Shown here: in pieces, positions 1 through 64,000 of the stretch | How the letters are laid out: each line of letters begins with the position of its first letter | How positions within the stretch are numbered: the stretch's first letter is position 1 | From: an uncultured Spirochaetota bacterium | GTDB taxonomy: Bacteria; Spirochaetota; Spirochaetia; Treponematales; Rectinemataceae | Assembly: GCA_903821875.1 (NCBI GenBank) | Contig: CAIJMU010000114.1 | Location: forward strand, 1-64,000 | DNA length: 64,000 nt | Direction of reading: 5' to 3' | Program-made: the position numbers and the translations under genes | Notes under the pieces: model-generated | Told to the model about the DNA's origin: nothing | Database searches by the model: none | Seen by the model: only the letters and a program-made list of their open reading frames with translations

Positions 1-100
1 TATGAGGGCGCTTTCATGGCTTCAGCGTAGCTTTCCGCCCAACCAACAAGGCGTTTCATAATCCGGCAATGAGGCCGGGTGAACGGGCATCCGCGTGCCG

Positions 101-922
101 TTAAGGCACTGTTTTCAAGCTAGAACTCGGTACTCTCAAGAGCATATCCTGGCTGCCGATATTCTTGATTTTGATAGTTAGTGAATAGTCCTGACCTCGG
201 AAGAGCCATGTGGGGTTGCCTGTGATCGCGTAGCTCACCTTGAAGTTCTGTTGAGTCTGCCCCACGGTAATAAAGCCGAGGTTCTCGCCGTCGAAGACAG
301 GCGTCACCGTTGTGCTCACTGCGGTCGTCACGCCGCTCTGTACCGGAACGGTTACGCTGTAGGTATCGCCCACTATCAGCCCTGTGAGACTTGCCCCGCC
401 ACCGCTACCTGTCTGCACTGTTTGACCGTTCCCCGGGTTCTGCTTGTTGCTGATGATCATCTGGATTCCACCGATACCTGCGAGGCCCCTGGATCCTGCG
501 CCTAAAGTCTTCACACCAAGGGAAGCGGTGGCGTTCACACCAGACTTGCGGAAGAGGTAATAAAAGAGAGAGCCGGAGGACTCCACCTTGAGGAGGTTGT
601 CGGTCACCTTGGTAACAGCTTTCCCGGCCAGGGAGAAGCCAACCTGGGTAGGGCTTGCTACGGAGGACTTGCTTGCAGAGCCGACCGCGACTCCATCGGA
701 GGCGATGTACCAGGCTGTATTGTCGCCGTCCATGCGGAGCCAGCTTCCCCAGAAAAACTCGACGGGGCCGGACACTATTCCCGCTGGAATGTCCGTGGGG
801 TTGCTGGTTGCGGGAGCATTGATGGGCGGGTTGCTCGGGCTGGAGCAGGAAATAGAGAAGAGTGTAATGAGCGCGATAGACGCGACTTGTTGTCTGGGAT
901 GCTTGCTGGATAGAACCGCCAT
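101..922 (-). CDS. Putative lipoprotein, unknown function
   Basis: Predicted exported lipoprotein of 273 residues. I chose the ATG at 922 because GGAGG lies seven bases upstream; an ATG at 937 and a TTG at 970 are also in frame. The N-terminus has a basic stretch (KHPRQQ), a hydrophobic core and the lipobox-like SISC with Cys at residue 26. A Ser/Pro/Asn-rich linker follows, as is usual after a lipidated Cys. The rest is Ser/Thr/Gly-rich and beta-like, with no domain I recognise. It is divergent from the gene at 1076, so the two may share a regulatory region. The first 100 bases of the window, beyond its stop, hold nothing I can assign. Confidence 0.6.
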   Translation of the reverse strand: MAVLSSKHPRQQVASIALITLFSISCSSPSNPPINAPATSNPTDIPAGIVSGPVEFFWGSWLRMDGDNTAWYIASDGVAVGSASKSSVASPTQVGFSLAGKAVTKVTDNLLKVESSGSLFYYLFRKSGVNATASLGVKTLGAGSRGLAGIGGIQMIISNKQNPGNGQTVQTGSGGGASLTGLIVGDTYSVTVPVQSGVTTAVSTTVTPVFDGENLGFITVGQTQQNFKVSYAITGNPTWLFRGQDYSLTIKIKNIGSQDMLLRVPSSSLKTVP

Positions 923-1027
923 AGCCGGGCCTCCCATAATAAATGTGTTGTTCGACAGCTCTTGGGGCAACTATACATCAGGAGCTTGCTGCCTACCAGC
1001 ATTTATTTCCGCTGGGCAAGGAAGGTC

Positions 1028-1056
1028 TTGCTCGGAGGGCAATTCCCGGCTATACA
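1028..1056 (+). promoter_or_regulatory. Candidate sigma-70 promoter for the gene at 1076
   Basis: TTGCTC at 1028-1033 and TATACA at 1051-1056 are separated by 17 bases. Transcription would start near 1063, leaving a short leader that carries the GGAG at 1067-1070. Read from sequence only. Confidence 0.4.
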
Positions 1057-1075
1057 ATTCTTTGATGGAGAAGCA

Positions 1076-1990
1076 ATGAATAGAAGTCTCGGTGCGATGG
1101 TATCCATGGTGAGCCTGCTCTTGTCGATACCCTGCTATGCCCAGAGTATCGACCTCTCCCCCGAATCCGACGGCAGCATCAATGTTGCTGCCAACCTGGG
1201 CTGGGACTATGATTCCGCTTGGTCAGGCTCCGTGCGTCTCTGGACCCAGAACACCTCCCTGGTTGATGAGGCGAGCCCTGGAGAGGGCCTTGAGCAGTCC
1301 CTCACAACAATTCAGAAGCAGGCATCAGGTGAGCTTGTGCCCTTGGCTTTCAAATCCGGAGATTTCGACCTGGGCCTGTCCCTCAAGGGTGACTACCTCA
1401 ATATCCGTGAGACCGGCTTTGTCGATTTCCGCCAATTCGGTGCGTCCGCCGATCCAGTCATCCGGCTCTTTTTCAACAATCGTAGAGGAATTATCGCGAT
1501 CAAGCCTGGCCTTGCCTTAGGCTGGAGCCTGTCGGGCGAAGTAGGTTCACTATCCCTTGATGCCAGATATGCACCGTTGATTTGGCTCGGCATGGACCAG
1601 ATCCTTTCCACGGCTGCCGACGGCAACGACTATGACACGCCAACGACCCATCATTCCTGGCAAGGCTTCTCCACCAATTCATTTGGAATGCAGATCAAAT
1701 CAAGCCTCGACCTCGCGCGGCTCTCCATCGACTTCGAAGGCGGCCTTGAAGGGACGCTCTTTGACTATGAGTACCTGCAGATCGGCGGTGGAACGGGCAG
1801 TCAATCTGTCTGGAACCTGGATGCAGCCGCCAACTTTTTCCTTTCCCTCTCCTCTTTTCGGATTAAGGGCCTGGTTCCGCGTCTCGGCGTCGGTTGGATA
1901 TGGAATGCGAGCTATGCTCACGATTCTCCAGCCAAGCCTGTCCTTGAGTCGAAATGGCAGGTCAACCTAGGATTCCGGGGAAACAGTTGA
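1076..1990 (+). CDS. Exported, probably outer-membrane beta-barrel protein
   Basis: Product of 304 residues with a signal peptide at residues 1-22 (hydrophobic MVSLLLSIP, then CYA before Gln-Ser). The ATG at 1076 is preferred over the earlier in-frame start because GGAG precedes it and the signal peptide begins there. After cleavage the chain is rich in alternating polar and hydrophobic residues, Gly and aromatics, with repeated short strand-like segments. This is typical of small spirochaete or proteobacterial porin-like proteins. I recognise no named family. It is transcribed away from the lipoprotein at 101-922. Confidence 0.6.
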   Translation: MNRSLGAMVSMVSLLLSIPCYAQSIDLSPESDGSINVAANLGWDYDSAWSGSVRLWTQNTSLVDEASPGEGLEQSLTTIQKQASGELVPLAFKSGDFDLGLSLKGDYLNIRETGFVDFRQFGASADPVIRLFFNNRRGIIAIKPGLALGWSLSGEVGSLSLDARYAPLIWLGMDQILSTAADGNDYDTPTTHHSWQGFSTNSFGMQIKSSLDLARLSIDFEGGLEGTLFDYEYLQIGGGTGSQSVWNLDAAANFFLSLSSFRIKGLVPRLGVGWIWNASYAHDSPAKPVLESKWQVNLGFRGNS

Positions 1991-2003
1991 AGATACTAAC
2001 CCT

Positions 2004-2037
2004 TGATAAACCCTCGGGGTCTGATAAACCCTCGGGG
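2004..2037. repeat. Two tandem copies of an 18-bp unit
   Basis: TGATAAACCCTCGGGGTC at 2004-2021 is followed directly by a second copy at 2022-2037 (16 of 18 bases kept). It lies just after the stop of the barrel protein, at the left edge of the toxin-antitoxin region. The GGGGTCTGA inside it overlaps the junction repeat described below. Confidence 0.7.
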
Positions 2038-2125
2038 ATATCATGAGACCAGCAGCAAGGAACTTGCTGCATCGTGCAGGTGAAGGTAGCATCGACGAAG
2101 GGATCAACGGAAAAAGATGAAGGCT

Positions 2126-2155
2126 GGGGTCTGACCCCAAGGAAGGTCTGACCCC
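2126..2155. repeat. Junction repeat, two copies (GGGGTCTGACCCC)
   Basis: GGGGTCTGACCCC at 2126-2138 and GGTCTGACCCC at 2145-2155. The unit is close to its own reverse complement (GGGGTCAGACCCC), so it can form a short hairpin. It stands before the hicA gene. A degenerate copy, CAGGGTCTGTCTCCTGG, follows at 2180-2196. Confidence 0.7.
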
Positions 2156-2230
2156 GAATTGACGATGATGACAAATCGCCAGGGTCTGTCTCCTGGCTTC
2201 TCGAATTCCAACCTGAGGAGAAAGAAGGGC

Positions 2231-2479
2231 ATGAACAAGAAGAAGCTGCTTGCGATGATCTATCGGAGCAGGAGGAACGTTCGGTACGAAGATTTCATCC
2301 AGCTTGTCCTCGCCTTCGGGTTTACTAGAGTCAGGCACTCGGGGAGCCATGAGATATTCAGGTGTGCCCCTGTGCCCGAGTTCCTCTGTCTTCAGAATTT
2401 CCATGGAGAAGCCAAGGCATACCAGATTGGTCAGTTCTTTTCTCTTGTGGAAAAGTATAATCTCGAACTGGAGGAATAG
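2231..2479 (+). CDS. hicA: HicA-type toxin (mRNA interferase)
   Basis: Small protein of 82 residues of the HicA family, which cleaves mRNA and is neutralised by HicB. The ATG at 2231 is chosen because AGGAG precedes it and the family core begins soon after (MNKKKLLAMI). The active-site block GSHEIF, with the conserved His, is present. The later LCLQNFHGEAKAYQIGQF block matches the usual end of the family fold. The stop is one base before the hicB start, so the pair is translationally coupled. The protein looks intact, unlike several neighbours. Function is assigned from family features only. Confidence 0.75.
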   Translation: MNKKKLLAMIYRSRRNVRYEDFIQLVLAFGFTRVRHSGSHEIFRCAPVPEFLCLQNFHGEAKAYQIGQFFSLVEKYNLELEE

Positions 2480-2713
2480 TGTGAAAGACTACCACATCAA
2501 CATTTTCTTCTCTGATGAAGATGATTGCTACATCGCCGATCTGCCTGATCTCACCTTCTGTTCCGCTTTTGGCGCGACACCGGAGGAAGCTCTTGCCAAT
2601 GTCGAAGAAGCGAAGCGACTCTGGCTCGAGGAGGCAGGTGCTTCGGGATTCCCCATTCCAAAGCCAAGCTACAGACCGATCCTGTACCGCGCTGGATACG
2701 CTGAAGCGGTGGG
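2468..2713 (+). repeat. Duplicated hicB segment, copy 1
   Basis: The 246 bases from 2468 match 3951-4196 with eight mismatches by direct alignment (about 97% identity). The unit starts 12 bases before the hicA stop and ends inside the 3' part of hicB. Confidence 0.9.
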
Positions 2714-2744
2714 TGAATCTGCCCCAAAGCCATACGGATCCTGA
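2481..2744 (+). CDS. hicB: HicB-type antitoxin, copy 1
   Basis: Product of 87 residues of the HicB family. The start is GTG at 2481, one base after the hicA stop, with GGAGG at 2470-2474 as the ribosome site. Residues from YHINIFFSDEDDCYIADLPD give the partial RNase-H-like fold that binds HicA. A region starting EEAGASGFPIPKPSYRP ends the core. The final dozen residues (roughly ESAPKPYGS) differ from the second copy at 3964 and lie against a junction repeat, so this end may be altered. It probably blocks HicA and may autoregulate the pair. Confidence 0.75.
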   Translation: MKDYHINIFFSDEDDCYIADLPDLTFCSAFGATPEEALANVEEAKRLWLEEAGASGFPIPKPSYRPILYRAGYAEAVGESAPKPYGS

Positions 2745-2752
2745 GTGCACAT

Positions 2753-2765
2753 GGGGTCTGTCCTC
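2753..2765. repeat. Junction repeat between hicB copy 1 and the PIN fragment
   Basis: GGGGTCTGTCCTC, nine bases after the hicB stop. The readable PIN-domain fragment starts directly after it, so this copy marks a breakpoint. Confidence 0.6.
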
Positions 2766-2766
2766 A

Positions 2767-2916
2767 AGGAATTGCGCTCATCTTGCTTGTGCGATTCATG
2801 CGAAAGCGGCGTATTTCATGACGACCGACATCAAGATGCTCCATGCAACCCACGATTGCACGGCGATCAAAGTGATCAACCCGGTGGAATGGTTTAAGGA
2901 GTCCTCCCATGACTGA
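2767..2916 (+). pseudogene. C-terminal fragment of a PIN-domain (VapC-like) toxin
   Basis: About 50 codons remain in frame, ending with tga at 2914-2916. The block AHLACAIHAKAAYFMTTD is the end of a PIN nuclease fold (the D-x-x-H-A/L-A segment and the TTD motif with its acidic residue). It is followed by KVINPVEWF, the usual last strand. The N-terminal two thirds, with the first catalytic Asp, are missing; a junction repeat stands where they should be. The stop overlaps the next gene's ATG at 2909, as in an intact PIN/partner pair. I take this as a truncated, inactive toxin. Confidence 0.7.
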
Positions 2917-3109
2917 AGTTCAATTGCGAATCGACGGCATGAAGGCTTTGAGTGACCGCCTTGGCATGGTGGATGCGGAGAGGTTTATCTCCGTCTTGTT
3001 GCGTGAGAAATTCGACTATACGGAATGGCGACAAACCCTCTGGGGGAATATTACCGTGGAGAAGCTCTGGGAGTTAGGTCAGCCCCTGGGGTCTGACCCT
3101 CGAATCTGA
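2909..3109 (+). CDS. Small partner protein of a PIN toxin (probable antitoxin)
   Basis: Product of 66 residues starting MTEVQLRIDGMKALSDRLGM. It begins inside the end of the PIN fragment, an arrangement of coupled toxin and partner genes. Similar small proteins with the pattern DAERFI...REKFDYTEWR are, to my memory, found next to PIN genes, but I cannot name a curated family. The last residues (GQPLGSDPRI) are encoded by a junction repeat at 3088-3100, so the natural C-terminus has been replaced. With its toxin truncated it is likely a relic. Confidence 0.55.
   Translation: MTEVQLRIDGMKALSDRLGMVDAERFISVLLREKFDYTEWRQTLWGNITVEKLWELGQPLGSDPRI
3088..3100. repeat. Junction repeat inside the 3' end of the PIN partner gene
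   Basis: GGGGTCTGACCCT. It supplies the last codons and leads into the stop of the upstream gene; mntA starts 24 bases later. Confidence 0.7.
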
Positions 3110-3124
3110 GAAAGGAGAAAAGCG

Positions 3125-3460
3125 ATGGAAAGCCTTAAAATGAATGACGCGGTAACTACGACCTATATTTCCCTCGTCCGGGCCTCATTAGGTCCCAGGC
3201 TTCATGAGCTGTGGCTATTTGGATCTCGGGCACGGGGTGATTCCCGGCCAGAATCTGATTACGATGTGGTCGTTGTCGCCGATGGCGATCAAGAGGAAGT
3301 ACATGCCCTTGTCGTAGAGAGCAATTACGCCATGATGTGCGAGGGTTCCGCGCTTTTCGGGGCACTCGAGTACTCGCCGGCACAGTGGGAAAAGCAGAAA
3401 AAGACGGGCCTGGGTCGAAATGTCGTGCATGAAGGGGTGCTGCTTTATGGAAATGGATGA
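3125..3460 (+). CDS. mntA: MNT-type nucleotidyltransferase antitoxin
   Basis: Product of 111 residues of the minimal nucleotidyltransferase family, which AMPylates or otherwise neutralises a HEPN partner. The hallmark GSRARGDSRPESDYD is at residues 33-47: GS at 33-34 and the two metal-binding Asp at 45 and 47. AAAGGAG precedes the ATG. The stop at 3458-3460 overlaps the original start of the HEPN gene (ATG at 3447 or 3453), showing a coupled operon. The gene itself looks intact, while its partner carries an early stop. Confidence 0.8.
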   Translation: MESLKMNDAVTTTYISLVRASLGPRLHELWLFGSRARGDSRPESDYDVVVVADGDQEEVHALVVESNYAMMCEGSALFGALEYSPAQWEKQKKTGLGRNVVHEGVLLYGNG

Positions 3461-3491
3461 AGACCTGCGCACGGAATTGCAGAGCCTCTAG

Positions 3492-3962
3492 ATGAAAGCT
3501 GCGAAGAGCCAACATGTAGCCGCGGTCATTTTCGAGCTTGGCTTTTTCGACGATGCCGCGAATCGGGCCTACTATGCGATGTTCAATGCAATCACCCTCC
3601 TCAATGCGCTTCATGGCCACGACCAAGGCAGCGGGCACAAAGAGGTTCTGACAGCGTTCAACCGAGAATTCGTCCTGAATGGGGGCTTCCCCACGACCTT
3701 CGGCAAGATGTTGAGTGATCTGTATTCCCTGCGTCAAAAAGCAGATTACGATCATTTGCAAAATGTCGGCCCGGAAGGCAGCCAACGATGCGTGCGGAAC
3801 ACCGATCAGTTCTTGAACGAAGTGAAGGAGCATGTCGATGCCCTCAGCCCTGGTTTGCTCTTATCGCGAGCCGCAGTTCTTGAGCAACATGCACTGCAGA
3901 CAAAGGATCTTGGAAAAAAAGGTAGTATGGACAAACCCCAGGGTCTGTCTCTGGAGGAATAG
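3492..3962 (+). CDS. HEPN-domain protein, 5' end broken by an in-frame TAG
   Basis: HEPN proteins are the toxin or RNase partner of MNT antitoxins. The fold shows NRAYYAMFNAITLLNAL and, later, LRQKADYDH, both characteristic. The native start is probably ATG at 3447, overlapping mntA, giving MEMDEDLRTELQSL. That reading frame is stopped by TAG at 3489-3491 and reopens at the ATG at 3492. So either translation restarts there, losing the first helix, or the gene is dead. The C-terminal residues after LGKKG (SMDKPQGLSLEE) come from a junction repeat plus the last codons of a hicA copy, so the 3' end is also chimeric. Confidence 0.65.
   Translation: MKAAKSQHVAAVIFELGFFDDAANRAYYAMFNAITLLNALHGHDQGSGHKEVLTAFNREFVLNGGFPTTFGKMLSDLYSLRQKADYDHLQNVGPEGSQRCVRNTDQFLNEVKEHVDALSPGLLLSRAAVLEQHALQTKDLGKKGSMDKPQGLSLEE
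3936..3954. repeat. Junction repeat at the HEPN / second hicB boundary
   Basis: CCCCAGGGTCTGTCTCTGG. Its right edge touches the first base of the duplicated hicA-hicB segment (3951), so it marks the breakpoint of that duplication. Confidence 0.65.
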
Positions 3963-4196
3963 GGTGAAAGACTACCACATCAACATTTTCTTCTCTGATG
4001 AAGATGATTGCTACATCGCCGATCTGCCTGATCTCGCTTTCTGTTCCGCTTTTGGCGCGACACCGGAGGAAGCTCTTGCCAATGTCGAAGAAGCGAAGCG
4101 ACTCTGGCTCGAGGAAGCAGGTGCTTCGGGATTCCCCATTCCAAAGCCAAGCTACAGACCAATCCTGTACCGAGCCGGATACGCTGAAGAGGTGGG
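3951..4196 (+). repeat. Duplicated hicB segment, copy 2
   Basis: It matches 2468-2713 with eight mismatches in 246 bases. It carries only the last 12 bases of hicA, so the toxin was not duplicated. Confidence 0.9.
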
Positions 4197-4209
4197 AAAC
4201 CTGGCCTGA
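3964..4209 (+). CDS. HicB-type antitoxin, copy 2 (no cognate hicA)
   Basis: Product of 81 residues, nearly identical to the first HicB through residue 77, then ending EEVGNLA. The start is GTG at 3964, directly after a residual hicA tail that keeps the GGAGG ribosome site. No hicA lies upstream; the HEPN gene does. It could act in trans on the HicA at 2231 as an extra dose of antitoxin. The high DNA identity to copy 1 points to recent duplication or gene conversion. Confidence 0.75.
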   Translation: MKDYHINIFFSDEDDCYIADLPDLAFCSAFGATPEEALANVEEAKRLWLEEAGASGFPIPKPSYRPILYRAGYAEEVGNLA

Positions 4210-4262
4210 TGCTTGACGCGATGAGGAGTTCAGGCCAATTTGACATACAAAGGAGTACCGTT

Positions 4263-4532
4263 ATGCCGACCATTTCGATGTTCTACGGCATCCTCATCAA
4301 GCTCTTTTACAAGGATATCGAAAAGCATCATTCCCCGCACATTCATGCGGAATACCAAGATTTCACCGCAGTCTATTCGATCCAGGATGGATCTGTGCTC
4401 GCTGGCACTTTGCCCGTCGGGAAGAGTGCTCTTGTCGTGGCTTGGATCGAGATACACCGCGATGAATTGCTCGCTGACTGGAAGTTGGCTGTGGAAGGCG
4501 AAAAGCCATATCCTATCCGAGGGCTCGAATGA
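4263..4532 (+). CDS. DUF4160 family protein
   Basis: Product of 89 residues matching the DUF4160 pattern: MPTISMFYGILIKLFY, then the HHSPHIHAEY block with clustered His, then a short beta region and an acidic/amphipathic tail. AAGGAG precedes the ATG at 4263. It overlaps the next gene by four bases (ATGA at 4529), and DUF4160 genes are very often paired with DUF2442 genes as here. The pair is widely suspected to be a toxin-antitoxin-like module, but the biochemical role is not established. It looks intact. Confidence 0.75.
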   Translation: MPTISMFYGILIKLFYKDIEKHHSPHIHAEYQDFTAVYSIQDGSVLAGTLPVGKSALVVAWIEIHRDELLADWKLAVEGEKPYPIRGLE

Positions 4533-4825
4533 GGATTTGCGCCGTGATCGCCGAGCTTGATGGGCGACTCAAGATCTTCGCTGAGGACGGTCGGTCAGGT
4601 ATTTTCGACGTGCAACCCTATTTTGATTTATCCGCTTTCAAGCCGCTTAGGGACGTCTCCGAGTTCATCCGGGTCCGAACGGGTGGCTACTATGTAGAAT
4701 GGGCCTGCGGAGCCGACCTTTCGGCGGACACGCTCGAATCAGGTATGGTGTGGATGACAAGCCCGATAGGTCTGACCCCCGAAGGATCAGACCCAGAACA
4801 TCTTGGGGCGAGTGTTGTGGATTGA
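4529..4825 (+). CDS. DUF2442 family protein with repeat-derived C-terminus
   Basis: Product of 98 residues. The family core is clear: GRSGIFDVQPYFD, then FKPLRDVSEF, then YYVEWACGADLSADTL. It overlaps the DUF4160 gene by ATGA, so the two are co-translated. After about residue 78 the protein runs through a pair of inverted junction repeats (SPIGLTPEGSDPEHLG), which replace whatever followed the family domain. The core probably still folds. Role unknown; likely partner of the upstream protein. Confidence 0.75.
   Translation: MRICAVIAELDGRLKIFAEDGRSGIFDVQPYFDLSAFKPLRDVSEFIRVRTGGYYVEWACGADLSADTLESGMVWMTSPIGLTPEGSDPEHLGASVVD
4769..4794. repeat. Inverted pair of junction repeats inside the DUF2442 gene end
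   Basis: GGTCTGACCCCC at 4769-4780 and GGATCAGACCC at 4784-4794 face each other and could pair through TCTGA/TCAGA and CC/GG around a GAA loop. Confidence 0.7.
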
Positions 4826-4889
4826 CTAATCCACGAGGCCAGCCCCGCCGAATTGTTATACTTGCTAGTAAGGAGCATTCCATGAGTGA

Positions 4890-5075
4890 CCAACTTCTGC
4901 TCAAGCGCATCAGCTAGCCACGTGGCTTCGCGATCAGGCGCACGACATGTTTTCAGTTTATGATGAATCGCTGGGCATGAGCGACGACGAGGTCGCGAGA
5001 AAGGCCGAGCTCGAGAACAGAATTCTAGTCACCAACGACAAAGATTTCAGACCAGAGCAGATGAATGGAGCATAA
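4890..5075 (+). pseudogene. DUF5615 (PIN-like) toxin remnant
   Basis: An in-frame stretch ending at taa 5073-5075 reads QLATWLRDQAHDMFSVYDE, then MSDDEVARKAELENRIL, then VTNDKDF. These are the core motifs of DUF5615 proteins, PIN-like nucleases often paired with DUF433 antitoxins. The N-terminal first strand with its catalytic Asp is missing: upstream, the frame is closed by a TGA at 4887-4889, and an ATG at 4882 reads in another frame that stops at TAG 4915-4917. No DUF433 partner is visible. I regard it as a 5'-truncated, frameshifted relic. Confidence 0.65.
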
Positions 5076-5134
5076 TAGCCGCATGGAAACGCCGATTCCC
5101 CTTGTCTTCACCGCAGCTCCGAAAGGTCGACACC

Positions 5135-6067
5135 ATGGCAGAAAAGCAACAATTGCACCCTGATTTGGCCGCCTTCGAAGGCCTCCGCCCCGGCGGCCTC
5201 AGGCTCTCGCCCCAGGTCCTGGGAATAGCGAACTCCCTGGGCGCAATCAACATGGCCCTCCACCGCGCAGGGAAGGGCATGACGAGGAGCCGCCACAGGA
5301 TCCCCTCCCCCGGCGCCATGGTCGATGTCACGCTCTACGAGCCAAAGGGTATCGCGGCCGGAGCTCCCTGCCTCCTGTACTTCCACGGTGGCGGCTTCGT
5401 GCTCGGAGATTTTCCCTATTCCCACGATTTCGCCACAAGTTATGCGCGCGCCCTGCCCTGCAAGGTCCTCTTTGTCCGCTACCGGCTCGCCCCGAAGCAG
5501 CCCTTCCCCCAGGGCCTCGAGGACTGCTACGCAAGCCTTGTCTGGGCGCACGACCACGCAGCCGGACTCGGGATCGACGCAACACGGATGGCAGTGGGCG
5601 GGGACAGCGCGGGGGGCTGCCTCGCCACAGCGCTCTGCCTCCTTTCCCGAGACCGGGGCGGCCCGGCCATCCGCTTCCAGATGCTCGTCTACCCAGTAAC
5701 CGACCGCCGCCTGTCCACGCCCTCCATGAAGGAATTCGACAACACGCCCATCTGGAATTCGAGGCTCAGCAGCCAGATGTGGGCGCAGTACCTCTGCGAC
5801 GGCGACCATGGCATGCCTGGCTACGCCTCGCCGATGGAGGCGGAGAGCCTCGAAGGACTGCCTCCGGCCTATGTCGAGATCGAGGAATTCGACTGCCTCC
5901 GCGACGAGGGAAGGGCCTACGCCGAGCGGCTTGTCGCCAGCGGCGTCGAGGTCGAGTTGAACGAAATACAGGGCAGCTGCCACGGTTTCGATGTCCTTTC
6001 CGGATCAGGCATCGCGAAGCAGGCCATGGCGCGCAGGTACGCCGCCCTGCGCGCCCATCTCCTGTAA
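5135..6067 (+). CDS. Alpha/beta hydrolase (hormone-sensitive-lipase type esterase)
   Basis: Product of 310 residues. It has the oxyanion motif HGGGF near residue 88, the nucleophile elbow GDSAGG near residue 157, and a late Asp and His (EEFDCLRDEG, then CHGFDV) that fit the catalytic Asp and His. This is the HSL/acetyl-hydrolase branch, which hydrolyses short-chain esters. I use the ATG at 5135; an ATG at 5102 is also in frame but adds only MSSPQLRKVDT. A short-chain dehydrogenase follows 120 bases downstream on the same strand. Substrate cannot be told. Confidence 0.8.
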   Translation: MAEKQQLHPDLAAFEGLRPGGLRLSPQVLGIANSLGAINMALHRAGKGMTRSRHRIPSPGAMVDVTLYEPKGIAAGAPCLLYFHGGGFVLGDFPYSHDFATSYARALPCKVLFVRYRLAPKQPFPQGLEDCYASLVWAHDHAAGLGIDATRMAVGGDSAGGCLATALCLLSRDRGGPAIRFQMLVYPVTDRRLSTPSMKEFDNTPIWNSRLSSQMWAQYLCDGDHGMPGYASPMEAESLEGLPPAYVEIEEFDCLRDEGRAYAERLVASGVEVELNEIQGSCHGFDVLSGSGIAKQAMARRYAALRAHLL

Positions 6068-6188
6068 GCCGACAGGGGAGCGACGTCCTGCCTGACCGGT
6101 ATCGGGCCCCGGTGTCCGGTCTTGCCCTAAGCCCTCCGTTCCCGTATTTTCAATGTATTGCCGACGCGGTAGGAAAGGCGGAACTCAC

Positions 6189-7034
6189 ATGGAATCCAGT
6201 TCAGGCGGCGCTGCGACGCAGCGGATCATCATCACGGGTGGCACCCGAGGTATCGGCGCCGGCCTCGTGCGCGCCTTCGCTGGCTCAGGCTGGGAGGTGC
6301 ACTTCAGTGGCCGCAGCGAGGCAAGCGTAAAGTCAGCCATGGAGGGCATGCCCATCGGTCTGGCCGATCGGGTCTCAGGCCATGCCTGTGCAGCCGACGA
6401 CGCAGAGGGCCTTTTGCGTCTGTGGGAAGGCGCTTCGCGCGCGGGCCGCGTCGATGTCGTCCTCTGCAACGCCGGTATCAGCTACAGCCGGCCCCGCTTC
6501 ACCGACCATAGCCCCCAGGAACTCCGCGATGTCGTGGCGAGCAACCTCATCGGCCCCATGGCTGCGGCACAGGTCCTCATCCCCAGGCTCGAGGCCCAGG
6601 GTGGGGGCTTTTTCTACGGAATGGAAGGTTACGGTTCCGGAGGCCAGATCCAGGCGGGCATGACCCTCTACGGCGCCAGCAAGTGCGCCCTGGCCTACCT
6701 CCTCCGTGCCCTGTCGGCGGAAAGCGCTGGAACTACAGTCGCAATTGGTGCATTGTCGCCCGGCATGGTGGTCACCGACCTCCTCTTGTCGGGCGAGGGT
6801 GGGCTCGCAGGCATCCGCGCCATGGACGAGGGCCGGAAGCGCATCTTCAACATCCTGGCGGACCGCGTCGAGACGGTCGCTCCCTGGCTCGCCGCCCGTG
6901 TCATGGAGGACGTCGCACGAGGCCCGAAGCCCGGCAGGCTCCTTCGCCACGACTGGCTCACGACGCCCAAGATCCTGGTCCGTTTCTTGACGGCGGGCAT
7001 CGCAAAACGCAATATCCTCGAAGGAGCTTCCTGA
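6189..7034 (+). CDS. Short-chain dehydrogenase/reductase
   Basis: Classical SDR of 281 residues. The nucleotide-binding motif TGGTRGIG is near residues 17-24, the structural CNAGIS follows in the middle, and the catalytic YGASK sits near residue 160. ATG at 6189 gives a normal family N-terminus; a longer frame to 6153 has no obvious ribosome site. Its stop overlaps the next gene's ATG (TGATG), so it is coupled to a polytopic membrane protein. The pairing suggests work on a lipid-like or membrane-associated substrate, which is inference. Confidence 0.85.
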   Translation: MESSSGGAATQRIIITGGTRGIGAGLVRAFAGSGWEVHFSGRSEASVKSAMEGMPIGLADRVSGHACAADDAEGLLRLWEGASRAGRVDVVLCNAGISYSRPRFTDHSPQELRDVVASNLIGPMAAAQVLIPRLEAQGGGFFYGMEGYGSGGQIQAGMTLYGASKCALAYLLRALSAESAGTTVAIGALSPGMVVTDLLLSGEGGLAGIRAMDEGRKRIFNILADRVETVAPWLAARVMEDVARGPKPGRLLRHDWLTTPKILVRFLTAGIAKRNILEGAS

Positions 7035-8155
7035 TGGCCGGAACCGCAAAGGGAGCCCAGAGCGGGCAGCTGGCGAAGCTGCTGCCAAAACAGTCGACCG
7101 GTATTATCGCAATTACACTATTCGCTGTCCTTATGACTCTGGCGGTCGCCCTCCTTACCCCCGCCCTCCAGCGCTTCGAGTCGCCGACGGCAGCCCTCAT
7201 CACCCGCGACGCCGACCTTCCCGCCGCTATGCGCGCTGCCCACTACGAGTGGAAGCTCAACGAACCGGGCTTTGCCTCGCGGGCCTCGGCCTGGGGCCTC
7301 TATGGGCTCCACCAGATCCTGTCCTGGGGAATGATAGCCTGGGGGGTGCGCCGCAAAAAGGCGCTCGGCGCAGCGGGGGGAGCGCGTTTCTCCGATAGGC
7401 TCGATCCTGCGGGCATTGGCTTCCTCGTGGTAAATGTGGTTTTCGGCCTCCTCCACCTCGTCCAGACCCAGCTCTTCTACGACGGCCTGGCGCAGGACGT
7501 GGCAGTAGTCTCGAGCCAGTACTCGGTCATCGTAATGCTGATATTGATACTCGTGATCCAGAACGACAGGAGGGGCCTCTTCTTCGGCCGGAAGGTCCCG
7601 ATGCCGAAGGCGGCAGTGGCCTTCATCAAGAAGTACCACGGCTACTATATCGCCTGGGCCCTCGTGTACACTTTCTGGTTCCACCCCATGACGGGAACCA
7701 TCGGGCACCTCGTGGGCTTTTTCTACATGCTCATGCTCCTCGGGCAGGGCGCCCTGTTGTTCACCAGGCTCCACGTCTCGCTCAAGTGGAGCGCCTTCCT
7801 GGAGGCCCTCGTGCTCATACACGGCGCAACGGTTGCCCTGGCCATCCAGCAGAGTCCCATCTGGATCATGTTCATGACCGGCTTCGGCTTCATGTTCATC
7901 GGGACGCAGCTCTGGGGCCTCAAGCTGTCCCGCACCATGAACATCGTCGCGGTCGGCCTTTATGCCGCGATCGTCATAGCCCTGTATTCCGGCTCGCTGG
8001 CTGGCCTCGGTCCCCTCTTTGCGCAGAAGCCAGCCAACATCCACCAGATCCTCTGGATTCCCGTAACCCTCTACGGCCTCGTGCCCGTATTCCTCGGTCT
8101 CGCGGCCCTCCTGGCCTGGATCGGGAGGCTCGCGAAGCCACAGCGGGGCGGCTGA
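7034..8155 (+). CDS. Polytopic membrane protein, unknown family
   Basis: Product of 373 residues with about ten hydrophobic segments, for example IIAITLFAVLMTLAVALL near the start, GIGFLVVNVVFGLLHLV, YYIAWALVYTFWFHPM and VFLGLAALLAWIG near the end. Several His lie in or beside membrane segments (LHQILSW, LLHLVQ, FWFHPM, LIHGAT), a pattern seen in membrane desaturases or haem proteins, but the classical His boxes are absent. Translation is coupled to the upstream SDR by a TGATG overlap. I do not recognise the family. Confidence 0.7.
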   Translation: MAGTAKGAQSGQLAKLLPKQSTGIIAITLFAVLMTLAVALLTPALQRFESPTAALITRDADLPAAMRAAHYEWKLNEPGFASRASAWGLYGLHQILSWGMIAWGVRRKKALGAAGGARFSDRLDPAGIGFLVVNVVFGLLHLVQTQLFYDGLAQDVAVVSSQYSVIVMLILILVIQNDRRGLFFGRKVPMPKAAVAFIKKYHGYYIAWALVYTFWFHPMTGTIGHLVGFFYMLMLLGQGALLFTRLHVSLKWSAFLEALVLIHGATVALAIQQSPIWIMFMTGFGFMFIGTQLWGLKLSRTMNIVAVGLYAAIVIALYSGSLAGLGPLFAQKPANIHQILWIPVTLYGLVPVFLGLAALLAWIGRLAKPQRGG

Positions 8156-8191
8156 GTTCAGCCGCCGCTGCCGGGCCAATGGGCACTAAGT

Positions 8192-9685
8192 TCAGATTCC
8201 CGGGGGCAGGCGGTCCTTCCAGGGCCGCGCCTCCTCGAGCTGGGAGGCGAGCCTGAACAAGCCCGCCTCGTCACCGTATTTTCCAACAAAGTGCATGCCG
8301 ATCGGCAGACCCTCGGGGCTCCAGTGCAGGGGCACCGACATGGCTGGCTGGCCGGTCACATTGAAGACCGCCGTCCAGGGCATGAACTCGAAGGTCTGGG
8401 CGGCCAGGGGCTTGATGATGCCCATGGCCTTCAGAAGTCCGCCACCGTCAAAGGCACCAATTACCCTGATCAGGGCCTTTTCACCGGCCGAGGGCTGGAG
8501 CGAGCCAACCTTCACCGGAGGCCTCGAGAGGGTGGGCGTGAGAAGCATGTCGTAGCCCTCCGCGAAGGCCGCGATCTGCCGTGAGGCAAGCTGGAGGTAG
8601 CGCGCCGCGGAGGCGTAGTCCTGGGCGCTCAGGGCCTTGCCGAGCATGCCGAGGCCGAAGCTTGAACGGTCATAGTCCTTCACCGAAATCCGCTTGCCCG
8701 CCGCGCGCGCCGTCTCCACGATATCGGCGCGCAGTTCCGCGGCGAGGATGGTGATAAAGGCCAGCGAGAAGGCCTCTCCGTCCACCGGAGGAGAGGCCTC
8801 GACCAGCTCGTGTCCGAGATCCTTCAGTATGCCCAGGGTTTCCGCGAGGCCCTTGAGGACCTCGGCATCGACGTTCTTTCCCATCAGCGGCTTGCCCGTA
8901 AAGGCGATGCGCAGCTTGCCCGGCTTTTTCGCCAGCTCGGCGAGGTAACTCCCCGTGGATGCGGGCGCATGATAGGGCGCCCCAATGTCGGCTCCCTGTG
9001 TCGCGTCGAGCATGGCCGCCGAATCCCTCACCGAACGCGTCAGCACGTGCTCGATGGCAAAGCCGTGCCAGGCCTCTCCGATGGCCGGTCCCGTAGGCGT
9101 GCGCCCGCGCGTGGGCTTGAGCCCGAAGAGGCCGCAGGCAGAGGCCGGAATGCGGATCGAGCCTCCGCCGTCCCCTCCCGAGGCCAGGGGCACAATGCGC
9201 GCTGCGACCGACGCTGCCGAGCCTCCCGAGGAACCTCCCGGCGTGCGCGTCGTATCCCAGGGATTGCGCGCTGCCCCGAAGGCCACCGGCTCGGTGTAGG
9301 GGGTAAGCCCGAACTCTGGGGTATTGGTCTTGCCCAGGATGACGACGCCCGCCTTTTTCCAGCGCTTGACGAGCTCGCTGTCCACCAGGGCGGGAATGTT
9401 CTTGAGGAGGCGGTTGCCGGAACTCGTGGGCACGCCCGCGACAGTGGCCAGGAGGTCCTTTACGAGGAAGGGCACGCCAGCGAAGGGCCCATCTGGAAGC
9501 GGCCCTTTTGCTGCCGCCCTCGCCTCTGCATAGAGCTTTGTCACCACGGCGTTGATGGCGGGATTGTGCTTTTCGATCCGGGCGATGGCCTCCTCGACCA
9601 GTTCGGCAGCGCTCACTTCCTTCCGCCGGACGAGATCGGCGAGGCCTAGGCCATCATGCTTGGGATAGTCGGGGAAGGCTGCCAT
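8192..9685 (-). CDS. Amidase-signature family hydrolase
   Basis: Product of 497 residues, the usual length. The Ser-cisSer-Lys triad can be read as Lys76 (FLVKDL), Ser152 in GGSSGG and Ser176 in GGSIRIPAS. The signature stretch runs through [12 protein letters not shown]. Family members hydrolyse amides, including nylon oligomers and acylated amines. GatA of the transamidosome belongs here too, but no gatB/gatC are near, so a stand-alone amidase is more likely. It converges with the membrane protein upstream and is divergent from radA. Confidence 0.85.
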
Positions 9686-9782
9686 CGGGGGCTCCTTAGC
9701 AAAAGTTGTCTGGTTTGCAGTGTGACCGAGCCAATCCCGGGCCGCAAGAGCCAGGAGCCCCTCCCCTACCGCGGGCTTCCCG

Positions 9783-9812
9783 TTGCTAGCGCTGGCCCTC
9801 CCCGGTTACAGT
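9783..9812 (+). promoter_or_regulatory. Candidate promoter for radA (leaderless arrangement)
   Basis: TTGCTA at 9783-9788 and TACAGT at 9807-9812, spacing 18. The ATG is eight bases after the -10 element and there is no Shine-Dalgarno, so the transcript would begin at or within two or three bases of the start codon. Confidence 0.4.
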
Positions 9813-9820
9813 AGCGCCCA

Positions 9821-11236
9821 ATGGCTAAGTCAAAGGCCGCCAAGGCCCTGGTCTTCCGCTGCGTCTCCTGCGGCCACGTCGAAGTGAAATGGCTCGGGCG
9901 CTGCCCGGGCTGCGGCGAGTGGAACAGCCTCAGGGAATCCACAGCCAAGGGCGACGAGGGTCCCGAGCGGGCGGGAGAAAGCTTTCCCGTGCCCATTGGC
10001 GCGATAGACGCCAGCGAAGCCTCTCGCATGAGCACGGGCCTCGGTGAGTTCGACCGGGTGCTCGGCGGCGGCCTCCTCCGCGGTTCTGCCATCCTCATCG
10101 GGGGAGAGCCGGGCATCGGGAAATCCACACTCCTCCTCCAGGTCGCGGCCTCCTGCGCTGTCAGCGGAAGGGTTCTGTACGTGTCCGGCGAGGAGTCCCC
10201 CGCACAGATCCGCATGCGGGCGGGCAGGCTCGACGCCGTGCGGGAGGGCCTCGAGGTCTTCGCCTCCGGGAACCTTGCCACCATCAGGGCAGCCCTCGAT
10301 TCCTTAAGGCCCACGGTCGTCATAGTTGATTCAATCCAGACCCTCTGGTCCGACGAGGCGGGCTCGGTGCCCGGCACGGCCAACCAGATCAAGTTCTGCG
10401 CGCAGGAACTCGTGGGCTGGGCCAAGGCCCACGACTCGAGCCTCTTCCTCGTGGCCCACGTCACCAAGGACGGCCTCATCGCCGGGCCCAAGGCGGCGGA
10501 GCACCTGGTCGACGCGGTACTCTCCTTCGAGCAGGGTGAGGGCGACATCCGCGTGCTGCGCGCCGCGAAGAACCGTTTCGGCTCGGTCGACGAGATCGGG
10601 CTGTTCAGGATGGGTCCGAAGGGCCTGTCGGAACTCCTCGACCCCAGCGGCCTCTTCCTGGTCAGGCGCGAATCGGGCTTGCCCCCCGGTGTGGCTGTCG
10701 CTCCCGTGCACGAGGGCTCGCGCGTGCTCCTGGTCGAGATCCAGGCCCTCGCCGTCCCGGCCAAGGCCGGCTTCACGCGCGTCTACTCCGACCGCATCGA
10801 GGTGGCGCGGGTGTCGCGCATCGCGGCCGTGCTGGAAAAGCACGCGAACATGCGCCTGTCGGACAACGACCTCTACGTCAACGTCGCGGGAGGCATGCGG
10901 CTCACCGAACCGGGCATCGATCTTGCCGTAGCTGCGGCGCTCTGGTCTGCACGCACGGGCCAGGCCCTGCCCTCTGGCGCGGCGCTGGCCGGAGAGCTCT
11001 CGCTGGCGGGGGAGGTCAGGCCCGTCGTGCAGATGCGGAAGCGCGCGAGGGCTGCCGCCAACCTGGGCTTCGGCCTGGTGCTCGGGCCCGCCGACGAGTA
11101 CGGCAGCCCCGATCCCGGCGATAAAGGCGCTGAGAAAGACACAAGTGACTGGAAGCGGGTCTCGGACCTCGGGGGGGCCTTGAAAGCCCTCTTCGGCGGC
11201 ACTGGCCCGAAGGCGACAAAGGGAGAGAAAGCATGA
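9821..11236 (+). CDS. radA: DNA repair protein RadA (Sms)
   Basis: Product of 471 residues. It opens with the four-Cys zinc finger (Cys14, 17, 28, 31) and has the Walker A GGEPGIGKST with Lys101. The RadA-specific KNRFG motif lies near residue 250, and the C-terminal third is the Lon-protease-like domain (GMRLTEPGIDLAVAAA). RadA is a hexameric branch-migration helicase in recombination. No ribosome-binding site is visible before the ATG; a promoter sits immediately upstream. The stop overlaps malQ by four bases, so the two genes are cotranscribed despite unrelated roles. Confidence 0.95.
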   Translation: MAKSKAAKALVFRCVSCGHVEVKWLGRCPGCGEWNSLRESTAKGDEGPERAGESFPVPIGAIDASEASRMSTGLGEFDRVLGGGLLRGSAILIGGEPGIGKSTLLLQVAASCAVSGRVLYVSGEESPAQIRMRAGRLDAVREGLEVFASGNLATIRAALDSLRPTVVIVDSIQTLWSDEAGSVPGTANQIKFCAQELVGWAKAHDSSLFLVAHVTKDGLIAGPKAAEHLVDAVLSFEQGEGDIRVLRAAKNRFGSVDEIGLFRMGPKGLSELLDPSGLFLVRRESGLPPGVAVAPVHEGSRVLLVEIQALAVPAKAGFTRVYSDRIEVARVSRIAAVLEKHANMRLSDNDLYVNVAGGMRLTEPGIDLAVAAALWSARTGQALPSGAALAGELSLAGEVRPVVQMRKRARAAANLGFGLVLGPADEYGSPDPGDKGAEKDTSDWKRVSDLGGALKALFGGTGPKATKGEKA

Positions 11237-13329
11237 AATATGAGGATCGGGGGCGACCCCGGGCTGGAATCGTGGCGGCGCTCAGCGGCCTCCGGAGCGA
11301 AGCGTCGCCCGCCTGCGGGGAATTCCCGGATCTGGCGCTGCTCGGCAAGCTGGCGGCTTCCTGGGATTTCGGTCTCGTGCAGCTCCTCCCGGTCAATGAC
11401 ACAGGTTCGACGCCCTCTCCCTACATGGCCCTCTCGGCCTTCGCCCTCCACCCCCTCTTCATCAGTCTCGGAGCCCTGCCCGAGGCTGCACCGGAAGGCC
11501 CCGCCGCCCCGATCGTGAAAAAAGCCCAGGTCCGGGCCAGAAAGCGAAGGGACGAAGAGCGCCTCGACTATGGAAGCTATTATGATGAAAAGCTCAGAGT
11601 ACTGAGGGATGTCTTCGACCTGGCCTACGGCACGGGGATTGCCGACCCGGGGTCAGCCAGGGACCTCGACAGGGCGCTCGCAGGCATCCAGGGCTATCCA
11701 GACTGGCTCGAAGCCAATGCCTGGGTAAAGCCCTACGCCATCTTCTCGGAGCTCAAGCGGCGCGAGGGCGGCAAGCCCTGGTGGGAATGGTCGAGCCACT
11801 CGACGGTGACTACGGCGACCCTCACGACCCTGTGGTCGGAGCCGGAACTCGTACCAGGGACCCGTTTCAACGCCTGGCTCCAGTTCCGTGCCGAGGAGCA
11901 GTTCGGTGCGGCCACGCAGTCCCTGCGAGCCGGAGGCATCGAACTCCTCGGGGACATCCCCATCCTCATCGCCAAGGATTCCGCCGACGTCTGGGCCGAC
12001 CGGGCGATCTTCAGGCTCGACGTTTCGGCGGGTTCGCCTCCCGATGGGGAAAACCCCCTGGGCCAGAGCTGGGGTTTCCCCGCGTACAACTGGAGGGAGC
12101 TCGAAGCGCGCAATTATGACTTCTGGCGCAAGCGCCTTGCGGTGGCTGCCCGCCACTACTCAGCCTACAGGATCGACCACGTCCTCGGATTCTTCCGCCT
12201 GTGGACGAGTGGCGCACGCGAGCGCAATGCCTGGCTCGGCCACTTCCTCCCGACTCTCCCTGTCAGCCGGGCAGAACTTGCCGCACTCGGCTTCGACGAT
12301 GGCCGCGTCCGCTGGCTGTCGCGGCCCCACCTTCCCCTTTCAGCCCTCCGGGATGCCGCCGGCGGCAACGGACAGTCGCTGGATCGCGCGATATCAACGC
12401 TGCTCGACCGCATCGGAAACGAGGAGTTGTTCCTTTTCCGTGCCGACATCCTGGGCGAGGAGGATATCCATGCGCGTCTCGGGGACCTTCCCGGGCAGCT
12501 CTGCGAATGCCTCTGCCGCGCCTGGCGCGACCGCGCCCTCCTCGAGATTGCCCCGGACAGCTTTGTCGCGACTCCTGCGTGGCGTGACAGCACTTCCGGG
12601 AGAAGCCTCTCGGGCGGCGAGCGCGATGCCCTCGGCAGGCTCGTCGAGACGCGCGGCTCTGAATCGATGGGCCTCCACGAGGGCAATGGCCGGAAGATAC
12701 TCGAGGTCCTGACCGCGTCGAGCGACATGCTCGCGACGGCAGAGGATCTTGGAGGGATCCCTCCCTACGTTCCCCGTGTCCTTGAGTCCCTCGACATCCT
12801 CGGCCTCCGCGTCCAGAGGTGGACGCGGCGCTGGAACGAGAGGGGCCAACCCTTCGTGCCCCTGTCCGACTATCCCGAAGCCTCGGTAGCCTGTCCTTCG
12901 GTGCACGACTCGAGCTCGCTCCGACAGTGGTGGGAGCGCGAGGCCGACCAGGAAGCAGTCTGGTCCTGCGCCGCGGAAGCCCTGGGCCTGGTGTCGGGAA
13001 ATCCCCCTCCCCTCCTGGGCTGCGCCGAAGCCCGCTTCCTCAACGAGGCCCTCGCCTCCTCTGCGTCCCGCATCGTGGTTTTCCCCATCCAGGATCTCCT
13101 TGCGATGTCAGGGGCATGGCGGGGCCCCGACCCGGCCGCCGAGCGGGTCAATGTTCCCGGAACAGACAATGCCTGGAATTGGGGCTATCGAATTCCGGGC
13201 ACGCTGGAGGGCATCACCGCCGATGGGAGCCTGGCCGAGGCGGCCCGCGCAGTGGCCGGCAGGCGCCGCGGGCAGGCGCCGGGCCGGACTGGCGCCACGG
13301 TGGATGATCGCCGGACGCTGCCGGCATGA
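11233..13329 (+). CDS. malQ: 4-alpha-glucanotransferase (GH77)
   Basis: Product of 698 residues. GH77 enzymes transfer maltodextrin chains in glycogen and maltose metabolism. The catalytic residues are readable: nucleophile Asp315 in YRIDHVLGFFRLW, acid/base Glu504 in AEDLGGIPPYV, and the third carboxylate Asp559 in VHDSSSL. The GDIPI and AKDSADVWAD blocks are also typical. It is longer than classical amylomaltases (about 500 residues). The extra length sits mainly in an insertion at about residues 93-220 and in a Pro/Arg-rich C-terminal tail. It overlaps radA by ATGA. Confidence 0.9.
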   Translation: MKYEDRGRPRAGIVAALSGLRSEASPACGEFPDLALLGKLAASWDFGLVQLLPVNDTGSTPSPYMALSAFALHPLFISLGALPEAAPEGPAAPIVKKAQVRARKRRDEERLDYGSYYDEKLRVLRDVFDLAYGTGIADPGSARDLDRALAGIQGYPDWLEANAWVKPYAIFSELKRREGGKPWWEWSSHSTVTTATLTTLWSEPELVPGTRFNAWLQFRAEEQFGAATQSLRAGGIELLGDIPILIAKDSADVWADRAIFRLDVSAGSPPDGENPLGQSWGFPAYNWRELEARNYDFWRKRLAVAARHYSAYRIDHVLGFFRLWTSGARERNAWLGHFLPTLPVSRAELAALGFDDGRVRWLSRPHLPLSALRDAAGGNGQSLDRAISTLLDRIGNEELFLFRADILGEEDIHARLGDLPGQLCECLCRAWRDRALLEIAPDSFVATPAWRDSTSGRSLSGGERDALGRLVETRGSESMGLHEGNGRKILEVLTASSDMLATAEDLGGIPPYVPRVLESLDILGLRVQRWTRRWNERGQPFVPLSDYPEASVACPSVHDSSSLRQWWEREADQEAVWSCAAEALGLVSGNPPPLLGCAEARFLNEALASSASRIVVFPIQDLLAMSGAWRGPDPAAERVNVPGTDNAWNWGYRIPGTLEGITADGSLAEAARAVAGRRRGQAPGRTGATVDDRRTLPA

Positions 13330-13340
13330 GATGCTTCTCA

Positions 13341-13369
13341 TTGACGGGCCTGAAGGAAGCGGGTTAGAT
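13341..13369 (+). promoter_or_regulatory. Candidate promoter for the GATE-domain gene (leaderless arrangement)
   Basis: TTGACG at 13341-13346 and TTAGAT at 13364-13369, spacing 17. The ATG follows eight bases after the -10 element and no Shine-Dalgarno fits between. Confidence 0.45.
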
Positions 13370-13377
13370 TCCTGCCT

Positions 13378-14340
13378 ATGATGTCCGACAAGGCAGAGCT
13401 GCCAGCCCGCGTCGCCGCAGCGGCCGTGCAGAGCCTCAGGGTCTCCATCCGTACCATCTGGTTCCTCCTGGGCATCGTGATTCCCGTCACTCTTGTGGTC
13501 GCCCTCCTCGAGTGGAGCGGCCTGCTCAGGGCACTGGCAGGCTTGGTCTCGCCGCTCATGCGCCTGGTAGGCCTTCCCGGCGAGGCCGCCCTTGTCATCA
13601 TCTCCTCAGTGTTCCTGACCATCTACAGCGCCATCGCCGTAGCAGGTTCGCTCGCCCTCGACCTCCGCGAAGCCACCATCCTCGCCTTCATGTGCCTGAC
13701 AGCGCATAACCTCATCGTCGAGACCGCCGTGATGCGCAAGACCGGATCCTCGGCCATAAAGATGATCGTGCTCAGGCTCTTCCTGGCCATCGCGAGCGCC
13801 ATCGTGCTCAACCTTTTCCTGCCGGGCTCGCTGTCCGCCCGGAGCTTCTCCGCAGCAGCCTCGGCCACCAGGCTGGCCTTTCCCGACATGCTGGCCACCT
13901 GGGCCATGTCGACCCTGTCCCTGTCCCTCAAGATCGGAATCATCGTACTTGTGATAATGATGATCCAGGGCTTCTTCGAGGAATTCGGGGGCATGAAATG
14001 GCTGTCGAGGCTCTTCGCACCGGCGATGCGGGTTTTCGGACTGCCAGCCTCCATGAGTTTCCTGTGGATCGTGATCAACTTCGTCGGTTATTCCTACGGG
14101 GCGGGCATCCTCGTCAAGGAGATAGACGAAGGGCGGATGAAGCCGCAGGACGGCGACCTCCTCAACCACCACGCGGGAGCCTGCCACTCCCTTCTGGAGG
14201 ACACCACGCTCTACGTGGTGCTGGGCATTCCCATCCTCTGGATAACCCTTCCCCGCATCCTCCTCGCCATCATCGTGGTCTGGGCAGAGCGCGGCAGGAG
14301 AAGATATTTCCGGAGATCCTTCCGCGCGGGCATCGCCTAA
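13378..14340 (+). CDS. Nucleoside-recognition (GATE) domain membrane protein
   Basis: Product of 320 residues with roughly eight membrane segments in two halves, each resembling the GATE domain found in nucleoside transporters and spore-maturation proteins SpmA/SpmB. First half: LVIISSVFLTIYSAIAVAG followed by FMCLTAHNLIVETAVM. Second half: INFVGYSYGAGILVKE followed by LLNHHAGACHSLLEDT. The internal repeat of the N/H-x-L-x-E-T pattern is a hallmark. Such proteins may move nucleosides or small solutes across the inner membrane; the substrate is unknown. A second ATG at 13381 is equally possible. Confidence 0.8.
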   Translation: MMSDKAELPARVAAAAVQSLRVSIRTIWFLLGIVIPVTLVVALLEWSGLLRALAGLVSPLMRLVGLPGEAALVIISSVFLTIYSAIAVAGSLALDLREATILAFMCLTAHNLIVETAVMRKTGSSAIKMIVLRLFLAIASAIVLNLFLPGSLSARSFSAAASATRLAFPDMLATWAMSTLSLSLKIGIIVLVIMMIQGFFEEFGGMKWLSRLFAPAMRVFGLPASMSFLWIVINFVGYSYGAGILVKEIDEGRMKPQDGDLLNHHAGACHSLLEDTTLYVVLGIPILWITLPRILLAIIVVWAERGRRRYFRRSFRAGIA

Positions 14341-14346
14341 GCGCGC

Positions 14347-15336
14347 CTAGGCGCCCTGGAAGAGGAGCCACTCCGACAGGAGCGTCGCCGTCGACAGGAG
14401 GCCCGCGAATTCCAGGACGGCGAGGGCGGCGAAGAAAGCCCCCGTGACCAGGGCGACGCGGCCCTTGGAGCCTCTCCAGGCAAGGACGGAGCGTACAATC
14501 ATCGCAATTGCGAGTATCAGCCAGGCTCCACCCGACCAGAGGCGGGCGGCATCGGGGTGGGCCCCTGCGGCCGACTGCAGGGAAAAGCCGAGGTTCACCG
14601 CCGCCGAGCTGATGGCCGAGAGGCGGCCCACGATCATCACAATGCCTATTACCACCAACAGGAGCCCTGAGACGATCCGCACTTCCCGGGCCCTGCGCCT
14701 GAAGAAATCAAGGAGGGGCTTGAGCCGGTCGAAGAAGAGGCCGACGGCGACAAAGGGCAGGGCCAGGCCGGCGGAGTAGGCCAGGAGGAGGAACAGCGAT
14801 TTCACGAGGTCGCTCTCCCTGGCGGCGAAGAGGAGGATCGAGGCAAGGATGGGACCGATGCAGGGCGACCACCCCGCAGCGAAGGCCATGCCGAACAACA
14901 CCGCTCCGAAGAGGCCGCGCGGCCTGTTGCCGGGATGGAATCGCGCCTCGAGGTTGAGGAGCTTGACCACGTCAAAGAGGAGATTGAGGCCCAGAAGCGT
15001 AACCACGGCACCCGCGACGATGGCGATGATCCTCGCGGGTGGCAGGCCGCCTCCCGCGGCAAGGCCGAGCTTCGGGACTCCGCCACCGAGCAAGGCACCT
15101 CCTCCTGCGAAGAGCAGCCCCAGCAGCGCAAAAACGATGGTGAAGCCCAGCGTGAAAGCGAGCGTACGGGCAAGCACGCTGCCCCGGGCCTTCCCCTCAC
15201 GGATGTCCGAGAGCCCATAGCCTGAAATAAAGGACAGGTAGCCGGGAATCAGGGGCAGGACGCAGGGCGAAAGAAAGGACAAAAGACCCGCGCCGAAGGC
15301 GACGAGGAAGCCGATGTCAGCGGCGCCAGGATTCAT
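14347..15336 (-). CDS. ccdA: CcdA-type transmembrane thiol-disulfide reductant carrier
   Basis: Product of 329 residues. CcdA carries electrons from cytoplasmic thioredoxin to periplasmic thiol proteins. The two redox Cys are Cys25 in SFLSPCVLPLIPGYL and Cys159 in GWSPCIGP, each at the start of a membrane helix as in the family. Classical CcdA has about 230 residues; this one has a longer loop after the first three helices and extra C-terminal hydrophobic segments. It starts seven bases after the stop of tlpA, its likely electron acceptor, on the same strand. Confidence 0.88.
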   Translation of the reverse strand: MNPGAADIGFLVAFGAGLLSFLSPCVLPLIPGYLSFISGYGLSDIREGKARGSVLARTLAFTLGFTIVFALLGLLFAGGGALLGGGVPKLGLAAGGGLPPARIIAIVAGAVVTLLGLNLLFDVVKLLNLEARFHPGNRPRGLFGAVLFGMAFAAGWSPCIGPILASILLFAARESDLVKSLFLLLAYSAGLALPFVAVGLFFDRLKPLLDFFRRRAREVRIVSGLLLVVIGIVMIVGRLSAISSAAVNLGFSLQSAAGAHPDAARLWSGGAWLILAIAMIVRSVLAWRGSKGRVALVTGAFFAALAVLEFAGLLSTATLLSEWLLFQGA

Positions 15337-15343
15337 TCGGTCC

Positions 15344-16024
15344 TCATTTTGCTATGAGTTCCTCGAGGAGGGCCAGCACTTCGGGCGTGTCATACTGGCG
15401 GGAGCCCTGAATGCCTGCGATCGCCTTCCCGTCCTTCCCGAAGATGTAGGTGGTCGGAATAGAGCTCGCGTTGAAGGCAGTCCCGAGCTTACTGTCCGGA
15501 TCGAGGTAGATCGGGTAGCTGTATTTCTGGAGGGCGATGAACTTCGCAACTGTGTCCTTGGTCTCGCCGACGCTGATGGCCATGATTTCGAAGGCCTTGC
15601 CCTTCATTTTCCTGGAGAGGATCTCGATGGATGGCATCTCCGCGCGGCAGGGCGGACACCAGGTCGCCCAGAAGTTGAGCAACACGACCTTGCCCTTGAG
15701 CTTGGACAGTGTCGCCGAGCCGCCGTTCAGGGCCTCGGTGGAAAAATCGCCCGCATCGACAGGAACGGGGAATACATAGAAGCCGAGCTGTTCGAAGCGA
15801 TCTGCGTACCAGGGACGTGGGACCTGCGAGGCGACGACAGGGGTAGCGATGACGCCAGTGCCAGCTGAGCTGGCAGCGCCAGAAGTGGCGGTCCGGGCCT
15901 GGGCGCTGGAAGCGCCAGAGGGGAAGGCTGAAGAGTGTCCCGGCCCCGTGGATTTCCCGCAGGAAACCCCGAGCACAAGGCTGGCAACGATAATGATTCC
16001 TGCAAGGCTCCTGGTTCGGCTCAC
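15344..16024 (-). CDS. tlpA: Thioredoxin-fold lipoprotein, TlpA/ResA type
   Basis: Product of 226 residues. The GTG at 16024 is chosen because AGGAGG lies four bases upstream; an in-frame ATG at 16042 would place that ribosome site inside the gene. The signal sequence VSRTRSLAGIIIVASLVLGV leads to a Cys (VSCGKS) that could be lipidated. A long Ser/Ala-rich linker follows, then the thioredoxin fold with WCPPC (Cys123 and Cys126) and the cis-Pro region SIPTTYIF. It is periplasmic, reducing disulfides or apocytochrome c with CcdA as donor. It precedes ccdA in the same transcript. Confidence 0.85.
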   Translation of the reverse strand: MSRTRSLAGIIIVASLVLGVSCGKSTGPGHSSAFPSGASSAQARTATSGAASSAGTGVIATPVVASQVPRPWYADRFEQLGFYVFPVPVDAGDFSTEALNGGSATLSKLKGKVVLLNFWATWCPPCRAEMPSIEILSRKMKGKAFEIMAISVGETKDTVAKFIALQKYSYPIYLDPDSKLGTAFNASSIPTTYIFGKDGKAIAGIQGSRQYDTPEVLALLEELIAK

Positions 16025-16079
16025 AATCCCTCCTATCAACATAGTGAAAATAATATATTTCCAAAGACGATGCAAGGAC

Positions 16080-16108
16080 TTGGCCCCCCGGAGTCCCGCA
16101 AGTATATT
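16080..16108 (+). promoter_or_regulatory. Candidate promoter for clpP
   Basis: TTGGCC at 16080-16085 and TATATT at 16103-16108, spacing 17. Transcription would start near 16115, giving a leader of about 35 bases with GAGGAG before the ATG at 16150. Confidence 0.45.
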
Positions 16109-16149
16109 TAGCAGGCTTTCGCCATCCAGAATTCCATCGAGGAGCACCA

Positions 16150-16773
16150 ATGAATTCCAATATGACGCGCCGCCCCCGCTTCGACGACGAAGACGAGGAT
16201 GATGAGGAGACCAAGCGGCCGAAGCCGGTCGAGGCCCTTGCCGAGAAGTTCCTCAAGACGAGGACCATCCTCCTGTCCGGGGAGATCAACAAGGACCAGG
16301 CTGAACGCGTCGTCAGGCAGATGCTCCTCCTCGAGAGCGTCTCGGACGCCCCGATCACGGTTTTCATCGACTCACCCGGTGGCGACGTCGATGCGGGTTT
16401 CGCCATCTTCGACATGATCCGCTTCATCAACGCGAAGGTGAGCATCGTCGGCATGGGCCTGGTCGCCAGCGCGGGAGCCCTCGTCCTTCTTGCGGTACCC
16501 AAGGACCGCCGCTTTGGCCTCCCCAATTCCCACTACCTCATCCACCAGCCCCTCTCCGGCATCCGGGGAGTGGCGACAGACATCGAGATCCACGCCCGCG
16601 AACTCGAGAAGACCCGCGAGCGCATCAACCGCATCATCGCTGAGGAAACCGGCCAGGACCTCGAGCGCGTCGGAAAGGACACAGACCGCGACTACTGGAT
16701 GAATTCCGAGGAGGCAGTGGCCTACGGCCTCATCTCGAAGGTAGGCAGCGCCCGCAAGGATCTTCCGCTTTAG
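16150..16773 (+). CDS. clpP: ATP-dependent Clp protease proteolytic subunit
   Basis: Product of 207 residues of the ClpP family, which forms the tetradecameric barrel worked by ClpA/ClpX/ClpC. The triad reads Ser107 in VASAGALV, His132 in LIHQPLSG and Asp181 in the DTDRDYWM block. The spacings of 25 and 49 equal those of E. coli ClpP. The N-terminus has an unusual acidic run (residues 12-20, DDEDEDDEE) before the first strand, not a typical propeptide. The usual G-M-A-A-S-M motif is replaced by G-L-V-A-S-A, so this may be a second, divergent paralogue. A terminator follows. Confidence 0.9.
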   Translation: MNSNMTRRPRFDDEDEDDEETKRPKPVEALAEKFLKTRTILLSGEINKDQAERVVRQMLLLESVSDAPITVFIDSPGGDVDAGFAIFDMIRFINAKVSIVGMGLVASAGALVLLAVPKDRRFGLPNSHYLIHQPLSGIRGVATDIEIHARELEKTRERINRIIAEETGQDLERVGKDTDRDYWMNSEEAVAYGLISKVGSARKDLPL

Positions 16774-16802
16774 TCATCACTATATGTTGTAGTGTCACAG
16801 TC

Positions 16803-16833
16803 AAGCCGGGCGGCATGGGAGCCCGGCTTTTTC
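16803..16833 (+). terminator. Rho-independent terminator after clpP
   Basis: AAGCCGGGC (16803-16811) pairs perfectly with GCCCGGCTT (16821-16829) around a nine-base loop, followed by a T run. Confidence 0.85.
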
Positions 16834-16906
16834 TTTGCACTGGATTCCCGGGCGCGGCAAGGGCGGGCAGGCTGCGCAGGCCGGGTCTCCTCGGCCGGGC
16901 CGGAAA

Positions 16907-17914
16907 TCAGAGGGCAGCCAGGGCTCTTTTCCAGGCGGCCAGCATCGCCTCGAGGGCGGCCTCGGTCGCGGGCAGGGTCCGCTGGCGTGAGGGCTCCTCC
17001 TGGTACCAGGCTACGGACTCGCGGATGCCCTCGGCGAAGCGCGTGTGGCTCTGGAATTCCGGAACGAGGGCCCTGAGCTTCGAGCAGTCGAAAACCGTGG
17101 TCCAGCCCTTGTCTCCAAACAGCTTCATGCCGAACTCTGGAGCAGCCTTAGCCACCACCTCCATGGGTACATGCACGAGCCTGGCTTCCACTCCAAGGGC
17201 CCTGGCGATGTCCCGATAGACTTCGTCCCAGGTCAGGGCCTCGTCACCGGTCACATTGAAGGCCTGCCCGAGAGCGGCTGCCTTGCCGAAGAGGCCGACG
17301 AGCCCCACCGCGAAGTCCCGCGCGTGCGTGAGGGTCCACAGCCCCTGTCCATCCCCGGGCACGGGAACGTCCTTGCCGGCGAGCATCCGGGAGGCGATGG
17401 TGAAATCCATCGAGCCAAAGGGCGTCGGGATCCACGACCTCCCGTAGGTATGGGAGGGCCGGACCACTGTCCACGCAAGGCCGAGCTCCGCCCCCAGTTC
17501 CGCTAGGCGCTCCTCGGCCGCGATCTTGCCACGAGAATAGTCCCAATAGGGATTACCCAGGGGCGTAGCCTCGGTGACCAGGTGCGAGGGCGGAGGCTTC
17601 TGATAGGCGGATGCGCTCGACAGGAATACATACTGCCCCGTCTTCCCCGCGAAAACCCGGAGGTCGCGCTCGATATCGAGGGGAACCATGGCCGTAAAGT
17701 CAAGCACTACATCGAATTCGCGCTTGCCGACAGCCTTCGCCAGGGCTGCCCCGTCATGGGCATCGGTCACGATGGTCTCAACGCCCTCAGCCGGGCCCAG
17801 GACGCCAAGGGCCCTTCCCCGATTTATCTGCACTAGTTCGATACCGCGCTTCCTGGCCTCGGCGCTAGCGTAGGAGGAGAGGTTGCCGGTTCCCCCGATG
17901 AAGAGCGCCTTCAC
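16907..17914 (-). CDS. NAD-dependent epimerase/dehydratase family protein
   Basis: Product of 335 residues. The start is GTG at 17914, which overlaps the stop of the upstream gene as GTGA; the Rossmann motif follows at once (KALFIGGTGN). Other family features are the LSSASAY strand and YSRGKIAAE, giving the Y-x-x-x-K catalytic pair. There is also a substrate-domain region DFTIASRMLAGKDVPVPGDG. It is of the extended SDR type acting on nucleotide sugars or similar compounds, close to the mRNA-binding-like group found with plant CSP41. The substrate is not identifiable. Confidence 0.82.
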   Translation of the reverse strand: MKALFIGGTGNLSSYASAEARKRGIELVQINRGRALGVLGPAEGVETIVTDAHDGAALAKAVGKREFDVVLDFTAMVPLDIERDLRVFAGKTGQYVFLSSASAYQKPPPSHLVTEATPLGNPYWDYSRGKIAAEERLAELGAELGLAWTVVRPSHTYGRSWIPTPFGSMDFTIASRMLAGKDVPVPGDGQGLWTLTHARDFAVGLVGLFGKAAALGQAFNVTGDEALTWDEVYRDIARALGVEARLVHVPMEVVAKAAPEFGMKLFGDKGWTTVFDCSKLRALVPEFQSHTRFAEGIRESVAWYQEEPSRQRTLPATEAALEAMLAAWKRALAAL

Positions 17915-18615
17915 CTCGTGCCGGGCCTCGGCCCCGTCTCGGTGACTGTCCACGATGTCGCCTTCGCTCCGCACTGGCTTTCCAGGAGAGCGGCATACAA
18001 TTCGGCGCAGGCTTCCAGGTCGCGGCCCTCGGGGCCCTGTGGCGCGTAAACCACACCGATCACCCCGACGCAGAGCTCGAAGACCTTGGTCGCCATCGAG
18101 TCCTTCACCGGATTGCCGATGGGCAGAGGCACCCCACCCTCGCCCTTCATCCAGACGCACAGGAGGTCCTCGAGGTCGATCTGTTGGCCCGAAGGGTTGA
18201 ATTGGTATGAATCGCCGGCTCCTCCCCGCCTGAGGAGGAGCTGGAGCCCGCACTTTCCCAGGTCGAAAATGCTTGCCGGATAGCCATAGGCAAGGCTCGC
18301 CGCGTTGTTGGCGTCCACCGCAGGGTTTACCAGGGGAAAGTCTCCCTCGAGGGCGGCTGCCAGGAGGTACTCGCTGGAGGGCTTGGCCCTCCCCGCTGGC
18401 TTGTACTTCCCGTGCCGGAGCAGGTCGCGCACGGCCTTCTTGCGGCCCTCGGAGAGGAAGGTCTCGCCGCTGTCACGGACGCGGGAAAGGAGGGCGGCGA
18501 GGGAGGCTGGAGCCTCGTCCCGCTTGGCCACAGTGAGCCCACTGCCATGGATGAGGGCAATGCGAAGGCCGGCTTCGGCGAGGCCGGGGTCGAACTGGAT
18601 GCTGGGTACAAGCAT
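17911..18615 (-). CDS. B3/B4 tRNA-binding-domain protein
   Basis: Product of 234 residues with the B3/B4 domain of the phenylalanyl-tRNA synthetase beta chain, here free-standing. Recognisable segments are NPAVDANNAASLAYGYPA, then DLGKCGLQLLLRRG, then DSMATKVFELCVGVIG. Stand-alone B3/4 proteins are thought to edit or bind aminoacyl-tRNA or amino acids, but this is not settled. The ATG at 18615 has no Shine-Dalgarno; a TATCAT six bases before it may be a -10 element, so it could be leaderless. It is coupled to the downstream epimerase by a GTGA overlap. Confidence 0.75.
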   Translation of the reverse strand: MLVPSIQFDPGLAEAGLRIALIHGSGLTVAKRDEAPASLAALLSRVRDSGETFLSEGRKKAVRDLLRHGKYKPAGRAKPSSEYLLAAALEGDFPLVNPAVDANNAASLAYGYPASIFDLGKCGLQLLLRRGGAGDSYQFNPSGQQIDLEDLLCVWMKGEGGVPLPIGNPVKDSMATKVFELCVGVIGVVYAPQGPEGRDLEACAELYAALLESQCGAKATSWTVTETGPRPGTR

Positions 18616-18675
18616 GGGAACATGATACCATCCATGAGGGGGACCGGCACAACGGTCCCTTCGGAGGGGGCTTCG

Positions 18676-19671
18676 ATGAAGGACTTTGCCTGCTGGATCG
18701 TCGAACGCGGATCGGATGGCGAACTGAAAAGCGGCATGGCGCGCCGAGGCCTGGCGGATCTGCCGCAGGGTGAAGTCCTCGTCCGCATCTCCTGGACCTC
18801 GCTCAACTACAAGGACGGCCTGGCCGCGACAGGGCATCCCGGAGTCGCCAAGCGCCTCCCCCATGTGCCCGGCATAGACGCCGTCGGCCTCGTCGAAGAG
18901 AGTTCCGACCCGCGCTTTGTCCAGGGGCAGGAGGTCATCATAGGGGGACAGGAGTTTGGTGCCGGCAGCTGGGGTGGCTGGTCGGAGTACGCCCGCGTAC
19001 CCGCCGAGTGGGTCATCCCCCTCCCGGATGGACTCTCCCGCGAGGAGGCAGCCTGCCTGGGAGTGGCAGGCATCACCGCCGCCCTTTCGGTGCGCAAGCT
19101 CATCGACCACGGCATCAGCCCCGCATCAGGGGAGGTCCTCGTCACGGGCGCTACAGGCGGGGTGGGCATCCTAGCCGTGATGATCCTCGGACGCATCGGC
19201 TTCCGCGTGGTGGCCTCCACAGGCAAGAGCGACCGCGCGGAATGGCTGCGCTCCTTCGGGGCTTCGCGCTCGATACAACGGAGCGAGCTCGAGACAGAAA
19301 GCGATGCGCCCCTCCTAAAATCGCGCTGGGCAGCGGCAATCGACACGGTGGGCGGCACGACGCTCGCGAACGTCCTCCGTTCCACGACGGTCGGCGGCTG
19401 CGTCACTGCCTGCGGCCTCGTAGGAGGGCAGGACCTCAGCCTTACCGTCCATCCCTTCATACTCCGGGGCATCACCCTCTGCGGCATCGATACATCGCGG
19501 ACAGCGCGCGACGAGCGCCTCGAGCTCTGGAAGCGCCTGTCCGGTGTCTGGAAGCCGGCGGGCCTCTCCGAGATATCCCACCGCATACGACTCCACGACG
19601 CAGAGGCAGCCTTCACGACGATCCTCGCAGGAGGGGTCGCGGGACGCACGATCATCCATGTAGCCGACTGA
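18676..19671 (+). CDS. acuI: AcuI-type acryloyl-CoA reductase / quinone oxidoreductase (YhdH family)
   Basis: Product of 331 residues, matching the YhdH/AcuI length. These medium-chain reductases use NADPH to reduce acryloyl-CoA to propionyl-CoA. Typical blocks are [12 protein letters not shown], then [15 protein letters not shown], then the coenzyme motif [12 protein letters not shown]. There are no zinc-ligand Cys, as expected. ATG at 18676 has GGAGGGGG upstream. It is divergent from the B3/B4 gene and precedes the hbd-crt-EMO-acyl-CoA dehydrogenase group, in line with short-chain acyl-CoA metabolism. Confidence 0.82.
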
Positions 19672-19853
19672 GTTACCCACGGCGGCCCTCGTCGGGATTT
19701 CCGTTGCCGGCTCCTTCATGTGGCTATACAATCACTCAGCCGCCACGGAGGGCAACGACGGTGGCCGCTTGCTCGGCTCCGGCCGGGTCCCTCGCTCCGG
19801 CCAGGCGCCCAGGTTTTTTATACGTACTACATTCTTTATATCTGGAGGTTCAT

Positions 19854-20699
19854 ATGGAAGGCAGGATCGGCGTCGCGGGCGCCGGGCAGATGGGCAACGG
19901 CATCGCGCACGTCTTCGCGGTCGTGGGCTTCGAAGTGAGGCTCTACGACATCGCGCAGTCGCAGCTCGACAGGGGGATGGCGACGATAGCCAAGAACCTC
20001 GAACGGCAGTCGAAGAAGGGCGGCCTCGATGCCCTCCTCATCCCGACCATCCTCGGACGGATCACCCCGACCCTCGAGCTCCGGGACCTCTCCGACGTGG
20101 ATATCGCCATCGAGGCTGCGGTCGAGAACGAAGCCCTCAAGCTCGACCTCTTCCGCCGCCTCGACGGCATCGTGGAAGCCCGCACCATCCTGGCATCCAA
20201 CACCTCGTCCATACCAATTACGAAAATCGCCTCGGCAACCGGCAGGCCCGACAGGGTCATAGGGATGCACTTCATGAACCCCGTGCCGCTCATGACCCTC
20301 GTGGAGGTCATCCGGGGACACTCGACGAGCGAGGAGACCTTCGCCTACGTGCGGAACCTCGTAACCCGGCTCGGCAAGGAAAGCGCGGTCTCCGAGGATT
20401 ATCCGGGCTTTATCGCCAACCGGATCCTCATGCCGATGCTCAACGAGGCCATCTTCGCCCTCCACGAGGGGGTAGCCACGGCAGAGGACATCGACAAGGC
20501 CATGAAGCTCGGCACCAACCAGCCGATGGGCCCCCTCACCCTCGCCGACTCCATCGGCCTCGATACAGTCCTCGCCATCCTCCGCGTCATGCACGAGGGC
20601 TTCGGAGATCCGAAGTTCAGGCCCTGCCCCCTCCTGGTGAAGATGGTCAACGCCGGCCATCTCGGCCGCAAGTCCGGGAGGGGTTTCTACAGGTATTGA
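19854..20699 (+). CDS. hbd: 3-hydroxybutyryl-CoA dehydrogenase
   Basis: Product of 281 residues, the full length for Hbd. It interconverts acetoacetyl-CoA and 3-hydroxybutyryl-CoA with NAD(P)H. The GAGQMG dinucleotide motif is at residues 9-14 and the catalytic His139 lies in GMHFMNPVP. The C-terminal dimerisation domain runs through [15 protein letters not shown] to GRGFYRY. CTGGAGG precedes the ATG. About 180 bases of non-coding sequence separate it from acuI; a T-rich tract there (19813-19840) may hold a promoter. It fits with the crotonase and acyl-CoA dehydrogenase downstream. Confidence 0.92.
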
Positions 20700-20740
20700 C
20701 GAGGCAGGTGCAATTATTTTCATGCCTAATTAAAATGTAT

Positions 20741-20764
20741 TGGCGTGCCATCCATGGCACGCCA
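20741..20764. repeat. Perfect inverted repeat downstream of hbd
   Basis: TGGCGTGCCA (20741-20750) and TGGCACGCCA (20755-20764) pair over ten bases around TCCA. There is no T run after it, so it is a weak or factor-dependent terminator at best, or a boundary of the AT-rich insert that follows. Confidence 0.6.
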
Positions 20765-20876
20765 GGCGGTGGCATATTTCGCATACAGGCAAAAGGCTTG
20801 CATGCCAATGCAATGCAAAGGATACTGGAACAAATGGCAGAGTAAAATGAAGCATCCATATTCCGATGGAGAAATG

Positions 20877-21308
20877 ATGAATACAGCAATTTCGTATATA
20901 TCAATCTTCTTGATAAGCATGCTCGAATTATGGGGTGGGATTCCAATAGGCCTTGGTCTGGGAGTTCATCCTATATTGATAATTGCCATTACTACAATTG
21001 GCTCCATGAGTGGCGTATTTATTGTATTATACATCGGGACAAAGATGCGCGAAAGGCTCATCAAGAAGCATCCAGTGAAAGGAGAGGGAAAGGGCAGGTC
21101 ATTAGTGATGCGAACCTGGGATAGATTCGGTATTATTGGTCTATCCATGTTGGCTCCCCTCATAACAGGAGCACCAATCGGAGCTGCCATTGCAATAGGA
21201 TTAGGTGAGAGCAAGAAACGGATATTTGCATGGATGATTCCTGGAATATTCTTTTGGAGCAGTATCCTGACTTTGCTTGGGTATTTCGGGATCATGATTG
21301 TGAAATGA
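20877..21308 (+). CDS. Small multidrug-export family membrane protein (COG2426-like)
   Basis: Product of 143 residues with four or five membrane segments: SISIF-like start, LELWGGIPIGLGLGVHPI, a GSMSGVFIVLYIG segment, a basic cytoplasmic loop, then the repeat-like LAPLITGAPIGAAIAIGLG and a final helix. The E-x-x-x-x-I-P-x-G-x-x-x-G signature repeated after the loop is that of the putative small multidrug exporters. Start at 20877 is preferred over 20874 because of the GGAG spacing. Its base composition is much more AT-rich than its neighbours, suggesting transfer. Confidence 0.7.
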   Translation: MNTAISYISIFLISMLELWGGIPIGLGLGVHPILIIAITTIGSMSGVFIVLYIGTKMRERLIKKHPVKGEGKGRSLVMRTWDRFGIIGLSMLAPLITGAPIGAAIAIGLGESKKRIFAWMIPGIFFWSSILTLLGYFGIMIVK

Positions 21309-21714
21309 TTTCCGATGCAAGGCCAGTTTTGCCCTCGCCATCCTTGTCTCGGGCCATATTTGGGAAGCCAGAAAGAGAACAGCACCTGACACCCAGTCCA
21401 GGCTCGTCGGTCGCTGCGCTCCTTCCTCGGGGATTCACTCCACCCGCGCTGCTGCTCCATTCACCCACATTGCAGACGCAGGCTAGCGCGCCGTGCCAAT
21501 GCTGCGCGAAACCCGGTTGCCGAGGCGCAAGCCTTCGCTTCGCTGCCACTGCAGCCCCTCGCCCCCCCCCGCTGCGAGGGGCAGCACTTTGCCTCGCTTT
21601 GCGATTGACCATGGCCCAAAGCTGCCTATACTACTTAACGCAAAGGTCAAGCTAGGCCCGGGCGCAGTTCAAGCCCGGGCATGACCAGACCCTGGGGTCA
21701 GGAGGCAGGCAACG
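21309..21714. other. Non-coding stretch before crt with hairpins
   Basis: No convincing gene. It contains a C-run hairpin (GCCCCTCGC at 21554-21562 with GCGAGGGGC at 21574-21582) and a second one (GCCCGGGC at 21656-21663 and 21673-21680, loop of nine). Part of it is rich in GCTGCG/CGCTGC words. It ends with a copy of the junction repeat at 21685. Confidence 0.5.
21685..21702. repeat. Junction repeat far from the toxin-antitoxin region
   Basis: CCAGACCCTGGGGTCAGG, the same GGGTC/GACCC-type word as at 2126-4794, thirteen bases before the crt start and at the right edge of the AT-rich insert. Confidence 0.45.
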
Positions 21715-22494
21715 ATGGAGAAGCAGCGGGTCCTTGTGGAAAAAGCGGGAGGTGTCGCAACCCTGACGATGAACCGCCCCGAAGCCCTCAACGCCCTCGA
21801 TGCGGCGACGCTCGAGGAGTTTCTTGCGGCCCTCTCGGAGATTGCGGCCGACCGGAGTCTCCGTGCGGCGATCCTGACCGGTGCGGGAAAGGCCTTTGTG
21901 GCCGGCGCCGATATAACGGCCATGTCGGGAATGTCGGCCGCCGAAGCGCGGGCCTTCGGGCAGCGGGGGCAGGCAGCCTTCTCTGCCCTCGAAAAGCTTC
22001 CAATTCCCATCATCGCGGCGGTGAACGGCTACGCCCTCGGCGGTGGCCTCGAACTGGCCCTGGCCTGCGATTTCATCTATGCATCGCAGTCAGCCAGGCT
22101 CGGCCTGCCCGAAACCACGCTCGGCCTCATCCCGGGCTTCGGCGGCACAAAGCGGCTTGCACGGCTCATTGGCCCCAACAGGGCGCGGGAGCTGATGCTC
22201 ACAGGAAAGACCATCGACGCTGCAACCGCCCTCGCATGGGGCCTGGTCAACGCCCTCCATGACCCCGCGGAACTTCTCCCGAAAGCCCGTGAGGCAGCCG
22301 AGCGCATCGCAGCTGCGGGACCGGGGGCAGTAGCCAGCGCCCGGGAAGCCCTCGCCTTCGGCCTCGAATCTGGCATCGATGAAGCCCTCGCGCACGAAGC
22401 CGCCCTCTTCGGCCTGCTCTTCAGCAGCAAGGATGCCCGCGAGGGCATGTCAGCCTTTGTCGAAAAGCGAAAGCCCGTCTTCACAGGAGACTGA
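21715..22494 (+). CDS. crt: Enoyl-CoA hydratase / crotonase
   Basis: Product of 259 residues, full crotonase length. It hydrates crotonyl-CoA to 3-hydroxybutyryl-CoA. The oxyanion-hole segments are AFVAGADI and ALGGGLELALACD, and the two catalytic Glu are in GLEL and LPETTLGLIPGFGG. Start at 21715, with AGGAGG twelve bases upstream, gives MEKQRVLVEKAGGVATL, a normal N-terminus. The EMO-type gene begins six bases after its stop, so they are in one operon. Confidence 0.9.
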   Translation: MEKQRVLVEKAGGVATLTMNRPEALNALDAATLEEFLAALSEIAADRSLRAAILTGAGKAFVAGADITAMSGMSAAEARAFGQRGQAAFSALEKLPIPIIAAVNGYALGGGLELALACDFIYASQSARLGLPETTLGLIPGFGGTKRLARLIGPNRARELMLTGKTIDAATALAWGLVNALHDPAELLPKAREAAERIAAAGPGAVASAREALAFGLESGIDEALAHEAALFGLLFSSKDAREGMSAFVEKRKPVFTGD

Positions 22495-22500
22495 GCAAAA

Positions 22501-24498
22501 ATGGAAAACACGCGAGAGATCTACTGGAACGTCGGTCACGGCGTCACGCCCCTTATGTATCTCCTGGCCTTCGCAGCCATGGGCTATGTCGTCTGGTCCT
22601 TCTGGAAGCGGTTTTCCATATGGAAGCGGGGCCGGGCCCTCAACCGCTTCGACCATTTCTGGAAGCGGCTTTTCCGCCTCATCGGTATCGACGCGGGTCA
22701 GGTCCTCGTCGCCCGCACGGCTCCTGGAAAGCTTCACGCCATCTGGTTCTGGGCCTTTGCGATATTGTTCATAGGTACGCTCATCGTAATGGCGCAGGCA
22801 GACCTTCTCCAGCCACTCTTCGGTATTGTCATAATGAAGGGAACCTTCTACCTCTGGTACTCCTTAGTCCTCGATGTCGCCGGAGTGCTGGCCCTCCTCG
22901 CCCTCCTGGGTCTCGGCCTAAGGAGATTCATCATGCAGCCGAAGGGCCTGGAGACCGGAGTCGAGGACTGGCTCGTCCACGCCCTCCTCGCGGGCATCAT
23001 CCTCTCAGGCTACCTCATCGAGGGACTCCGGATGGCAGCGACCGAGCTCGGCGCGAACGAAGCCCTCGCCGCCTGGTCGCCCGTGGGTCGGCTTGTCGCC
23101 GGGGGCTTCGCCTTCGCCACGCCGAGGGGCCTGGGCATCGTGCATGTCCTCCTCTGGTGGTTCCACTTTGCCCTGGTGCTGGGTTTCATCGTTTCGCTGC
23201 CCTCAAGCAAGCTCAAGCACATCCTGACGACCGGCGCCAACGCCTTCTTCGCCCCCCTCGAGCCAAAGGGAACAATTGATACTATCAACCTTGAGGACGA
23301 GGGGATCACGCAGTACGGTGCCGCCCGGGTCTCCGACCTCACCTGGAAGGACATCTTCGACGCGGACGCCTGCACGAAGTGCGCGCGCTGCCAGGACGCC
23401 TGCCCCGCCTACAGCACCGGCAAGAGCCTGTCGCCGATGAAGGTCGTCGCCGACCTCGGCGCTGCGGCCCTGAAGGGTGCTGAAACCACGGTCTGCGATG
23501 CGGTCGGCTCCGAGGCGCTGTGGTCCTGCACGACCTGCAGGGCCTGCCAGGAAGCCTGCCCCGCCGGCGTCGAACAGGTGAACAAGATCATCGCAATGCG
23601 GCGGAATCTTGCCCTCATGGAAGGGGACTTCCCCGACGAGGGTAGCCGGAAGGCCGCGGAGAACCTGGAGGTCAACGGCAATCCCTTCGGCCTCGCCTTT
23701 GCCAGCCGAGGCGAATGGGCCACAGGCCTCCCGGTCATCGATGCGACGGGAAAAGAAGCCTTCGACATCCTCTATTTCGCTGGCTGCTATGCCTCCTTCG
23801 ACGCGCGGAACCGCAGGGTTGCGCGGGCCTTCGTCGAATCCTGCGCAGCTGCGGGAGTCAGGGTCGGAATCCTGGGCTCGGCCGAGAAGTGCTGCGGCGA
23901 GCCGATCAGGAAGCTCGGCAACGAGTATCTCTACCAGGCCCTCGCCGCCGGGAACGTAGAAGCCATCAAGGCCTCCGGCGCAACGAAAATTGTGACGACC
24001 TGCCCCCACTGCTTCAATACCCTCGCCCGGGACTATCGCGATCTGGGGCTCGAGCTTCCCGTCGAGCATCACGCGACCTTCCTTTCAACCCTGATCGACT
24101 CAGGCAGGCTTCCGTTCAAGCGAGCGGACTTCGAGTGCAGTTACCACGATTCCTGCTATATCGGCCGCTATATGGATATTTACAAAGAGCCCAGAAAGGC
24201 GCTCACCGCACTAGGTGGAAGGGTCCGGGAAATGAAGGCCCACCATGCAGATTCTTTCTGTTGTGGAGGGGGAGGCGGACGCATTGTCGCTGAAGAGAAG
24301 CTGGGAACGCGGATTTCCGTCGCGCGCGCGGACATGGCCGCCGCCACCGGGGCGCCCCTCCTGGTCACGAACTGTCCCTTCTGCCTCACGATGCTCGAGG
24401 ACGGCGTCAAGACCGGCGGCCACGAGGGACATATCCAGACCCAAGACCTGGCCGAGCTTGTTGCCGCGCGCCTGGGCCTGGCTCCCCAGCAGGGATAG
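22501..24498 (+). CDS. EMO-type membrane Fe-S oxidoreductase (ETF:quinone electron transfer)
   Basis: Product of 665 residues. Residues 1-250 hold about six membrane segments of the nitrate-reductase-gamma type, with His that could bind haem b ([21 protein letters not shown]). Two 4Fe-4S motifs follow: [12 protein letters not shown] from about 291 and [12 protein letters not shown] from about 342. Two CCG domains come next (CCGEP near 464, CCGGGGGR near 586). This is the DUF224 architecture of EMO, shown in Geobacter to pass electrons from EtfAB to methylmenaquinone during fatty-acid oxidation. Placement between crt and an acyl-CoA dehydrogenase supports that role. No etfAB is in the window. 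Confidence 0.82.
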
Positions 24499-24544
24499 GT
24501 GGAGCCGCAGCCTCTGGCGGCCGGGCTCGACGGCCACGGCGACC

Positions 24545-24721
<177 letters not shown>

Positions 24722-24733
24722 CAGGAGGACGCA

Positions 24734-25873
24734 ATGGATTTCGAACTCGACCAAGACCACCGTGTACTGAGGGATACCCTCAGGGATTTCGTCACGAAGG
24801 AGATCAGGCCCCGGGCTATCGACATCGACGAAAAGCACTGCATTCCGGATGACCTTATCGCCAAGTACGCTGACATGGGCCTTATGGGCAGCTATCTCCC
24901 GGAAGCCTACGGCGGAGCGGCTCTCGACATCCTCTCCTACGCCATCGTAGTAGAGGAGGTCTCGAAGGCCTGCGCCTCCAGCGGCGTCCTCATATCCGCC
25001 CACACTTCGCTGGCCTGCGACCCCATCCTACACTTCGGCACGGAGGAGCAGAAAAAGCGTTGGCTGCCGGACCTCGCCACCGGGAAAAAAATCGGGGCCA
25101 TCCTCCTGACTGAAGCGGAGGCGGGAAGCGACCTCGCCAACGTGCAGACCAGCTACCAGAGGGATGGGGACGATTTCGTCATAAATGGTAGCAAGGTATT
25201 CATCACGAACGGTGGATTCCTCGGTACGGGCGTCGTCCTGGCGAGCCGCGACAGGAGCCAGAAGCACCGGGGGCTCTCGGCCTTCATCGTCGACCTCTCC
25301 TGTCCCGGAGTCACGGCGCTCCGCAACGAATCGAAAATGGGAATCAGAGGCAGTTACACGACTGCCTTCGCCCTCGACGACCTCCGGGTGCCCGCCGATG
25401 CCCTCCTGGGTGGGGAGGGAAAGGGCTTCAGGATCGCGATGGAGACCCTGGACGGCGGACGCATCGGCATCGCGGCCCAGGCCCTCGGCATCGCAGGCGG
25501 AGCCCTCGAACGTTCGATCGCCTACTCGAAGGAAAGGAAACAATTCGGTCATCCCATTTCCGCTCTCCAGGCCATCCAGTTCAAGCTCGCCGACATGGCC
25601 CTCCGCGTCGAAGCTTCCCGCCTCCTGGTCTGGCAGGCTGCCTGCAGGAAGGACGCGGGCCTCCCCTTCTCCACCGAGTCAGCAATGGCCAAGCTGCATG
25701 CCGCCGAAACCGCCGTCTACGTGACGCGCGAAGCGCTGCAGATCCACGGCGGCAACGGCTACGTCACCGAGTACGAGGTGGAACGCATGTACCGCGACGC
25801 GAAGATCACGGAGATCTACGAGGGGACGAGCGAGGTGCAGCATCTGGTCATCGCCCGGGCCCTGCTGTCGTGA
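24734..25873 (+). CDS. bcd: Acyl-CoA dehydrogenase, short-chain (butyryl-CoA) type
   Basis: Product of 379 residues, typical length. It oxidises butyryl- or similar acyl-CoA to the enoyl-CoA with FAD and passes electrons to ETF. The FAD/substrate signatures are LLTEAEAGSDLANVQTSY and MGIRGSYTTAF; the catalytic base would be Glu363 in EIYEGTSEVQ, the position used by short-chain members. AGGAGG precedes the ATG. It stands in an operon-like row with crt and EMO. It might instead work on other short acyl-CoAs. Confidence 0.88.
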   Translation: MDFELDQDHRVLRDTLRDFVTKEIRPRAIDIDEKHCIPDDLIAKYADMGLMGSYLPEAYGGAALDILSYAIVVEEVSKACASSGVLISAHTSLACDPILHFGTEEQKKRWLPDLATGKKIGAILLTEAEAGSDLANVQTSYQRDGDDFVINGSKVFITNGGFLGTGVVLASRDRSQKHRGLSAFIVDLSCPGVTALRNESKMGIRGSYTTAFALDDLRVPADALLGGEGKGFRIAMETLDGGRIGIAAQALGIAGGALERSIAYSKERKQFGHPISALQAIQFKLADMALRVEASRLLVWQAACRKDAGLPFSTESAMAKLHAAETAVYVTREALQIHGGNGYVTEYEVERMYRDAKITEIYEGTSEVQHLVIARALLS

Positions 25874-25916
25874 ACAGCCTGCAGTGTAACTGCCAGCCGG
25901 GGTGCCAGCCGGGCGA

Positions 25917-26429
25917 TCAGCCGACCGCCTTCCTGGCAGCCGCGAGGGCCGCGACATAGTCCGGCTCACGCCCGATCTCAGGCACCTGCTCGGTGTAGAC
26001 AATGCGGTCTTCCTTGTCGATGACCACAACGGAGCGCGACAGGAGACCAGCGATGGCCCCATCCTCTATGGCGACACCGTAGGCCAGGCCAAAGTCACGG
26101 TTCCGCATTTCCGACAGCGGTACGATGGTGGTCAGGCCCTCACCCTTGCAGAAACGGCTTGCCGCGAAGGGCAGGTCCCGGCTCACGTTGAGTGCAACGG
26201 CTCCGCCGATCTTCGCGAGTTCCGAGTCGAAGCGCTTTGCTGATAGCGCGCAGATGCCGGTATCGAGGCTTGGGTTGATATTGAGCACCTTCACCTTTCC
26301 CGCGAAGTCGGCCAGCCCGACATCCTTCAAGTCGGAGCCTGTGAGCTTGAAGTCTGGGGCCTTGCTCCCGAGTGCCGGCAGCGCGCCGGAGGTATGGATC
26401 GGGTTTCCCTTGTGGGTGATGGTTGCCAT
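25917..26429 (-). CDS. tpx: Thiol peroxidase Tpx
   Basis: Product of 170 residues of the atypical 2-Cys peroxiredoxin family. It reduces peroxides with thioredoxin. The peroxidatic Cys60 is in NPSLDTGICALSAKRF and the resolving Cys94 in SRFCKGEGL, as in E. coli Tpx. It converges with the acyl-CoA dehydrogenase gene, 43 bases apart, and is divergent from the barrel gene at 26580. It would protect the oxygen-sensitive Fe-S enzymes encoded nearby. Confidence 0.93.
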   Translation of the reverse strand: MATITHKGNPIHTSGALPALGSKAPDFKLTGSDLKDVGLADFAGKVKVLNINPSLDTGICALSAKRFDSELAKIGGAVALNVSRDLPFAASRFCKGEGLTTIVPLSEMRNRDFGLAYGVAIEDGAIAGLLSRSVVVIDKEDRIVYTEQVPEIGREPDYVAALAAARKAVG

Positions 26430-26579
26430 GGATGCTCCTAAAGTGGTTGTGCCTGATCAGGCCGGGGTCAAGATACTGCAGCCTGGGTCCGGAGGCAAAA
26501 CAGGCTCCGGCAAGGGAAAAAAGGCTTTGCTATGCGTTTCCCCTCCAGCTAAGTACCTTGACCAGCAATGGAGGACATC

Positions 26580-27425
26580 ATGGACATACCCAGACGATCG
26601 GCCCTGGCCTTGACAGCATTGCTCTTCGCATCCGTTTCGTGGTCACAGGGCCTGGCTTTCGTGCCGCAGGCCGAAGCAGAATCAGGAGCGATCAAGCTCC
26701 TTCTCCATACCTACCGCGTCGGTCCCGCCGCCACCAGCAGCACCTTCGACTTCGTGAACCAGGGCGGACAGGAGATCCTCTTTCCCTTCAACCGCCTGAC
26801 CGCCCTCCTCGACATAGGCGAGCGGCATGAGCTCCGCTTCACCTACCAGCCGCTCGAGATCGTCACAACTGTGAACTTCAGGTCCGCAGTCACCGTAGAT
26901 GGCAAGACCTTCAACGGTCCCACGAGGATGACCTATGGTTTCCCCTTCTACAGGACGACCTACCTCTACCGTTTCCTGGGCGACCCGGGGGAATCCTGGC
27001 TGTCGGCCGGGGCGGCAATCCAGCTCAGGAACGCCTCGATCCGCTTCGAGTCCCTGGACGGAAGCACCCTCGCCAATTCCCAGAACCTCGGCGTCGTGCC
27101 CGCGCTCGCGCTCGCCGGCCGCCTCGACCTCGGTGGAGGCCTCTTCGCCGCCTTCGATGCCACGGGCATCTACGCCTCGAGCGCATTCATCAACGGTGCC
27201 AACTTCCAGTTCGAGGGTTCCATCCTCGATGCCTCGGCGAGGCTCGGTTACCAGGCAGGCCGGAGCGTAGAAGTCTTCATGAACGGCCGCTTCTTCGGAG
27301 GCAGCGCTGCCGGCGTTTCTGGCTACGAGCGGAGTGCCTGGGGCAACTCGGAAAGCGGTGAGACCGCCAACTACATCGCGTCGGCCGCTCTGACACTCGG
27401 GGCGACGGTGAGGCTCCCGGAGTGA
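26580..27425 (+). CDS. Exported, probably outer-membrane beta-barrel protein
   Basis: Product of 281 residues. The ATG at 26580 is chosen because GGAGG at 26570-26574 lies five bases upstream; an ATG at 26568 contains that ribosome site. A signal peptide (ALALTALLFASVSWSQG) starts the protein. The mature part alternates aromatic and polar residues in strand-like blocks (YRTTYLYRFLGD, LALAGRLDLGGGLFAAFDA, VEVFMNGRFFGG) and ends ALTLGATVRLPE. I recognise no named family. Confidence 0.6.
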   Translation: MDIPRRSALALTALLFASVSWSQGLAFVPQAEAESGAIKLLLHTYRVGPAATSSTFDFVNQGGQEILFPFNRLTALLDIGERHELRFTYQPLEIVTTVNFRSAVTVDGKTFNGPTRMTYGFPFYRTTYLYRFLGDPGESWLSAGAAIQLRNASIRFESLDGSTLANSQNLGVVPALALAGRLDLGGGLFAAFDATGIYASSAFINGANFQFEGSILDASARLGYQAGRSVEVFMNGRFFGGSAAGVSGYERSAWGNSESGETANYIASAALTLGATVRLPE

Positions 27426-27442
27426 GGCTCCCGGAGTGAGGC
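27408..27442. repeat. 14-bp tandem duplication across the stop codon
   Basis: GTGAGGCTCCCGGA at 27408-27421, again at 27422-27435, then a partial third copy to 27442. The first junction creates the stop codon; a G-rich run follows. Confidence 0.8.
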
Positions 27443-27463
27443 CTGGGGGGGGGCTTCCGCCCC

Positions 27464-28150
27464 TCAGATACAGGACCGGTCTGAACGCCGGCCTGCGGGA
27501 GCGCTGCGCATGTCCACCGGGAAGAGGCTTCCCTGGCGGTCCCGGAGGCGTTCCTCGACGCTCTCGATGATGGCGTTGAGGTGACGCGATTCTGCTACGA
27601 AATCCAGCCGGTCACCCGGAACCACGAGCACGGGCGCCGGCTCAAAACACTCGAGCCATTCCTCATAGTAGCTATTGAGCCCCTCGAGGTAGGCGTCAGG
27701 GATGGACGCCTCATAGCCCCGGCCCCTCATGAGTATGCGCTTTTTCAGCGTCTCCACGGAACATCGCAGGTAGATGACGAGGTCGGGTGGAGGCAGCAGC
27801 CCGGCGAGGGCCTTGTAGAGCCCGCGGTACGTGGCCCAGTCCCGGTCGCTCATGTGACCCTGCCCGTGGAGGTTCCGGGCGAAGACCTCCGCATCCTCGT
27901 AGAGCGAGCGGTCCTGCACTACCGACCATGGATCGCTGGCGAGCTCGTGGTGACTGCGGAGACGGTGCGTGAGGAAGTACAGCTGGGAGTGGAAGGCCCA
28001 GCGGCCCATGTCCGTGTAGAAATCCTCAAGGTAGGGATTTTCGGCCACTGGTTCGAAATATGGCCTGTACCCGAGGCGGTCAGCCAGGAGCTGGACGAGA
28101 GTCGACTTGCCAGCCCCTATGTTACCTGCCACGACAAGGTATTTTTTCAC
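27464..28150 (-). CDS. Deoxynucleoside kinase
   Basis: Product of 228 residues of the dNK / deoxyadenosine-deoxyguanosine kinase family, which phosphorylates salvaged deoxynucleosides. The P-loop GNIGAGKSTL is right at the start and the ERS-like motif is DRSLYEDAEVFA; the LID region RGRGYEASIP has the usual Arg cluster. I use the GTG at 28150, five bases after GGAG and directly before the P-loop strand (KKYLVVAGN); an ATG at 28171 has no ribosome site. It lies downstream of the HEAT-repeat gene on the same strand. Confidence 0.85.
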   Translation of the reverse strand: MKKYLVVAGNIGAGKSTLVQLLADRLGYRPYFEPVAENPYLEDFYTDMGRWAFHSQLYFLTHRLRSHHELASDPWSVVQDRSLYEDAEVFARNLHGQGHMSDRDWATYRGLYKALAGLLPPPDLVIYLRCSVETLKKRILMRGRGYEASIPDAYLEGLNSYYEEWLECFEPAPVLVVPGDRLDFVAESRHLNAIIESVEERLRDRQGSLFPVDMRSAPAGRRSDRSCI

Positions 28151-28233
28151 CTGGACTCCAGCGTCGTCCATGACGTTTGCGGGCTGACAAGCGCGGGTGG
28201 ACCTGCGCGGGCTTCGCTCGCGCAGGTCATGGA

Positions 28234-29451
28234 CTATTTTCCGAAATTGGCGAGGGCGTTCCTGGCGGAGCGTATGATGCTGTCCGACCACTTCATGTTT
28301 GACTGCACGGCCAGGAGGGCGGGCTTGACCATGGAGTTCTTCGAGGCTGCGGCGGCTTCTATCGCCACCATCACCATGCGGTTCCGTGTCTGGTCACCTA
28401 CCCCACCCGCCATTTTCTGGTTCATCTCGATGATGAGATCGAAAATCACCTTCGCAGCGGCATCGGAACCATTGATGCCGAGGGCTTGAAGCCCCAGGAT
28501 CTTCTCCTCGTCATCGAATCCATTGATGTACGACTTGGTCTCGATTATGACGGTATTGATGTCCACTCCATTGAGCGAATAGGTTCCCTTGTCCTTGGCC
28601 TTGAGGTCGATGAGGCCACGAAGGGCAGTCTTCCTCAGCGTAGAGAAGTCCTTGGCTGCAGTCTTCCTGTTGACGTCATCCTGGCTGTGCCCGATGAAGA
28701 GCCCGAGTCCGGCAGACTGGATCTTGCGGTCCGCGGCTGCCTTGGATCCTAGCTCGAGGGCAAGGGCACGGTACTTGCGTACGGCACCCGTCTCGTTTCT
28801 CACGATCTCCTGCACGGGGTCGGTCGGATCTGCGCAGATGTCAGGCAGGGACTTGAGCGCCTGCGAGCGGACGCGCTGGGAGTACCAACCGTCCGAGGCA
28901 AAGAACACGGGCTTGAAACCCTGTACATCCTTGATCTTGCTGAGGGCTATGATGCATGCGTAGGCTATCTTCTCGTCACTGTCCGCATTGGAAGCCGAAT
29001 GGTCGTCATTGAGGTTGCGGAGGAGGAGAGAGATCTTCTCCGCATAGTCATCGGCCCGCATGCGTCCGAGCGACATGATGCACTCGGCGCGGGCTAGCGT
29101 GTCCTCCATCTGCTCCTCACCCTGCCAGAGGAAGACGGCCGACTCGGTGTGTTTGAACTTGCCGAGGGCCTCGGCGACAACCCGCACAGTGACTCCATAG
29201 AGGGCCTTCTCGGAGGCTTCCTTGTAGCTGTTCTGTGTATTGAGAAGTTCCACGAAGGCAAGGCCGAGAATAGGCGCAACGATCCGGTCATCCAGTGCGA
29301 CCAGGCTCTGGATGACCGAGTACTTGTCCTGCAGGCTCTGGGAATCGTGGTAGATCTGGCTGTAAACCTCGGTCATCTCGTCGCCGAAAACGGGAGCAGC
29401 GACCATCCCAAGGAAAAAGAGTATCGCTGGCGCCATTGAGATGCGCTTCAT
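28234..29451 (-). CDS. Exported HEAT-repeat protein
   Basis: Product of 405 residues with a signal peptide (APAILFFLGMVAAPVFGDE). The rest is alpha-helical with repeated Ala/Leu-rich pairs such as RAECIMSLGRMRAD, IAYACIIALSKIKD and RSQALKSLPDI, which fit HEAT-like repeats and suggest a protein-binding scaffold in the periplasm. ATG at 29451 is preceded by TAGGAGAG. It starts 13 bases after the stop of a lipoprotein gene and is probably cotranscribed with it. No specific function can be assigned. Confidence 0.7.
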   Translation of the reverse strand: MKRISMAPAILFFLGMVAAPVFGDEMTEVYSQIYHDSQSLQDKYSVIQSLVALDDRIVAPILGLAFVELLNTQNSYKEASEKALYGVTVRVVAEALGKFKHTESAVFLWQGEEQMEDTLARAECIMSLGRMRADDYAEKISLLLRNLNDDHSASNADSDEKIAYACIIALSKIKDVQGFKPVFFASDGWYSQRVRSQALKSLPDICADPTDPVQEIVRNETGAVRKYRALALELGSKAAADRKIQSAGLGLFIGHSQDDVNRKTAAKDFSTLRKTALRGLIDLKAKDKGTYSLNGVDINTVIIETKSYINGFDDEEKILGLQALGINGSDAAAKVIFDLIIEMNQKMAGGVGDQTRNRMVMVAIEAAAASKNSMVKPALLAVQSNMKWSDSIIRSARNALANFGK

Positions 29452-29464
29452 TCGTAATGCTCTC

Positions 29465-30487
29465 CTATTCAAAATAGACTTCAATCTTCAGGTCTTCCCG
29501 CACCGCGTATTCGGAGATCTTTCTTTCCTTGATCTTGCCGACGCCGTCGGAAACCACGGTCGTGAGGCGTTCACCGAGAGGCCCGAGCGTGTGGTCAGTC
29601 GCCTCGGAGAGCGAACCGTCGGTCCGCCTGACCTCAAAGCGGACGAGCTGGCCTGCGGAGAAGATGGATACCTCCCTCTTCTGCACGGTTCCCAGGCTGT
29701 CCTTGTAGGCCCGTATCTCCTTGTCACCGGAATACTCCGCGGAGATGGAGCCGGTGACGATATTGGCGGAGTTCTTCATCGTTACAAGCGTCAACCTGCC
29801 TTTGTCATCATAGGTATATAGGGTCGAAGCCTTGAGGATGTTCTTCGAATCGTAGTATTTCCATTCGCTCTTGCGCCCGGCGGCGTCATACTCGTAGGAG
29901 GAGGCTGACTGCTGACTGCCCTTCGCATCAAGGGTCTTCTCAGAGGCGACGAGGGCACTTCCGTCGGCTGCCACTGCATAGATCAGTTCGTGGCGCGACC
30001 TGACCTGCCCGTACTTGTCGGAGATGACCTCGGCGACGAGCATCCCGTCGACGTACTCGGAAGTCGTCTTCTCTATCGGCTCGGTGACGTTTACGTCGTA
30101 GGCGGCCTTGAGCTTGAGCTGGACGAGTCCGGCATCCCAGGTATAGATGGTGTGTCCATCTTCCTGTCCATCGGCATAGAGGACAGTCTCCTTCTGGATC
30201 ACGGGGGTCTTGACGATGAACCTGCGCTCCTTCCTGACCTTGGAGGGAGGCGCGGGAGGGGGAGGAGGCTCGGGAGCAGCGACGACCGCAACTACCGGCG
30301 CAGGCACAGGCGCAGGCGCTGGAGTCGGCGCCGGGGCAGGTTGAGGTGCTGGCTGCGGAGCTGGCTGTTCGATGGGCGCAGGAGCGGGAGTCGGAGCGGG
30401 CTTGGGCGAACCAGCGCAGGACAGCACAAGGGCAAAAATGGCGGCCCCAGTGACCATACGCGCAAAGTCAGCGGCTGGACGGCGCAT
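29465..30487 (-). CDS. Lipoprotein with Pro/Ala-rich linker and YD-like repeats
   Basis: Product of 340 residues. ATG at 30487 is preferred: GGAGGT precedes it, and the ATG at 30499 contains that site. The signal sequence ends LVLSCAGS, with the lipobox Cys near residue 23. Then comes a roughly 60-residue Pro/Ala linker (repeats of A-P and P-x-P) that would span the periplasm or peptidoglycan. The C-terminal domain has short repeated strand units (YEYDAAGRKSEWKYYD, LYTYDDKGRL) like YD/MORN-type repeats. It leads the HEAT-repeat gene. Probably a structural envelope protein. Confidence 0.7.
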   Translation of the reverse strand: MRRPAADFARMVTGAAIFALVLSCAGSPKPAPTPAPAPIEQPAPQPAPQPAPAPTPAPAPVPAPVVAVVAAPEPPPPPAPPSKVRKERRFIVKTPVIQKETVLYADGQEDGHTIYTWDAGLVQLKLKAAYDVNVTEPIEKTTSEYVDGMLVAEVISDKYGQVRSRHELIYAVAADGSALVASEKTLDAKGSQQSASSYEYDAAGRKSEWKYYDSKNILKASTLYTYDDKGRLTLVTMKNSANIVTGSISAEYSGDKEIRAYKDSLGTVQKREVSIFSAGQLVRFEVRRTDGSLSEATDHTLGPLGERLTTVVSDGVGKIKERKISEYAVREDLKIEVYFE

Positions 30488-30589
30488 CGATACCTCCATG
30501 TGGCATGCGTGATTCGGCTTGTTGGTTATTGAACCAGAGTAGTATATCTGAAAAGAGCCTGCGAAGGTAGACCCTCGCAGGGCTCCGGC

Positions 30590-31777
30590 TCAGGATTCCG
30601 CGAAGGCACGGTCGAGGGCCTTTTTCAGAAAGCCAAGGCCCTTCATGGCCTGGGATTCGGTCAGGATGAGGGGGGGGAGCAGGCGGATGACATCGTCGCC
30701 GGCAGTCAGGACGAGGAGGCCTTCCTCGGCGCAGAGTTCCTTGACCCTGTCTGGCTTGGCCGTGATGACCGCACCGATCATGAGGCCCCGCCCGCGCACT
30801 TCGCGAACGAGCGGATGCTTCCAGGAGCGGATTCCATCCATGATCAGCTCCCCGACTCGTGCCACGGACTCGAGGAAGCCCTCCCTTGCGAGCTCGGACA
30901 GCACCACGCGGGCAGCTGCGGTAGCCAGGGGGTTCCCTCCGAAGGTCGAGCCGTGGTCGCCCTTCCCGAGCACGGTCGCCGCCTCGCCACGGGCAAGGAC
31001 CGCGCCGATCGGAACCCCGCCCCCCAGGCCCTTGGCCACGAGGACGACATCGGGCCTGATTCCGGCAGCCGTGGATGCAAGAACCGCACCGGTCCGGCCC
31101 ATGCCACACTGCACTTCGTCGCAGATGAGGAGGGCTCCGCGCTCCCTGCAGAGGGTCTCGGCCCGCTTCATGTAGGCAACCGAGAGCGGATAGACGCCAC
31201 CCTCGCCCTGGATGGGCTCGATGATGAGGCCTGCGGTCTTCCCGTCGATGGCCGCGTCGAGGGCGGCCAGGTCGTCGGCGGGCACGTAGGCAAAGCCAGC
31301 GGGAAAGGGTCCGAAGTGCTTGTGGAATTTCTCCTGCCCGGTGGCCGTGAGCGCGGCCAGGGTGCGGCCGTGGAAGGAATTCACGAGCGTGACGATCGTG
31401 GTACGGTCGGGGGACTTGGAGGAGCCGTGCTTGCGGGCGAGCTTGATGCCTCCCTCGTTGGCCTCGGCGCCGGAGTTGCCGAAGAAGACCGCGTCGAAGC
31501 CCGTCGCGGCGCAGAGCTCCCGGGCGGCAGCCATGGCGACAGGGGTATTGTAATAATTGGAAACATGAATCAGTCGCGCTGCCTGCGCCCCCAGGGCCGC
31601 GGCCAGGCGCGGGTGCCCGTGCCCGAGGCTCGACACCCCGATGCCGCTGGCAAAATCGAGGTAGGAGCGGCCGTCCACGGCGGTCAGCTGCGCTCCTTCT
31701 CCCGACTCGAAGACCAGGCCAGTCCGCCTGTAGGTATCCATGAAACCGTCAAAACCGCTTTCGCCCATGCCGCTCAT
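30590..31777 (-). CDS. argD: Acetylornithine aminotransferase
   Basis: Product of 395 residues of class-III PLP aminotransferases. It converts N-acetylglutamate semialdehyde to N-acetylornithine. Seen: FFGNSGAEANEGGIKLAR (cofactor phosphate site), the DEVQCGMGRTG motif with the ring-binding Asp, and the Schiff-base Lys in VAKGLGGGVPIGA. AGGAG lies six bases before the ATG. It is the last gene of the argC-argJ-argB-argD run, 16 bases after argB, which favours ArgD over other members of this aminotransferase family. Confidence 0.93.
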   Translation of the reverse strand: MSGMGESGFDGFMDTYRRTGLVFESGEGAQLTAVDGRSYLDFASGIGVSSLGHGHPRLAAALGAQAARLIHVSNYYNTPVAMAAARELCAATGFDAVFFGNSGAEANEGGIKLARKHGSSKSPDRTTIVTLVNSFHGRTLAALTATGQEKFHKHFGPFPAGFAYVPADDLAALDAAIDGKTAGLIIEPIQGEGGVYPLSVAYMKRAETLCRERGALLICDEVQCGMGRTGAVLASTAAGIRPDVVLVAKGLGGGVPIGAVLARGEAATVLGKGDHGSTFGGNPLATAAARVVLSELAREGFLESVARVGELIMDGIRSWKHPLVREVRGRGLMIGAVITAKPDRVKELCAEEGLLVLTAGDDVIRLLPPLILTESQAMKGLGFLKKALDRAFAES

Positions 31778-31793
31778 TTCTGGCTCCTGTCTG

Positions 31794-32654
31794 TCAGTGG
31801 ATCATCGTGCCGAGCCCCGAGTCCGTGAAGAGCTCGAGGATCAGGGAGTGGGGAGAGCGCCCGTCGATGATGTGGGCGCTCGATACGCCTCCGTCGACCG
31901 CCTTGGCGCAGCACTCAACCTTGGGAATCATGCCTTTGGCGACGGTGCCGTCGGCTATCAGGCCTGGGATGTCGGCGCAGGGCAGGGCCTCTATGAGGGT
32001 CGAGATGTCGGAGAGGTCCCTGAGGATGCCAGGCACATCCGTAAGGAGGAGGAGCTTCTCGGCACCCACGGCCACGGCTATCGCCGCGGCTGCCGTGTCG
32101 GCATTGATGTTGTAGTAATTATGATCGTCTTTTTCGCCGATGCCGACGGTGGCGATGACGGGCACATACCCTGCCAGGAGAGCCGCGAGGAGGGGTTCCG
32201 GATCGATGCTGACTATGTCGCCCACGAAACCGATGTCGGAGAGCGTGTGGCGCCGTGCCCTGATCATCGAACCGTCCACGCCCGAAAGCCCCAGGGCCTT
32301 GCCGCCCTCGCGGCCGATGAGGGCAACGATATCCTTGTTCACCTTGCCGCACAGGACCATGCGGACCACTTCCATGGTCTCCTCGTCCGTATGGCGGAGC
32401 CCCTTCACGAAGGCCGGCTCCTTGCCCAGGCGCCGGAGCATCGCGTCGATCTCGGGACCGCCCCCATGCACGAGGATCGTCCGGATGCCGACCGCACCCA
32501 TGAGGACTATGTCCTGGGCGACGGCCTGCCGGACGTTCTCGTTGGTCATGGCGGCGCCGCCGTACTTCACGACCACGGTCTTGCCCGCGTAGGCCTTTAT
32601 ATAGGGCAGGGCCCTGACCAGGATGTCCGCCCTCGCGCTGTCCGATATGATCAT
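31794..32654 (-). CDS. argB: Acetylglutamate kinase
   Basis: Product of 286 residues. It phosphorylates N-acetylglutamate with ATP. Family motifs: VVVKYGGAAM at the N-terminus (catalytic Lys), LVHGGGPEID for the substrate, and NINADTAAAAIA near residue 190. An N-terminal extension of about 20 residues before the first strand (residues 1-24) resembles the helix found in arginine-inhibited hexameric enzymes, so feedback control by arginine is likely but not proved. It lies 23 bases downstream of argJ. Confidence 0.95.
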   Translation of the reverse strand: MIISDSARADILVRALPYIKAYAGKTVVVKYGGAAMTNENVRQAVAQDIVLMGAVGIRTILVHGGGPEIDAMLRRLGKEPAFVKGLRHTDEETMEVVRMVLCGKVNKDIVALIGREGGKALGLSGVDGSMIRARRHTLSDIGFVGDIVSIDPEPLLAALLAGYVPVIATVGIGEKDDHNYYNINADTAAAAIAVAVGAEKLLLLTDVPGILRDLSDISTLIEALPCADIPGLIADGTVAKGMIPKVECCAKAVDGGVSSAHIIDGRSPHSLILELFTDSGLGTMIH

Positions 32655-32677
32655 AGTTAGTCCCTTCTGCCCCGGCC

Positions 32678-33895
32678 TCAGGACCGGTAGTCCCCGTTGA
32701 TCTTCACGTACTCGTAGGAAAGGTCACAGCCCCAGGCTGTCGCGCTTCCCTCCCCCTCGCCAAGGGTCACGAGGATCTGGATCTCCCTGTCCTCGAGGAC
32801 CTTCTTCGCCTTCTCCTCGCTGAAGGGCAGAGGCGCTCCGTCCTTGCAGACCTCGATGTAGCCGCGCGGGCTCTCGAAGGCGAGGTCCACCTTGCCCGGA
32901 TCGAAGTCCGGCCCCGCGTAACCGAGGGCGCAGAGGACCCGGCCCCAGTTCGCGTCCGCACCGAACATGGCCGTCTTCACGAGGCTCGAGGAGATGACCG
33001 ACTTCGCCAGGGCTTCGGCGTCGTCCTCGCTCTTCGCACCGCTGACCGTGCACTCGACGAGCCTCGTCGCGCCCTCGCCGTCACGGGCGATCATGCGCGA
33101 CAGCTCGGTGCAGACCCAGTCGAGGGCCTGTGCGAAATCCCGGTAGGAGTCGTCCTCGGAGACGATCTCGGCGTTGCCTGCCATGCCGTTCGCGAGGACC
33201 ACGACCATGTCGTTCGTGCTCGTGTCGCCATCGACGGTGACGCGGTTGAAGGTCCTCCGCACCGTTTCCGAAAGGGCCTTCTGAAGCAGGGCCGTGGAGA
33301 TCGCGCAATCCGTGGTCACGAATCCCAGCATCGTTGCCATGTTGGGGTGGATCATGCCTGAGCCCTTGGCCATGGCGCCTATGGTCACGGTCCTGCCGCC
33401 GATCTCGATGGAAAGCGCAGCTTCCTTCTTCATCGTGTCGGTAGTCATGATAGCCTCGCGTGCGTCGATCGAGCCCGACTTCGAAAGACCCGCCACGAGG
33501 TCGTCCATCCTGATCTCGATCACCGACACGTCGAGGGGGACACCGATGACGCCTGTCGATGCCACTACCACGTCCCTGGCGTCGACAGGCAGGCGGGCAG
33601 AGACGAACTCGGCCATGCGGCGCGCGTCTCTGACTCCCTGCTCCCCGGTGCAGGTATTGGCGTTCCCCGAATTCACGATGATGGCACGGGCCTTCCCGTC
33701 GGCAAGGTGCTCGCGTGTCACCACGAGGGGCTGGCCTATCACCTTGTTCTTCGTATAGACCGCCGCTGCCGAGCAGGAGGTTTCCGACCAGATGAGGGCC
33801 AGGTCCTTCTTCTCGCCCTTCTTCCGGATGCCGCAGTGCACCCCGGAGGCGGTGAATCCCAGTGGCGCTGTGACGCCTCCTCGCATGCTCTTCAT
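32678..33895 (-). CDS. argJ: Ornithine acetyltransferase / acetylglutamate synthase
   Basis: Product of 405 residues. ArgJ recycles the acetyl group from acetylornithine to glutamate. The self-cleavage site KGSGMIHPNMATMLGF is intact; Thr in MATML becomes the N-terminal nucleophile of the beta chain. The oxyanion pair lies in STGVIG. Presence of ArgJ means the window encodes the cyclic form of arginine synthesis. Whether it is bifunctional cannot be read directly. It sits 21 bases after argC. Confidence 0.95.
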   Translation of the reverse strand: MKSMRGGVTAPLGFTASGVHCGIRKKGEKKDLALIWSETSCSAAAVYTKNKVIGQPLVVTREHLADGKARAIIVNSGNANTCTGEQGVRDARRMAEFVSARLPVDARDVVVASTGVIGVPLDVSVIEIRMDDLVAGLSKSGSIDAREAIMTTDTMKKEAALSIEIGGRTVTIGAMAKGSGMIHPNMATMLGFVTTDCAISTALLQKALSETVRRTFNRVTVDGDTSTNDMVVVLANGMAGNAEIVSEDDSYRDFAQALDWVCTELSRMIARDGEGATRLVECTVSGAKSEDDAEALAKSVISSSLVKTAMFGADANWGRVLCALGYAGPDFDPGKVDLAFESPRGYIEVCKDGAPLPFSEEKAKKVLEDREIQILVTLGEGEGSATAWGCDLSYEYVKINGDYRS

Positions 33896-33916
33896 ACTTG
33901 CTCCTTTCTGGGCGCC

Positions 33917-34966
33917 TCAGAACGCGGGTGGCAGCATCGAGACGCCGGCACCCTCGTCGAGGCCAAGCGCGATGTTCATGTTCTGGATCGCCTGTCCGGC
34001 TGCGCCCTTGACCATGTTGTCGATGGCGGAGACGACGATGGCCGTCTTTCCGCCACGGGCGAGGTGGAGGGAAATATCGCAATAATTGGAAAACCGCACG
34101 TTGCGGTTTGTCGCGACAGCCCCTGGAGGCAGGACCCTGACGAAGGGTTCGGCTGCGTAGAAATCCGCGTAGGCAGCGTGAAGGGCCAGGGCATCTGCCG
34201 GCACCGCCAGCGGCGCGTACATCGTACTCACGATTCCGCGGCCCATCGGCGCGAGGTGGGGGGTGAAGATCGCCTCCACAGGATGGCCTGCCATCTCGGA
34301 AAGGTTCCGCTCGATCTCGGGGCCATGACGGTGCTCGCCGATCTTGTAGGGCGTAAGGGAGTCCGCGCATTCGGGATAGTGGCTGGTCCGCGTGGGCTCT
34401 TTCCCCGCTCCCGTCACACCGGATTTCGCATCGATGACGATGCCCCCGCTTCTGAACAATCCCTTCGCGAGGCCCGGGAACAGGCCAAGCGAGGCCGCGG
34501 TCGGATAGCAGCCTGGATTGCCGATGATCCTCGCCTTCGCGATCGCGGCACGGTTGAATTCCGGCAGCCCGTAGACCGAGACCGCGTGGAGTTCCGGATG
34601 TTCATAATGCTGACCATAGGCGTCAAGGAAGGCCGCTTCGTCATCGCCGAAACGGAAATCGGCGGACAGGTCGACGAAGACCCCGCCCCTGGCCGCCACT
34701 GCCCCCGCGACCCTTTCCGCGTGCCCGTGGGGCAAGGAGGAAAAAACCACGTCTCCGGCTGCGAGCGCTTCCTCCGGCGAAGCGAGGATGAGTCGCCTCC
34801 CCTCGCGAGCTGCCCCGAGAAGATTCGGATAGATCGAACTCAGGTCCTTGCCTCCCGAGCTCGAGGAGGAGGCGACGACTTTTCCGACCGATGGATGGCC
34901 GAGAAGCAGCCGTACCAGTTCGGCACCCGCGTAGCCAGTCGAGCCGAGTACCGATACTGTAATCAC
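33917..34966 (-). CDS. argC: N-acetyl-gamma-glutamyl-phosphate reductase
   Basis: Product of 349 residues. It reduces acetylglutamyl phosphate with NADPH. Motifs: VSVLGSTGYAGAELVRLL (coenzyme binding), the catalytic Cys in NPGCYPTAA, and the late PHLAPMGRGI block with His. I use the GTG at 34966, since GGAGGT precedes it and the ATG at 34978 contains that ribosome site. First gene of argCJBD; its regulatory region lies in the roughly 250 bases shared with the divergent trpS. Confidence 0.93.
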   Translation of the reverse strand: MITVSVLGSTGYAGAELVRLLLGHPSVGKVVASSSSSGGKDLSSIYPNLLGAAREGRRLILASPEEALAAGDVVFSSLPHGHAERVAGAVAARGGVFVDLSADFRFGDDEAAFLDAYGQHYEHPELHAVSVYGLPEFNRAAIAKARIIGNPGCYPTAASLGLFPGLAKGLFRSGGIVIDAKSGVTGAGKEPTRTSHYPECADSLTPYKIGEHRHGPEIERNLSEMAGHPVEAIFTPHLAPMGRGIVSTMYAPLAVPADALALHAAYADFYAAEPFVRVLPPGAVATNRNVRFSNYCDISLHLARGGKTAIVVSAIDNMVKGAAGQAIQNMNIALGLDEGAGVSMLPPAF

Positions 34967-35184
34967 AGTTACCTCCATATCGCAGCAGATGACCGCTCGG
35001 TCCCTGCGGGTTTGCTCATCCTGGCCGCAGCCAGCTCGTAATGGTGGGGAAATGGCCTGATCTGGAACGGGTCAGGCGGATCCATAACTATCTTCACTGG
35101 GCCGGATATAGTCAAGCGGCTGACAGGAGAACTTTCCCGTAAATACATGGGAACCGCAGCTCCCAGGAACCCGTTCAAGGGCCA

Positions 35185-35214
35185 CTTGAGACCCTTGCCC
35201 GCTTTCGCTAGACT
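35185..35214 (+). promoter_or_regulatory. Candidate promoter for trpS (leaderless arrangement)
   Basis: TTGAGA at 35185-35190 and TAGACT at 35209-35214, spacing 18. The ATG at 35225 is ten bases after the -10 element, so the transcript would start three or four bases before the start codon. Confidence 0.4.
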
Positions 35215-35224
35215 CATGCCTACC

Positions 35225-36280
35225 ATGGAACGAAAACGCATACTGACGGGCGACCGTCCCACCGGAAAGCTCCACCTCGGCCACTACGTCGGGTCCCTCG
35301 CAAACAGGGTCCGCCTCCAGGACGAGTACGAATGCTTTTTCATAATCGCCGACCTCCATACGCTGACCACCAAGCCCGAGAAGGAAAACATCGAGCAGCT
35401 CGCAGCCAACGTGCGCTCGGCGGCGCTCGACTACCTCGCCTGCGGCATCGATCCCGCAAAGTCGGTCATCTACCTCCAGTCGGCCGTTCCCGAGGTCATC
35501 GAGCTCGCCCTGTTCTTCCAGAACCTGATCACGGTGCCGAGGCTGTCCCGCGTGCCGAGCCTCAAGGAAATGGCCCAGGGAGCTGGCATCGAGGAGATGC
35601 CCTTCGGCCTCCTCGGCTACCCGGTGCTGCAGGCAGCCGACATCATGCTGCCGCGTGCACACCTGGTGCCCGTAGGCAAGGACAATGTCGCCCATGTCGA
35701 GGTTACCCGCGAGATAGCGCGCCGCTTCAACTTCCTCTACGGCGACACCTTTCCCGTGCCGGACGTCCTCGTCTCGGAGTACGGGTCCCTCGTCGGCACC
35801 GACGGCAACGCGAAGATGTCAAAAAGCCTTAACAATGCCATCTTCCTTTCCGATGACGAGAAGACGGTGCGAAAGCGCGTCATGTCCATGTACACCGATC
35901 CCAACCGCATCTCGGCCGACGTGCCGGGGACGGTCGAGGGCAATCCCGTCTTCCAGTACCACGAAGCGTTCAACACAGACAAGGCCGAGATCGAGGATCT
36001 CAAGGCCCGCTACAGGGCAGGGAAGGTAGGCGATGTCGAGGTGAAGGAAAAGCTCGTGCGTGCGCTCAATGCCTTCCTCGACCCGATCCGCGAGCGGCGC
36101 GCAAGGTACGAGGCTACAAGCGGGCTGGCAGACGAAGTCGTCCACGATGGCACGATGCGGATGCGCGAGGAAGCCCGGGAGACGCTCAACGCAGCCAAGA
36201 AGGCCATGGGCATGGCCTCGGTCTGGAACGGGATCAAGCGCAAGGCGGAGGACGCAAAAAAGAAACGCAGCGGCAACTGA
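35225..36280 (+). CDS. trpS: Tryptophanyl-tRNA synthetase
   Basis: Product of 351 residues, standard length. It charges tRNA-Trp. The HIGH-type motif is GKLHLGHYVG and the KMSKS loop is GNAKMSKS. Trp-binding and AMP-binding segments are intact (GYPVLQAADIML, VPVGKDN). ATG at 35225 gives MERKRILTGDRPTG; the ATG at 35216 lies one base after the -10 element and would not be transcribed from that promoter. No Shine-Dalgarno is visible. It converges with the PilZ receptor gene. Confidence 0.94.
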   Translation: MERKRILTGDRPTGKLHLGHYVGSLANRVRLQDEYECFFIIADLHTLTTKPEKENIEQLAANVRSAALDYLACGIDPAKSVIYLQSAVPEVIELALFFQNLITVPRLSRVPSLKEMAQGAGIEEMPFGLLGYPVLQAADIMLPRAHLVPVGKDNVAHVEVTREIARRFNFLYGDTFPVPDVLVSEYGSLVGTDGNAKMSKSLNNAIFLSDDEKTVRKRVMSMYTDPNRISADVPGTVEGNPVFQYHEAFNTDKAEIEDLKARYRAGKVGDVEVKEKLVRALNAFLDPIRERRARYEATSGLADEVVHDGTMRMREEARETLNAAKKAMGMASVWNGIKRKAEDAKKKRSGN

Positions 36281-36312
36281 CAGGCAAATCCGTCAGGCTT
36301 TTTCCCTAACCC

Positions 36313-38115
36313 TCACAATTCCTCGAGTTCCAGCGCTTCCTCGGCATCGCCTGTCATTTCCTTCCGCGAAGGGGGCTTTGCCAGCTCCGGCTTGGCCATG
36401 CCTTCAATGGAAAGCGTCTGCAGCAATTCTTCAACCGCTGACTCTCCCTCACGACCGAGGTCGATGAACCGGCAGCCAATTCGGTTGCCATCGCCATCGC
36501 TTTCGATCCGGCGGACTTCAAGGGAAAGCTCGACGGAGCGTTCACCCTCCGAGGTCAGGGGAAGGGCGACGCGGATGCGATGCCGGCTGTTGGCTGCCAT
36601 CGGAACCTCGGCGAGGATGAGCATGCCGGATCGCGACAGGTCGCCGATATAGCCCAGGAAGGAGCCATCCGGGGCGTAGATCTCGAGGTTGTAAAGGAGT
36701 AATTGACGGCTTTCCTTGCGGGCGAAGCGGGCTGCCTCCGCCCTGGCGAGGATGCGGTAGCGCTTGAGGACCTTGTTGCGCTCAATGCCTCCGATCTTGA
36801 GGTAGCCCGCCAGCTGGGCGAGCACCTTCGAGGAACGGCGGGCGTCCTTGGCACCTGCCTCGGCGCCGCTCGCGGAATCGGCGATGGTCTGATAATCGGT
36901 GGCACCCTCGCCGAAGACCCGCCCAAAGCGCTCGATGCGTGCCGAGGCCTCCGTGGCGGTCGCAGCCAGCCCGGAGGCAGCCTCGATCTGGTCGGAAAAA
37001 GCCTCGGCGAAGGCCCCGAGGATGTCGTCGACCGCAGCTACGCGATGCACGATGGCAGCGAAGCGGGCCTGGCTGTCGGCGACAGCGGCACCGAGCTCGC
37101 GGGCGGAAAGGCTCGACTCCGAGGAGAGCCTTGCTGAGGTCTCTATGCCCTTTGCTATCGATCCCAGTACCTGTGAGATATCAGCGAGGGAGGCCCGCGA
37201 GGAGGCAGCGAGCTTGCGTATCTCCTGGGCGATCACGGCGAAACCCGCCCCCCGCGTACCTGCGTGTGCAGCCTCGATCGACGCGTTCGTGGCAAGGACG
37301 TGCGTGCGTTCGACGATGTCCTCGATGACACGCAGGGCCTCCCCAATGCGCTTGGCATCCACTGCCTGCTTCTCGGCGACGCGGTCAAGCTGCGCTATGC
37401 CTTTGGCGAGGGAGGCTGCCGAGACTCCCGTAGCCGCGAGCGAGGAGGAACCACCTGTCGCTGCCGTCGCCGCCTCCGAGGTCACGCGGGAGACCTCCGC
37501 GAGCTGGTCGCGCGCGCCAAGGGCGCGCCCCCTGAGCGACTCCGCCCCGGACGCGTAGCCTGCCACCCCCTGGATGAGGTCCTCGAGCTCCCTCGCGGTC
37601 GCCGCGAGCTTGGCGTGGTAACCCTCCGAGCGCTTCTTCAGCACTATGAGCATTTCGAGCTCGGCCTCGGACTGCCTGGCAAGGTTGCGGGAAGAAAAAA
37701 GTATGTCAGACGCAAAAAGATCGAACTTTATCGCCGAGCGCCGCAGCAGGGCGAAGTCGTCGTTGAGTGAAAGGAGGAACTCCCCGAAACCCGGCATCTC
37801 GGCAGCGAAGCCCGTGTCGTGGACGTTCGAGATCAGGGCCCCGAGGTCCGCCTCGCCCGCGCTGTCCTCGAGGATGGCGCGGTCGATTCCGGAAAAGCGG
37901 CGTGATCTTTGTCTGATGCCCACCAGGGTGAGCGCAGACAGCACGGCTGCCGCGAGACAGAAGAGAAGCGCGAGTGGCCCAAGCCATGCCAGGCCGCCCG
38001 GGCGAGGGCCCAGGGATAGCCAGACAGCAAGCAGGACAGCGCCTATCACTGATGCGGCTGGTGCGAGCACCGGGATCATGCCGGGCGCTCTTCTTTTTCC
38101 TGGGTTTCCGGACAT
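36313..38115 (-). CDS. Methyl-accepting chemotaxis-type protein with C-terminal PilZ domain
   Basis: Product of 600 residues. Residues 10-65 hold two membrane helices joined by a loop of about ten residues, so there is no periplasmic sensor domain. A long coiled-coil follows, with the conserved signalling tip ATNASIEAAHAGTRGAGFAV, then QEIRKLAASS. Near residues 470-580 is a PilZ domain with R-x-x-x-R (RKESR) and D-x-S-x-x-G (DLSRSG), the two c-di-GMP-binding motifs. It may report intracellular c-di-GMP to CheA. The upstream CheY-like and Hpt genes are on the same strand. The conserved methylation-site motifs are not obvious to me. Confidence 0.82.
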   Translation of the reverse strand: MSGNPGKRRAPGMIPVLAPAASVIGAVLLAVWLSLGPRPGGLAWLGPLALLFCLAAAVLSALTLVGIRQRSRRFSGIDRAILEDSAGEADLGALISNVHDTGFAAEMPGFGEFLLSLNDDFALLRRSAIKFDLFASDILFSSRNLARQSEAELEMLIVLKKRSEGYHAKLAATARELEDLIQGVAGYASGAESLRGRALGARDQLAEVSRVTSEAATAATGGSSSLAATGVSAASLAKGIAQLDRVAEKQAVDAKRIGEALRVIEDIVERTHVLATNASIEAAHAGTRGAGFAVIAQEIRKLAASSRASLADISQVLGSIAKGIETSARLSSESSLSARELGAAVADSQARFAAIVHRVAAVDDILGAFAEAFSDQIEAASGLAATATEASARIERFGRVFGEGATDYQTIADSASGAEAGAKDARRSSKVLAQLAGYLKIGGIERNKVLKRYRILARAEAARFARKESRQLLLYNLEIYAPDGSFLGYIGDLSRSGMLILAEVPMAANSRHRIRVALPLTSEGERSVELSLEVRRIESDGDGNRIGCRFIDLGREGESAVEELLQTLSIEGMAKPELAKPPSRKEMTGDAEEALELEEL

Positions 38116-38125
38116 GTGCCGAAAT

Positions 38126-38153
38126 ATTATGCCGGAATCCCCTGCAAAGGCAA
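38126..38153 (-). promoter_or_regulatory. Candidate promoter for the PilZ receptor gene (leaderless arrangement)
   Basis: On the minus strand, TTGCCT (38153-38148) and CATAAT (38131-38126) are 16 bases apart; the ATG follows ten bases after the -10 element, with no Shine-Dalgarno. Confidence 0.4.
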
Positions 38154-38174
38154 CATGGCGAGGAGGAACGGGGG

Positions 38175-38570
38175 CTACTCGGGCAGCCAGCGCTCGAGCG
38201 AGAGGCGGAGGTCTTCGGGACCGATGGGCTTGAGCAGGAAATCGTCCATGCCCGCTTTTAGGCAATTTTCTCGTTCTCCATCCGCCGAGCCACCGGTGAG
38301 CGCGATGATGGGTACGTGGGTGCCATCCGCTTTTTCAAGATCCCTGATTTCCAGTGCCGTCTCGAAGCCGTCCTTGATCGGCATCTGGAGGTCCATGTAG
38401 ATCAAGACGGGACGTTCAGACTTGAAAGCCTCCATGGCCTCCTCGCCATCGCGGGCAGTGGCGACGCGGCACCCGGCAGCGATCCGCTGGACCAGGGCCT
38501 TTGCCAAGGCAAGATTGATCGTGTTGTCCTCGACGACAAGGATGAGGACCCCGTCAGTGCGCTTATTCAC
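38175..38570 (-). CDS. CheY-like response regulator (single receiver domain)
   Basis: Product of 131 residues, receiver domain only. The acidic pocket is VVEDN with Glu14 and Asp15, the phosphoacceptor is Asp60 in YMDLQMPIKDG, Thr92 is in ALTGG and Lys114 in LLKPIG. The Met-Pro-x-x-D-G sequence and N after the acidic pair resemble receivers of hybrid kinases. Start is GTG at 38570 with AGGAG upstream. It lies between an Hpt gene and the PilZ receptor gene on one strand, so a small phosphorelay is likely. Confidence 0.88.
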   Translation of the reverse strand: MNKRTDGVLILVVEDNTINLALAKALVQRIAAGCRVATARDGEEAMEAFKSERPVLIYMDLQMPIKDGFETALEIRDLEKADGTHVPIIALTGGSADGERENCLKAGMDDFLLKPIGPEDLRLSLERWLPE

Positions 38571-38627
38571 GGATTGCTCCTATCTAGGGCCTTGCGCCGC
38601 CCAGTGTATGCGTTTCCAATGCAAGAG

Positions 38628-38999
38628 TCACTCCCGCATCGCCACAAGCAACTCGTTGAAACAGTCCTGGAGCTGGCGGGCAGCGGATTCGATCTTGGCG
38701 CTTTCCTGGGCCTTGCAGGCGAGCTCGAGGGCGCTGGCAGCAGCGCGGAAGCGCTCGCAGCTGAGGTTGGCCCCTGCACCCTTGAAGGTGTGGGCCAGTC
38801 GCTGGGCTCCCTTGAAATCGGCTGCCGTGACAGCCCTCATGACTGACTCGATCTGGGACGGCGTTTCGCTGAGGAAGGTAGCCAGGATTAGATGGGCCAG
38901 TTCTTCGTCACCCATCATGCGCTCGAGCATCTGGGGACGGTTCCAGACATCCAATGGATGGGGCGATTCCGCGGCGGCTTCCGTGGCCAAAGCGGGCAA
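38628..38999 (-). CDS. Hpt-domain phosphotransfer protein (start uncertain)
   Basis: Product of 123 residues if translated from TTG at 38999. The Hpt signature LAHTFKGAGANL carries the phospho-His70. The four-helix pattern continues to the end. No ATG is in frame: upstream, the frame is open to a TAG at 39102-39104 and offers only non-ATG codons, with a Ser/Thr/Pro-rich linker (residues such as SSATPSTTRPP). GGAGGAGGG at 39038-39046 is too far from the TTG. The gene may have an unusual start or be the tail of a lost hybrid kinase. It precedes the receiver gene by 57 bases. Confidence 0.7.
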   Translation of the reverse strand: MPALATEAAAESPHPLDVWNRPQMLERMMGDEELAHLILATFLSETPSQIESVMRAVTAADFKGAQRLAHTFKGAGANLSCERFRAAASALELACKAQESAKIESAARQLQDCFNELLVAMRE

Positions 39000-39127
39000 C
39001 GGAGGTCGGGTTGTCGACGGAGTGGCGGATGACGCTCCCTCCTCCGAACTGGTCGCCTGCCCTTGATGCTTCAGAATCAGCCCCCCCCTGGATTGCTGGA
39101 ACTACGGGATCTCCACATTCCGCGTGT

Positions 39128-39156
39128 ATATTGCTGCCCCGGAGAGAGGCTGTCAA
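39128..39156 (-). promoter_or_regulatory. Candidate promoter reading into the Hpt/receiver genes
   Basis: On the minus strand, consensus TTGACA (39156-39151) and CAATAT (39133-39128) are 17 bases apart. The transcript would start near 39121, upstream of the uncertain Hpt start. Confidence 0.45.
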
Positions 39157-39312
39157 ACGAGGTGGGACAGGACGCCTGGCGCCAACTCCGGAAAAAAAGC
39201 CAATGCCTGTTCCCCTCAAAGGTCAGACTTGAATGCTGGTTCACGCCAAGCTGCGGACCAGCTCAGCACTGACAAGATGCGTGCTTTCCTTTCCCCAGCA
39301 TGAATTACTCGG

Positions 39313-39377
39313 TTTTATGAAATTATTCCTTATCTATATTTATTACCCTTGACAAATCAATTTAACGATTCATAAAA
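39313..39377. promoter_or_regulatory. Inverted repeat, possible ArsR-type operator
   Basis: TTTTATGAA (39313-39321) and TTCATAAAA (39369-39377) are perfect inverted copies 47 bases apart; the second overlaps the -10 element of the downstream gene. The layout fits autoregulation by the ArsR-type product, possibly by looping. Confidence 0.45.
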
Positions 39378-39378
39378 T
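39349..39378 (+). promoter_or_regulatory. Promoter of the arsR-type gene (leaderless arrangement)
   Basis: Consensus TTGACA at 39349-39354 and TAAAAT at 39373-39378, spacing 18. The ATG at 39387 is eight bases after the -10 element and no ribosome site fits. Confidence 0.55.
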
Positions 39379-39386
39379 GTGCAACT

Positions 39387-39767
39387 ATGGAACTGAGCAA
39401 AAAGATCCCGACACCCGATGACAAAACTGCCGGGAAAGCTCCTGCCGAGGGAAGCGGCATCGAGGATTTCGCCTCCGAGGAGCGTTGCCTCAGGGTGGCC
39501 ACCACCCTTTCCCTCGTAGCCAACCCGCGCCGCCTCAAGGTCCTGTGCATGCTCGCGGAGCGTGACCGGAGCGTCGATGAACTGGTACAGGGCACGAGGG
39601 CGACCTTCCCGGCGATTTCCCAGCAACTCAAGCTCCTCACCCTCGCCGGCTTCCTCGAACGCCGCAGGGAAGGCCGCAACATCTTCTACCGGCTCAAGGA
39701 CGAAAAGGTCCTCTCGATCCTCCACCATCTGAAGTCCCTGTACCAGGACCTCCCGGCGGGGGCCTAG
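39387..39767 (+). CDS. ArsR-family winged-helix transcriptional regulator
   Basis: Product of 126 residues. After a 30-residue polar N-terminus comes the ArsR fold: LVANPRRLKVLCMLAERDRSVDELV, then the recognition helix FPAISQQLKLLTLAGFLERR and the wing EGRNIFYRL. There is no CxC metal motif in helix 3 (RLKVLCML has one Cys), so metal sensing is not evident; it may sense a metabolite or redox state. It stands 66 bases before the FAD/Fe-S oxidoreductase gene, which it probably regulates together with itself. It looks leaderless. Confidence 0.85.
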   Translation: MELSKKIPTPDDKTAGKAPAEGSGIEDFASEERCLRVATTLSLVANPRRLKVLCMLAERDRSVDELVQGTRATFPAISQQLKLLTLAGFLERRREGRNIFYRLKDEKVLSILHHLKSLYQDLPAGA

Positions 39768-39791
39768 TCCTGAAATGCTATCAATTATGAA

Positions 39792-39810
39792 CATCCGGCC
39801 TGGCCGGATG
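39792..39810. promoter_or_regulatory. Palindrome between arsR-type gene and oxidoreductase gene
   Basis: CATCCGGCC and GGCCGGATG flank a single T, a perfect 9+1+9 palindrome 24 bases before the oxidoreductase ATG. It could be an operator or an RNA hairpin that sets the ratio of the two products. Confidence 0.5.
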
Positions 39811-39833
39811 CCGATACCTACAAGGGGGCAGTC

Positions 39834-42800
39834 ATGCTCGTGAACACCGCAGGCGCGGGTTTCCTCTCCAAGACCTTCGGCGCAAGGGTGAGCTTCGATC
39901 CGGTGGAACGGATGCTCTATTCGCACGATGTGGGGGACATCCCCTACCTCATCAAACCCCTTCTCGGAAAGACGACGCCCCAGGCGGTCGTCCAGCCGGA
40001 GAACGAGGGCGAGATCGTCTCGCTCGTGAAGTGGGCAGTGGAAACCACAACGGTCGTCATCCCGCGGGGCAAGGCGACATCGGGCTACGGTGGCGCGATC
40101 CCCGTCAAGGAAGGCGTCGTCATCGACTTCGTCCGGATGCACCAGATAATCGCAATTGACAAGAACGCGATGACCGTGCGCGTCCAGCCGGGCATCGGCT
40201 GGGAGCCCCTCGACAGGGAACTCGCTAAGGAAGGCCTGACGCTCAGGCTCTATCCGACAAGCTATCCGGCCTCCACCGTCGGCGGCTGGGTCGTGCAAGG
40301 CGGCGCAGGCATCGGAAGCTTCGAGGCGGGCTGGTTCCGGGACTCGATAGAATCCGTGAGGGCAGTGCTTGCCGATGGTTCCGTTCGCGACTTCACGGGA
40401 ACTGACATCGACCTGATCTACGAGACAGGCGGCATCACCGGATTGGTGACTGAGATCACCATCAAGGTGATGAAGAAAAGCGACCTCGTCATCGTGGCGG
40501 CCACCTCGCTCCAGGCCTCCTCGGTCCAGGGACTCTCCGAATCCGTCATCAAGGAAGACCTCCCGATCTGGTCGATGCTCTTCATCAACCCGAAGATGGC
40601 GGAACTCAAGAACAAGACCCCCCACCCCGAGCACGACATCCATGCCGGGCAGTATACGAAGATCCCCGAGGCCTTCGTCGTAACCATCGCCTACCGGGCC
40701 GAGGACGCAGGCAGGGTAGCAGCGAAGCTCGACGCCCTCTTCGCCCGCGCGCGTATGGAAAAGCAGAGCCAGGAAATCGCCGACCACGAGTGGGAAAGCC
40801 GCTTCAAGGTCATGCAGGTCAAACGCCTCGGCCCCTCCCTGGTGCCCGCCGAGGTTGTGGTGCCCCTGTCTACGCTGGGGAATTTCCTCGAGGACATGGA
40901 CCGCAGCATCCACCAGCCCGTCGTCAAGGAGGGCATGCTTGTCAAGAAAGGCCGCGACGGAAAACCAGAAGTCGTCATACTTGGTTTTATCCCCGCCGAT
41001 CAGCGCAAGTTCAGCTACCACTTTGTGTTCAGCCTCTCGCTCTCGATCATGAAGGTCGCCGAGCGTCACGGCGGACGGGCCTATGCCACCGGCATCTACT
41101 TCACCGGGAAGGCAAAATCGGTCTTCGGGGAAAAACGCCTGGCCGCCCTCCGCGAGTTCAAGGCACGGACCGATCCGAAGAACATCCTGAATCCGAAAAA
41201 GAACATCCAGGGCAACATCGTGTCCTCCATAGTCAGCCTGGTCTCCAATTTCGAGCCAATTACGAGGTTCTTCGGCAACCAGGTCCTCACCAATGTCGGC
41301 GAGCGCATCACCGGACCGAAAAAGGGCATCCCCGCCGACATCGCCTGGCACGCCTACGGCTGCAGCCAGTGCGGCTACTGCATCGACACCTGCGACCAGT
41401 TCTACGGGAGGCTCTGGGAAAGCCAGACTCCCCGCGGCAAGTGGTTCTGGCTCAGGCTCTTCATGGAAGGCCGGGTGAAGTGGGACCAGAAGCAGGTCGA
41501 CACCTTCATGGTCTGTACCACCTGCGAGCGCTGTTCTTTCCGCTGCCCCGAGGGCCTGCCCGTCGAGGCTTCCTGGATGAAGATGCGCGGCAAGCTCATC
41601 AACGACGAGAAGCGCATGACCTTCCCGCCCTTCGAGATGATGTCCGCTGCCCTCAACGCGGAAGGCAACATCTGGGCCGGCTACAGGAAGGACCGGGCAA
41701 CCTGGTTCCCGAAAAAGCACGAGGCAAAGCACGGCCCCGCAGCTGCTGGCGCACAGGCAAAAACGGCAGAGTACGTCTATTTTGCGGGTTGCACCGTCAG
41801 CTACGTCGAGAACGACATAGGCCTGGCGGCTGTCGAACTCCTCGACAAGGCCGGCATCGACTTCACCTACCTTGGCGACGACGAAAACTGCTGCGGCACA
41901 CCGATGCTGGCTGCCGGGAAATGGGACACCTTCAAGTCCACCATGGAGCACAACCTCAAGGCCATCAAGAAGACCGGAGCCAAGAAGGTCCTCACCTCCT
42001 GCCCCGCCTGCGACATGATGTGGCGGCATGCCTACCCCCAGTGGGCGAAGAAGCTCGGCCTCGATTACGACATCGAATGCTTTAACTACACCGAAGTTCT
42101 CGCCAAGGCCGCCAAGGAAGGGACCCTCGTGATCCCGCCCCATCCCGGAGAGAGGGAAACGGTCACCTTCCACGATTCCTGCCACCTCGGCCGCGTCTCG
42201 GGCATCTACGAGCCCCCGCGTGACCTCATCAAGGCCATTCCCAACGTCAACTTCGTCGAGATGGAATCCAACCGCGAAGATTCCAAGTGCTGCGGTTCGG
42301 TGCTCACCCTCATCAAGGAGCCCAAGGTTGCCGCCGTCATCGGCAAGGACCGCCTCGACGAGGCCATCGACATCGGGGCCTCCAAGGTCCTCGCGATCTG
42401 CCCCTGCTGCCAGTTCCAGCTCCGCTGCTCGGCCAACGCCTTGAACCTGCCCGTCGAAGTGGTGGACCTCGGGCACTACGTCGCCGAAAGCTTCGGCCTC
42501 CAGATGCCCGATCCCAACCCGGAGGTCCGCAAGAACTGGGCTGTCTTCGAGGCGATGATCGCCCTCATGACCCCCCAGGGCTTCGCCGACCTCATGGCCA
42601 CCATGTTCCCCGAACTCTTGAAGGCCATGCCCCTGGGCATGGGCGGAATGATGCAATTCTTCGGAAAGCGCATGCCCTTCATGCTCGGCGTGATGAAGCC
42701 GATGTTCCCGATCCTCTTCCCCATCCTCCTGCCCGGCATGATGCCGAAGGTAATGGACACAATGCTGTCGAGGGTCGGCGACCTCGTGCCGATGCCCGAT

Positions 42801-42929
42801 CACATGAGGGCCCAGATGCCCGAGCTCATGCCCAAGGTGATGGACAACCTGATGCCCCACATGATCGGCGACCTCGTGCCGCTGGTGACTCCTAAGATGA
42901 TCGAGTGGCTGAAGGGAAAGCCGGCCTGA
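39834..42929 (+). CDS. FAD-linked oxidase / 4Fe-4S / CCG-domain oxidoreductase with Met-rich tail
   Basis: Product of 1031 residues. Residues about 45-230 are an FAD-binding-4 domain (VIPRGKATSGYGG, STVGGWVVQGGAGIGSFEAG), as in glycolate and D-lactate oxidases. Two Fe-S motifs follow (CSQCGYCIDTC near 511, CTTCERCSFRC near 562). Two CCG domains come next (CCGTP near 686, CCGSV near 819). The last 120 residues are very Met- and Pro-rich, with two related units starting MMPKVMDTM and LMPKVMDNL, each ending GDLVP. It probably oxidises a 2-hydroxyacid and hands electrons to a quinone-linked partner. Substrate unknown; control by the upstream ArsR-type regulator is likely. Confidence 0.85.
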   Translation: MLVNTAGAGFLSKTFGARVSFDPVERMLYSHDVGDIPYLIKPLLGKTTPQAVVQPENEGEIVSLVKWAVETTTVVIPRGKATSGYGGAIPVKEGVVIDFVRMHQIIAIDKNAMTVRVQPGIGWEPLDRELAKEGLTLRLYPTSYPASTVGGWVVQGGAGIGSFEAGWFRDSIESVRAVLADGSVRDFTGTDIDLIYETGGITGLVTEITIKVMKKSDLVIVAATSLQASSVQGLSESVIKEDLPIWSMLFINPKMAELKNKTPHPEHDIHAGQYTKIPEAFVVTIAYRAEDAGRVAAKLDALFARARMEKQSQEIADHEWESRFKVMQVKRLGPSLVPAEVVVPLSTLGNFLEDMDRSIHQPVVKEGMLVKKGRDGKPEVVILGFIPADQRKFSYHFVFSLSLSIMKVAERHGGRAYATGIYFTGKAKSVFGEKRLAALREFKARTDPKNILNPKKNIQGNIVSSIVSLVSNFEPITRFFGNQVLTNVGERITGPKKGIPADIAWHAYGCSQCGYCIDTCDQFYGRLWESQTPRGKWFWLRLFMEGRVKWDQKQVDTFMVCTTCERCSFRCPEGLPVEASWMKMRGKLINDEKRMTFPPFEMMSAALNAEGNIWAGYRKDRATWFPKKHEAKHGPAAAGAQAKTAEYVYFAGCTVSYVENDIGLAAVELLDKAGIDFTYLGDDENCCGTPMLAAGKWDTFKSTMEHNLKAIKKTGAKKVLTSCPACDMMWRHAYPQWAKKLGLDYDIECFNYTEVLAKAAKEGTLVIPPHPGERETVTFHDSCHLGRVSGIYEPPRDLIKAIPNVNFVEMESNREDSKCCGSVLTLIKEPKVAAVIGKDRLDEAIDIGASKVLAICPCCQFQLRCSANALNLPVEVVDLGHYVAESFGLQMPDPNPEVRKNWAVFEAMIALMTPQGFADLMATMFPELLKAMPLGMGGMMQFFGKRMPFMLGVMKPMFPILFPILLPGMMPKVMDTMLSRVGDLVPMPDHMRAQMPELMPKVMDNLMPHMIGDLVPLVTPKMIEWLKGKPA

Positions 42930-42942
42930 CTCCGATAATAGG

Positions 42943-42980
42943 CCCGGGAATCGATCCGCTGGATCGGATCAATTCCCGGG
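42943..42980 (+). terminator. Hairpin after the oxidoreductase gene, possible terminator
   Basis: CCCGGGAAT (42943-42951) pairs with ATTCCCGGG (42972-42980); after one mismatch, GATCC pairs with GGATC, leaving an eight-base loop. There is no T run, so termination would need a factor. Confidence 0.5.
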
Positions 42981-43075
42981 TGCGGAGTTCTGATAGTAGC
43001 GCCTGCGCGAGGCTGCTCGACTCATCGTCGCTCCCGGACAAGGCAGCAGACATATCGGCCAATGTGCGCAATTAT

Positions 43076-43201
43076 TCACATTGACTCCGGAATAATTCTT
43101 CCTTGAACAGACTGATCCGAGTCCTTTTCCAGCCCGACCAGCCAGCAGAGTCCCGCGAAAAGGCCCAGGCTTAACCAGATCTTTACGACAATTCCTGCCA
43201 T
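43076..43201 (-). CDS. Small single-pass membrane peptide divergent from kdpD
   Basis: A 41-codon ORF read from the minus strand: residues 1-20 are MAGIVVKIWLSLGLFAGLCW. That gives one hydrophobic helix (about residues 3-23), followed by an acidic-polar tail ending RIIPESM. GAGGG lies seven bases before the ATG, a good ribosome site. It recalls short membrane subunits such as KdpF in size and topology, but the sequence is not KdpF and no kdpA/B/C is present. Its place, pointing away from the K+ sensor gene, suggests a link with potassium or envelope stress. Chance ORF remains possible. Confidence 0.4.
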   Translation of the reverse strand: MAGIVVKIWLSLGLFAGLCWLVGLEKDSDQSVQGRIIPESM

Positions 43202-43296
43202 CTTAACGCCCTCTTTATTCCATGGCATGGCTCTCGGGTATATCATTATCCATAGATGCTACGCCGATGGCAGGAAGCAGGAATCAGGGGGCAAAC

Positions 43297-46011
43297 ATGT
43301 CCATAGGCACGGTTGATCAGGGTCCCGTTTCCGACATGGCGCGAGACGCGCCGGATGGCGAAAAGGCGGACTTGGCCCGACCCAAGGCGATACTTAAGAT
43401 CTACCTCGGCATGGCCCCAGGAGTCGGCAAGTCCTTGGCCATGCTGGCGGCAGCACGGCTACTGGGAGAGAGCGGGCTGGATGTCGTAATTGGATGGGTT
43501 GATGCACATGGGCAGGGCGACACTGAGTCACAGGCTGAAGGGATCGAGTCCATTGCACCGCGAATCGTGGCTTATGGCGGAAGCCATGTCCGGGAAATGG
43601 ATCTTGATGCCATCATCGCAAGAAGGCCGGCGATCGTCCTCATCGACGACCTGGCCCACCCGAACGCAGCCGGACTTCGCCATGCCAGGCGCTACCAGGA
43701 CATCCTCGAGCTGCTGGAAGCCGGAATTTCAGTTCACACCACAGTGAATATCCAGCACCTGGAGAGCCTAGCGGATTCCATTGAACTGCTGACGCTTGTT
43801 CCGATCCGTGACCGCGTTCCCGACTCGATCTTCGACAGGGCCGACGAGCTTCAGCTCATCGATATGAGCCCCACGGATCTCCTGGTGCGCCTCCGGCAAG
43901 GAAAGGTACACACAGGAGCCGTGTCTGGCGATTTCTTCAAGCCCGACAACCTTCTCGTGCTTCGGGAAATCACGCTGAGGTATGCGGCCCAGCTCGCAAG
44001 CCATAGGGTCCTCGAATTCATGAGGGAAACGCCCGGAATGCCTGGAACTCCGGAGTCCGGGCGAATCCTTGTCGCCGTAGGCCCGAGCCCGCATGGCGAA
44101 AATCTTCTCCGCTGGACGCGGCGTCTGGCTTACGCGCTGCGAGCCGACTGGGAATGCCTGAATATCGAAACAGGACGCGGAATGTCCGAGACCGAACTCG
44201 CCAGACTCTCCCGAAACCTCGAACTGGCCCGCAGCCTCGGAGCGAAGGTGACGAGCGTTACAAACCTGGATGTCGCTTCGGGAATCCTCGGCCATGCGCA
44301 TGACAGCAACGCCTCGTTCCTGGTAATAGGAAAGAGCGGACTCTCGCGAAGGCGCCCCTTCGTTGGATCTCGTACGATCTCCGAGGCCATCATGCGCGAT
44401 TCCGGACCTATACCGGTGTTCGCTGTCCAGGATCGTGGCATCCGCGAAAAGGCGGGCAAGAGTCTGGCGAGGAAGGTCGAGGCCTCCCCTCCTGCACAAT
44501 TTTTAGTATCAATTGCGGCAATCGCTGCTGTAACCCTCCTTAACCTCCTGATAGCCGGCTATGTCGGCTATTGGGGAGCAGCCATTCCCTATCTAGCGGC
44601 CATCAGCATCCTGGCGCTCTTCCTCGGGCGCGGTCCGGTATTTCTCGCCGCTTTCGCATCAGCAGCGCTGTGGGACTTCGTTTTCATATCCCCGCGATTC
44701 GATTTTTTCATTTCTGATCCAGCCGACCTTCTCATGCTGGGACTCTATTTTCTCGTGGCCCTTACCTCGGGCTGGTTTACCCAGAAACTCAAGTCGAGCG
44801 AGCGGGTCCTGCGCTCCAGGGAGCGACGCCTCGAAGCCCTGTCAAGCCTGGCGATGGAACTCGCCGGTGTCGGCGATCGAAGCGCGATCCTGGAAGTCGG
44901 CTCACTTGCCCTCAAGCACTTTTTCGACGCCGAGATCGCAATCTTCATGAGGGAGGCTTCCGGGAAGCTCGAAACCGAAACCGAGGGCGGATGGCAGGCT
45001 ATCGACGGCCAGTCCCTCTCGGCGGCAGGCTGCTGCCTTGAAACCAGGCGGGTAGCCGGGAGGGATACCGATACCCTTCCCCAGGTCGAGTGGCACTTTG
45101 CTCCCCTTCAGTCGGTACGGGGAGCCCTCGGCGTGGTCGGTCTCAGGATAGCTTCTGATCGCCGCTGGACACACGAGTTGGATGCCTTCCTGGCCACCAT
45201 GCTCCGCACGATCGCACTCGCCGTCGAGCGCGAGCTCGCCATCGTAGATTCTACTGCAGCAGCCCTGTCACGCGAGTCTGCACGCTTGGGCAAGCTACTC
45301 CTCGATTCTGTCTCGCATGAACTCAGGACGCCTCTTACCATAATCCAGGGGAGCGCGACTGCGCTTGCCGACGACACGACCGCTTCCAATCCCAGGTCGA
45401 GAAGCCTCCTGATCGGGGAAATCTCCATGGGAGCTTCCCGCCTGGACGCCATCGTCGGAAACCTCCTGTCGATCAATCGCCTGGAATCCGGGTCACTTTC
45501 ACTCCACCTTTCAGAGGTCGATCAGGAAGAGCTGGTCTCGGCAGCCGTCTCACAGATGAAGGGCGAGGCAGGCGAGGCCTTGATAGAAGTAGTTGGAACT
45601 ATCCTTCCCGCGGTCCTCGTCTGCGACGCGGCGCTCATCGTGCAGGTTCTCGTCAACCTCCTAAGGAACGCCTTCCGCTACGGCGCCCCGGGCGGACGCA
45701 TCTCCATCCGCTTCGGAAAGGAGCCCGAAGGCTTCCGGACCTTCGACGTCGAGGACCAGGGAAGGGGAGTTCCTGAAAAGGACCTCGACCGGATCTTCGG
45801 CAAATTCCATCGGGGTCCAGATGCCGCTCCGGGAGGCTGTGGCCTGGGACTTGCAATATGCAAGGGCATCGTCGAGGCCCATGGCGGAAGCATCGCCGCA
45901 CGCAACCTTGAAGGGGGTGGGTTCTTGGTTGGTTTCAGGCTGCCGGCCTTCCCGGAACCGCATCCCATCCTTCATGAAACTAATCCTGTCGATAGGGAGG
46001 CGCTACCATGA
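43297..46011 (+). CDS. kdpD: KdpD-type sensor histidine kinase
   Basis: Product of 904 residues, KdpD length. Domains in order: the N-terminal KdpD domain with Walker-like GMAPGVGKSLAML and HTTVNIQHLESL; a USP domain (about 250-370); four membrane helices (about 400-490); a GAF-like region; the HisKA box SHELRTPLT with His674; and an ATPase domain (NLLRNAFRYG, then GLGLAICKGIVEAHGG). It senses potassium limitation or cell ionic state. ATG at 43297 follows AGGGGG; the 43222 start lacks one. It overlaps kdpE by four bases (ATGA). Confidence 0.93.
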   Translation: MSIGTVDQGPVSDMARDAPDGEKADLARPKAILKIYLGMAPGVGKSLAMLAAARLLGESGLDVVIGWVDAHGQGDTESQAEGIESIAPRIVAYGGSHVREMDLDAIIARRPAIVLIDDLAHPNAAGLRHARRYQDILELLEAGISVHTTVNIQHLESLADSIELLTLVPIRDRVPDSIFDRADELQLIDMSPTDLLVRLRQGKVHTGAVSGDFFKPDNLLVLREITLRYAAQLASHRVLEFMRETPGMPGTPESGRILVAVGPSPHGENLLRWTRRLAYALRADWECLNIETGRGMSETELARLSRNLELARSLGAKVTSVTNLDVASGILGHAHDSNASFLVIGKSGLSRRRPFVGSRTISEAIMRDSGPIPVFAVQDRGIREKAGKSLARKVEASPPAQFLVSIAAIAAVTLLNLLIAGYVGYWGAAIPYLAAISILALFLGRGPVFLAAFASAALWDFVFISPRFDFFISDPADLLMLGLYFLVALTSGWFTQKLKSSERVLRSRERRLEALSSLAMELAGVGDRSAILEVGSLALKHFFDAEIAIFMREASGKLETETEGGWQAIDGQSLSAAGCCLETRRVAGRDTDTLPQVEWHFAPLQSVRGALGVVGLRIASDRRWTHELDAFLATMLRTIALAVERELAIVDSTAAALSRESARLGKLLLDSVSHELRTPLTIIQGSATALADDTTASNPRSRSLLIGEISMGASRLDAIVGNLLSINRLESGSLSLHLSEVDQEELVSAAVSQMKGEAGEALIEVVGTILPAVLVCDAALIVQVLVNLLRNAFRYGAPGGRISIRFGKEPEGFRTFDVEDQGRGVPEKDLDRIFGKFHRGPDAAPGGCGLGLAICKGIVEAHGGSIAARNLEGGGFLVGFRLPAFPEPHPILHETNPVDREALP

Positions 46012-46679
46012 AGCGGGTACTGGTCATCGACGACGAGCCGCAGATACGGAGGCTTCTCGAGATCACGCTGGAGGCCAAGGGCTTCCAGGTCTTCACGGCG
46101 GGATCGGCCACCGAGGGCCTCCAGGCAGTGCAGACGGTCAGGCCGGACATCGTGCTCCTCGATCTCGGACTTCCCGACAGGGACGGTCAATCGCTGCTGG
46201 CCGAACTCAGGACCTGGTCTACCATCCCGGTCATCGTCGTTTCCGTCCGCGACCTGGAAAGCGATATCGTAACCCTCCTCGATTCAGGCGCGGACGATTA
46301 CGTCTCAAAACCTTTCAATTCTGAGGAGCTTTTTGCCCGCATGAACGCAGCGCTCCGGAGGACCCGCCCCGACCTGCGGGAAGCGAAATACGAGGTCGCG
46401 GAGCTCGTCGTGGACTTCGGCAACCGTCGGGTGATCAAGAGCGGCGAGGAAGTCAAGGTGACCCCGACCGAGTACGCGATCGTAGCCGAACTCGCCAAGG
46501 CCGGGGGGCGGATCGTTACCCATGCCCAGCTGCTCCGGGAACTCTGGGGACCGCTGGCGGAGGAGGAACGGGGCAGCCTGCGCGTCCATGTCTCCTCGCT
46601 GCGGAAGAAGATCGAGGACAATCCATCCTGCCCGACCCACCTCATCACGGAGCCAGGGATCGGATACCGCCTGTGCTGA
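46008..46679 (+). CDS. kdpE: KdpE-type response regulator
   Basis: Product of 223 residues: receiver plus OmpR/PhoB winged helix. The phosphoacceptor is Asp52 in IVLLDLGLPDRDG, with the acidic pair in VIDDEP and the Lys in YVSKPF. The DNA-binding domain runs from EVAELVVDFGNRRV to the recognition helix and SLRKKIEDNP. It overlaps kdpD at its start and kup at its end (GTGCTGA), so the three proteins are made from one transcript. Its usual target, kdpFABC, is absent here. Confidence 0.94.
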   Translation: MKRVLVIDDEPQIRRLLEITLEAKGFQVFTAGSATEGLQAVQTVRPDIVLLDLGLPDRDGQSLLAELRTWSTIPVIVVSVRDLESDIVTLLDSGADDYVSKPFNSEELFARMNAALRRTRPDLREAKYEVAELVVDFGNRRVIKSGEEVKVTPTEYAIVAELAKAGGRIVTHAQLLRELWGPLAEEERGSLRVHVSSLRKKIEDNPSCPTHLITEPGIGYRLC

Positions 46680-48559
46680 GCACACGAAGCAAGCGTGGAG
46701 GCGATACCGGCCTCGCCATTGCAGCACTTGGTGTGGTATTCGGGGACATCGGCACATCTCCGCTCTACGCCCTCAGGGAGTGCTTTGCCCCCGGGCGCGG
46801 AATGGCAAGCAGCGAATCAAATGTAATTGGTATTGTTTCCCTTCTCATCTGGACACTCTCGCTCATCGTTGGCGTCAAGTATCTCGGCATCGTCCTCCGT
46901 GCGGACAACCGGGGAGAGGGCGGCATCCTCGCCCTCGTGAGCCTGGTCGGCAACAGTTTGCCGAAGGACTCGGCAAAGCGGGCAGGCGTGGTGGCAACCC
47001 TCGGCATCGTCGGGGCTGCACTCTTGTACAGCGATGGGATAATCACCCCGGCGATATCGGTACTCTCAGCCGTCGAGGGACTCAGGGATGCCGCACCATC
47101 GCTCGGCCGCTTCGTCATTCCCATCTCCCTGATCGTTCTCGCCTTCCTTTTTCCATTCCAGTCACGGGGAACGGCCAGGGTCGGGAAGATCTTCGGACCT
47201 CTCATAATACTGTGGTTCCTGATTCTTGCGACCCTCGGCCTGGCAGCGATCATAGGCGAACCCCGGATCCTGGCCGCCCTCGATCCCCGCGCCGCCATCC
47301 GCTTTGTAATCCAGGAAAAGTGGGCCACCTTCAAGGTCCTGGGATCGATCTTCCTCGCCATGACCGGAGCGGAGGTACTGTACGCCGATCTTGGGCATTT
47401 TGGAAAAAAACCGATACGGCGGGCCTGGTTCGCCCTCGTCTTCCCGGCACTTCTCCTTGCATACGTCGGCCAGGGAGCCTGGCTTCTCGGGCACCCGGAC
47501 CAGGTCTCCAATCTTTTCTACCGTCTGGCACCCGAGTGGTTCAGGCTTCCCCTGGTCCTCATCGCAACGGTAGCCACGATCATCGCCTCACAGGCTGTCA
47601 TCTCGGGTGCATTCTCGCTCGCCAGACAAAGCGTCCAGCTTGGCTACTGGCCGCGTCTCCAGATCCGGCACACCTCCGACATGACAGTCGGCCAGGTTTA
47701 TGTACCATTTATCAATGCCTTCCTGTTTATTGGCACAATTGCCCTTGTCCTGGGGTTCAAGGAATCCGGAAAGCTGGCCAATGCCTATGGCATCGCGGTG
47801 TCTGCGACCATGTTCATGACGACCTGTCTCATGCTCTATGTCGCGACGGTCATCTGGAAAAAAGGCCTGTGGTACATCCTTCCCCTGGAGCTGCTTTTCC
47901 TCCTCGTCGAAGGAGCATTCTTCCTGGCCAACATCCGCAAGGTCGGATCGGGAGGCTGGGTCGTGGTGGCCATCGCAGCGATCATATTTACCTTGATAAA
48001 GACCTGGATGGACGGGAAGCGGCTCTTTGGCGAAAAGATGCGCAACTACAGGCTCAGCCCCGAAGTCTTCGCAAGCAGCATCGGCTTGAATCCCCCCCAC
48101 CGTGTTCCCGGAACGGCCATCTTCATGACCGCCGATCCGACAGGCGTACCGAAGGCCCTGCTCCACAACCTCAAGAACAACAAGGTCCTCCACGCAAGGA
48201 CCATCCTGCTCTCCGTCCACAACCTCGAGGTACCCAGGGTCGAGGTGGACGAACGCATCGAAGTCCAGGAGCTCGACGCGGGCATCTGGAAAATTAGGAT
48301 GTCCTTCGGCTTCAGCGAGATACCCGACGTGCCCCGTCAGCTCCGCAACGTCAATATTCCCGGTTTCGCCATCGATGAAATGGATACGACCTGGTTCGTG
48401 GGCCACGAGTACATCGTGTTTTCACGAAAGTCCGGCAAGATGTCCTGGGTCAGGAAAAAGATCTTCCGCTACATGTTCGATCATGCCTTGAATGCTACCG
48501 ACTTTTTTTCCCTTCCAACCAACCGGATCGTCGAACTTGGGGCAAAGACCGAACTATAG
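46673..48559 (+). CDS. kup: Kup-type potassium transporter
   Basis: Product of 628 residues. Kup carriers import K+ with protons. The family start GLAIAALGVVFGDIGTSPLYAL is exact, and about twelve membrane helices fill the first 420 residues. The remaining cytoplasmic domain (HRVPGTAIFMTADP, then FFSLPTNRIVELG) is normal. Start is GTG at 46673, inside the kdpE stop region, so translation is coupled. Placement directly under KdpDE suggests Kup is the regulated transporter here. Confidence 0.94.
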   Translation: MLSTRSKRGGDTGLAIAALGVVFGDIGTSPLYALRECFAPGRGMASSESNVIGIVSLLIWTLSLIVGVKYLGIVLRADNRGEGGILALVSLVGNSLPKDSAKRAGVVATLGIVGAALLYSDGIITPAISVLSAVEGLRDAAPSLGRFVIPISLIVLAFLFPFQSRGTARVGKIFGPLIILWFLILATLGLAAIIGEPRILAALDPRAAIRFVIQEKWATFKVLGSIFLAMTGAEVLYADLGHFGKKPIRRAWFALVFPALLLAYVGQGAWLLGHPDQVSNLFYRLAPEWFRLPLVLIATVATIIASQAVISGAFSLARQSVQLGYWPRLQIRHTSDMTVGQVYVPFINAFLFIGTIALVLGFKESGKLANAYGIAVSATMFMTTCLMLYVATVIWKKGLWYILPLELLFLLVEGAFFLANIRKVGSGGWVVVAIAAIIFTLIKTWMDGKRLFGEKMRNYRLSPEVFASSIGLNPPHRVPGTAIFMTADPTGVPKALLHNLKNNKVLHARTILLSVHNLEVPRVEVDERIEVQELDAGIWKIRMSFGFSEIPDVPRQLRNVNIPGFAIDEMDTTWFVGHEYIVFSRKSGKMSWVRKKIFRYMFDHALNATDFFSLPTNRIVELGAKTEL

Positions 48560-48729
48560 CTCTCGTCCCTCTCCCTCAGGGCGGGGACCAGCCCGTCAGG
48601 ACCTCGGGCGCCAGATCAAAGGGCTGCACCCTGCCTTGATTTTCCCGGACGCCCTATCCATCTTGTACCTGAGCTACAACCTGCCCACAGAAAGGGTGCC
48701 ACTATCCCGGCAACAACAAGGAGATTCCA

Positions 48730-49707
48730 ATGGAATACAGACGACTCGGAAATACAGGTCTCAAGGTCAGCCTGCTCTCGCTCGGTTCCTGGGTAACCTA
48801 CGGCACCCAGGTCGATGTCGATGCCGCGACCGCTTCCCTCGAAGAGGCCTACAAGCAGGGCGTGAACTTCTTCGACAACGCGGAGGTTTATACCAAGGGC
48901 GAATCGGAGCGCATCATGGGAGCAGCCCTCCGCAAGCTCAACTGGAGGCGCGGCTCCTGGCTTGTATCCACCAAGATCTACTGGGGCCTGGAGGAGGGCC
49001 CGAACGAGCGCAACACGCTCAACCGCAAGCGCCTCCTTGAATCCATCGACGGCTGCCTCGAGCGGCTCGGCCTCCCCTATGTCGATCTCCTGTTCTGTCA
49101 CCGCGCCGATCCCGACACTCCGATGGAGGAGACGGTCTGGGCGATGCACGACATCGTGTCTTCGGGCAAGGCCCTCTACTGGGGCACCAGCGAATGGAGC
49201 GCCGAGCAGATCCGCGAAGCCTGGGAGATCGCCGACCGGAGAAACCTCCGGAAGCCCGTAATGGAACAGCCCCAGTACAACCTTTTCACGAGGCGGAAGG
49301 TTGAAAAAGAGTTTTCGCGCCTCTACGACGGCATCGGACTCGGACTGACGACCTGGAGTCCCCTCGCATCCGGCATCCTCACTGGCAAGTACTCCAAAGG
49401 CATTCCCGAAGGCTCCCGCATGGGGATGAAGGGCTACGAATGGCTGCGCGATTCGGGGATGACGCCGGAGCGCCTGGCCGCGGCCGAAAGGTTCGGAGCA
49501 ATTGCGAAGGAATTTGGCGCAACTGCAGCCCAGCTCGCCTTGGCCTGGACGGCCTCGAACCCGAGGGTAAGCACGGTCATCACCGGCGCCTCAGGCCCCG
49601 CTCAGGTTGCAGAAAACATGAAGGCCCTCGAGCTTCTGCCCAAGATGGACGCCTCCCTCAAGGCCCGGATCGAGGCAGCTATCGGAAGCGCATCGGACCT
49701 CGGTTAG
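48730..49707 (+). CDS. Aldo/keto reductase (voltage-gated K+ channel beta-subunit type)
   Basis: Product of 325 residues. The AKR tetrad is readable: Asp and Tyr in [14 protein letters not shown], Lys in LVSTKIYWG, His in LFCHRADP. The pattern [21 protein letters not shown] and the later [16 protein letters not shown] fit the AKR6/Kv-beta subgroup, which includes glyceraldehyde-3-phosphate reductases. GGAG precedes the ATG. It follows kup after 170 bases; a functional tie to potassium is unlikely to be more than chance. Substrate not known. Confidence 0.88.
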
Positions 49708-49777
49708 GGGCGCTTCGCCATGGCGGTTGGGCCCCAGCCTTGACGCCGCCGGGCCGATGACCTACCGTCCTTGACAG

Positions 49778-49799
49778 GGGGACGCATCGTAGTGTCCCC
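49778..49799 (+). promoter_or_regulatory. Hairpin just before the tldD ribosome site
   Basis: GGGGAC (49778-49783) pairs with GTCCCC (49794-49799), loop of ten, directly before AAGGAG. A TTGACA lies at 49771 but has no well-spaced -10 element. It could be an operator or a translation-control hairpin. Confidence 0.35.
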
Positions 49800-49811
49800 A
49801 AGGAGACAGAT

Positions 49812-51251
49812 ATGGCGTTGGATGCGAAAAGGCTCCTCGAGGCTGCAGCCCCGATGACTGCGGAGTGGGTGGGATTACGGCGGATGCGCCTCGCGCAGCG
49901 TTCCTACGAGGCCAAGAACGGCCGTTTCGAATCGGCGACCGACGCAACGGACGAGGGTTACCTGGTGGAAGTGCTCTCAGGCGGCCAGTTCGGCTATGCC
50001 TGCCTGAGTTCCCCGGACCCAGATGCCGCGCGCGCAGCCGGACTGCGGGCCCTCGAACTCGCCCGGGCCTCCTCGCCCCTGGCGATCCACCGCTTTACGA
50101 CTTCAGTGCGTCCCGCCACGAAGCTCCGCTGGGAAAACGGCCGCCGACAGCGTGCACGGCTTTCGGCAGACTTCCTCGCAGGTCACGCGGTGGCCCTCTC
50201 GAAGGCGATGCAGGTTTCCGACAAGATCGTGCAGGCGAGCGCCATCCTCCAGCACCGCAACGAGGAGATCGAGATCGTCTCGACAAGCGGAGCGGAGCTA
50301 TGGCAGGCGACGCACATTGTCGAGTTCTCCATTCAGGCCATAGCCCGGGAGGGCAACATCATCCAGAGGCGCACGGCCAACGGGCCGCGCGGCCGCTGTC
50401 ACCAGGGTGGGCAGGAGTTGGTCGACACCGAAGCCGAACTCCTCGACGCCCGACGCGTCGCCGAAGAGGCCATCGAACTCCTCGGAGCCGGGGACTGCCC
50501 CTCGGGCAGGATGGACCTCGTGCTGGCGCCCGACCAGATGATGCTGCAGATCCACGAATCAGTGGGACATCCCCTCGAGCTCGACCGCATCCTCGGCGAC
50601 GAGCGCAATTTCGCCGGCTGGAGTTTCGTGAAGCTCTCCGACATCGGCAGCCTCCGCTACGGCTCCGACCTGATGAACGTCACCTTTGATCCCGACCTGC
50701 CCGGCGAGCCGGCCAGCTACGCGGCCGACGATATCGGCAACCCGGCACGAAGGGAGTACATCATCAAGGACGGCATCCTCGTGCGCGGCCTCGGCAGCCT
50801 CGAGAGCCAGGAGCGCTCAGGGAAGCCCGGCGTCGCCAACCAGCGCTCCCACGGCTGGTGGCGGGCCCCCATCGACCGCATGGCCAACCTCAACCTCGAG
50901 CCTGGTAATGACAGTATTGATTCAATCATCGGATCCATCGAAAAGGGAGTGTACATGGAGGCGAACCGCTCCTGGTCCATCGACGACTACCGCAACAAGT
51001 TCCAGTTCGGCTGCGAATACGGGAAGCTCATAATTGACGGTAAACTTGGGAAGACCGTGAAAAATCCCAATTACCGGGGAATTTCGGCAAGTTTCTGGAA
51101 CGCCCTCTTCAAGGTCGGCGACCCCTCCACCTTCCGCGTCTACGGTACGCCCAACTGCGGCAAGGGAGAACCCAGCCAGATGGTAACGGTCGGGCATGCG
51201 AGCCCTGTCTGCGCCTTCCGCGGGGTCGAGGTCTTCGGGGGTGAGGCATGA
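49812..51251 (+). CDS. tldD: Metalloprotease TldD
   Basis: Product of 479 residues. TldD with TldE forms a heterodimeric metallopeptidase that cleaves unfolded peptides and matures microcin B17-type peptides. The zinc-binding HExxxH is HESVGH (His248 to His253), followed by RILGDERNFAG. The C-terminal block GEPSQMVTVGHASP is also typical. AAGGAG precedes the ATG. It overlaps tldE by ATGA, as in many bacteria. No peptide-maturation genes are nearby, so a general proteolytic role is likely. Confidence 0.93.
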   Translation: MALDAKRLLEAAAPMTAEWVGLRRMRLAQRSYEAKNGRFESATDATDEGYLVEVLSGGQFGYACLSSPDPDAARAAGLRALELARASSPLAIHRFTTSVRPATKLRWENGRRQRARLSADFLAGHAVALSKAMQVSDKIVQASAILQHRNEEIEIVSTSGAELWQATHIVEFSIQAIAREGNIIQRRTANGPRGRCHQGGQELVDTEAELLDARRVAEEAIELLGAGDCPSGRMDLVLAPDQMMLQIHESVGHPLELDRILGDERNFAGWSFVKLSDIGSLRYGSDLMNVTFDPDLPGEPASYAADDIGNPARREYIIKDGILVRGLGSLESQERSGKPGVANQRSHGWWRAPIDRMANLNLEPGNDSIDSIIGSIEKGVYMEANRSWSIDDYRNKFQFGCEYGKLIIDGKLGKTVKNPNYRGISASFWNALFKVGDPSTFRVYGTPNCGKGEPSQMVTVGHASPVCAFRGVEVFGGEA

Positions 51252-52603
51252 GCGCGCAGGCCGACCTTGAGGCCCGCTTCGGCCGCGCAGTCGATCTCCT
51301 CTTAGGGGAGCTCAGGCAGGGCGAGGACCTCTCCCTGGAATTCGCGGGCGAGGACTCGCGATTCCTCCGCTTCAACGAGGGGAAGGTGCGCCAGACAGGT
51401 TCGGTGGAGAAGGCCACGGTCGATCTTACCTACTATAAGAACGCCAGGACACTCCACTGCTCATTTTCCATGTCCGGGGACGAGGCGAGCGACGCGGAGC
51501 GTGCAGCAGCCGCGCTTGGGCTGGCGCGGAGCGAGGCGGCCCTCCTTCCCGAGGATCCCTTCCAGACCCTCCCCGCTGGCTCGGGCTCGTCACGGGAAGC
51601 CTTCACCGGAAAGCTCCCCTCCGATGCGCACCTCGCCCAGGAGCTCCTCGGCCCCTCCAAGGCCATCTCCAGGGCAGGAGCCGCCTATGTCGGCCTCCAC
51701 TCCCAGGGCTCGATAGCCCGGGGCGCGGCCAATTCAAAAGGTGCGAGGCACTGGTTTTCTACAGAAACGTTTATCACTGACTATTCCGCCTTCCTGCCCA
51801 GCGGCAAGGCGCTCAAGTCATCCTACGCCGGACGCGACTGGAACGCGGACGAATACGCGCGGCGCCTGGGCCTCGAAGGGAAGCGCCTCGAAACCCTCGC
51901 CCTTCCCGAGAAAGTACTCAGGCCCGGCGAATATCGCGTATGGCTCGCGCCGGACGCCTTTGCGGAATTCATGGCCTTCTTTTCCTGGCGCGGCCTGGGC
52001 GAGCGGGACATCCGCGAGGGCGAGAGCGCGTGGATTGCCTTGAAAGAAGGCCGCCAGAGCCTCTCCCCGCGCTTCCGCCTCTGCCAGGATTTCAGCCTGG
52101 GAGTCCAGCAACGCTTCAACGAGCGGGGCGAGGTTGCCCCCGACCGGCTGCCCCTCATCGAGGGCGGCAGGCTCGCCAACACCCTCGTGTCGGCACGGAG
52201 CGCCCTCCAGTACGGCGTGACCTCCAACGCAGCACCCGAACAGGAATACCTCCGGAGCCCGGCCGTCGACCAAGGCGACATCGACGAGGACTCGGCCCTC
52301 GCGGCCCTGGGCACTGGCCTGTACATCTCGAACCTGCATTATCTTAATTGGAGCGACATCGAGACTGCCCGCGTAACGGGCATGACCCGCTTCGCCTGCT
52401 TCTGGGTCGATGAAGGGAAGATCGTCGCCCCCATCAAGGACATGCGCTTCGACGAGTCATTGTACCAATTATTTGGACACAAGCTTGCAGGCCTGTCCCG
52501 GCAGCGCTCGCTGATCGTTTCTGGCGAGAGTTATTTCATGCGGGCCCTCGATGGCGCCCTCCTGCCGGGAGCGCTCGTGGATGGCTTCACCTTCACGCTG
52601 TGA
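51248..52603 (+). CDS. tldE: TldE/PmbA family partner protein
   Basis: Product of 451 residues, second subunit of the TldD/TldE protease. It shares the fold of TldD but lacks HExxxH, as expected; only the partner binds the metal. Family segments are ARGAANSKGARHWF and the C-terminal block from VDEGKIVAPIKDMRFDESLY. It is coupled to tldD by a four-base overlap. It converges with the polysaccharide deacetylase gene after 50 bases. Confidence 0.9.
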   Translation: MSAQADLEARFGRAVDLLLGELRQGEDLSLEFAGEDSRFLRFNEGKVRQTGSVEKATVDLTYYKNARTLHCSFSMSGDEASDAERAAAALGLARSEAALLPEDPFQTLPAGSGSSREAFTGKLPSDAHLAQELLGPSKAISRAGAAYVGLHSQGSIARGAANSKGARHWFSTETFITDYSAFLPSGKALKSSYAGRDWNADEYARRLGLEGKRLETLALPEKVLRPGEYRVWLAPDAFAEFMAFFSWRGLGERDIREGESAWIALKEGRQSLSPRFRLCQDFSLGVQQRFNERGEVAPDRLPLIEGGRLANTLVSARSALQYGVTSNAAPEQEYLRSPAVDQGDIDEDSALAALGTGLYISNLHYLNWSDIETARVTGMTRFACFWVDEGKIVAPIKDMRFDESLYQLFGHKLAGLSRQRSLIVSGESYFMRALDGALLPGALVDGFTFTL

Positions 52604-52652
52604 TACCTGGGGGGCCGGGACGAAGGACGGGGCGGGGGTGATCCCGGGCAAT

Positions 52653-53531
52653 TCACGGGCTGCGCCCCATCATCCTTTCGACATCTGCCACGAAGCGGTC
52701 GCTCGAGTAGCTCGTGACGTTGAATCCGCTGACAGCCATTCGATCGATCGAGGAGGCGGACATGGGTAGCGGCGAAGTCGTCCGGATGTTTGTGTAGCCA
52801 GCCGTCCTCGCAGCCGCCTGGATACCGGGATTGGAGGCTCCGTCTCCGAAGGGCAGGGCTATGGTATCCACGGTACGGCCGGTAATGGCCTCGATCGCCT
52901 TCTTCGATCTAACGAGTTCCCGATTCAACTCCTCACCGGGCAAGCGACTGAAGTAGTAATGGTTTTCCGAGTGGGACTGGAAATCGAAGAGCCGTCGCCC
53001 GTCGGGGCTCTTCCATTGCGACATTTCCCGCAGCTGGGCAGGGGCAATATAGCCAACTTGTCCGAGCATCCCGCTGATGATGAAAAAAGTCGCCTTGATT
53101 CCATAGGTCCTGAGGAGGGGAAAGGCTATTGCGTACATCGATAGGTCGCCATCGTCGAAGCTGATGATCGCAGCATCGGAGACGAGCTTCTGTCTGCCTT
53201 CGGCGATAGCGGCGAGATCGTGGAAATCGATGATGCGATAGTTTCGGGAAAGATAGGCCAGGTCGCTTTCGAAGTTGTAGAGATCGCGCATGATCTCGTT
53301 GCCAGGCCGACCGTAGACGAGATTGTGATAGACGAGCACCAGGATCTGAGGGTTCTTCCTCTTTGGGAGTTCCGCCGGAGGGCTTTCTGAAGTCTGGGCA
53401 CGGAAACCCTTGGGCATGGGCCAGTACTGTGCCGGGATGGCCTGTGATGACAGCGTCGATGCAGCAATCAGGAAGAGAAGGACCAGGGGCACGATCCGGC
53501 CACTCCTACAGGAATGCATCATGGCATCCAT
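52653..53531 (-). CDS. Polysaccharide deacetylase (CE4-type), exported
   Basis: Product of 292 residues with an N-terminal signal segment (GRIVPLVLLFLIAASTLSSQA). The NodB-fold motifs are ISFDDGDLSMY (catalytic and metal Asp, with the second D-D) and FQSHSENHYYFS (metal His). The later PFGDGASNPGI is the third motif. These enzymes remove acetyl groups from peptidoglycan or other glycans in the periplasm. ATG at 53531 is chosen for its GGAG at a distance of 11; ATGs at 53522 and 53519 are possible. Confidence 0.82.
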   Translation of the reverse strand: MDAMMHSCRSGRIVPLVLLFLIAASTLSSQAIPAQYWPMPKGFRAQTSESPPAELPKRKNPQILVLVYHNLVYGRPGNEIMRDLYNFESDLAYLSRNYRIIDFHDLAAIAEGRQKLVSDAAIISFDDGDLSMYAIAFPLLRTYGIKATFFIISGMLGQVGYIAPAQLREMSQWKSPDGRRLFDFQSHSENHYYFSRLPGEELNRELVRSKKAIEAITGRTVDTIALPFGDGASNPGIQAAARTAGYTNIRTTSPLPMSASSIDRMAVSGFNVTSYSSDRFVADVERMMGRSP

Positions 53532-53595
53532 GACTTCAGCATCTCCATGTGTCGCCATGACAGCCTATCCTCGCGGTGCAAGCCATGCGCGGAAC

Positions 53596-54348
53596 TCAAG
53601 GTTCGAATGGGGTGAAGGAAAAATCCCGGACGACCACCCTGTCGTAGCGGCCTGGGGCCACGCCCTCATAGAGCCAGAGGTTCAAACCAACCCGCTCATT
53701 ACCACGGGGGGGGACCAAGAAAGGAGGATCGCCGACCGCCCTCGACTGAGCCCCGGGGAAGGTCCAGCGTGACTCCCGTCCCGCGACGAGGCTGATGAAG
53801 CCAAGCTCCGAGGGCCTCCAGTCAAAGGAAAGCAACATGGGAGCAGAGGGATCCAGGTCGAAAATCGCCTCCCTTTCGGGCATGGCCACCGTTGGTTGGA
53901 CGGAGAAGGTGAGGAGAGGACGGTCAGCCATTCCCCATCGGGACAGCTCGATGTCGATCTCTCGATTGGCATAGGCAGTATCAACGTCCCAGGTGTAGAA
54001 GCCGAAGACCGTGCGGTCATCAAGGCCTCCGTCCATGGGCTCGATTTCGATCGCGTAACGTCCGTAGCCAAGACTCGTGGACAGGAAAAGGCTGGCGCTT
54101 GTGGATCCCGCGCCTACCCTCCTCGTCTCGAGGACGAGGAAGCCCCGGGAGTCGACACTGACGTTCTCGCTGGAAAACCTGTTCGGCCCAGGACCGATGG
54201 GCTCGGCAGATTCCACGATGTCCCAGGTCCGCTTCGCGAAGTTGACCGTCCGCCCAGGCACCGAAACGGTCTGGCAGGCTATGGTCAGGCCGAGTGGAAT
54301 GAGGAAGAGCAGAAAAAAAAGGCCATGGCTGCGACTCAAGCGCAGCAA
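53596..54348 (-). CDS. GH16-like lipoprotein (start uncertain)
   Basis: Product of about 250 residues from TTG at 54348, which follows AGGGG by five bases; no ATG suits. The signal sequence GLFFLLFLIPLGLTIACQ ends in a lipobox Cys. The mature part resembles a laminarinase-type jelly roll: YGRYAIEIEPMDGGLDDRTV, then FGFYTWDVDTAYANREIDIE with the E-I-D-I-E pattern of GH16, and ESRWTFPG. In GH16 the two Glu of E-I-D-x-E catalyse; here EIDIE is intact. It may hydrolyse or only bind beta-glucan. It lies downstream of the peroxidase gene. Confidence 0.65.
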   Translation of the reverse strand: MLRLSRSHGLFFLLFLIPLGLTIACQTVSVPGRTVNFAKRTWDIVESAEPIGPGPNRFSSENVSVDSRGFLVLETRRVGAGSTSASLFLSTSLGYGRYAIEIEPMDGGLDDRTVFGFYTWDVDTAYANREIDIELSRWGMADRPLLTFSVQPTVAMPEREAIFDLDPSAPMLLSFDWRPSELGFISLVAGRESRWTFPGAQSRAVGDPPFLVPPRGNERVGLNLWLYEGVAPGRYDRVVVRDFSFTPFEP

Positions 54349-54412
54349 AAAGGCCCCTACAGTGATGGAAGAGAGTGAACCGCGTTCAGCCCGTTCAGGG
54401 CCCGGGAATCCC

Positions 54413-54904
54413 TCAGCTTGCAAGCAGCTCCCTCTCGATCGCACCACGAAGTTTCTCCGGCTCCATCGTCGGTGCAAAGCGCGTTACGCGATTTCCATCG
54501 GGTGATACCAGGAATTTCGTGAAGTTCCATTTCACCGAGTCCCCGAGCAGGCCCTTTGTCCTTTTCCTGAGCTCGACGAAGAGGGGATGCGCACCCTTCC
54601 CGTTCACCTCGACCTTGGACATCAACGGGAAGGTCACGCCGAAATTGAGCTCGCAGAAGCTTGCGATCTCGGTGTCGGAGCCGGGCTCCTGGTGGGCGAA
54701 CTGGTCGCAGGGAACGCCGATTACGACAAGTCCGCGATCCTTATAGTCTTTATGAAGCTTCTCCAGGCCCTTGTACTGGGGCGTGAATCCGCACTTGCTG
54801 GCGGTGTTCACGATCAGAAGGGTTTTGCCCGCAAGGTCTCGGAGTGGATATGAAGCGCCTTTATTGCCGCGCAGCTCGAAGTCGTGGATGGTCTGGCTCT
54901 GCAT
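54413..54904 (-). CDS. Glutathione peroxidase family protein (Cys type)
   Basis: Product of 163 residues. The peroxidatic residue is Cys38 in NTASKCGFTPQYKGLE; it is a normal TGC codon, not selenocysteine. The Gln and Trp/Asn of the tetrad are in CDQFAHQEPGS and KWNFTKF. Such bacterial enzymes usually take electrons from thioredoxin. GGGGAGG precedes the ATG at 54904; the extra upstream frame to 54970 has no such site. It joins Tpx as a second peroxide defence in the window. Confidence 0.9.
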   Translation of the reverse strand: MQSQTIHDFELRGNKGASYPLRDLAGKTLLIVNTASKCGFTPQYKGLEKLHKDYKDRGLVVIGVPCDQFAHQEPGSDTEIASFCELNFGVTFPLMSKVEVNGKGAHPLFVELRKRTKGLLGDSVKWNFTKFLVSPDGNRVTRFAPTMEPEKLRGAIERELLAS

Positions 54905-54991
54905 GGATACCTCCCCAGGGCAGCTACCCTGAATGCCATTGAATGTAAGAAAGGCTGGGCGCAAAGTCAAAGCGTGGAATCCCCGCCCCGA

Positions 54992-57862
54992 TCAACGCCT
55001 CCGCGATAGCTGGTCCGCCAGGTAGACGATGGACTGGTAGGGTATCCCGCCCGACAGGCTCAAACCTATCTCGCAGGTCCGGGAGTTGGAGTAGCCCGAA
55101 CGGCAGTCGCCCGGAAGCTGTTCCTTCAGTGTTCCCAATGCAGACGAACTCAGCTCGGGATGGAAGAAGACCCGGTCACCCGCCACGCCGCAGCAGCCTA
55201 TTCCCGTGGGGACAATGACCTTTTCCGCGAGTGCCTCCGCCACTTCGAGGAAGGCCGCCTCGAGGCCCATCTTCCTCGAACTGCAGGTGACATGAATTGC
55301 GATGGTCTCGGCCGACCTCTTGATTTCCAGCCTTCCGAGGAGGAAGTTCCGGATGAACTCCACGGGTTCGTAGAGGGCGAGGCGAGGGTCCGCCTTTTCT
55401 TTCAGGGTGTGAAGGCAGGGGCTCGTGTCGAAAAGGACCGGATAGTGGCCATCCTCGCTGGCAAGAAGCAGGGCCGCCTCCAGCTCCAGACGCTTTTTTT
55501 CTGCTACCTCGAAGAAGCCCTTGCTGCCGAAGGCCATGCCGCAGCAGAACGCGTCCATGCCCTCGGGAAAGACAACCTCGTAGCCTGCCTTGTCGAGAAG
55601 GGACATCATGGCCTCGTGGAGGCTGCGCTGGTCGGGATCGCCCGGGGCTGGGCCCATGGAGCGGACGATGCAGCTGGGAAAGTAGACGACTTTCAGCAGG
55701 CTTCCCTGGGCCTGTGCCGGACCGGCAGGCCCTGCCTTGATCGACGCAGACCTTCTGGGCAGTGCCCTGTTCCACAGGGGAAGATGATTTCCAGAAAGCC
55801 TCCTGGCTGCCCCGCCGAGGAAGGCGAGGGCAGAAGGACCTATTACAGAACGAACTCCGTCTGCGGCAGAAAGCCCCGCCCGCATGCCGACTCCCACGGC
55901 GGCGAAATTCTTCCCCAAGGCCGCTGCCGTAGCCAGCGCGAGGGGACCCCGCATGGAATGCCTTAGTTCCTTCGTGTGCTTTCCCGTATCGATGTCGACA
56001 GGGCAGGCTCCGGCGCAGAGCCCGTCGGTCGCACAGGTCTTCTCCCCGAAATAGGCATAGTCCCGGGTAATGCGCTCCATGCGGCCGACTTCGGTCCCGG
56101 ATTCACAGAGGCGGGCTACTTCCCGCGTGACCGCTATCCTCTGCCTCGGGCTCAGGGTGAGATCCTTCGAAGGACACATTGCCTCGCAGAAGCCGCACTC
56201 GATGCAGCGGTCCACCAGCTCGTGGGCCCGGGGAAGGGGCTTCAAGTCCCGGAGGTGGGCCTTCGGGTCGGCTGAGATGACGACACCGGGATTGAGGAGG
56301 CCCTTTGGGTCGAAGGCCGCCTTGACCCTCAGCATGAGGGCGTAGATCCGCGAACCCCATTCGAGCTCGACGAAGGGAGCCATGTTGCGTCCCGTGCCGT
56401 GCTCCCCCTTCAGGGAACCGTCGTAGGTATGAACAACCATGTCGCATACTGCGTCCATGAAGGCGCTGTAGCGGGCTACCTCGGCAGCGTCACCGAAATC
56501 CTGGGTGAAGACAAAGTGGAGATTGCCATCGAGGGCATGGCCGAAGATGATGCCATCGCGATAGCCATGCCCTGTCATCAGGCTGCGCAGCTCGGTCGTC
56601 GCCTCGGCCAGGCCTTCGATCGGAAAGACAACATCCTCGATCACGACTGTCGTGCCGATCTTCCTCATCGCACCGACTGCAGGGAAAAGCCCCTTCCTGA
56701 TCTTCCACAGGGCCTCGTAGTCGATCTTCCTGTCCGTGAAGGAAGCGGGCAGAACCATCGGAAGCCCGGCTACCATGGCCGCAAGCCCATCCACGTTCAT
56801 GGCCAGCCCTTCGGGGCTGGAAGAGCGCGTCTCGACCAGGAGGGCGGTAGCCTGTTCATCAAGGGCCTTCAGATAGGGGGGCATGCCCTCTTTGTCCTCG
56901 ACCGAGCGGAGGGAAGAGCGATCCATCAGCTCGACCGCGGAAACAGGGCCCTTCTTGAGGATCATCGTAGCCTGGCAGGCTGTCGCAATATCGGGAAAGA
57001 CCATGAGGGCAGAGGCCTTGCACGGATGCTCCACGACGCTGCGATAGGTGATCTCGGCGATAAAGCCCAGTGTGCCTTCCGAGCCGATCATGAGGTGGGA
57101 GAGGATGTCGACGGGATCGTCATAGTCGATAAAGGAGTTCACGCCGTAGCCCGTTGTGTTCTTGATGCTGAACTTACGGGCGATCCTTCCTTCCAGTTCA
57201 GGATCGCGCAGGATCTCGTCGCGGATCGACGCAAGTTCCGCTGCCAGTGCACTATGGGTAGCCAGGAAGGCCGCTCGTGAGGCCGGATCGCCGGTATCGA
57301 GGATGCTTCCATCCACCAGGACAGCCTTCATGGCCTCGACAGTGCGGTAACTGTTCTCCGAAGTCCCGCAGCACATGCCGCTCGCGTTGTTGGCAGCGAT
57401 TCCACCGATCATGCAGCTGTCGATGGAAGCTGGATCAGGCCCGATCCTGCGTCCCATCGGCGAAAGGAGCCTGTTGGCCTGGGCTCCGAGAATACCCGGT
57501 TCGAGGGCGATGAGCCGTCCGGAATCGAGGATGCGGTGCTTCCGGAAGCCGCCGGCCTGGACGACGAGGACCGAATCGGAGACCGCCTGCCCGGAGAGGC
57601 TCGTGCCCGCCGCGCGGAAGGTAAGGGCTACACCGAACTGATCCGAAGCCTTGAGCAGGGACTGGACTTCCTCGATACCAATTACCTTCACTACGATCTT
57701 CGGCGTGAGCCGGTAGCAGCTCGCGTCGGTGCCCCAGGCGAAGGTCCGGAGCGGATCGGTGAAGATCCTCCCCTCCGGAATGCTCCGGGCTACCGCCCTG
57801 TACCAGGCCCGGTAGTTTTCTGGCAGCAAGGCCAGGTCGGAGTGCCTGTCCGCGGCGCTCAT
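54992..57862 (-). CDS. FAD-linked oxidase / 4Fe-4S fusion (D-2-hydroxyacid dehydrogenase, YdiJ-like)
   Basis: Product of 956 residues. Residues about 60-210: FAD-binding-4 domain (TFRAAGTSLSGQAVSDSVLV, GGIAANNASGMCCG). About 290-540: the FAD-oxidase C domain (GHALDGNLHFVF, GEHGTGRNMAPF). Then two Fe-S motifs (CIECGFCEAMCPS, CATDGLCAGACPVD) and a CCG-type domain (FCCGMAFGSKGF, CCGVAGDR). This is the architecture of D-2-hydroxyglutarate and D-lactate dehydrogenases such as YdiJ. Its ATG overlaps the stop of the serine-hydrolase gene (ATGA), so it is the last gene of the opp operon. Substrate unknown. Confidence 0.85.
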   Translation of the reverse strand: MSAADRHSDLALLPENYRAWYRAVARSIPEGRIFTDPLRTFAWGTDASCYRLTPKIVVKVIGIEEVQSLLKASDQFGVALTFRAAGTSLSGQAVSDSVLVVQAGGFRKHRILDSGRLIALEPGILGAQANRLLSPMGRRIGPDPASIDSCMIGGIAANNASGMCCGTSENSYRTVEAMKAVLVDGSILDTGDPASRAAFLATHSALAAELASIRDEILRDPELEGRIARKFSIKNTTGYGVNSFIDYDDPVDILSHLMIGSEGTLGFIAEITYRSVVEHPCKASALMVFPDIATACQATMILKKGPVSAVELMDRSSLRSVEDKEGMPPYLKALDEQATALLVETRSSSPEGLAMNVDGLAAMVAGLPMVLPASFTDRKIDYEALWKIRKGLFPAVGAMRKIGTTVVIEDVVFPIEGLAEATTELRSLMTGHGYRDGIIFGHALDGNLHFVFTQDFGDAAEVARYSAFMDAVCDMVVHTYDGSLKGEHGTGRNMAPFVELEWGSRIYALMLRVKAAFDPKGLLNPGVVISADPKAHLRDLKPLPRAHELVDRCIECGFCEAMCPSKDLTLSPRQRIAVTREVARLCESGTEVGRMERITRDYAYFGEKTCATDGLCAGACPVDIDTGKHTKELRHSMRGPLALATAAALGKNFAAVGVGMRAGLSAADGVRSVIGPSALAFLGGAARRLSGNHLPLWNRALPRRSASIKAGPAGPAQAQGSLLKVVYFPSCIVRSMGPAPGDPDQRSLHEAMMSLLDKAGYEVVFPEGMDAFCCGMAFGSKGFFEVAEKKRLELEAALLLASEDGHYPVLFDTSPCLHTLKEKADPRLALYEPVEFIRNFLLGRLEIKRSAETIAIHVTCSSRKMGLEAAFLEVAEALAEKVIVPTGIGCCGVAGDRVFFHPELSSSALGTLKEQLPGDCRSGYSNSRTCEIGLSLSGGIPYQSIVYLADQLSRRR

Positions 57863-59001
57863 GGTCTTTGGAAATTCGCCAGTGCGCATTCGGAGATCCT
57901 CTTCCGGAAGGGATTGATGTCACAGGGTTCGGCGACATGGAGGCGGTTTGCAAGGAGCGCGATGTTCAGGCCCGAGGCGGGGTTGATATGGAGGTAACAA
58001 CCAGTAAAGCCTGTATGCCCAGCGCCGCCCCCCGGATAGTTATCTCCGGTCTGGAAGCCTAGCCCACGGCCCCCGCCGCCGTCACGCAGGGCTTCCGCAG
58101 CGAGGGTTGCAAGGATCCAGCGCTTCCCGCTCCCCGGCTGCTCAGCCCCGTGGGCCATGATGACGCCGCCGTCCAGATAGAACTGCCCGAGCCTGCAGAG
58201 GTCGCGGGCATCCGAGAACACTCCCGCGTGTCCCGCTACCCCGTCGAAGTAATAGTGACAATTGCCATCATTAGGCTCGCCCAGGATCGGGAGCCTCCTG
58301 TCGCGCCAGAGGTCGAATGTGAGGCCAAGAGCGGCGACCATGCCCTCCTCGATGCGATTGCCTGCTTCCGTGGCGACCGCCTGGCCCAGGGGCCTCCTGA
58401 ATGAAGTCCTGGTCAGGCCCAGGGGCTCGAAGACAAGTTCCGAAACCGCCGCTGCCAGGCCCTTCCCCGTGAGTACCTCGACAATCCGTCCGAGAAGCAT
58501 GAAATTGAGATCCGAATAGACGACCTCGGCCTGACGCGGATGGAGTTCCATGACATCCGCCAACACCGTCTCGAAGGACTGGCCCCGTCGCGTATAAAAC
58601 GGATACCAATAGTGAAGGCCCGAGGAATGGGAAAGGAGGGACTCAAGGTCAATTGCTCCGAGGGAGACCCTCAGGCGCCTACGGGTTTCCGCGTCCATGC
58701 CGGCTCCAGGGGCCCTGGTTTCCAGGAGTTCAAAGACCCTGGAAAGGAGGGAGCAGGCCCCGGTCGACACAAGGCGCAGGATGGCTGCAGTAATGAAGAG
58801 CTTGGTGACGGAGGCGAGGTCAAAGACCGAATCGACCTTCATGACTATTCGATTTTTGCCATCCGCGAGGGCATGGCCAACAGCCCCCTCGAAGAGGAGA
58901 CGCCCCCCGCGCTCGATCCGCAGCACCGCCCCCGCGTAGCGCTTCTCAGAGAGGCCTTCATCAAGCAAAGCCGTCAGATCACCCGAAGCATGGGTACTCA
59001 C
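57859..59001 (-). CDS. Serine hydrolase, beta-lactamase class C / PBP4* type
   Basis: Product of 380 residues. The active-site S-x-x-K is SVTK in DLASVTKLFIT. The second motif Y-x-N is probably YSDLNFMLLG (Tyr present; Asn displaced), and the third is HTGFTG in place of K-T-G. No signal peptide is visible, so it may act in the cytoplasm, for example on imported peptides, rather than as a resistance enzyme. Start GTG at 59001 overlaps the GNAT stop (GTGA), and its stop overlaps the next gene. The operon context suggests D-amino-acid-containing peptides. Confidence 0.82.
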   Translation of the reverse strand: MSTHASGDLTALLDEGLSEKRYAGAVLRIERGGRLLFEGAVGHALADGKNRIVMKVDSVFDLASVTKLFITAAILRLVSTGACSLLSRVFELLETRAPGAGMDAETRRRLRVSLGAIDLESLLSHSSGLHYWYPFYTRRGQSFETVLADVMELHPRQAEVVYSDLNFMLLGRIVEVLTGKGLAAAVSELVFEPLGLTRTSFRRPLGQAVATEAGNRIEEGMVAALGLTFDLWRDRRLPILGEPNDGNCHYYFDGVAGHAGVFSDARDLCRLGQFYLDGGVIMAHGAEQPGSGKRWILATLAAEALRDGGGGRGLGFQTGDNYPGGGAGHTGFTGCYLHINPASGLNIALLANRLHVAEPCDINPFRKRISECALANFQRP

Positions 59002-59468
59002 AGCCTGGGCCGCTTCTTGATCATCAGTATTTCGGTGATTCCTTCCCGCGCGAAACCCGGCAATTCTCCGGCCTTCGTGTAGCCGTGCCGCTCATAAAAT
59101 GCCACCGCTTCCTCATTGAAGTCGGAGACCAGGAGGCACCAATCCCTGCCCACCTCCTTCGTCCGTGACTCGAACTCCGCAAGAAGGGCTGCGCCGATGC
59201 CCGATCCGCGCAGGGTTGTATCCACCGCGATGAGGCGGAGGTAGGGAGCTGTAGAGAAGGCGCCGCGCTGATCGATCCATGCGAAGCCCGCGACACCCCC
59301 CGCAATTTCCGCGACGAAGATCTCGCCTCCAGAGGCCAGGGCTTCCGACAGCTTCGCGGCCATCGCGTCTGGCTCGAATCCGTAATGCCCGCCGATGGCA
59401 GAAGCGCAGACGATGGCCGCGCAGGCTCGGGCATCGGAGGCCATCATCGGCCTCAGGACCAGCTCCAT
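58998..59468 (-). CDS. GNAT-family N-acetyltransferase
   Basis: Product of 156 residues. The acetyl-CoA-binding motif A is LIAVDTTLRGSGIGAALL (R-G-x-G-I-G). The next helix and FYERHGYTKAGEL form motif B. It resembles phosphinothricin- or L-amino-acid-type acetyltransferases. ATG at 59468 is one base after the oppF stop and gives the expected first strand (ELVLRPMM). It could acetylate an amino acid or a peptide brought in by the transporter. Confidence 0.82.
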   Translation of the reverse strand: MELVLRPMMASDARACAAIVCASAIGGHYGFEPDAMAAKLSEALASGGEIFVAEIAGGVAGFAWIDQRGAFSTAPYLRLIAVDTTLRGSGIGAALLAEFESRTKEVGRDWCLLVSDFNEEAVAFYERHGYTKAGELPGFAREGITEILMIKKRPRL

Positions 59469-59469
59469 C

Positions 59470-60498
59470 TTAATTGCCCTGATACAGGAAGCAGGACACC
59501 TCGTGGCCGGGTCCGGCAGGACCCGAGCCCCCCGGAGCCGGCGGCGAAAGGCGCGGGGCCTCATGCGCACAGCGTTCCATGGCCTCGGAGCATCGCTCCC
59601 TGAAAGGACAGCCGGCGCGTTCGATGCTCGGCGAGGGGACGTCGCCCTTCAGGATCAGGCGCTTCCTGCTCCTCTCCTTGGCGGGGTCGGGGAGGGGCAC
59701 CGCCGACAGGAGGGCACGGGTGTAGGGGTGGAGGGGCATATGGTTCAATTGTGATGAACTGGCAATCTCCACGATCCTGCCGAGGTACATCACCGCTATC
59801 CGGTCGCAGAAATACTCGACGACAGCGAGGTCGTGGGCAATGAAGAGGAAGGTGAGGTTGAATTGCCTCTGGAGGTCCTTCAGGAGGTTGAGGATCTGTG
59901 ACTGGATGGACACGTCGAGGGCCGATACCGGCTCGTCCGCTATGATGAGCTTGGGCCCGAGGGCCAGGGCGCGGGCGATGCCTACCCGCTGGCGCTGGCC
60001 GCCGGAAAACTCGTGCGGATAACGCTCCGCGAAGGACTTCGAGAGTCCGCAGCTCTCCATGAGGGAAGCGACTCGTGCCTCGATGGCTGCGCCGTCGAGG
60101 TCGAGCTCGCCCCGCCTTGCGAAGATCTGCATGGGTTCCGCTATGATGTCCCGTACCCTCATCCGCGGGTCGAGGGAGGACCAGGGATCCTGGAAGACAA
60201 GCTGGAAATCCTTCCGCGCCCGCCTGAGTTCGGTGGGGTTGAGGGCAGCGAGGTCACGGCCCTCGAAGAGGACCTTGCCGGCAGTCAGCGCTTCGAGGCG
60301 GGCTACGGCCATCGCGGTGGTCGACTTGCCACAGCCTGACTCCCCGACGAGCCCGAGGGACTCGCCGCGCGAAACCTGGAAGTCCACGCCGTCCACGGCC
60401 CGGACCCATCCGACGCGTTTCCTGACAATTATGCCTTTTTCGACGGGGAAGTAGACCTTGAGCCCGCTCACTTCAAGGAGGGCGCCCTCAGCTGACAT
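59470..60498 (-). CDS. oppF: Peptide ABC transporter ATP-binding protein OppF
   Basis: Product of 342 residues. Walker [10 protein letters not shown], signature [14 protein letters not shown], Walker B LIIADEP and the H-loop IAHDLAVV are all intact. The C-terminal oligopeptide extension has the Cys cluster CPFRERC and later Cys, typical for Opp/Dpp ATPases, some of which bind Fe-S. The start lies 11 bases inside the end of oppD. It works as a heterodimer with OppD on the OppBC channel. Confidence 0.93.
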
Positions 60499-61501
60499 GG
60501 TGGTCCTCCCCGGCGTGCAGCCAGCATCTGACAGTCCTCGGAGCCCTGCCAGCCATGGTCACCTCAGGCGGCCTCTCACGCGCGCAGGCCTCCTGGGCCT
60601 TCGGACAGCGCGGCTGGAAGGGGCAGGCCTCGGGCAGGTCCACAAGATTGGGAGGAGAGCCTGGAATCGAGTACAGGCGCTCCTTTCCCGTGGAGTCGGT
60701 GCGCGGAATGGAGTCGAGGAGGCCCCTCGTATAGGGATGGAGGGGGTCGTAGAAAAGGTCATCAACCGTGGCCCGTTCCACGATCCTCCCGGCGTACATG
60801 ACGCAGACCGAATCGCACATGCCTGCCACCACTCCGAGGTCGTGGGTAACCAGGATCACCGCGGTTCCGGACTGCGCGGAAAGGTTCCTGATGAGATCCA
60901 GGATCTGGGCCTGGATGGTGACGTCGAGGGCAGTGGTCGGCTCGTCGGCGATGAGGATCTCGGGGTCGCAGGAAAGAGCCATGGCGATCATCACGCGCTG
61001 GCGCATTCCGCCCGAGAATTGATGCGGGTAGTCGGATGCCCTGCGCTCGGCATCGGGGATCCCGATGAGCCTGAGCATGTCCACTGCCCGCGCATCCGCC
61101 TCGCGGCGCTTTGCGCCATGGTGGAGCCTGATGGCCTCGGCGATCTGCTTGCCGACCTTGATGACGGGGTTCAGGGAGGTCAGCGGATCCTGGAAGATCA
61201 TGGAGATGTTCCTGCCGCGGACGAGCCGGACTTCTTCTTCGCTCGCCGAAAGGAGGTCCTTGCCGCCGTAGAGGACCCTGCCTGCGGAAACCTCCCCCGG
61301 CGGGCACTGGACGAGCCTCAGTATCGAGAGGTTCGTCACGGACTTTCCCGAGCCCGATTCGCCTACAATGCCCAGTATCTCGCCGCGATGAAGTTCGAAG
61401 GAAACTTCCTCCACCGCGCGCACGAGTCCACCTCCCGTCCGGAAGCCGGTCACGAGGCCCTCGACCCTGAGGATGGCCTCGACATTCGTCGTAATTGCCA
61501 T
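60488..61501 (-). CDS. oppD: Peptide ABC transporter ATP-binding protein OppD
   Basis: Product of 337 residues. Walker [10 protein letters not shown], signature [14 protein letters not shown], Walker [12 protein letters not shown] and H-loop VTHDLGVV are intact. The oligopeptide C-terminal domain includes [14 protein letters not shown]. It begins seven bases after oppC and overlaps oppF at its end. It energises peptide import with OppF. Confidence 0.93.
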
Positions 61502-61508
61502 GATCTGC

Positions 61509-62345
61509 CTACCCTACGTTCTTGAGCCGCGGATCGAGGATGTCACGGAGACCGTCCCCGAGGAGGTTGAAGCCCAGCACGAGGAAGACGATCGCGAAAC
61601 CTGGGTAGATGGCCGTCCAGGGTGCGAGCACCATCACCTTCCTCGCGGAACTCAGCATGTTGCCCCAGGAGGGCCAGGGTGGCTGGATCCCGAGCCCGAG
61701 GAAGCTCAGGGAGGATTCCAGGAGTATTGAAACAGAAAGTGCGAGCGAGACCTGTACGATGATGGGTACGAGTATGTTCGGGAGGAGGTGCCTGTAGAGG
61801 ATGAAGATGGCGCTTGCCCCGTTGGAGCGCGCAGCCCGTACGAACTCGTTCGTCTTGACACTGAGGATCGCCCCGCGGCTGATCCTGGCGAACTGCGGGA
61901 TGTAGACGATACCGATGGCGATGACGACGTTCCAGGTCTTTTCCCCGAGGATGGCCATCACGAAGATGGCCAGGAGGAGGGAGGGGAAGGCGAAGATGAT
62001 GTCCGCAATCCGCATGATCCAGTTGTCCCAGCGGCCTCCGAGGTAGCCGGCCCAGATTCCCATGGTCACGCCGATGAGGGCCCCCATGGTCGTCGCTGAA
62101 AGGCTGATGACAAGGGACACGAGGCTCCCCTTCATGATGCGCGACAGGATGTCCCGGCCGAACTCATCGGTGCCGAAGATGTGTCCGGTCTTGAGGGAGG
62201 GTTCCTCCAGGAGGTGATCGGCATCGATCTTGACCGGATCGAAGGGCAGCCAGAAAAAGGAGACAAGTATGACGATTATGTACAGGGATACAATGACGAT
62301 GCCCGTCAAGGCGATGCCATTTTTCGCGAGCCGCCTCGGGATCAT
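61509..62345 (-). CDS. oppC: Peptide ABC transporter permease OppC
   Basis: Product of 278 residues with six membrane segments. An N-terminal cytoplasmic-membrane helix ([20 protein letters not shown]) is followed by a periplasmic part and the DppC-type EAA loop ([20 protein letters not shown]). The [13 protein letters not shown] motif is the hallmark of the DppC/OppC family. Its ATG overlaps the oppB stop (ATGA). Confidence 0.93.
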
Positions 62346-63322
62346 GATTTCCTCCCGCTGTCATCGAGCCTGATCCGCGGGTCGGCCATGGCGTAGATCA
62401 GGTCGGTCGCGAGGTTGACGAGGACGAAGATCGCTGCGATGACAAGGACGATCCCCTGGATCACGGGGTAGTCGCGCTGGTAGATCGCGTAGAGGGCGAG
62501 GCGGCCCATGCCCGGAAGGGCGAAAACCTCCTCGATCACGATGGCTCCGCCCAGGAGATATCCGGTGTTGAAGCCCGCCACAGTGATCACGGGCAGTATG
62601 GCGTTCTTGAGTGCGTGACCGAAGATGACGGAGCGCTTCCGTAGCCCCTTGGCCCGGGCGGTACGGATGTAGTCCATCTCGAGGACTTCGAGCATGCTGT
62701 TGCGGGTATAGCGCATTATGACGGCTGCCAGGCCTATTCCGATGGCAAGGGAGGGAAGGAGGAGCATCTGGATGTTGCGGAGGGGATCCTGGAAAAATCC
62801 CACATAGTTGCCCATGGGTATCCAGCCCCTGAAGCCAGAGAAAAAGAGCACCATCAATGCAGCCAGCCAGAACTGGGGCAGCGAAAGACCCAGGAGGCCC
62901 ACGACCCTGTTGAGAACGTCCACGAAGGGGTTGCGTTTCAGCGAGGCGAGGATGCCCTGGGGAATGCCGAAGAGGAGGGCTATGAGAAGGGCCATCACGG
63001 TCAGCTCGAGGCTGAGTGGCAGTCGGGAAAGGATGTCAGGCAGGACCTCGCGCCCGGTACGGAGGGAAATGCCGAAGTCCCCCTGAAGGAGACGGCCGAG
63101 CCACTCGACGTAGAGGACCAGCACGGGGCGGTCCTCCCCGAAGATCCTTTTCAGTTCCACCATCTGCTCGGCAGTGGCCTCAACCTGGGTGCCGAGGTAC
63201 ATCTGGAGCGCTGATCCAGGGATCAGGCGCACCAGGAAAAAGACGATCAGGGAAACGCCGAAGAGCACGGGGATCAGGGACAAGAGCCGTTTCGCGATGT
63301 ATCTGCCCACATTCGACTCCAT
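62342..63322 (-). CDS. oppB: Peptide ABC transporter permease OppB
   Basis: Product of 326 residues. The first helix (RLLSLIPVLFGVSLIVFFLV) and the following GSALQMYLGT region are the OppB/DppB start; the EAA loop is RTARAKGLRKRSVIFGHALK. Six membrane segments in all. It overlaps oppC by four bases. A strong hairpin separates it from oppA. Confidence 0.93.
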   Translation of the reverse strand: MESNVGRYIAKRLLSLIPVLFGVSLIVFFLVRLIPGSALQMYLGTQVEATAEQMVELKRIFGEDRPVLVLYVEWLGRLLQGDFGISLRTGREVLPDILSRLPLSLELTVMALLIALLFGIPQGILASLKRNPFVDVLNRVVGLLGLSLPQFWLAALMVLFFSGFRGWIPMGNYVGFFQDPLRNIQMLLLPSLAIGIGLAAVIMRYTRNSMLEVLEMDYIRTARAKGLRKRSVIFGHALKNAILPVITVAGFNTGYLLGGAIVIEEVFALPGMGRLALYAIYQRDYPVIQGIVLVIAAIFVLVNLATDLIYAMADPRIRLDDSGRKS

Positions 63323-63368
63323 TCAGCCCTCGGGACCGGGCAGATCACGCGTGAAAGCCAACGAAACG

Positions 63369-63398
63369 GTACGGCCGCCCCTTCCGGGACGACCGTAC
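63369..63398 (-). promoter_or_regulatory. Intercistronic hairpin between oppA and oppB
   Basis: The two 13-base arms (63369-63381 and 63386-63398) pair throughout in the minus-strand RNA, two of the pairs being G-U, around a GGAA loop. There is no T run. Such hairpins after binding-protein genes often protect the upstream message, so OppA would be made in excess over the membrane parts. Confidence 0.6.
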
Positions 63399-63415
63399 TA
63401 CTTAAGATCTTAGTG

Positions 63416-64000
63416 TCACTTGACCTGCGTATAGGCGAGATAGAAGAGGCTGCCGTTGCCGACCTGCCTGAAGCCGCTTACCCGGGGACCGAGGACATGG
63501 TTCTCGTTGGGGCAATAGAGGAAGACCGCGGGCGCCTTCGTGGTCAGGAGGGACTGAAGGCTGTCGTAGGTCACCTTGCGGTCGGCCTGTTTGGTCTGCG
63601 TGCGACCCTGGTCGAGGAGCTTGTCGACGTCGGCATCCTTGAACATGAAGTTGTTCACGCCGCCGGTCGAGTGGAAGGTGCGGTAGAGGAAACGGTCCGG
63701 CTCGCCCGAACCTCCGCGGAGCTCGATCATCGCCTCGAAATCGCGCTTGCTCCACTTGTCGATGTAGACGCCCCATTCGACGACCTCGAGCTGTGCATCG
63801 ACGCCGATCTTCTTGAGCTCGTCCTGGGCAACCTGGGCGACTGCAAGCCCGCCCTCATAGGTGGAAGCACAGGTGATCTTGAAGGACAGGCCGCTGGCGT
63901 AGCCGGCATCGGCGAGGAGCTTCTTCCCCTTGGCGACATCGGTAACCGCGAAGGGAAGCTTGGCCGGGGGCAGGGCCCAGGCGGTGGCGGCGACGGGAAG
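63416..64000 (-). CDS. oppA: Peptide-binding protein OppA/DppA type, C-terminal part (cut by the window end)
   Basis: The last 194 residues of an extracellular solute-binding protein family 5 member. Seen: the late-domain segment AKGKKLLADAGYASGLSFKI, then ELKKIGVDAQLEVVEWGVYI, the FEAMIELRGG block, and a C-terminus ending VGNGSLFYLAYTQVK. These match the usual end of dipeptide or oligopeptide binding proteins. The start is beyond base 64000. It is the first visible gene of the opp operon. Ligand specificity cannot be judged. Confidence 0.88.
   Translation of the reverse strand, partial: LPVAATAWALPPAKLPFAVTDVAKGKKLLADAGYASGLSFKITCASTYEGGLAVAQVAQDELKKIGVDAQLEVVEWGVYIDKWSKRDFEAMIELRGGSGEPDRFLYRTFHSTGGVNNFMFKDADVDKLLDQGRTQTKQADRKVTYDSLQSLLTTKAPAVFLYCPNENHVLGPRVSGFRQVGNGSLFYLAYTQVK

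Follow-up and report, generated by a model that had tools for sequence, protein, structure and literature searches.

The 13-letter palindrome GGGGTCWGACCCC, which recurs in a toxin-antitoxin array within a 64,000-nucleotide stretch of spirochaete DNA (called the window here, at its full length), is a REP/TIR-type palindrome and not a toxin-antitoxin device. It most probably forms the conserved centre of a miniature repeat, one of those that RAYT-like Y1 (HUH) transposases spread. Most of its copies in the genome lie directly 3' of stop codons. A literature search for GGGGTCWGACCCC in both orientations found nothing.

The repeat within the toxin-antitoxin array

The sequence-only reading had named nine places with copies or variants of the palindrome, and all of them (9/9) were found to carry one or the other. 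One copy is exact (GGGGTCTGACCCC, 2126-2138, one of the 23 exact copies in the genome) and one has a single mismatch (GGGGTCTGACCCT, 3088-3100). Two mismatches are present at three sites, 2143-2155 (AAGGTCTGACCCC), 2753-2765 (GGGGTCTGTCCTC) and 4767-4779, and three mismatches at two sites, 2181-2193 (AGGGTCTGTCTCC) and 4783-4795. The last of these is on the minus strand, and every other copy is on the plus strand. The two weaker places are 2016, a half core inside TGATAAACCCTCGGGGTCTGATAAACCCTCGGGG, and 3936, which reads AGGGTCTGTCTCT. When up to two mismatches were allowed, the 64-kb window contained five matches, all of them (5/5) inside 2004-4794, compared to a mean of 0.05 and a maximum of one in shuffles of this 2.8-kb stretch.

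The genome-specific left flank TGACRARCCC was also found at sites 2004, 3929 and 4755. A degenerate double copy at 2004-2037, TGATAAACCCTC-GGGGTCTGATAAACCCTC-GGGG, consists of left flank plus half core, twice, and fits the extended element TGA[CT]RARCCC-N1-3-RGGGTCTG. The relaxed extended-element search gave a weak variant with left flank at 3929-3948, GGACAAACCCC-AGGGTCTGTC, and an extended copy, TGACAAGCCCGA-TAGGTCTGACCCC, covers 4755-4779. The extended element occurred eight times in the genome's own loci and not at all in the reversed control; its relaxed form occurred 29 more times in the other own-genome sequence examined, compared to four times in reversed sequence. The core at 4767-4779 can pair with the copy at 4783-4795 as an inverted doublet, and the DNA fold of 4752-4800 had a z of -2.85.

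The genes of the array are all on the plus strand. A hicA-like toxin gene (2231-2479; Pfam HicA_toxin, E=2.4e-4, short of the curated cut-off) is followed by the first copy of a hicB-like antitoxin gene (2481-2744; Pfam HicB_lk_antitox, E=1.6e-6). The repeat at 2753-2765 lies between this hicB and a truncated PIN-like frame, which is PIN by resemblance only. Indeed, the naming of the pair at 2745-2916 and 2909-3109 as PIN genes was not borne out, as the pair had no Pfam match. Next come a nucleotidyltransferase (MNT-type) gene (3125-3460; Pfam NTP_transf_2, E=6.8e-9), a HEPN gene (3492-3962; Pfam HEPN, E=5.7e-7), a second copy of a 246-bp hicB segment (3951-4196; 96.7% identical to 2468-2713 by self-BLAST), a DUF4160 gene (4263-4532; Pfam, E=5.4e-20) and a DUF2442 gene (4529-4825; Pfam, E=6.4e-8).

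Two further observations of the sequence-only reading were confirmed. Three ORFs take their last codons from the motif: the 66-aa PIN partner at 2909-3109, whose final GSDP is encoded by the copy at 3088-3100; the HEPN gene, which ends within the 3936 variant; and the DUF2442 gene, whose C-terminal codons come from two repeat copies. The repeat also stands at the start of a duplicated segment, since the 3936 variant precedes the second hicB copy by about 2 nt.

Copies across the genome and the phylum

The 4.68-Mb genome of the window (G000) contains 23 exact copies of GGGGTCWGACCCC, compared to none in the reversed control, and 65 copies with up to one mismatch, compared to three. Fourteen of the 23 exact copies are intergenic (8.6% for random positions) and three more are at 3' ends. 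In five genomes, 8/23, 22/40, 11/17, 4/9 and 4/6 copies were located from -30 to +60 of a stop codon, compared to about 8% of random positions. Copies near starts numbered 1/23 in G000 and 0/17 in G009. The palindrome's own TGA is often the stop codon of the host gene. Copies were found as singles, doublets and clusters, and inverted pairs about 35 nt apart in G023 gave long hairpins on folding.

GGGGTCWGACCCC is absent from 378 of the 393 genomes of the phylum. Carriers have from 1 to 126 copies, the highest number being that of G368 (126), with 40 in G009 and six in G022. The 13-bp core is invariant across families, and the flanks are genome-specific.

Toxin-antitoxin and caspase genes look over-represented near copies, probably because such islands tolerate insertions. 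Of the 21 small proteins encoded no more than 1 kb from an exact copy, at least 11 matched a toxin-antitoxin family, compared to two of 82 distant small proteins among the matches listed. Ordinary metabolic genes likewise end at copies, and many such copies are single.

Y1 transposases and the proposed spread of the repeat

The sequence-only reading had asked for a check for a REP-type Y1 transposase, and this was positive in relatives, where the repeat adjoins Y1 genes in G015 and paralogs in G388; this link is drawn from few genomes, these two being of other genera or families than the window's genome. In G015, the stop codon TAG of the Y1 gene overlaps the first G of GGGGTCTGACCCC, and a second copy lies 1.65 kb upstream of the gene. 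The Y1 paralogs of G388 have (G)GGGTCAGACCC at the 3' end, two of them exact. Other spirochaete RAYTs have sister palindromes, namely GGTGACTGTCACC, GGTGCCAGGCACC, GGGGACAGACCCC and GGGGACAGACACC, of the shape GGnGnCWGnCnCC. This shape was found 16 times in 163 kb of RAYT loci, compared to zero for the reversed class, and several of these palindromes flank the RAYT gene on both sides.

The window's genome has one Y1 (RAYT) gene above the family cut-off, with no GGGGTCWGACCCC within 1.5 kb. This gene was ruled out as the cognate of GGGGTCWGACCCC because its neighbouring palindrome is GGGGACAGACACC instead. The Y1 family search found no recognisable cognate transposase in this genome and no match over the cut-off in G368, G009 or G022, all of which are carriers. 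When contigs were scanned with the G015 transposase as query, the sole match was the query itself. REP/TIR repeats of RAYT-like Y1 transposases often, but not always, share a genome with their cognate enzyme.

A Y1 transposase would recognise the hairpin in single-stranded DNA and paste new copies, which would persist at the 3' ends of genes and in islands under little constraint, made up of toxin-antitoxin, caspase and further accessory genes. The toxin-antitoxin array would therefore be a cluster that has gathered insertions and, at these, no more than occasional local duplications. Inserting between genes, the repeat would leave their order undisturbed, and so would account for the look of this cluster. 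The genome of the window may have lost the cognate transposase, or the enzyme may act from an unassembled or unrecognised locus.

Insertion, exchange and known systems

The sequence-only reading had proposed that the palindrome may be a mobile repeat and a hot spot of recombination behind the exchange of cassettes. The mobile part of this proposal was supported, as the repeat is a dispersed REP/TIR-type palindrome adjoining Y1 genes in relatives; the hot-spot part was not supported, and what that reading had named as refuting it was observed at argH. In G000 and G009, the TGA of the motif forms the end of this gene, and the repeat is absent in G001, which is of the same genus as G000, and in others. 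The downstream gene is of the same kind with and without the repeat, and gene order is unchanged. Compared between these genomes, the argH site is by its sequence an insertion and not an exchange. Presence/absence polymorphism was thus seen at the conserved argH site, and also at an adenosine-specific kinase gene, there with changed genes downstream.

A role as a recombination site that bounds cassettes is unlikely. Here, whole toxin-antitoxin, caspase or ATPase units would be moved in an integron-like manner by a single-strand transposase or a recombinase that works on the copies at either side. Several observations point in this direction. In G001, the repeat follows the adenosine-specific kinase gene exactly at the place where about 1.3 kb of gene content downstream differs from that of G000. 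Among caspase paralogs, the shared sequence extends to within a few dozen bases of a copy. In G023 (L073, 3.7-14.5 kb), copies stand between eight gene units in a row, which include AbiEii, an HTH protein, a DUF4143 ATPase and a transposase. DUF4143 ATPases made up 7/95 genes near copies and did not appear among the top families in a control set of 95 genes. The duplicated hicB segment begins at a variant, but of the four edges of this duplication only one has the repeat. Moreover, many copies are single at the ends of core metabolic genes, and no unit was found that was bounded by the repeat on either side and had an empty site in another place. The kinase, caspase and G023 observations fit gene-end insertion, and exchange is not needed. 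It is quite improbable that a Y1 transposase mobilises the unit between pairs of palindromes, which would make the arrays of the window and G023 (L073) exchangeable conflict-gene cassettes, integron-like on REP/TIR repeats.

Another possible explanation, though a very unlikely one, is that the palindrome is an RNA-level terminator or a 3'-end stabilising hairpin kept by selection at gene ends. The strong bias of copies to just after stop codons is consistent with this. The G023 core has T-runs on both sides, terminator-like on both strands, and the G023 region has 36 terminator-like sites compared to 14.1 in shuffles. The window, however, shows no excess (two such sites compared to 3.0), most genomes of the phylum do without GGGGTCWGACCCC, and the argH copy is missing in a genome of the same genus. 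The repeat cannot be a general terminator, but single copies may act as terminators. The invariant core and genome-variable flanks could also mean that a conserved DNA-binding protein binds the word, which would then be no mobile repeat, but the patchy distribution, the spread in copy number between relatives and the location of copies after genes rather than before make this barely plausible.

Three other candidates were rejected. An apparent intragenic insertion in histidine ammonia-lyase aligns gap-free to homologs, so that at least this intragenic copy is probably a coincidence. The caspase-lectin genes beside copies suggested a hairpin of a diversity-generating retroelement; this was discarded because the C13 copy, at a caspase/FGE gene, lies about 200 bp past the variable repeat and the majority of copies are found in other places. 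An uptake signal sequence was ruled out by copy number.

With insertion of a REP/TIR-type repeat as the preferred reading, Spirochaetota gain a little-described repeat family together with its probable transposase kin, and the repeats are seen to capture gene ends via a lent stop codon. The invariant 13-bp core with genome-specific flanks offers a handle on the co-evolution of Y1 transposases and their repeats. Caution is also advised, since repeats at cassette junctions can be gene-end insertions and not the cause of exchange. Any movement of units bounded by the repeat would best be sought in the G023 array.

Like integron attC sites, the copies are hairpin sites behind genes in toxin-antitoxin-rich arrays. 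In contrast to attC, the centre is conserved here and the arms vary, and inspection of the flank consensus by eye gave no RYYYAAC/GTTRRRY core sites. The REPs and REPINs of RAYTs (GTAG or CGTC super-families) are also short extragenic palindromes near 3' ends that lend stop codons and form inverted pairs; published REPs lie less than 20 bp away from the 3' ends of genes, for which they provide stop codons (PMC3733652). The flank consensus of four genomes had no GTAG tag. Unlike in the CGTC super-family, CGTC is present in only some G000 copies (TGACGAGCCC...GGGCTCGTCA), inside the arm and with no unpaired tag. The TIRs of TIRYT/RAYT-like Y1 transposases share GGGGWSAS (Di Nocera et al. 2013, PMC3733652). 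Our repeat differs from these in that the window's genome has no adjacent transposase and in that the word is mainly 3' of the gene in G015 and G388 rather than a clean terminal pair. It resembles them in that its half-palindrome GGGGTCAG fits GGGGWSAS, and in adjoining Y1 genes in relatives, in its moderate abundance and in its occurrence as singles, doublets and clusters.

Palindrome copies in the window and their gene cluster

With up to two mismatches, the 13-letter palindrome GGGGTCTGACCCC had five matches in the 64-kb window, and all five were inside 2004-4794. Dinucleotide shuffles of this segment gave a mean of 0.05 matches and a maximum of 1; the repeat noted in the sequence-only reading is thus present and is not a chance feature. 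The other sites it had reported are weaker variants of GGGGTCTGACCCC. The left flank TGACRARCCC, typical of the element in the window's genome (G000), is present at 2004, 3929 and 4755. A relaxed extended element was found 29 times in other fetched loci of this genome vs 4 times in reversed sequence, and nowhere in the window beyond the cluster sites. Genome-wide, there were 23 exact copies, with none of the reversed word, and 65 copies with up to one mismatch, compared to 3 in the control. Beside the first copies, the stretch GGGGATATCATGAGACCAGCAGCAAGGAAC... (2023-2076) also occurs on contigs C29 (L021 389-443) and C13 (L018), and is a separate short dispersed repeat.

Pfam matches in the cluster were hicA-like, hicB-like (twice), MNT nucleotidyltransferase, HEPN, DUF4160, DUF2442 and a DUF5615 fragment. 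The PIN gene pair proposed earlier was not supported, since the Pfam search returned no match for the PIN frame or its partner. The hicB duplication (2468-2713 and 3951-4196) is 96.7% identical. Of the four edges of the two segments, one is in contact with a variant of the palindrome, namely the left edge of 3951-4196.

Position relative to genes and accessory islands

Using a simple hexamer-based gene caller, 14 of the 23 exact G000 copies were intergenic, vs 8.6% of random positions, and three were at gene 3' ends. Copies in the interval that opens 30 bp ahead of a stop codon and closes 60 bp beyond it numbered 8/23 in G000, 4/9 in G001 (same genus), 4/6 in G015, 11/17 in G009 and 22/40 in G023, where random expectation is about 8%. 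Near gene starts, no comparable excess was found in G000 and G009. The TGA within GGGGTC-TGA-CCCC serves as the stop codon of several genes, and copies looked like terminators in G023 only.

In G000, small proteins encoded no more than 1 kb from an exact copy included the DUF2442, MNT, HEPN, UPF0175, ParE, RES, HicA, HicB and RelB families, and AbiEii is near another copy. Among families listed for distant small proteins were two Phd/YefM. In relatives, the excess near copies was of DUF4143 ATPases (7/95), not toxin-antitoxin genes. This neighborhood pattern reads best as accumulation of copies in accessory islands.

At several loci, a caspase gene lies next to a copy or to a variant with one mismatch. 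A family of caspase + Lcl_C genes with hypervariable C-termini ending in VRACRAF occurs in G000 (C1, L017; C23, L019; C92, L101; C138, L029) and G001 (C44, L081). G000 also carries a diversity-generating retroelement (C50, L095 13465-13645, 14496-14999, 15272-15418; C13, L018 1270-1455). Its reverse transcriptase adjoins the template repeat. The changes are mainly at template adenines, both in one local variable repeat and in a distant one on C13, where it forms the 3' end of a gene with caspase/FGE-sulfatase domains. Near a C69 reverse transcriptase (L112 about 2464-2523), an AAC-rich, TR-like stretch matches the caspase + Lcl_C gene ends, which suggests that several of these genes are the distant targets of a second retroelement.

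Insertion versus possible cassette exchange

Orthologs of argH were compared from 13 genomes. In G000 and G009, argH ends in the motif's TGA; in G001 and the remaining genomes, it has its own stop codon. A MobA-like nucleotidyltransferase gene follows argH in G000, and its coding start is also recognizable there in G001 and G009. The copy is present or absent while the downstream gene is kept, an outcome that the sequence-only reading had named as refuting its proposal of cassette exchange driven by the repeat. Because the flanks of the G000 and G009 copies differ, these are likely two independent insertions.

Two loci would also fit cassette movement, which is on balance unlikely. The adenosine-specific kinase gene has TGA then the motif directly in G001 and lacks the motif in G000, and about 1.3 kb of downstream sequence also differs. 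In G023 (C25, L073 3720-14541), eight consecutive gene units, among them AbiEii, DUF4143, HTH and an ISL3 transposase, have a palindrome copy between each and the next. None of these data requires cassette movement.

Distribution in the phylum and Y1 transposases

Exact GGGGTCTGACCCC is absent from 378 of 393 genomes sampled across the phylum; it reaches 126 copies in G368, and G023 has 90. The core is invariant across carriers and the flanks are genome-specific: TGACGAGCCC...GGGCTCGTCA in G000, GTCAA...TTGAC in G009 and TTTAAAAAA...TTTTTTTAAA in G023, where inverted pairs about 35 nt apart fold into long hairpins.

The search for a REP-type Y1 transposase, proposed with the sequence-only reading, found GGGGTCTGACCCC adjoining Y1 genes in relatives. 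In G015, a metagenome-assembled genome from the same family as G000, a Y1 gene (L069 3298-3816) stops with TAG, and GGGGTCTGACCCC begins on the G of this codon. Another copy is found 1.65 kb upstream of the gene, with a further gene in between. By our rough estimate, the chance of a copy within 20 bp of any of the three Y1 genes there is about 3 in 10,000. In G388, from another family, Y1 paralogs carry GGGGTCTGACCCC or a close variant at the 3' end. G356 has two copies, the closer one 1.3 kb away from a weak Y1 match. No Y1 transposase passed the family cut-off in G368 or G009 (40 exact copies).

The single Y1 gene of G000, on C57, is surrounded by a different palindrome, GGGGACAGACACC, a second family distributed as if spreading locally: 11 of its 16 copies in this genome are on C57 (84.6 kb), around the Y1 gene (region 56942-57280). 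On C94 (L025 2365-2397), GGGGTCTGACCCC and GGGGACAGACACC are 7 bp apart within a PD-(D/E)XK nuclease gene.

Palindromes of like shape recur beside spirochete Y1 genes (GGTGACTGTCACC, GGTGCCAGGCACC, GGTGTCWGACACC and GGGGACAGACCCC). According to Di Nocera et al. (2013, PMC3733652), the TIRs of RAYT-like transposases share GGGGWSAS, and REPs lie immediately after genes, to which they lend stop codons. GGGGTCTGACCCC matches this published account of TIR and REP repeats.

Follow-up and report, generated by a model that had tools for sequence, protein, structure and literature searches.

MCP-PilZ receptors of spirochaetes: a candidate c-di-GMP input to the chemotaxis array

Chemoreceptors bearing a PilZ domain are already known. 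The closest known system to the receptor described here is Cbp1 of Azorhizobium caulinodans, a soluble MCP with a PilZ domain that binds c-di-GMP with a KD of about 15 uM through its RxxxR motif and whose loss impairs chemotaxis (PMC6454048). In Azospirillum brasilense, Aer and Tlp1 are membrane chemoreceptors with a terminal PilZ domain; Aer is composed of PAS, TM, HAMP, MCP and PilZ parts and its signalling requires PilZ (PMC6406031). Spirochaetes also possess a route by which an intracellular small molecule reaches the chemotaxis array: in Treponema denticola, SAM is fed into the array by CheWS (CheW-CheRlike) (PMC10653840). Since this metabolite enters through a CheW fusion, internal array inputs are not new in spirochaetes. 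A spirochaete MCP-PilZ receptor was not found in the part of the literature that was covered.

The window is a stretch of 64,000 nucleotides from an uncultured Spirochaetota bacterium of the family Rectinemataceae (contig CAIJMU010000114.1). It carries on its minus strand, in the order Hpt, receiver, receptor, a run of three genes separated by gaps of 57 and 59 bases:

36313..38115, minus strand: MCP-PilZ receptor of 600 aa (ORF, Pfam, 12 full-length homologues)
38126..38153, minus strand: promoter-like site TTGCCT-16-CATAAT directly before the receptor gene (consensus match 9/12)
38175..38570, minus strand: stand-alone receiver of hybrid-kinase (BarA) type, not a conserved partner (Pfam E 2.2e-24)
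38628..38999, minus strand: stand-alone Hpt protein, not a conserved partner (Pfam E 4.4e-13; start codon uncertain, TTG)

The receptor starts with an ATG at 38115, M13 at 38079 being an alternative, and the longest mechanical frame runs from a TTG at 38265. The convergent trpS gene ends at 36280 and an ArsR gene at 39387 is divergent from the run. The Hpt frame (38999) shows neither an ATG nor a clear ribosome-binding site; it may use a non-standard start, or the gene may be the remnant of a hybrid kinase. Elsewhere in the window, a 1031-aa fusion of an FAD-linked oxidase, a 4Fe-4S and two CCG domains (39834-42929, plus strand) ends in a long Met/Pro-rich C-terminal tail that matches no Pfam entry, another fusion of FAD oxidase and CCG is found at 54992-57889 (minus strand), and a Kup-type potassium transporter adjoins a KdpD-type sensor kinase (43222-48559, plus strand).

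The receptor itself is made up of the following parts:

38014..38079, minus strand: TM helix 1, residues 13-34 (structure model, hydropathy)
37915..37983, minus strand: TM helix 2, residues 45-67 (structure model, hydropathy)
36763..37788, minus strand: antiparallel coiled-coil hairpin, residues 110-451 (structure model, Pfam, 2ch7 match)
37681..37737, minus strand: entry motif RSAxKFDLFSSDIxFSSRxL at the coiled-coil start, residues 127-145 (alignment)
36955-37413, minus strand: MCPsignal match within the hairpin (Pfam)
37210..37320, minus strand: hairpin tip with the diverged sequence THVLATNASIEAAHAG, residues 266-302
36757..36822, minus strand: conserved linker LAQLAGYLKxGGxERNRVLRRY before PilZ, residues 432-453 (alignment)
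36421..36720, minus strand: PilZ domain, residues 466-565 (Pfam, fold match to Alg44/YcgR)
36706..36720, minus strand: RxxxR motif, R466-R470, invariant in the family
36625..36642, minus strand: DxSxxG motif, D492-G497 (D492/S494/G497), invariant in the family
36316..36345, minus strand: acidic C-terminal tail AEEALELEEL, common to the family

The Pfam match to MCPsignal covers residues 235-387 (E 6e-23, 82 bits against a curated cut-off of 34.6) and that to PilZ residues 466-565 (E 2.4e-12), and Pfam matched no HAMP or ligand-binding domain in the receptor. The two TM helices are joined by a periplasmic turn of 10 residues according to the structure model and hydropathy, which bears out the earlier note on the helix pair and on the lack of an outside sensor. 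The model places one long helix at 110-284, the return helix at 286-451 and a beta-barrel from 478. Its mean pLDDT is 75.8 and its pTM 0.35, because of which the relative placement of the domains is unreliable. Within the domains, the hairpin gives a nearly ungapped match of 260 residues to the Thermotoga maritima receptor 2ch7, and the PilZ barrel (pLDDT 83-95 by blocks) was matched by Foldseek to 4rt1 and 5y6g with probability 1.00; the PilZ model matches c-di-GMP-bound Alg44 and YcgR structures. A sequence search of the PDB with the PilZ part gave no match.

Like Cbp1, this protein has an MCP signalling domain followed by a C-terminal PilZ domain with RxxxR and D/NxSxxG motifs, and no sensor domain. 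Cbp1, as set apart by its description, lacks TM helices, is much shorter and has its RxxxR motif from residue 320, whereas the spirochaete protein has a membrane anchor, a long hairpin, the fixed linker, the acidic tail and a diverged tip. Aer, unlike the spirochaete receptor, has a PAS sensor and a HAMP domain. In CheWS the sensor is fused to CheW and not to a receptor, and the ligand is SAM; the genome of the window likewise encodes a CheW-CheR fusion. With the long (44H-type) MCPs, of which 2ch7 is an example, the receptor shares the hairpin and differs by the tip sequence and the PilZ tail. From the PilZ-bearing chemoreceptors already known, the present family is set apart by a membrane anchor with neither sensor nor HAMP, by the length of its hairpin, by its fixed linker and by its altered tip.

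A search of 394 genomes from the order with the C-terminal 211 residues found relatives in 17, the window's own included, the weakest of the 17 (G222; E 1.7e-4, one stop) being a doubtful member. A profile run over 393 genomes of the phylum gave strong matches confined to this order and to one genome of another order in the same class (G660); weaker matches further out in the phylum belonged for the most part to short PilZ proteins that stand alone. In G660 the copy (L128 8943-10259, minus strand) is broken: an in-frame stop precedes the linker and the frame lacks the hairpin tip. Such a broken copy in another order suggests that the family was once wider. A tblastn search of plasmids with the C-terminal 281 residues returned no match, and when genome_contigs was scanned with the entire receptor, a single Bradyrhizobium locus came up, which matched the general MCP core. 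Judged by sequence, the MCP-PilZ receptors are a patchy but real conserved family of spirochaete proteins.

The 12 full-length members share 28-42% identity with the window protein, and their N-termini are variable ahead of the entry motif. From there on the spacing is kept: 151 residues separate the KFD motif from the tip Glu in 12 proteins (one of them counts 150, only since its first motif residue differs), 157 the tip Glu from the linker Tyr, 28 this Tyr from the first PilZ Arg and 26 the latter from the Asp of DxSxxG, again in 12 proteins. That this ruler is kept in proteins that differ at most residues suggests that the hairpin is rigid and that its position relative to PilZ matters. The family has three signatures of its own, i.e. 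the coiled-coil entry motif, the linker before PilZ and the acidic tail. The strict methylation-site consensus is absent in 11 of 12 members, the window protein among them, and present in about half of the genome's other receptors; in such a consensus scan an unmatched protein may still hold sites. Because the consensus is unmatched, the receptor is classified as MCP-like by domain and not as a demonstrably methylated protein.

The window's genome, a 4.68-Mb draft, gives 3 matches to the spirochaete flagellar protein FlaA (0/14 control genomes) and 23 MCP-domain matches. CheA and CheW, whose lack in the genome had been named in the earlier note as fatal to its proposal, are present with 3 CheA dimerisation-domain and 15 CheW-domain matches. 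One cluster holds CheA, the CheW-CheR fusion and CheX, and CheA-type proteins fused to receivers are found at further loci. Contigs C24, C26, C76 and C108 of this genome (G000; loci L130, L129, L133 and L132) encode at least four CheA-type kinases, three with a receiver fusion and one with three CheW-domain stretches. Several chemosensory systems are thus encoded in one genome, and its receptors fall into distinct tip classes.

The tip of the main receptor class of this genome is TNLLAMNAAIEAAHAG and those of the other classes are TNLLALNATIEAARAG, INLLALNANVEAARAG or TRIIAFNAALEASTAG; the same main classes, together with one short class, occur in four further genomes. The tip of the PilZ receptor is THVLATNASIEAAHAG in the window, THILATNASIEAARAG in close relatives and mostly TRLLAVNASIEAARAG in distant ones. 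The signalling tip, described at the outset as complete, is so in that the hairpin has its full length; its sequence, however, with the family tip NASIEAA, departs from that of every other receptor in the genome. Relative to the genome's main classes, the changes fall at the equivalents of Tsr N376, L380 and A383 in E. coli numbering by our own counting, and we take N376 and L380 to be trimer-contact positions. In the part of the literature that was covered, no paper listed the full set of Tsr trimer-contact residues; one names only E385, R388 and F396. With the equivalents of N376, L380 and A383 changed, it is uncertain whether the tip binds the usual trimers or CheA/CheW. Invariant in the tip are N277, A278, I280, E281, A282, A283, A285, G286, G289, G291, F292, E298 and R300. 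Most members have an Arg where the height-matched receptors have a His, which is also the residue of the window protein. A tree was built from 71 signalling cores; those of the PilZ receptors lie outside 55 regular receptors, a placement to be read with a long-branch warning. Support is high for the subgroup of seven that includes the window protein (100/97) and weak for the PilZ group as a whole (71/54).

Between the last residue of the final TM helix and the tip Glu, the window receptor counts 214 residues and the family 206-217, with one weakly predicted member at 229. The count is about 201-222 in the AMNAAIEAAHAG-type receptors of the genome, 195 in the NATIEAARAG class and 164-174 in the short class of the related genomes (the heights at L012, L020, L090 and L093 being taken from listed TM positions). 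The TM-to-tip length matches that of the long, flagellar-type receptors of the genome, so a receptor devoid of HAMP reaches as deep, as array membership would require. This height match is a consistency test for array membership, not proof of it.

The receptor probably belongs to the flagellar chemoreceptor array as an accessory member that is gated by c-di-GMP and poor in adaptation. An alternative that we consider rather unlikely is that the hairpin is uncoupled from CheA and serves as a dimeric structural rod that keeps a c-di-GMP-binding PilZ at the membrane. The protein could then act, for instance, as a spacer disrupting receptor trimers in a c-di-GMP-dependent way, or as the scaffold of some other membrane machine. 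That every member has a tip core altered at positions of the trimer-contact type would fit such a rod, as would the place of the signalling cores in the tree (with the group support of only 71/54), the missing methylation consensus and the mostly isolated gene. Against the rod, many tip residues are still invariant, the height matches that of the long receptors, and cheY and cheX adjoin the gene in the genome of one relative (G157). CheA is moreover present in 17/17 tested genomes carrying the family, a weak point against the rod, chemotaxis being so common here.

The gene neighbourhood bears on a further model. The earlier note had rightly placed a CheY-like receiver and an Hpt protein on the same strand and had joined them with the receptor in one side phosphorelay connecting c-di-GMP and chemotaxis. 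The short gaps and the acceptor residues present in both proteins (HTFKG in Hpt, MDLQMP in the receiver) speak for this model. However, among the homologue loci, 10 extend 3 kb or more upstream of the receptor gene, and none of these has an Hpt or a comparable stand-alone receiver there, neighbour genes having also been checked via all frames of at least 60 aa; at one of them a multi-domain response regulator is encoded divergently, about 2 kb from the receptor gene. An operon of receptor, Hpt and receiver was rejected as a conserved unit on this count. Most family copies stand alone, and the only chemotaxis neighbours in the family are those of G157, in which the receptor gene is directly followed on the same strand by genes for CheY (E 4e-29) and CheX (E 3e-25). 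The window receiver scores best against the BarA hybrid-kinase receiver model and much more weakly against the CheY model. The Hpt protein scores best against LetS, TorS and LuxU types, and within the order its closest matches are for the most part Hpt domains that form part of long open frames, as large as hybrid kinases. With such matches the two genes resemble a common phosphorelay component that lies upstream here by chance. The promoter-like site between receiver and receptor, one of 2 observed against 0.5 expected in the 3.5 kb scanned, is a weak hint that the receptor may be transcribed apart from the receiver gene, and an MCP has no phosphoryl group to give. Since the two proteins are of hybrid-kinase type and accompany no other member of the family, the side phosphorelay finds no support here and we regard it as improbable.

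The earlier proposal of c-di-GMP as the input fared better. Both motifs reported in the PilZ domain, R466/R470 and D492/S494/G497, are invariant in 12-14 homologues, the fold matches Alg44 and YcgR, and the genome has 14 GGDEF matches; of its 6 PilZ matches only that of the window receptor lies in an MCP frame. Going by motifs and fold model, c-di-GMP is the likely input. Some PilZ domains do not bind c-di-GMP, and the receptor PilZ could in principle be a protein-binding module instead, which the invariance of both RxxxR and DxSxxG across the family renders very improbable.

In the favoured reading, an accessory array member gated by c-di-GMP, the two TM helices would anchor the receptor and sense nothing outside, and the long hairpin would bring the tip level with the CheA/CheW plate of the long receptors. 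PilZ, held by the fixed linker to the end of the C-terminal helix, would lie near the membrane end of the hairpin. Binding of c-di-GMP at RxxxR/DxSxxG would change the packing of the C-terminal helix, and the diverged tip would then engage neighbour receptors and CheA differently, so that CheY phosphorylation and reversal frequency would shift with the c-di-GMP level of the cell. In this sequence of events we infer c-di-GMP binding, array membership, and the effect on CheA and its sign. More tentatively, and with the balance slightly against it, the family may form a separate spirochaete class of HAMP-less, methylation-site-poor, membrane-anchored receptors with a family-specific tip, inserted in the array and height-matched to the long receptors, in which c-di-GMP would tune CheA without external ligand and reversal would be set through the array and not by a motor brake.

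The family thus offers a plausible direct route in spirochaetes from c-di-GMP to the chemotaxis array. Its fixed geometry and changed tip would provide a clear test of whether a receptor can function in an array without the standard trimer-contact residues, and of whether the cytoplasmic C-terminal end can be the site from which a receptor is driven.
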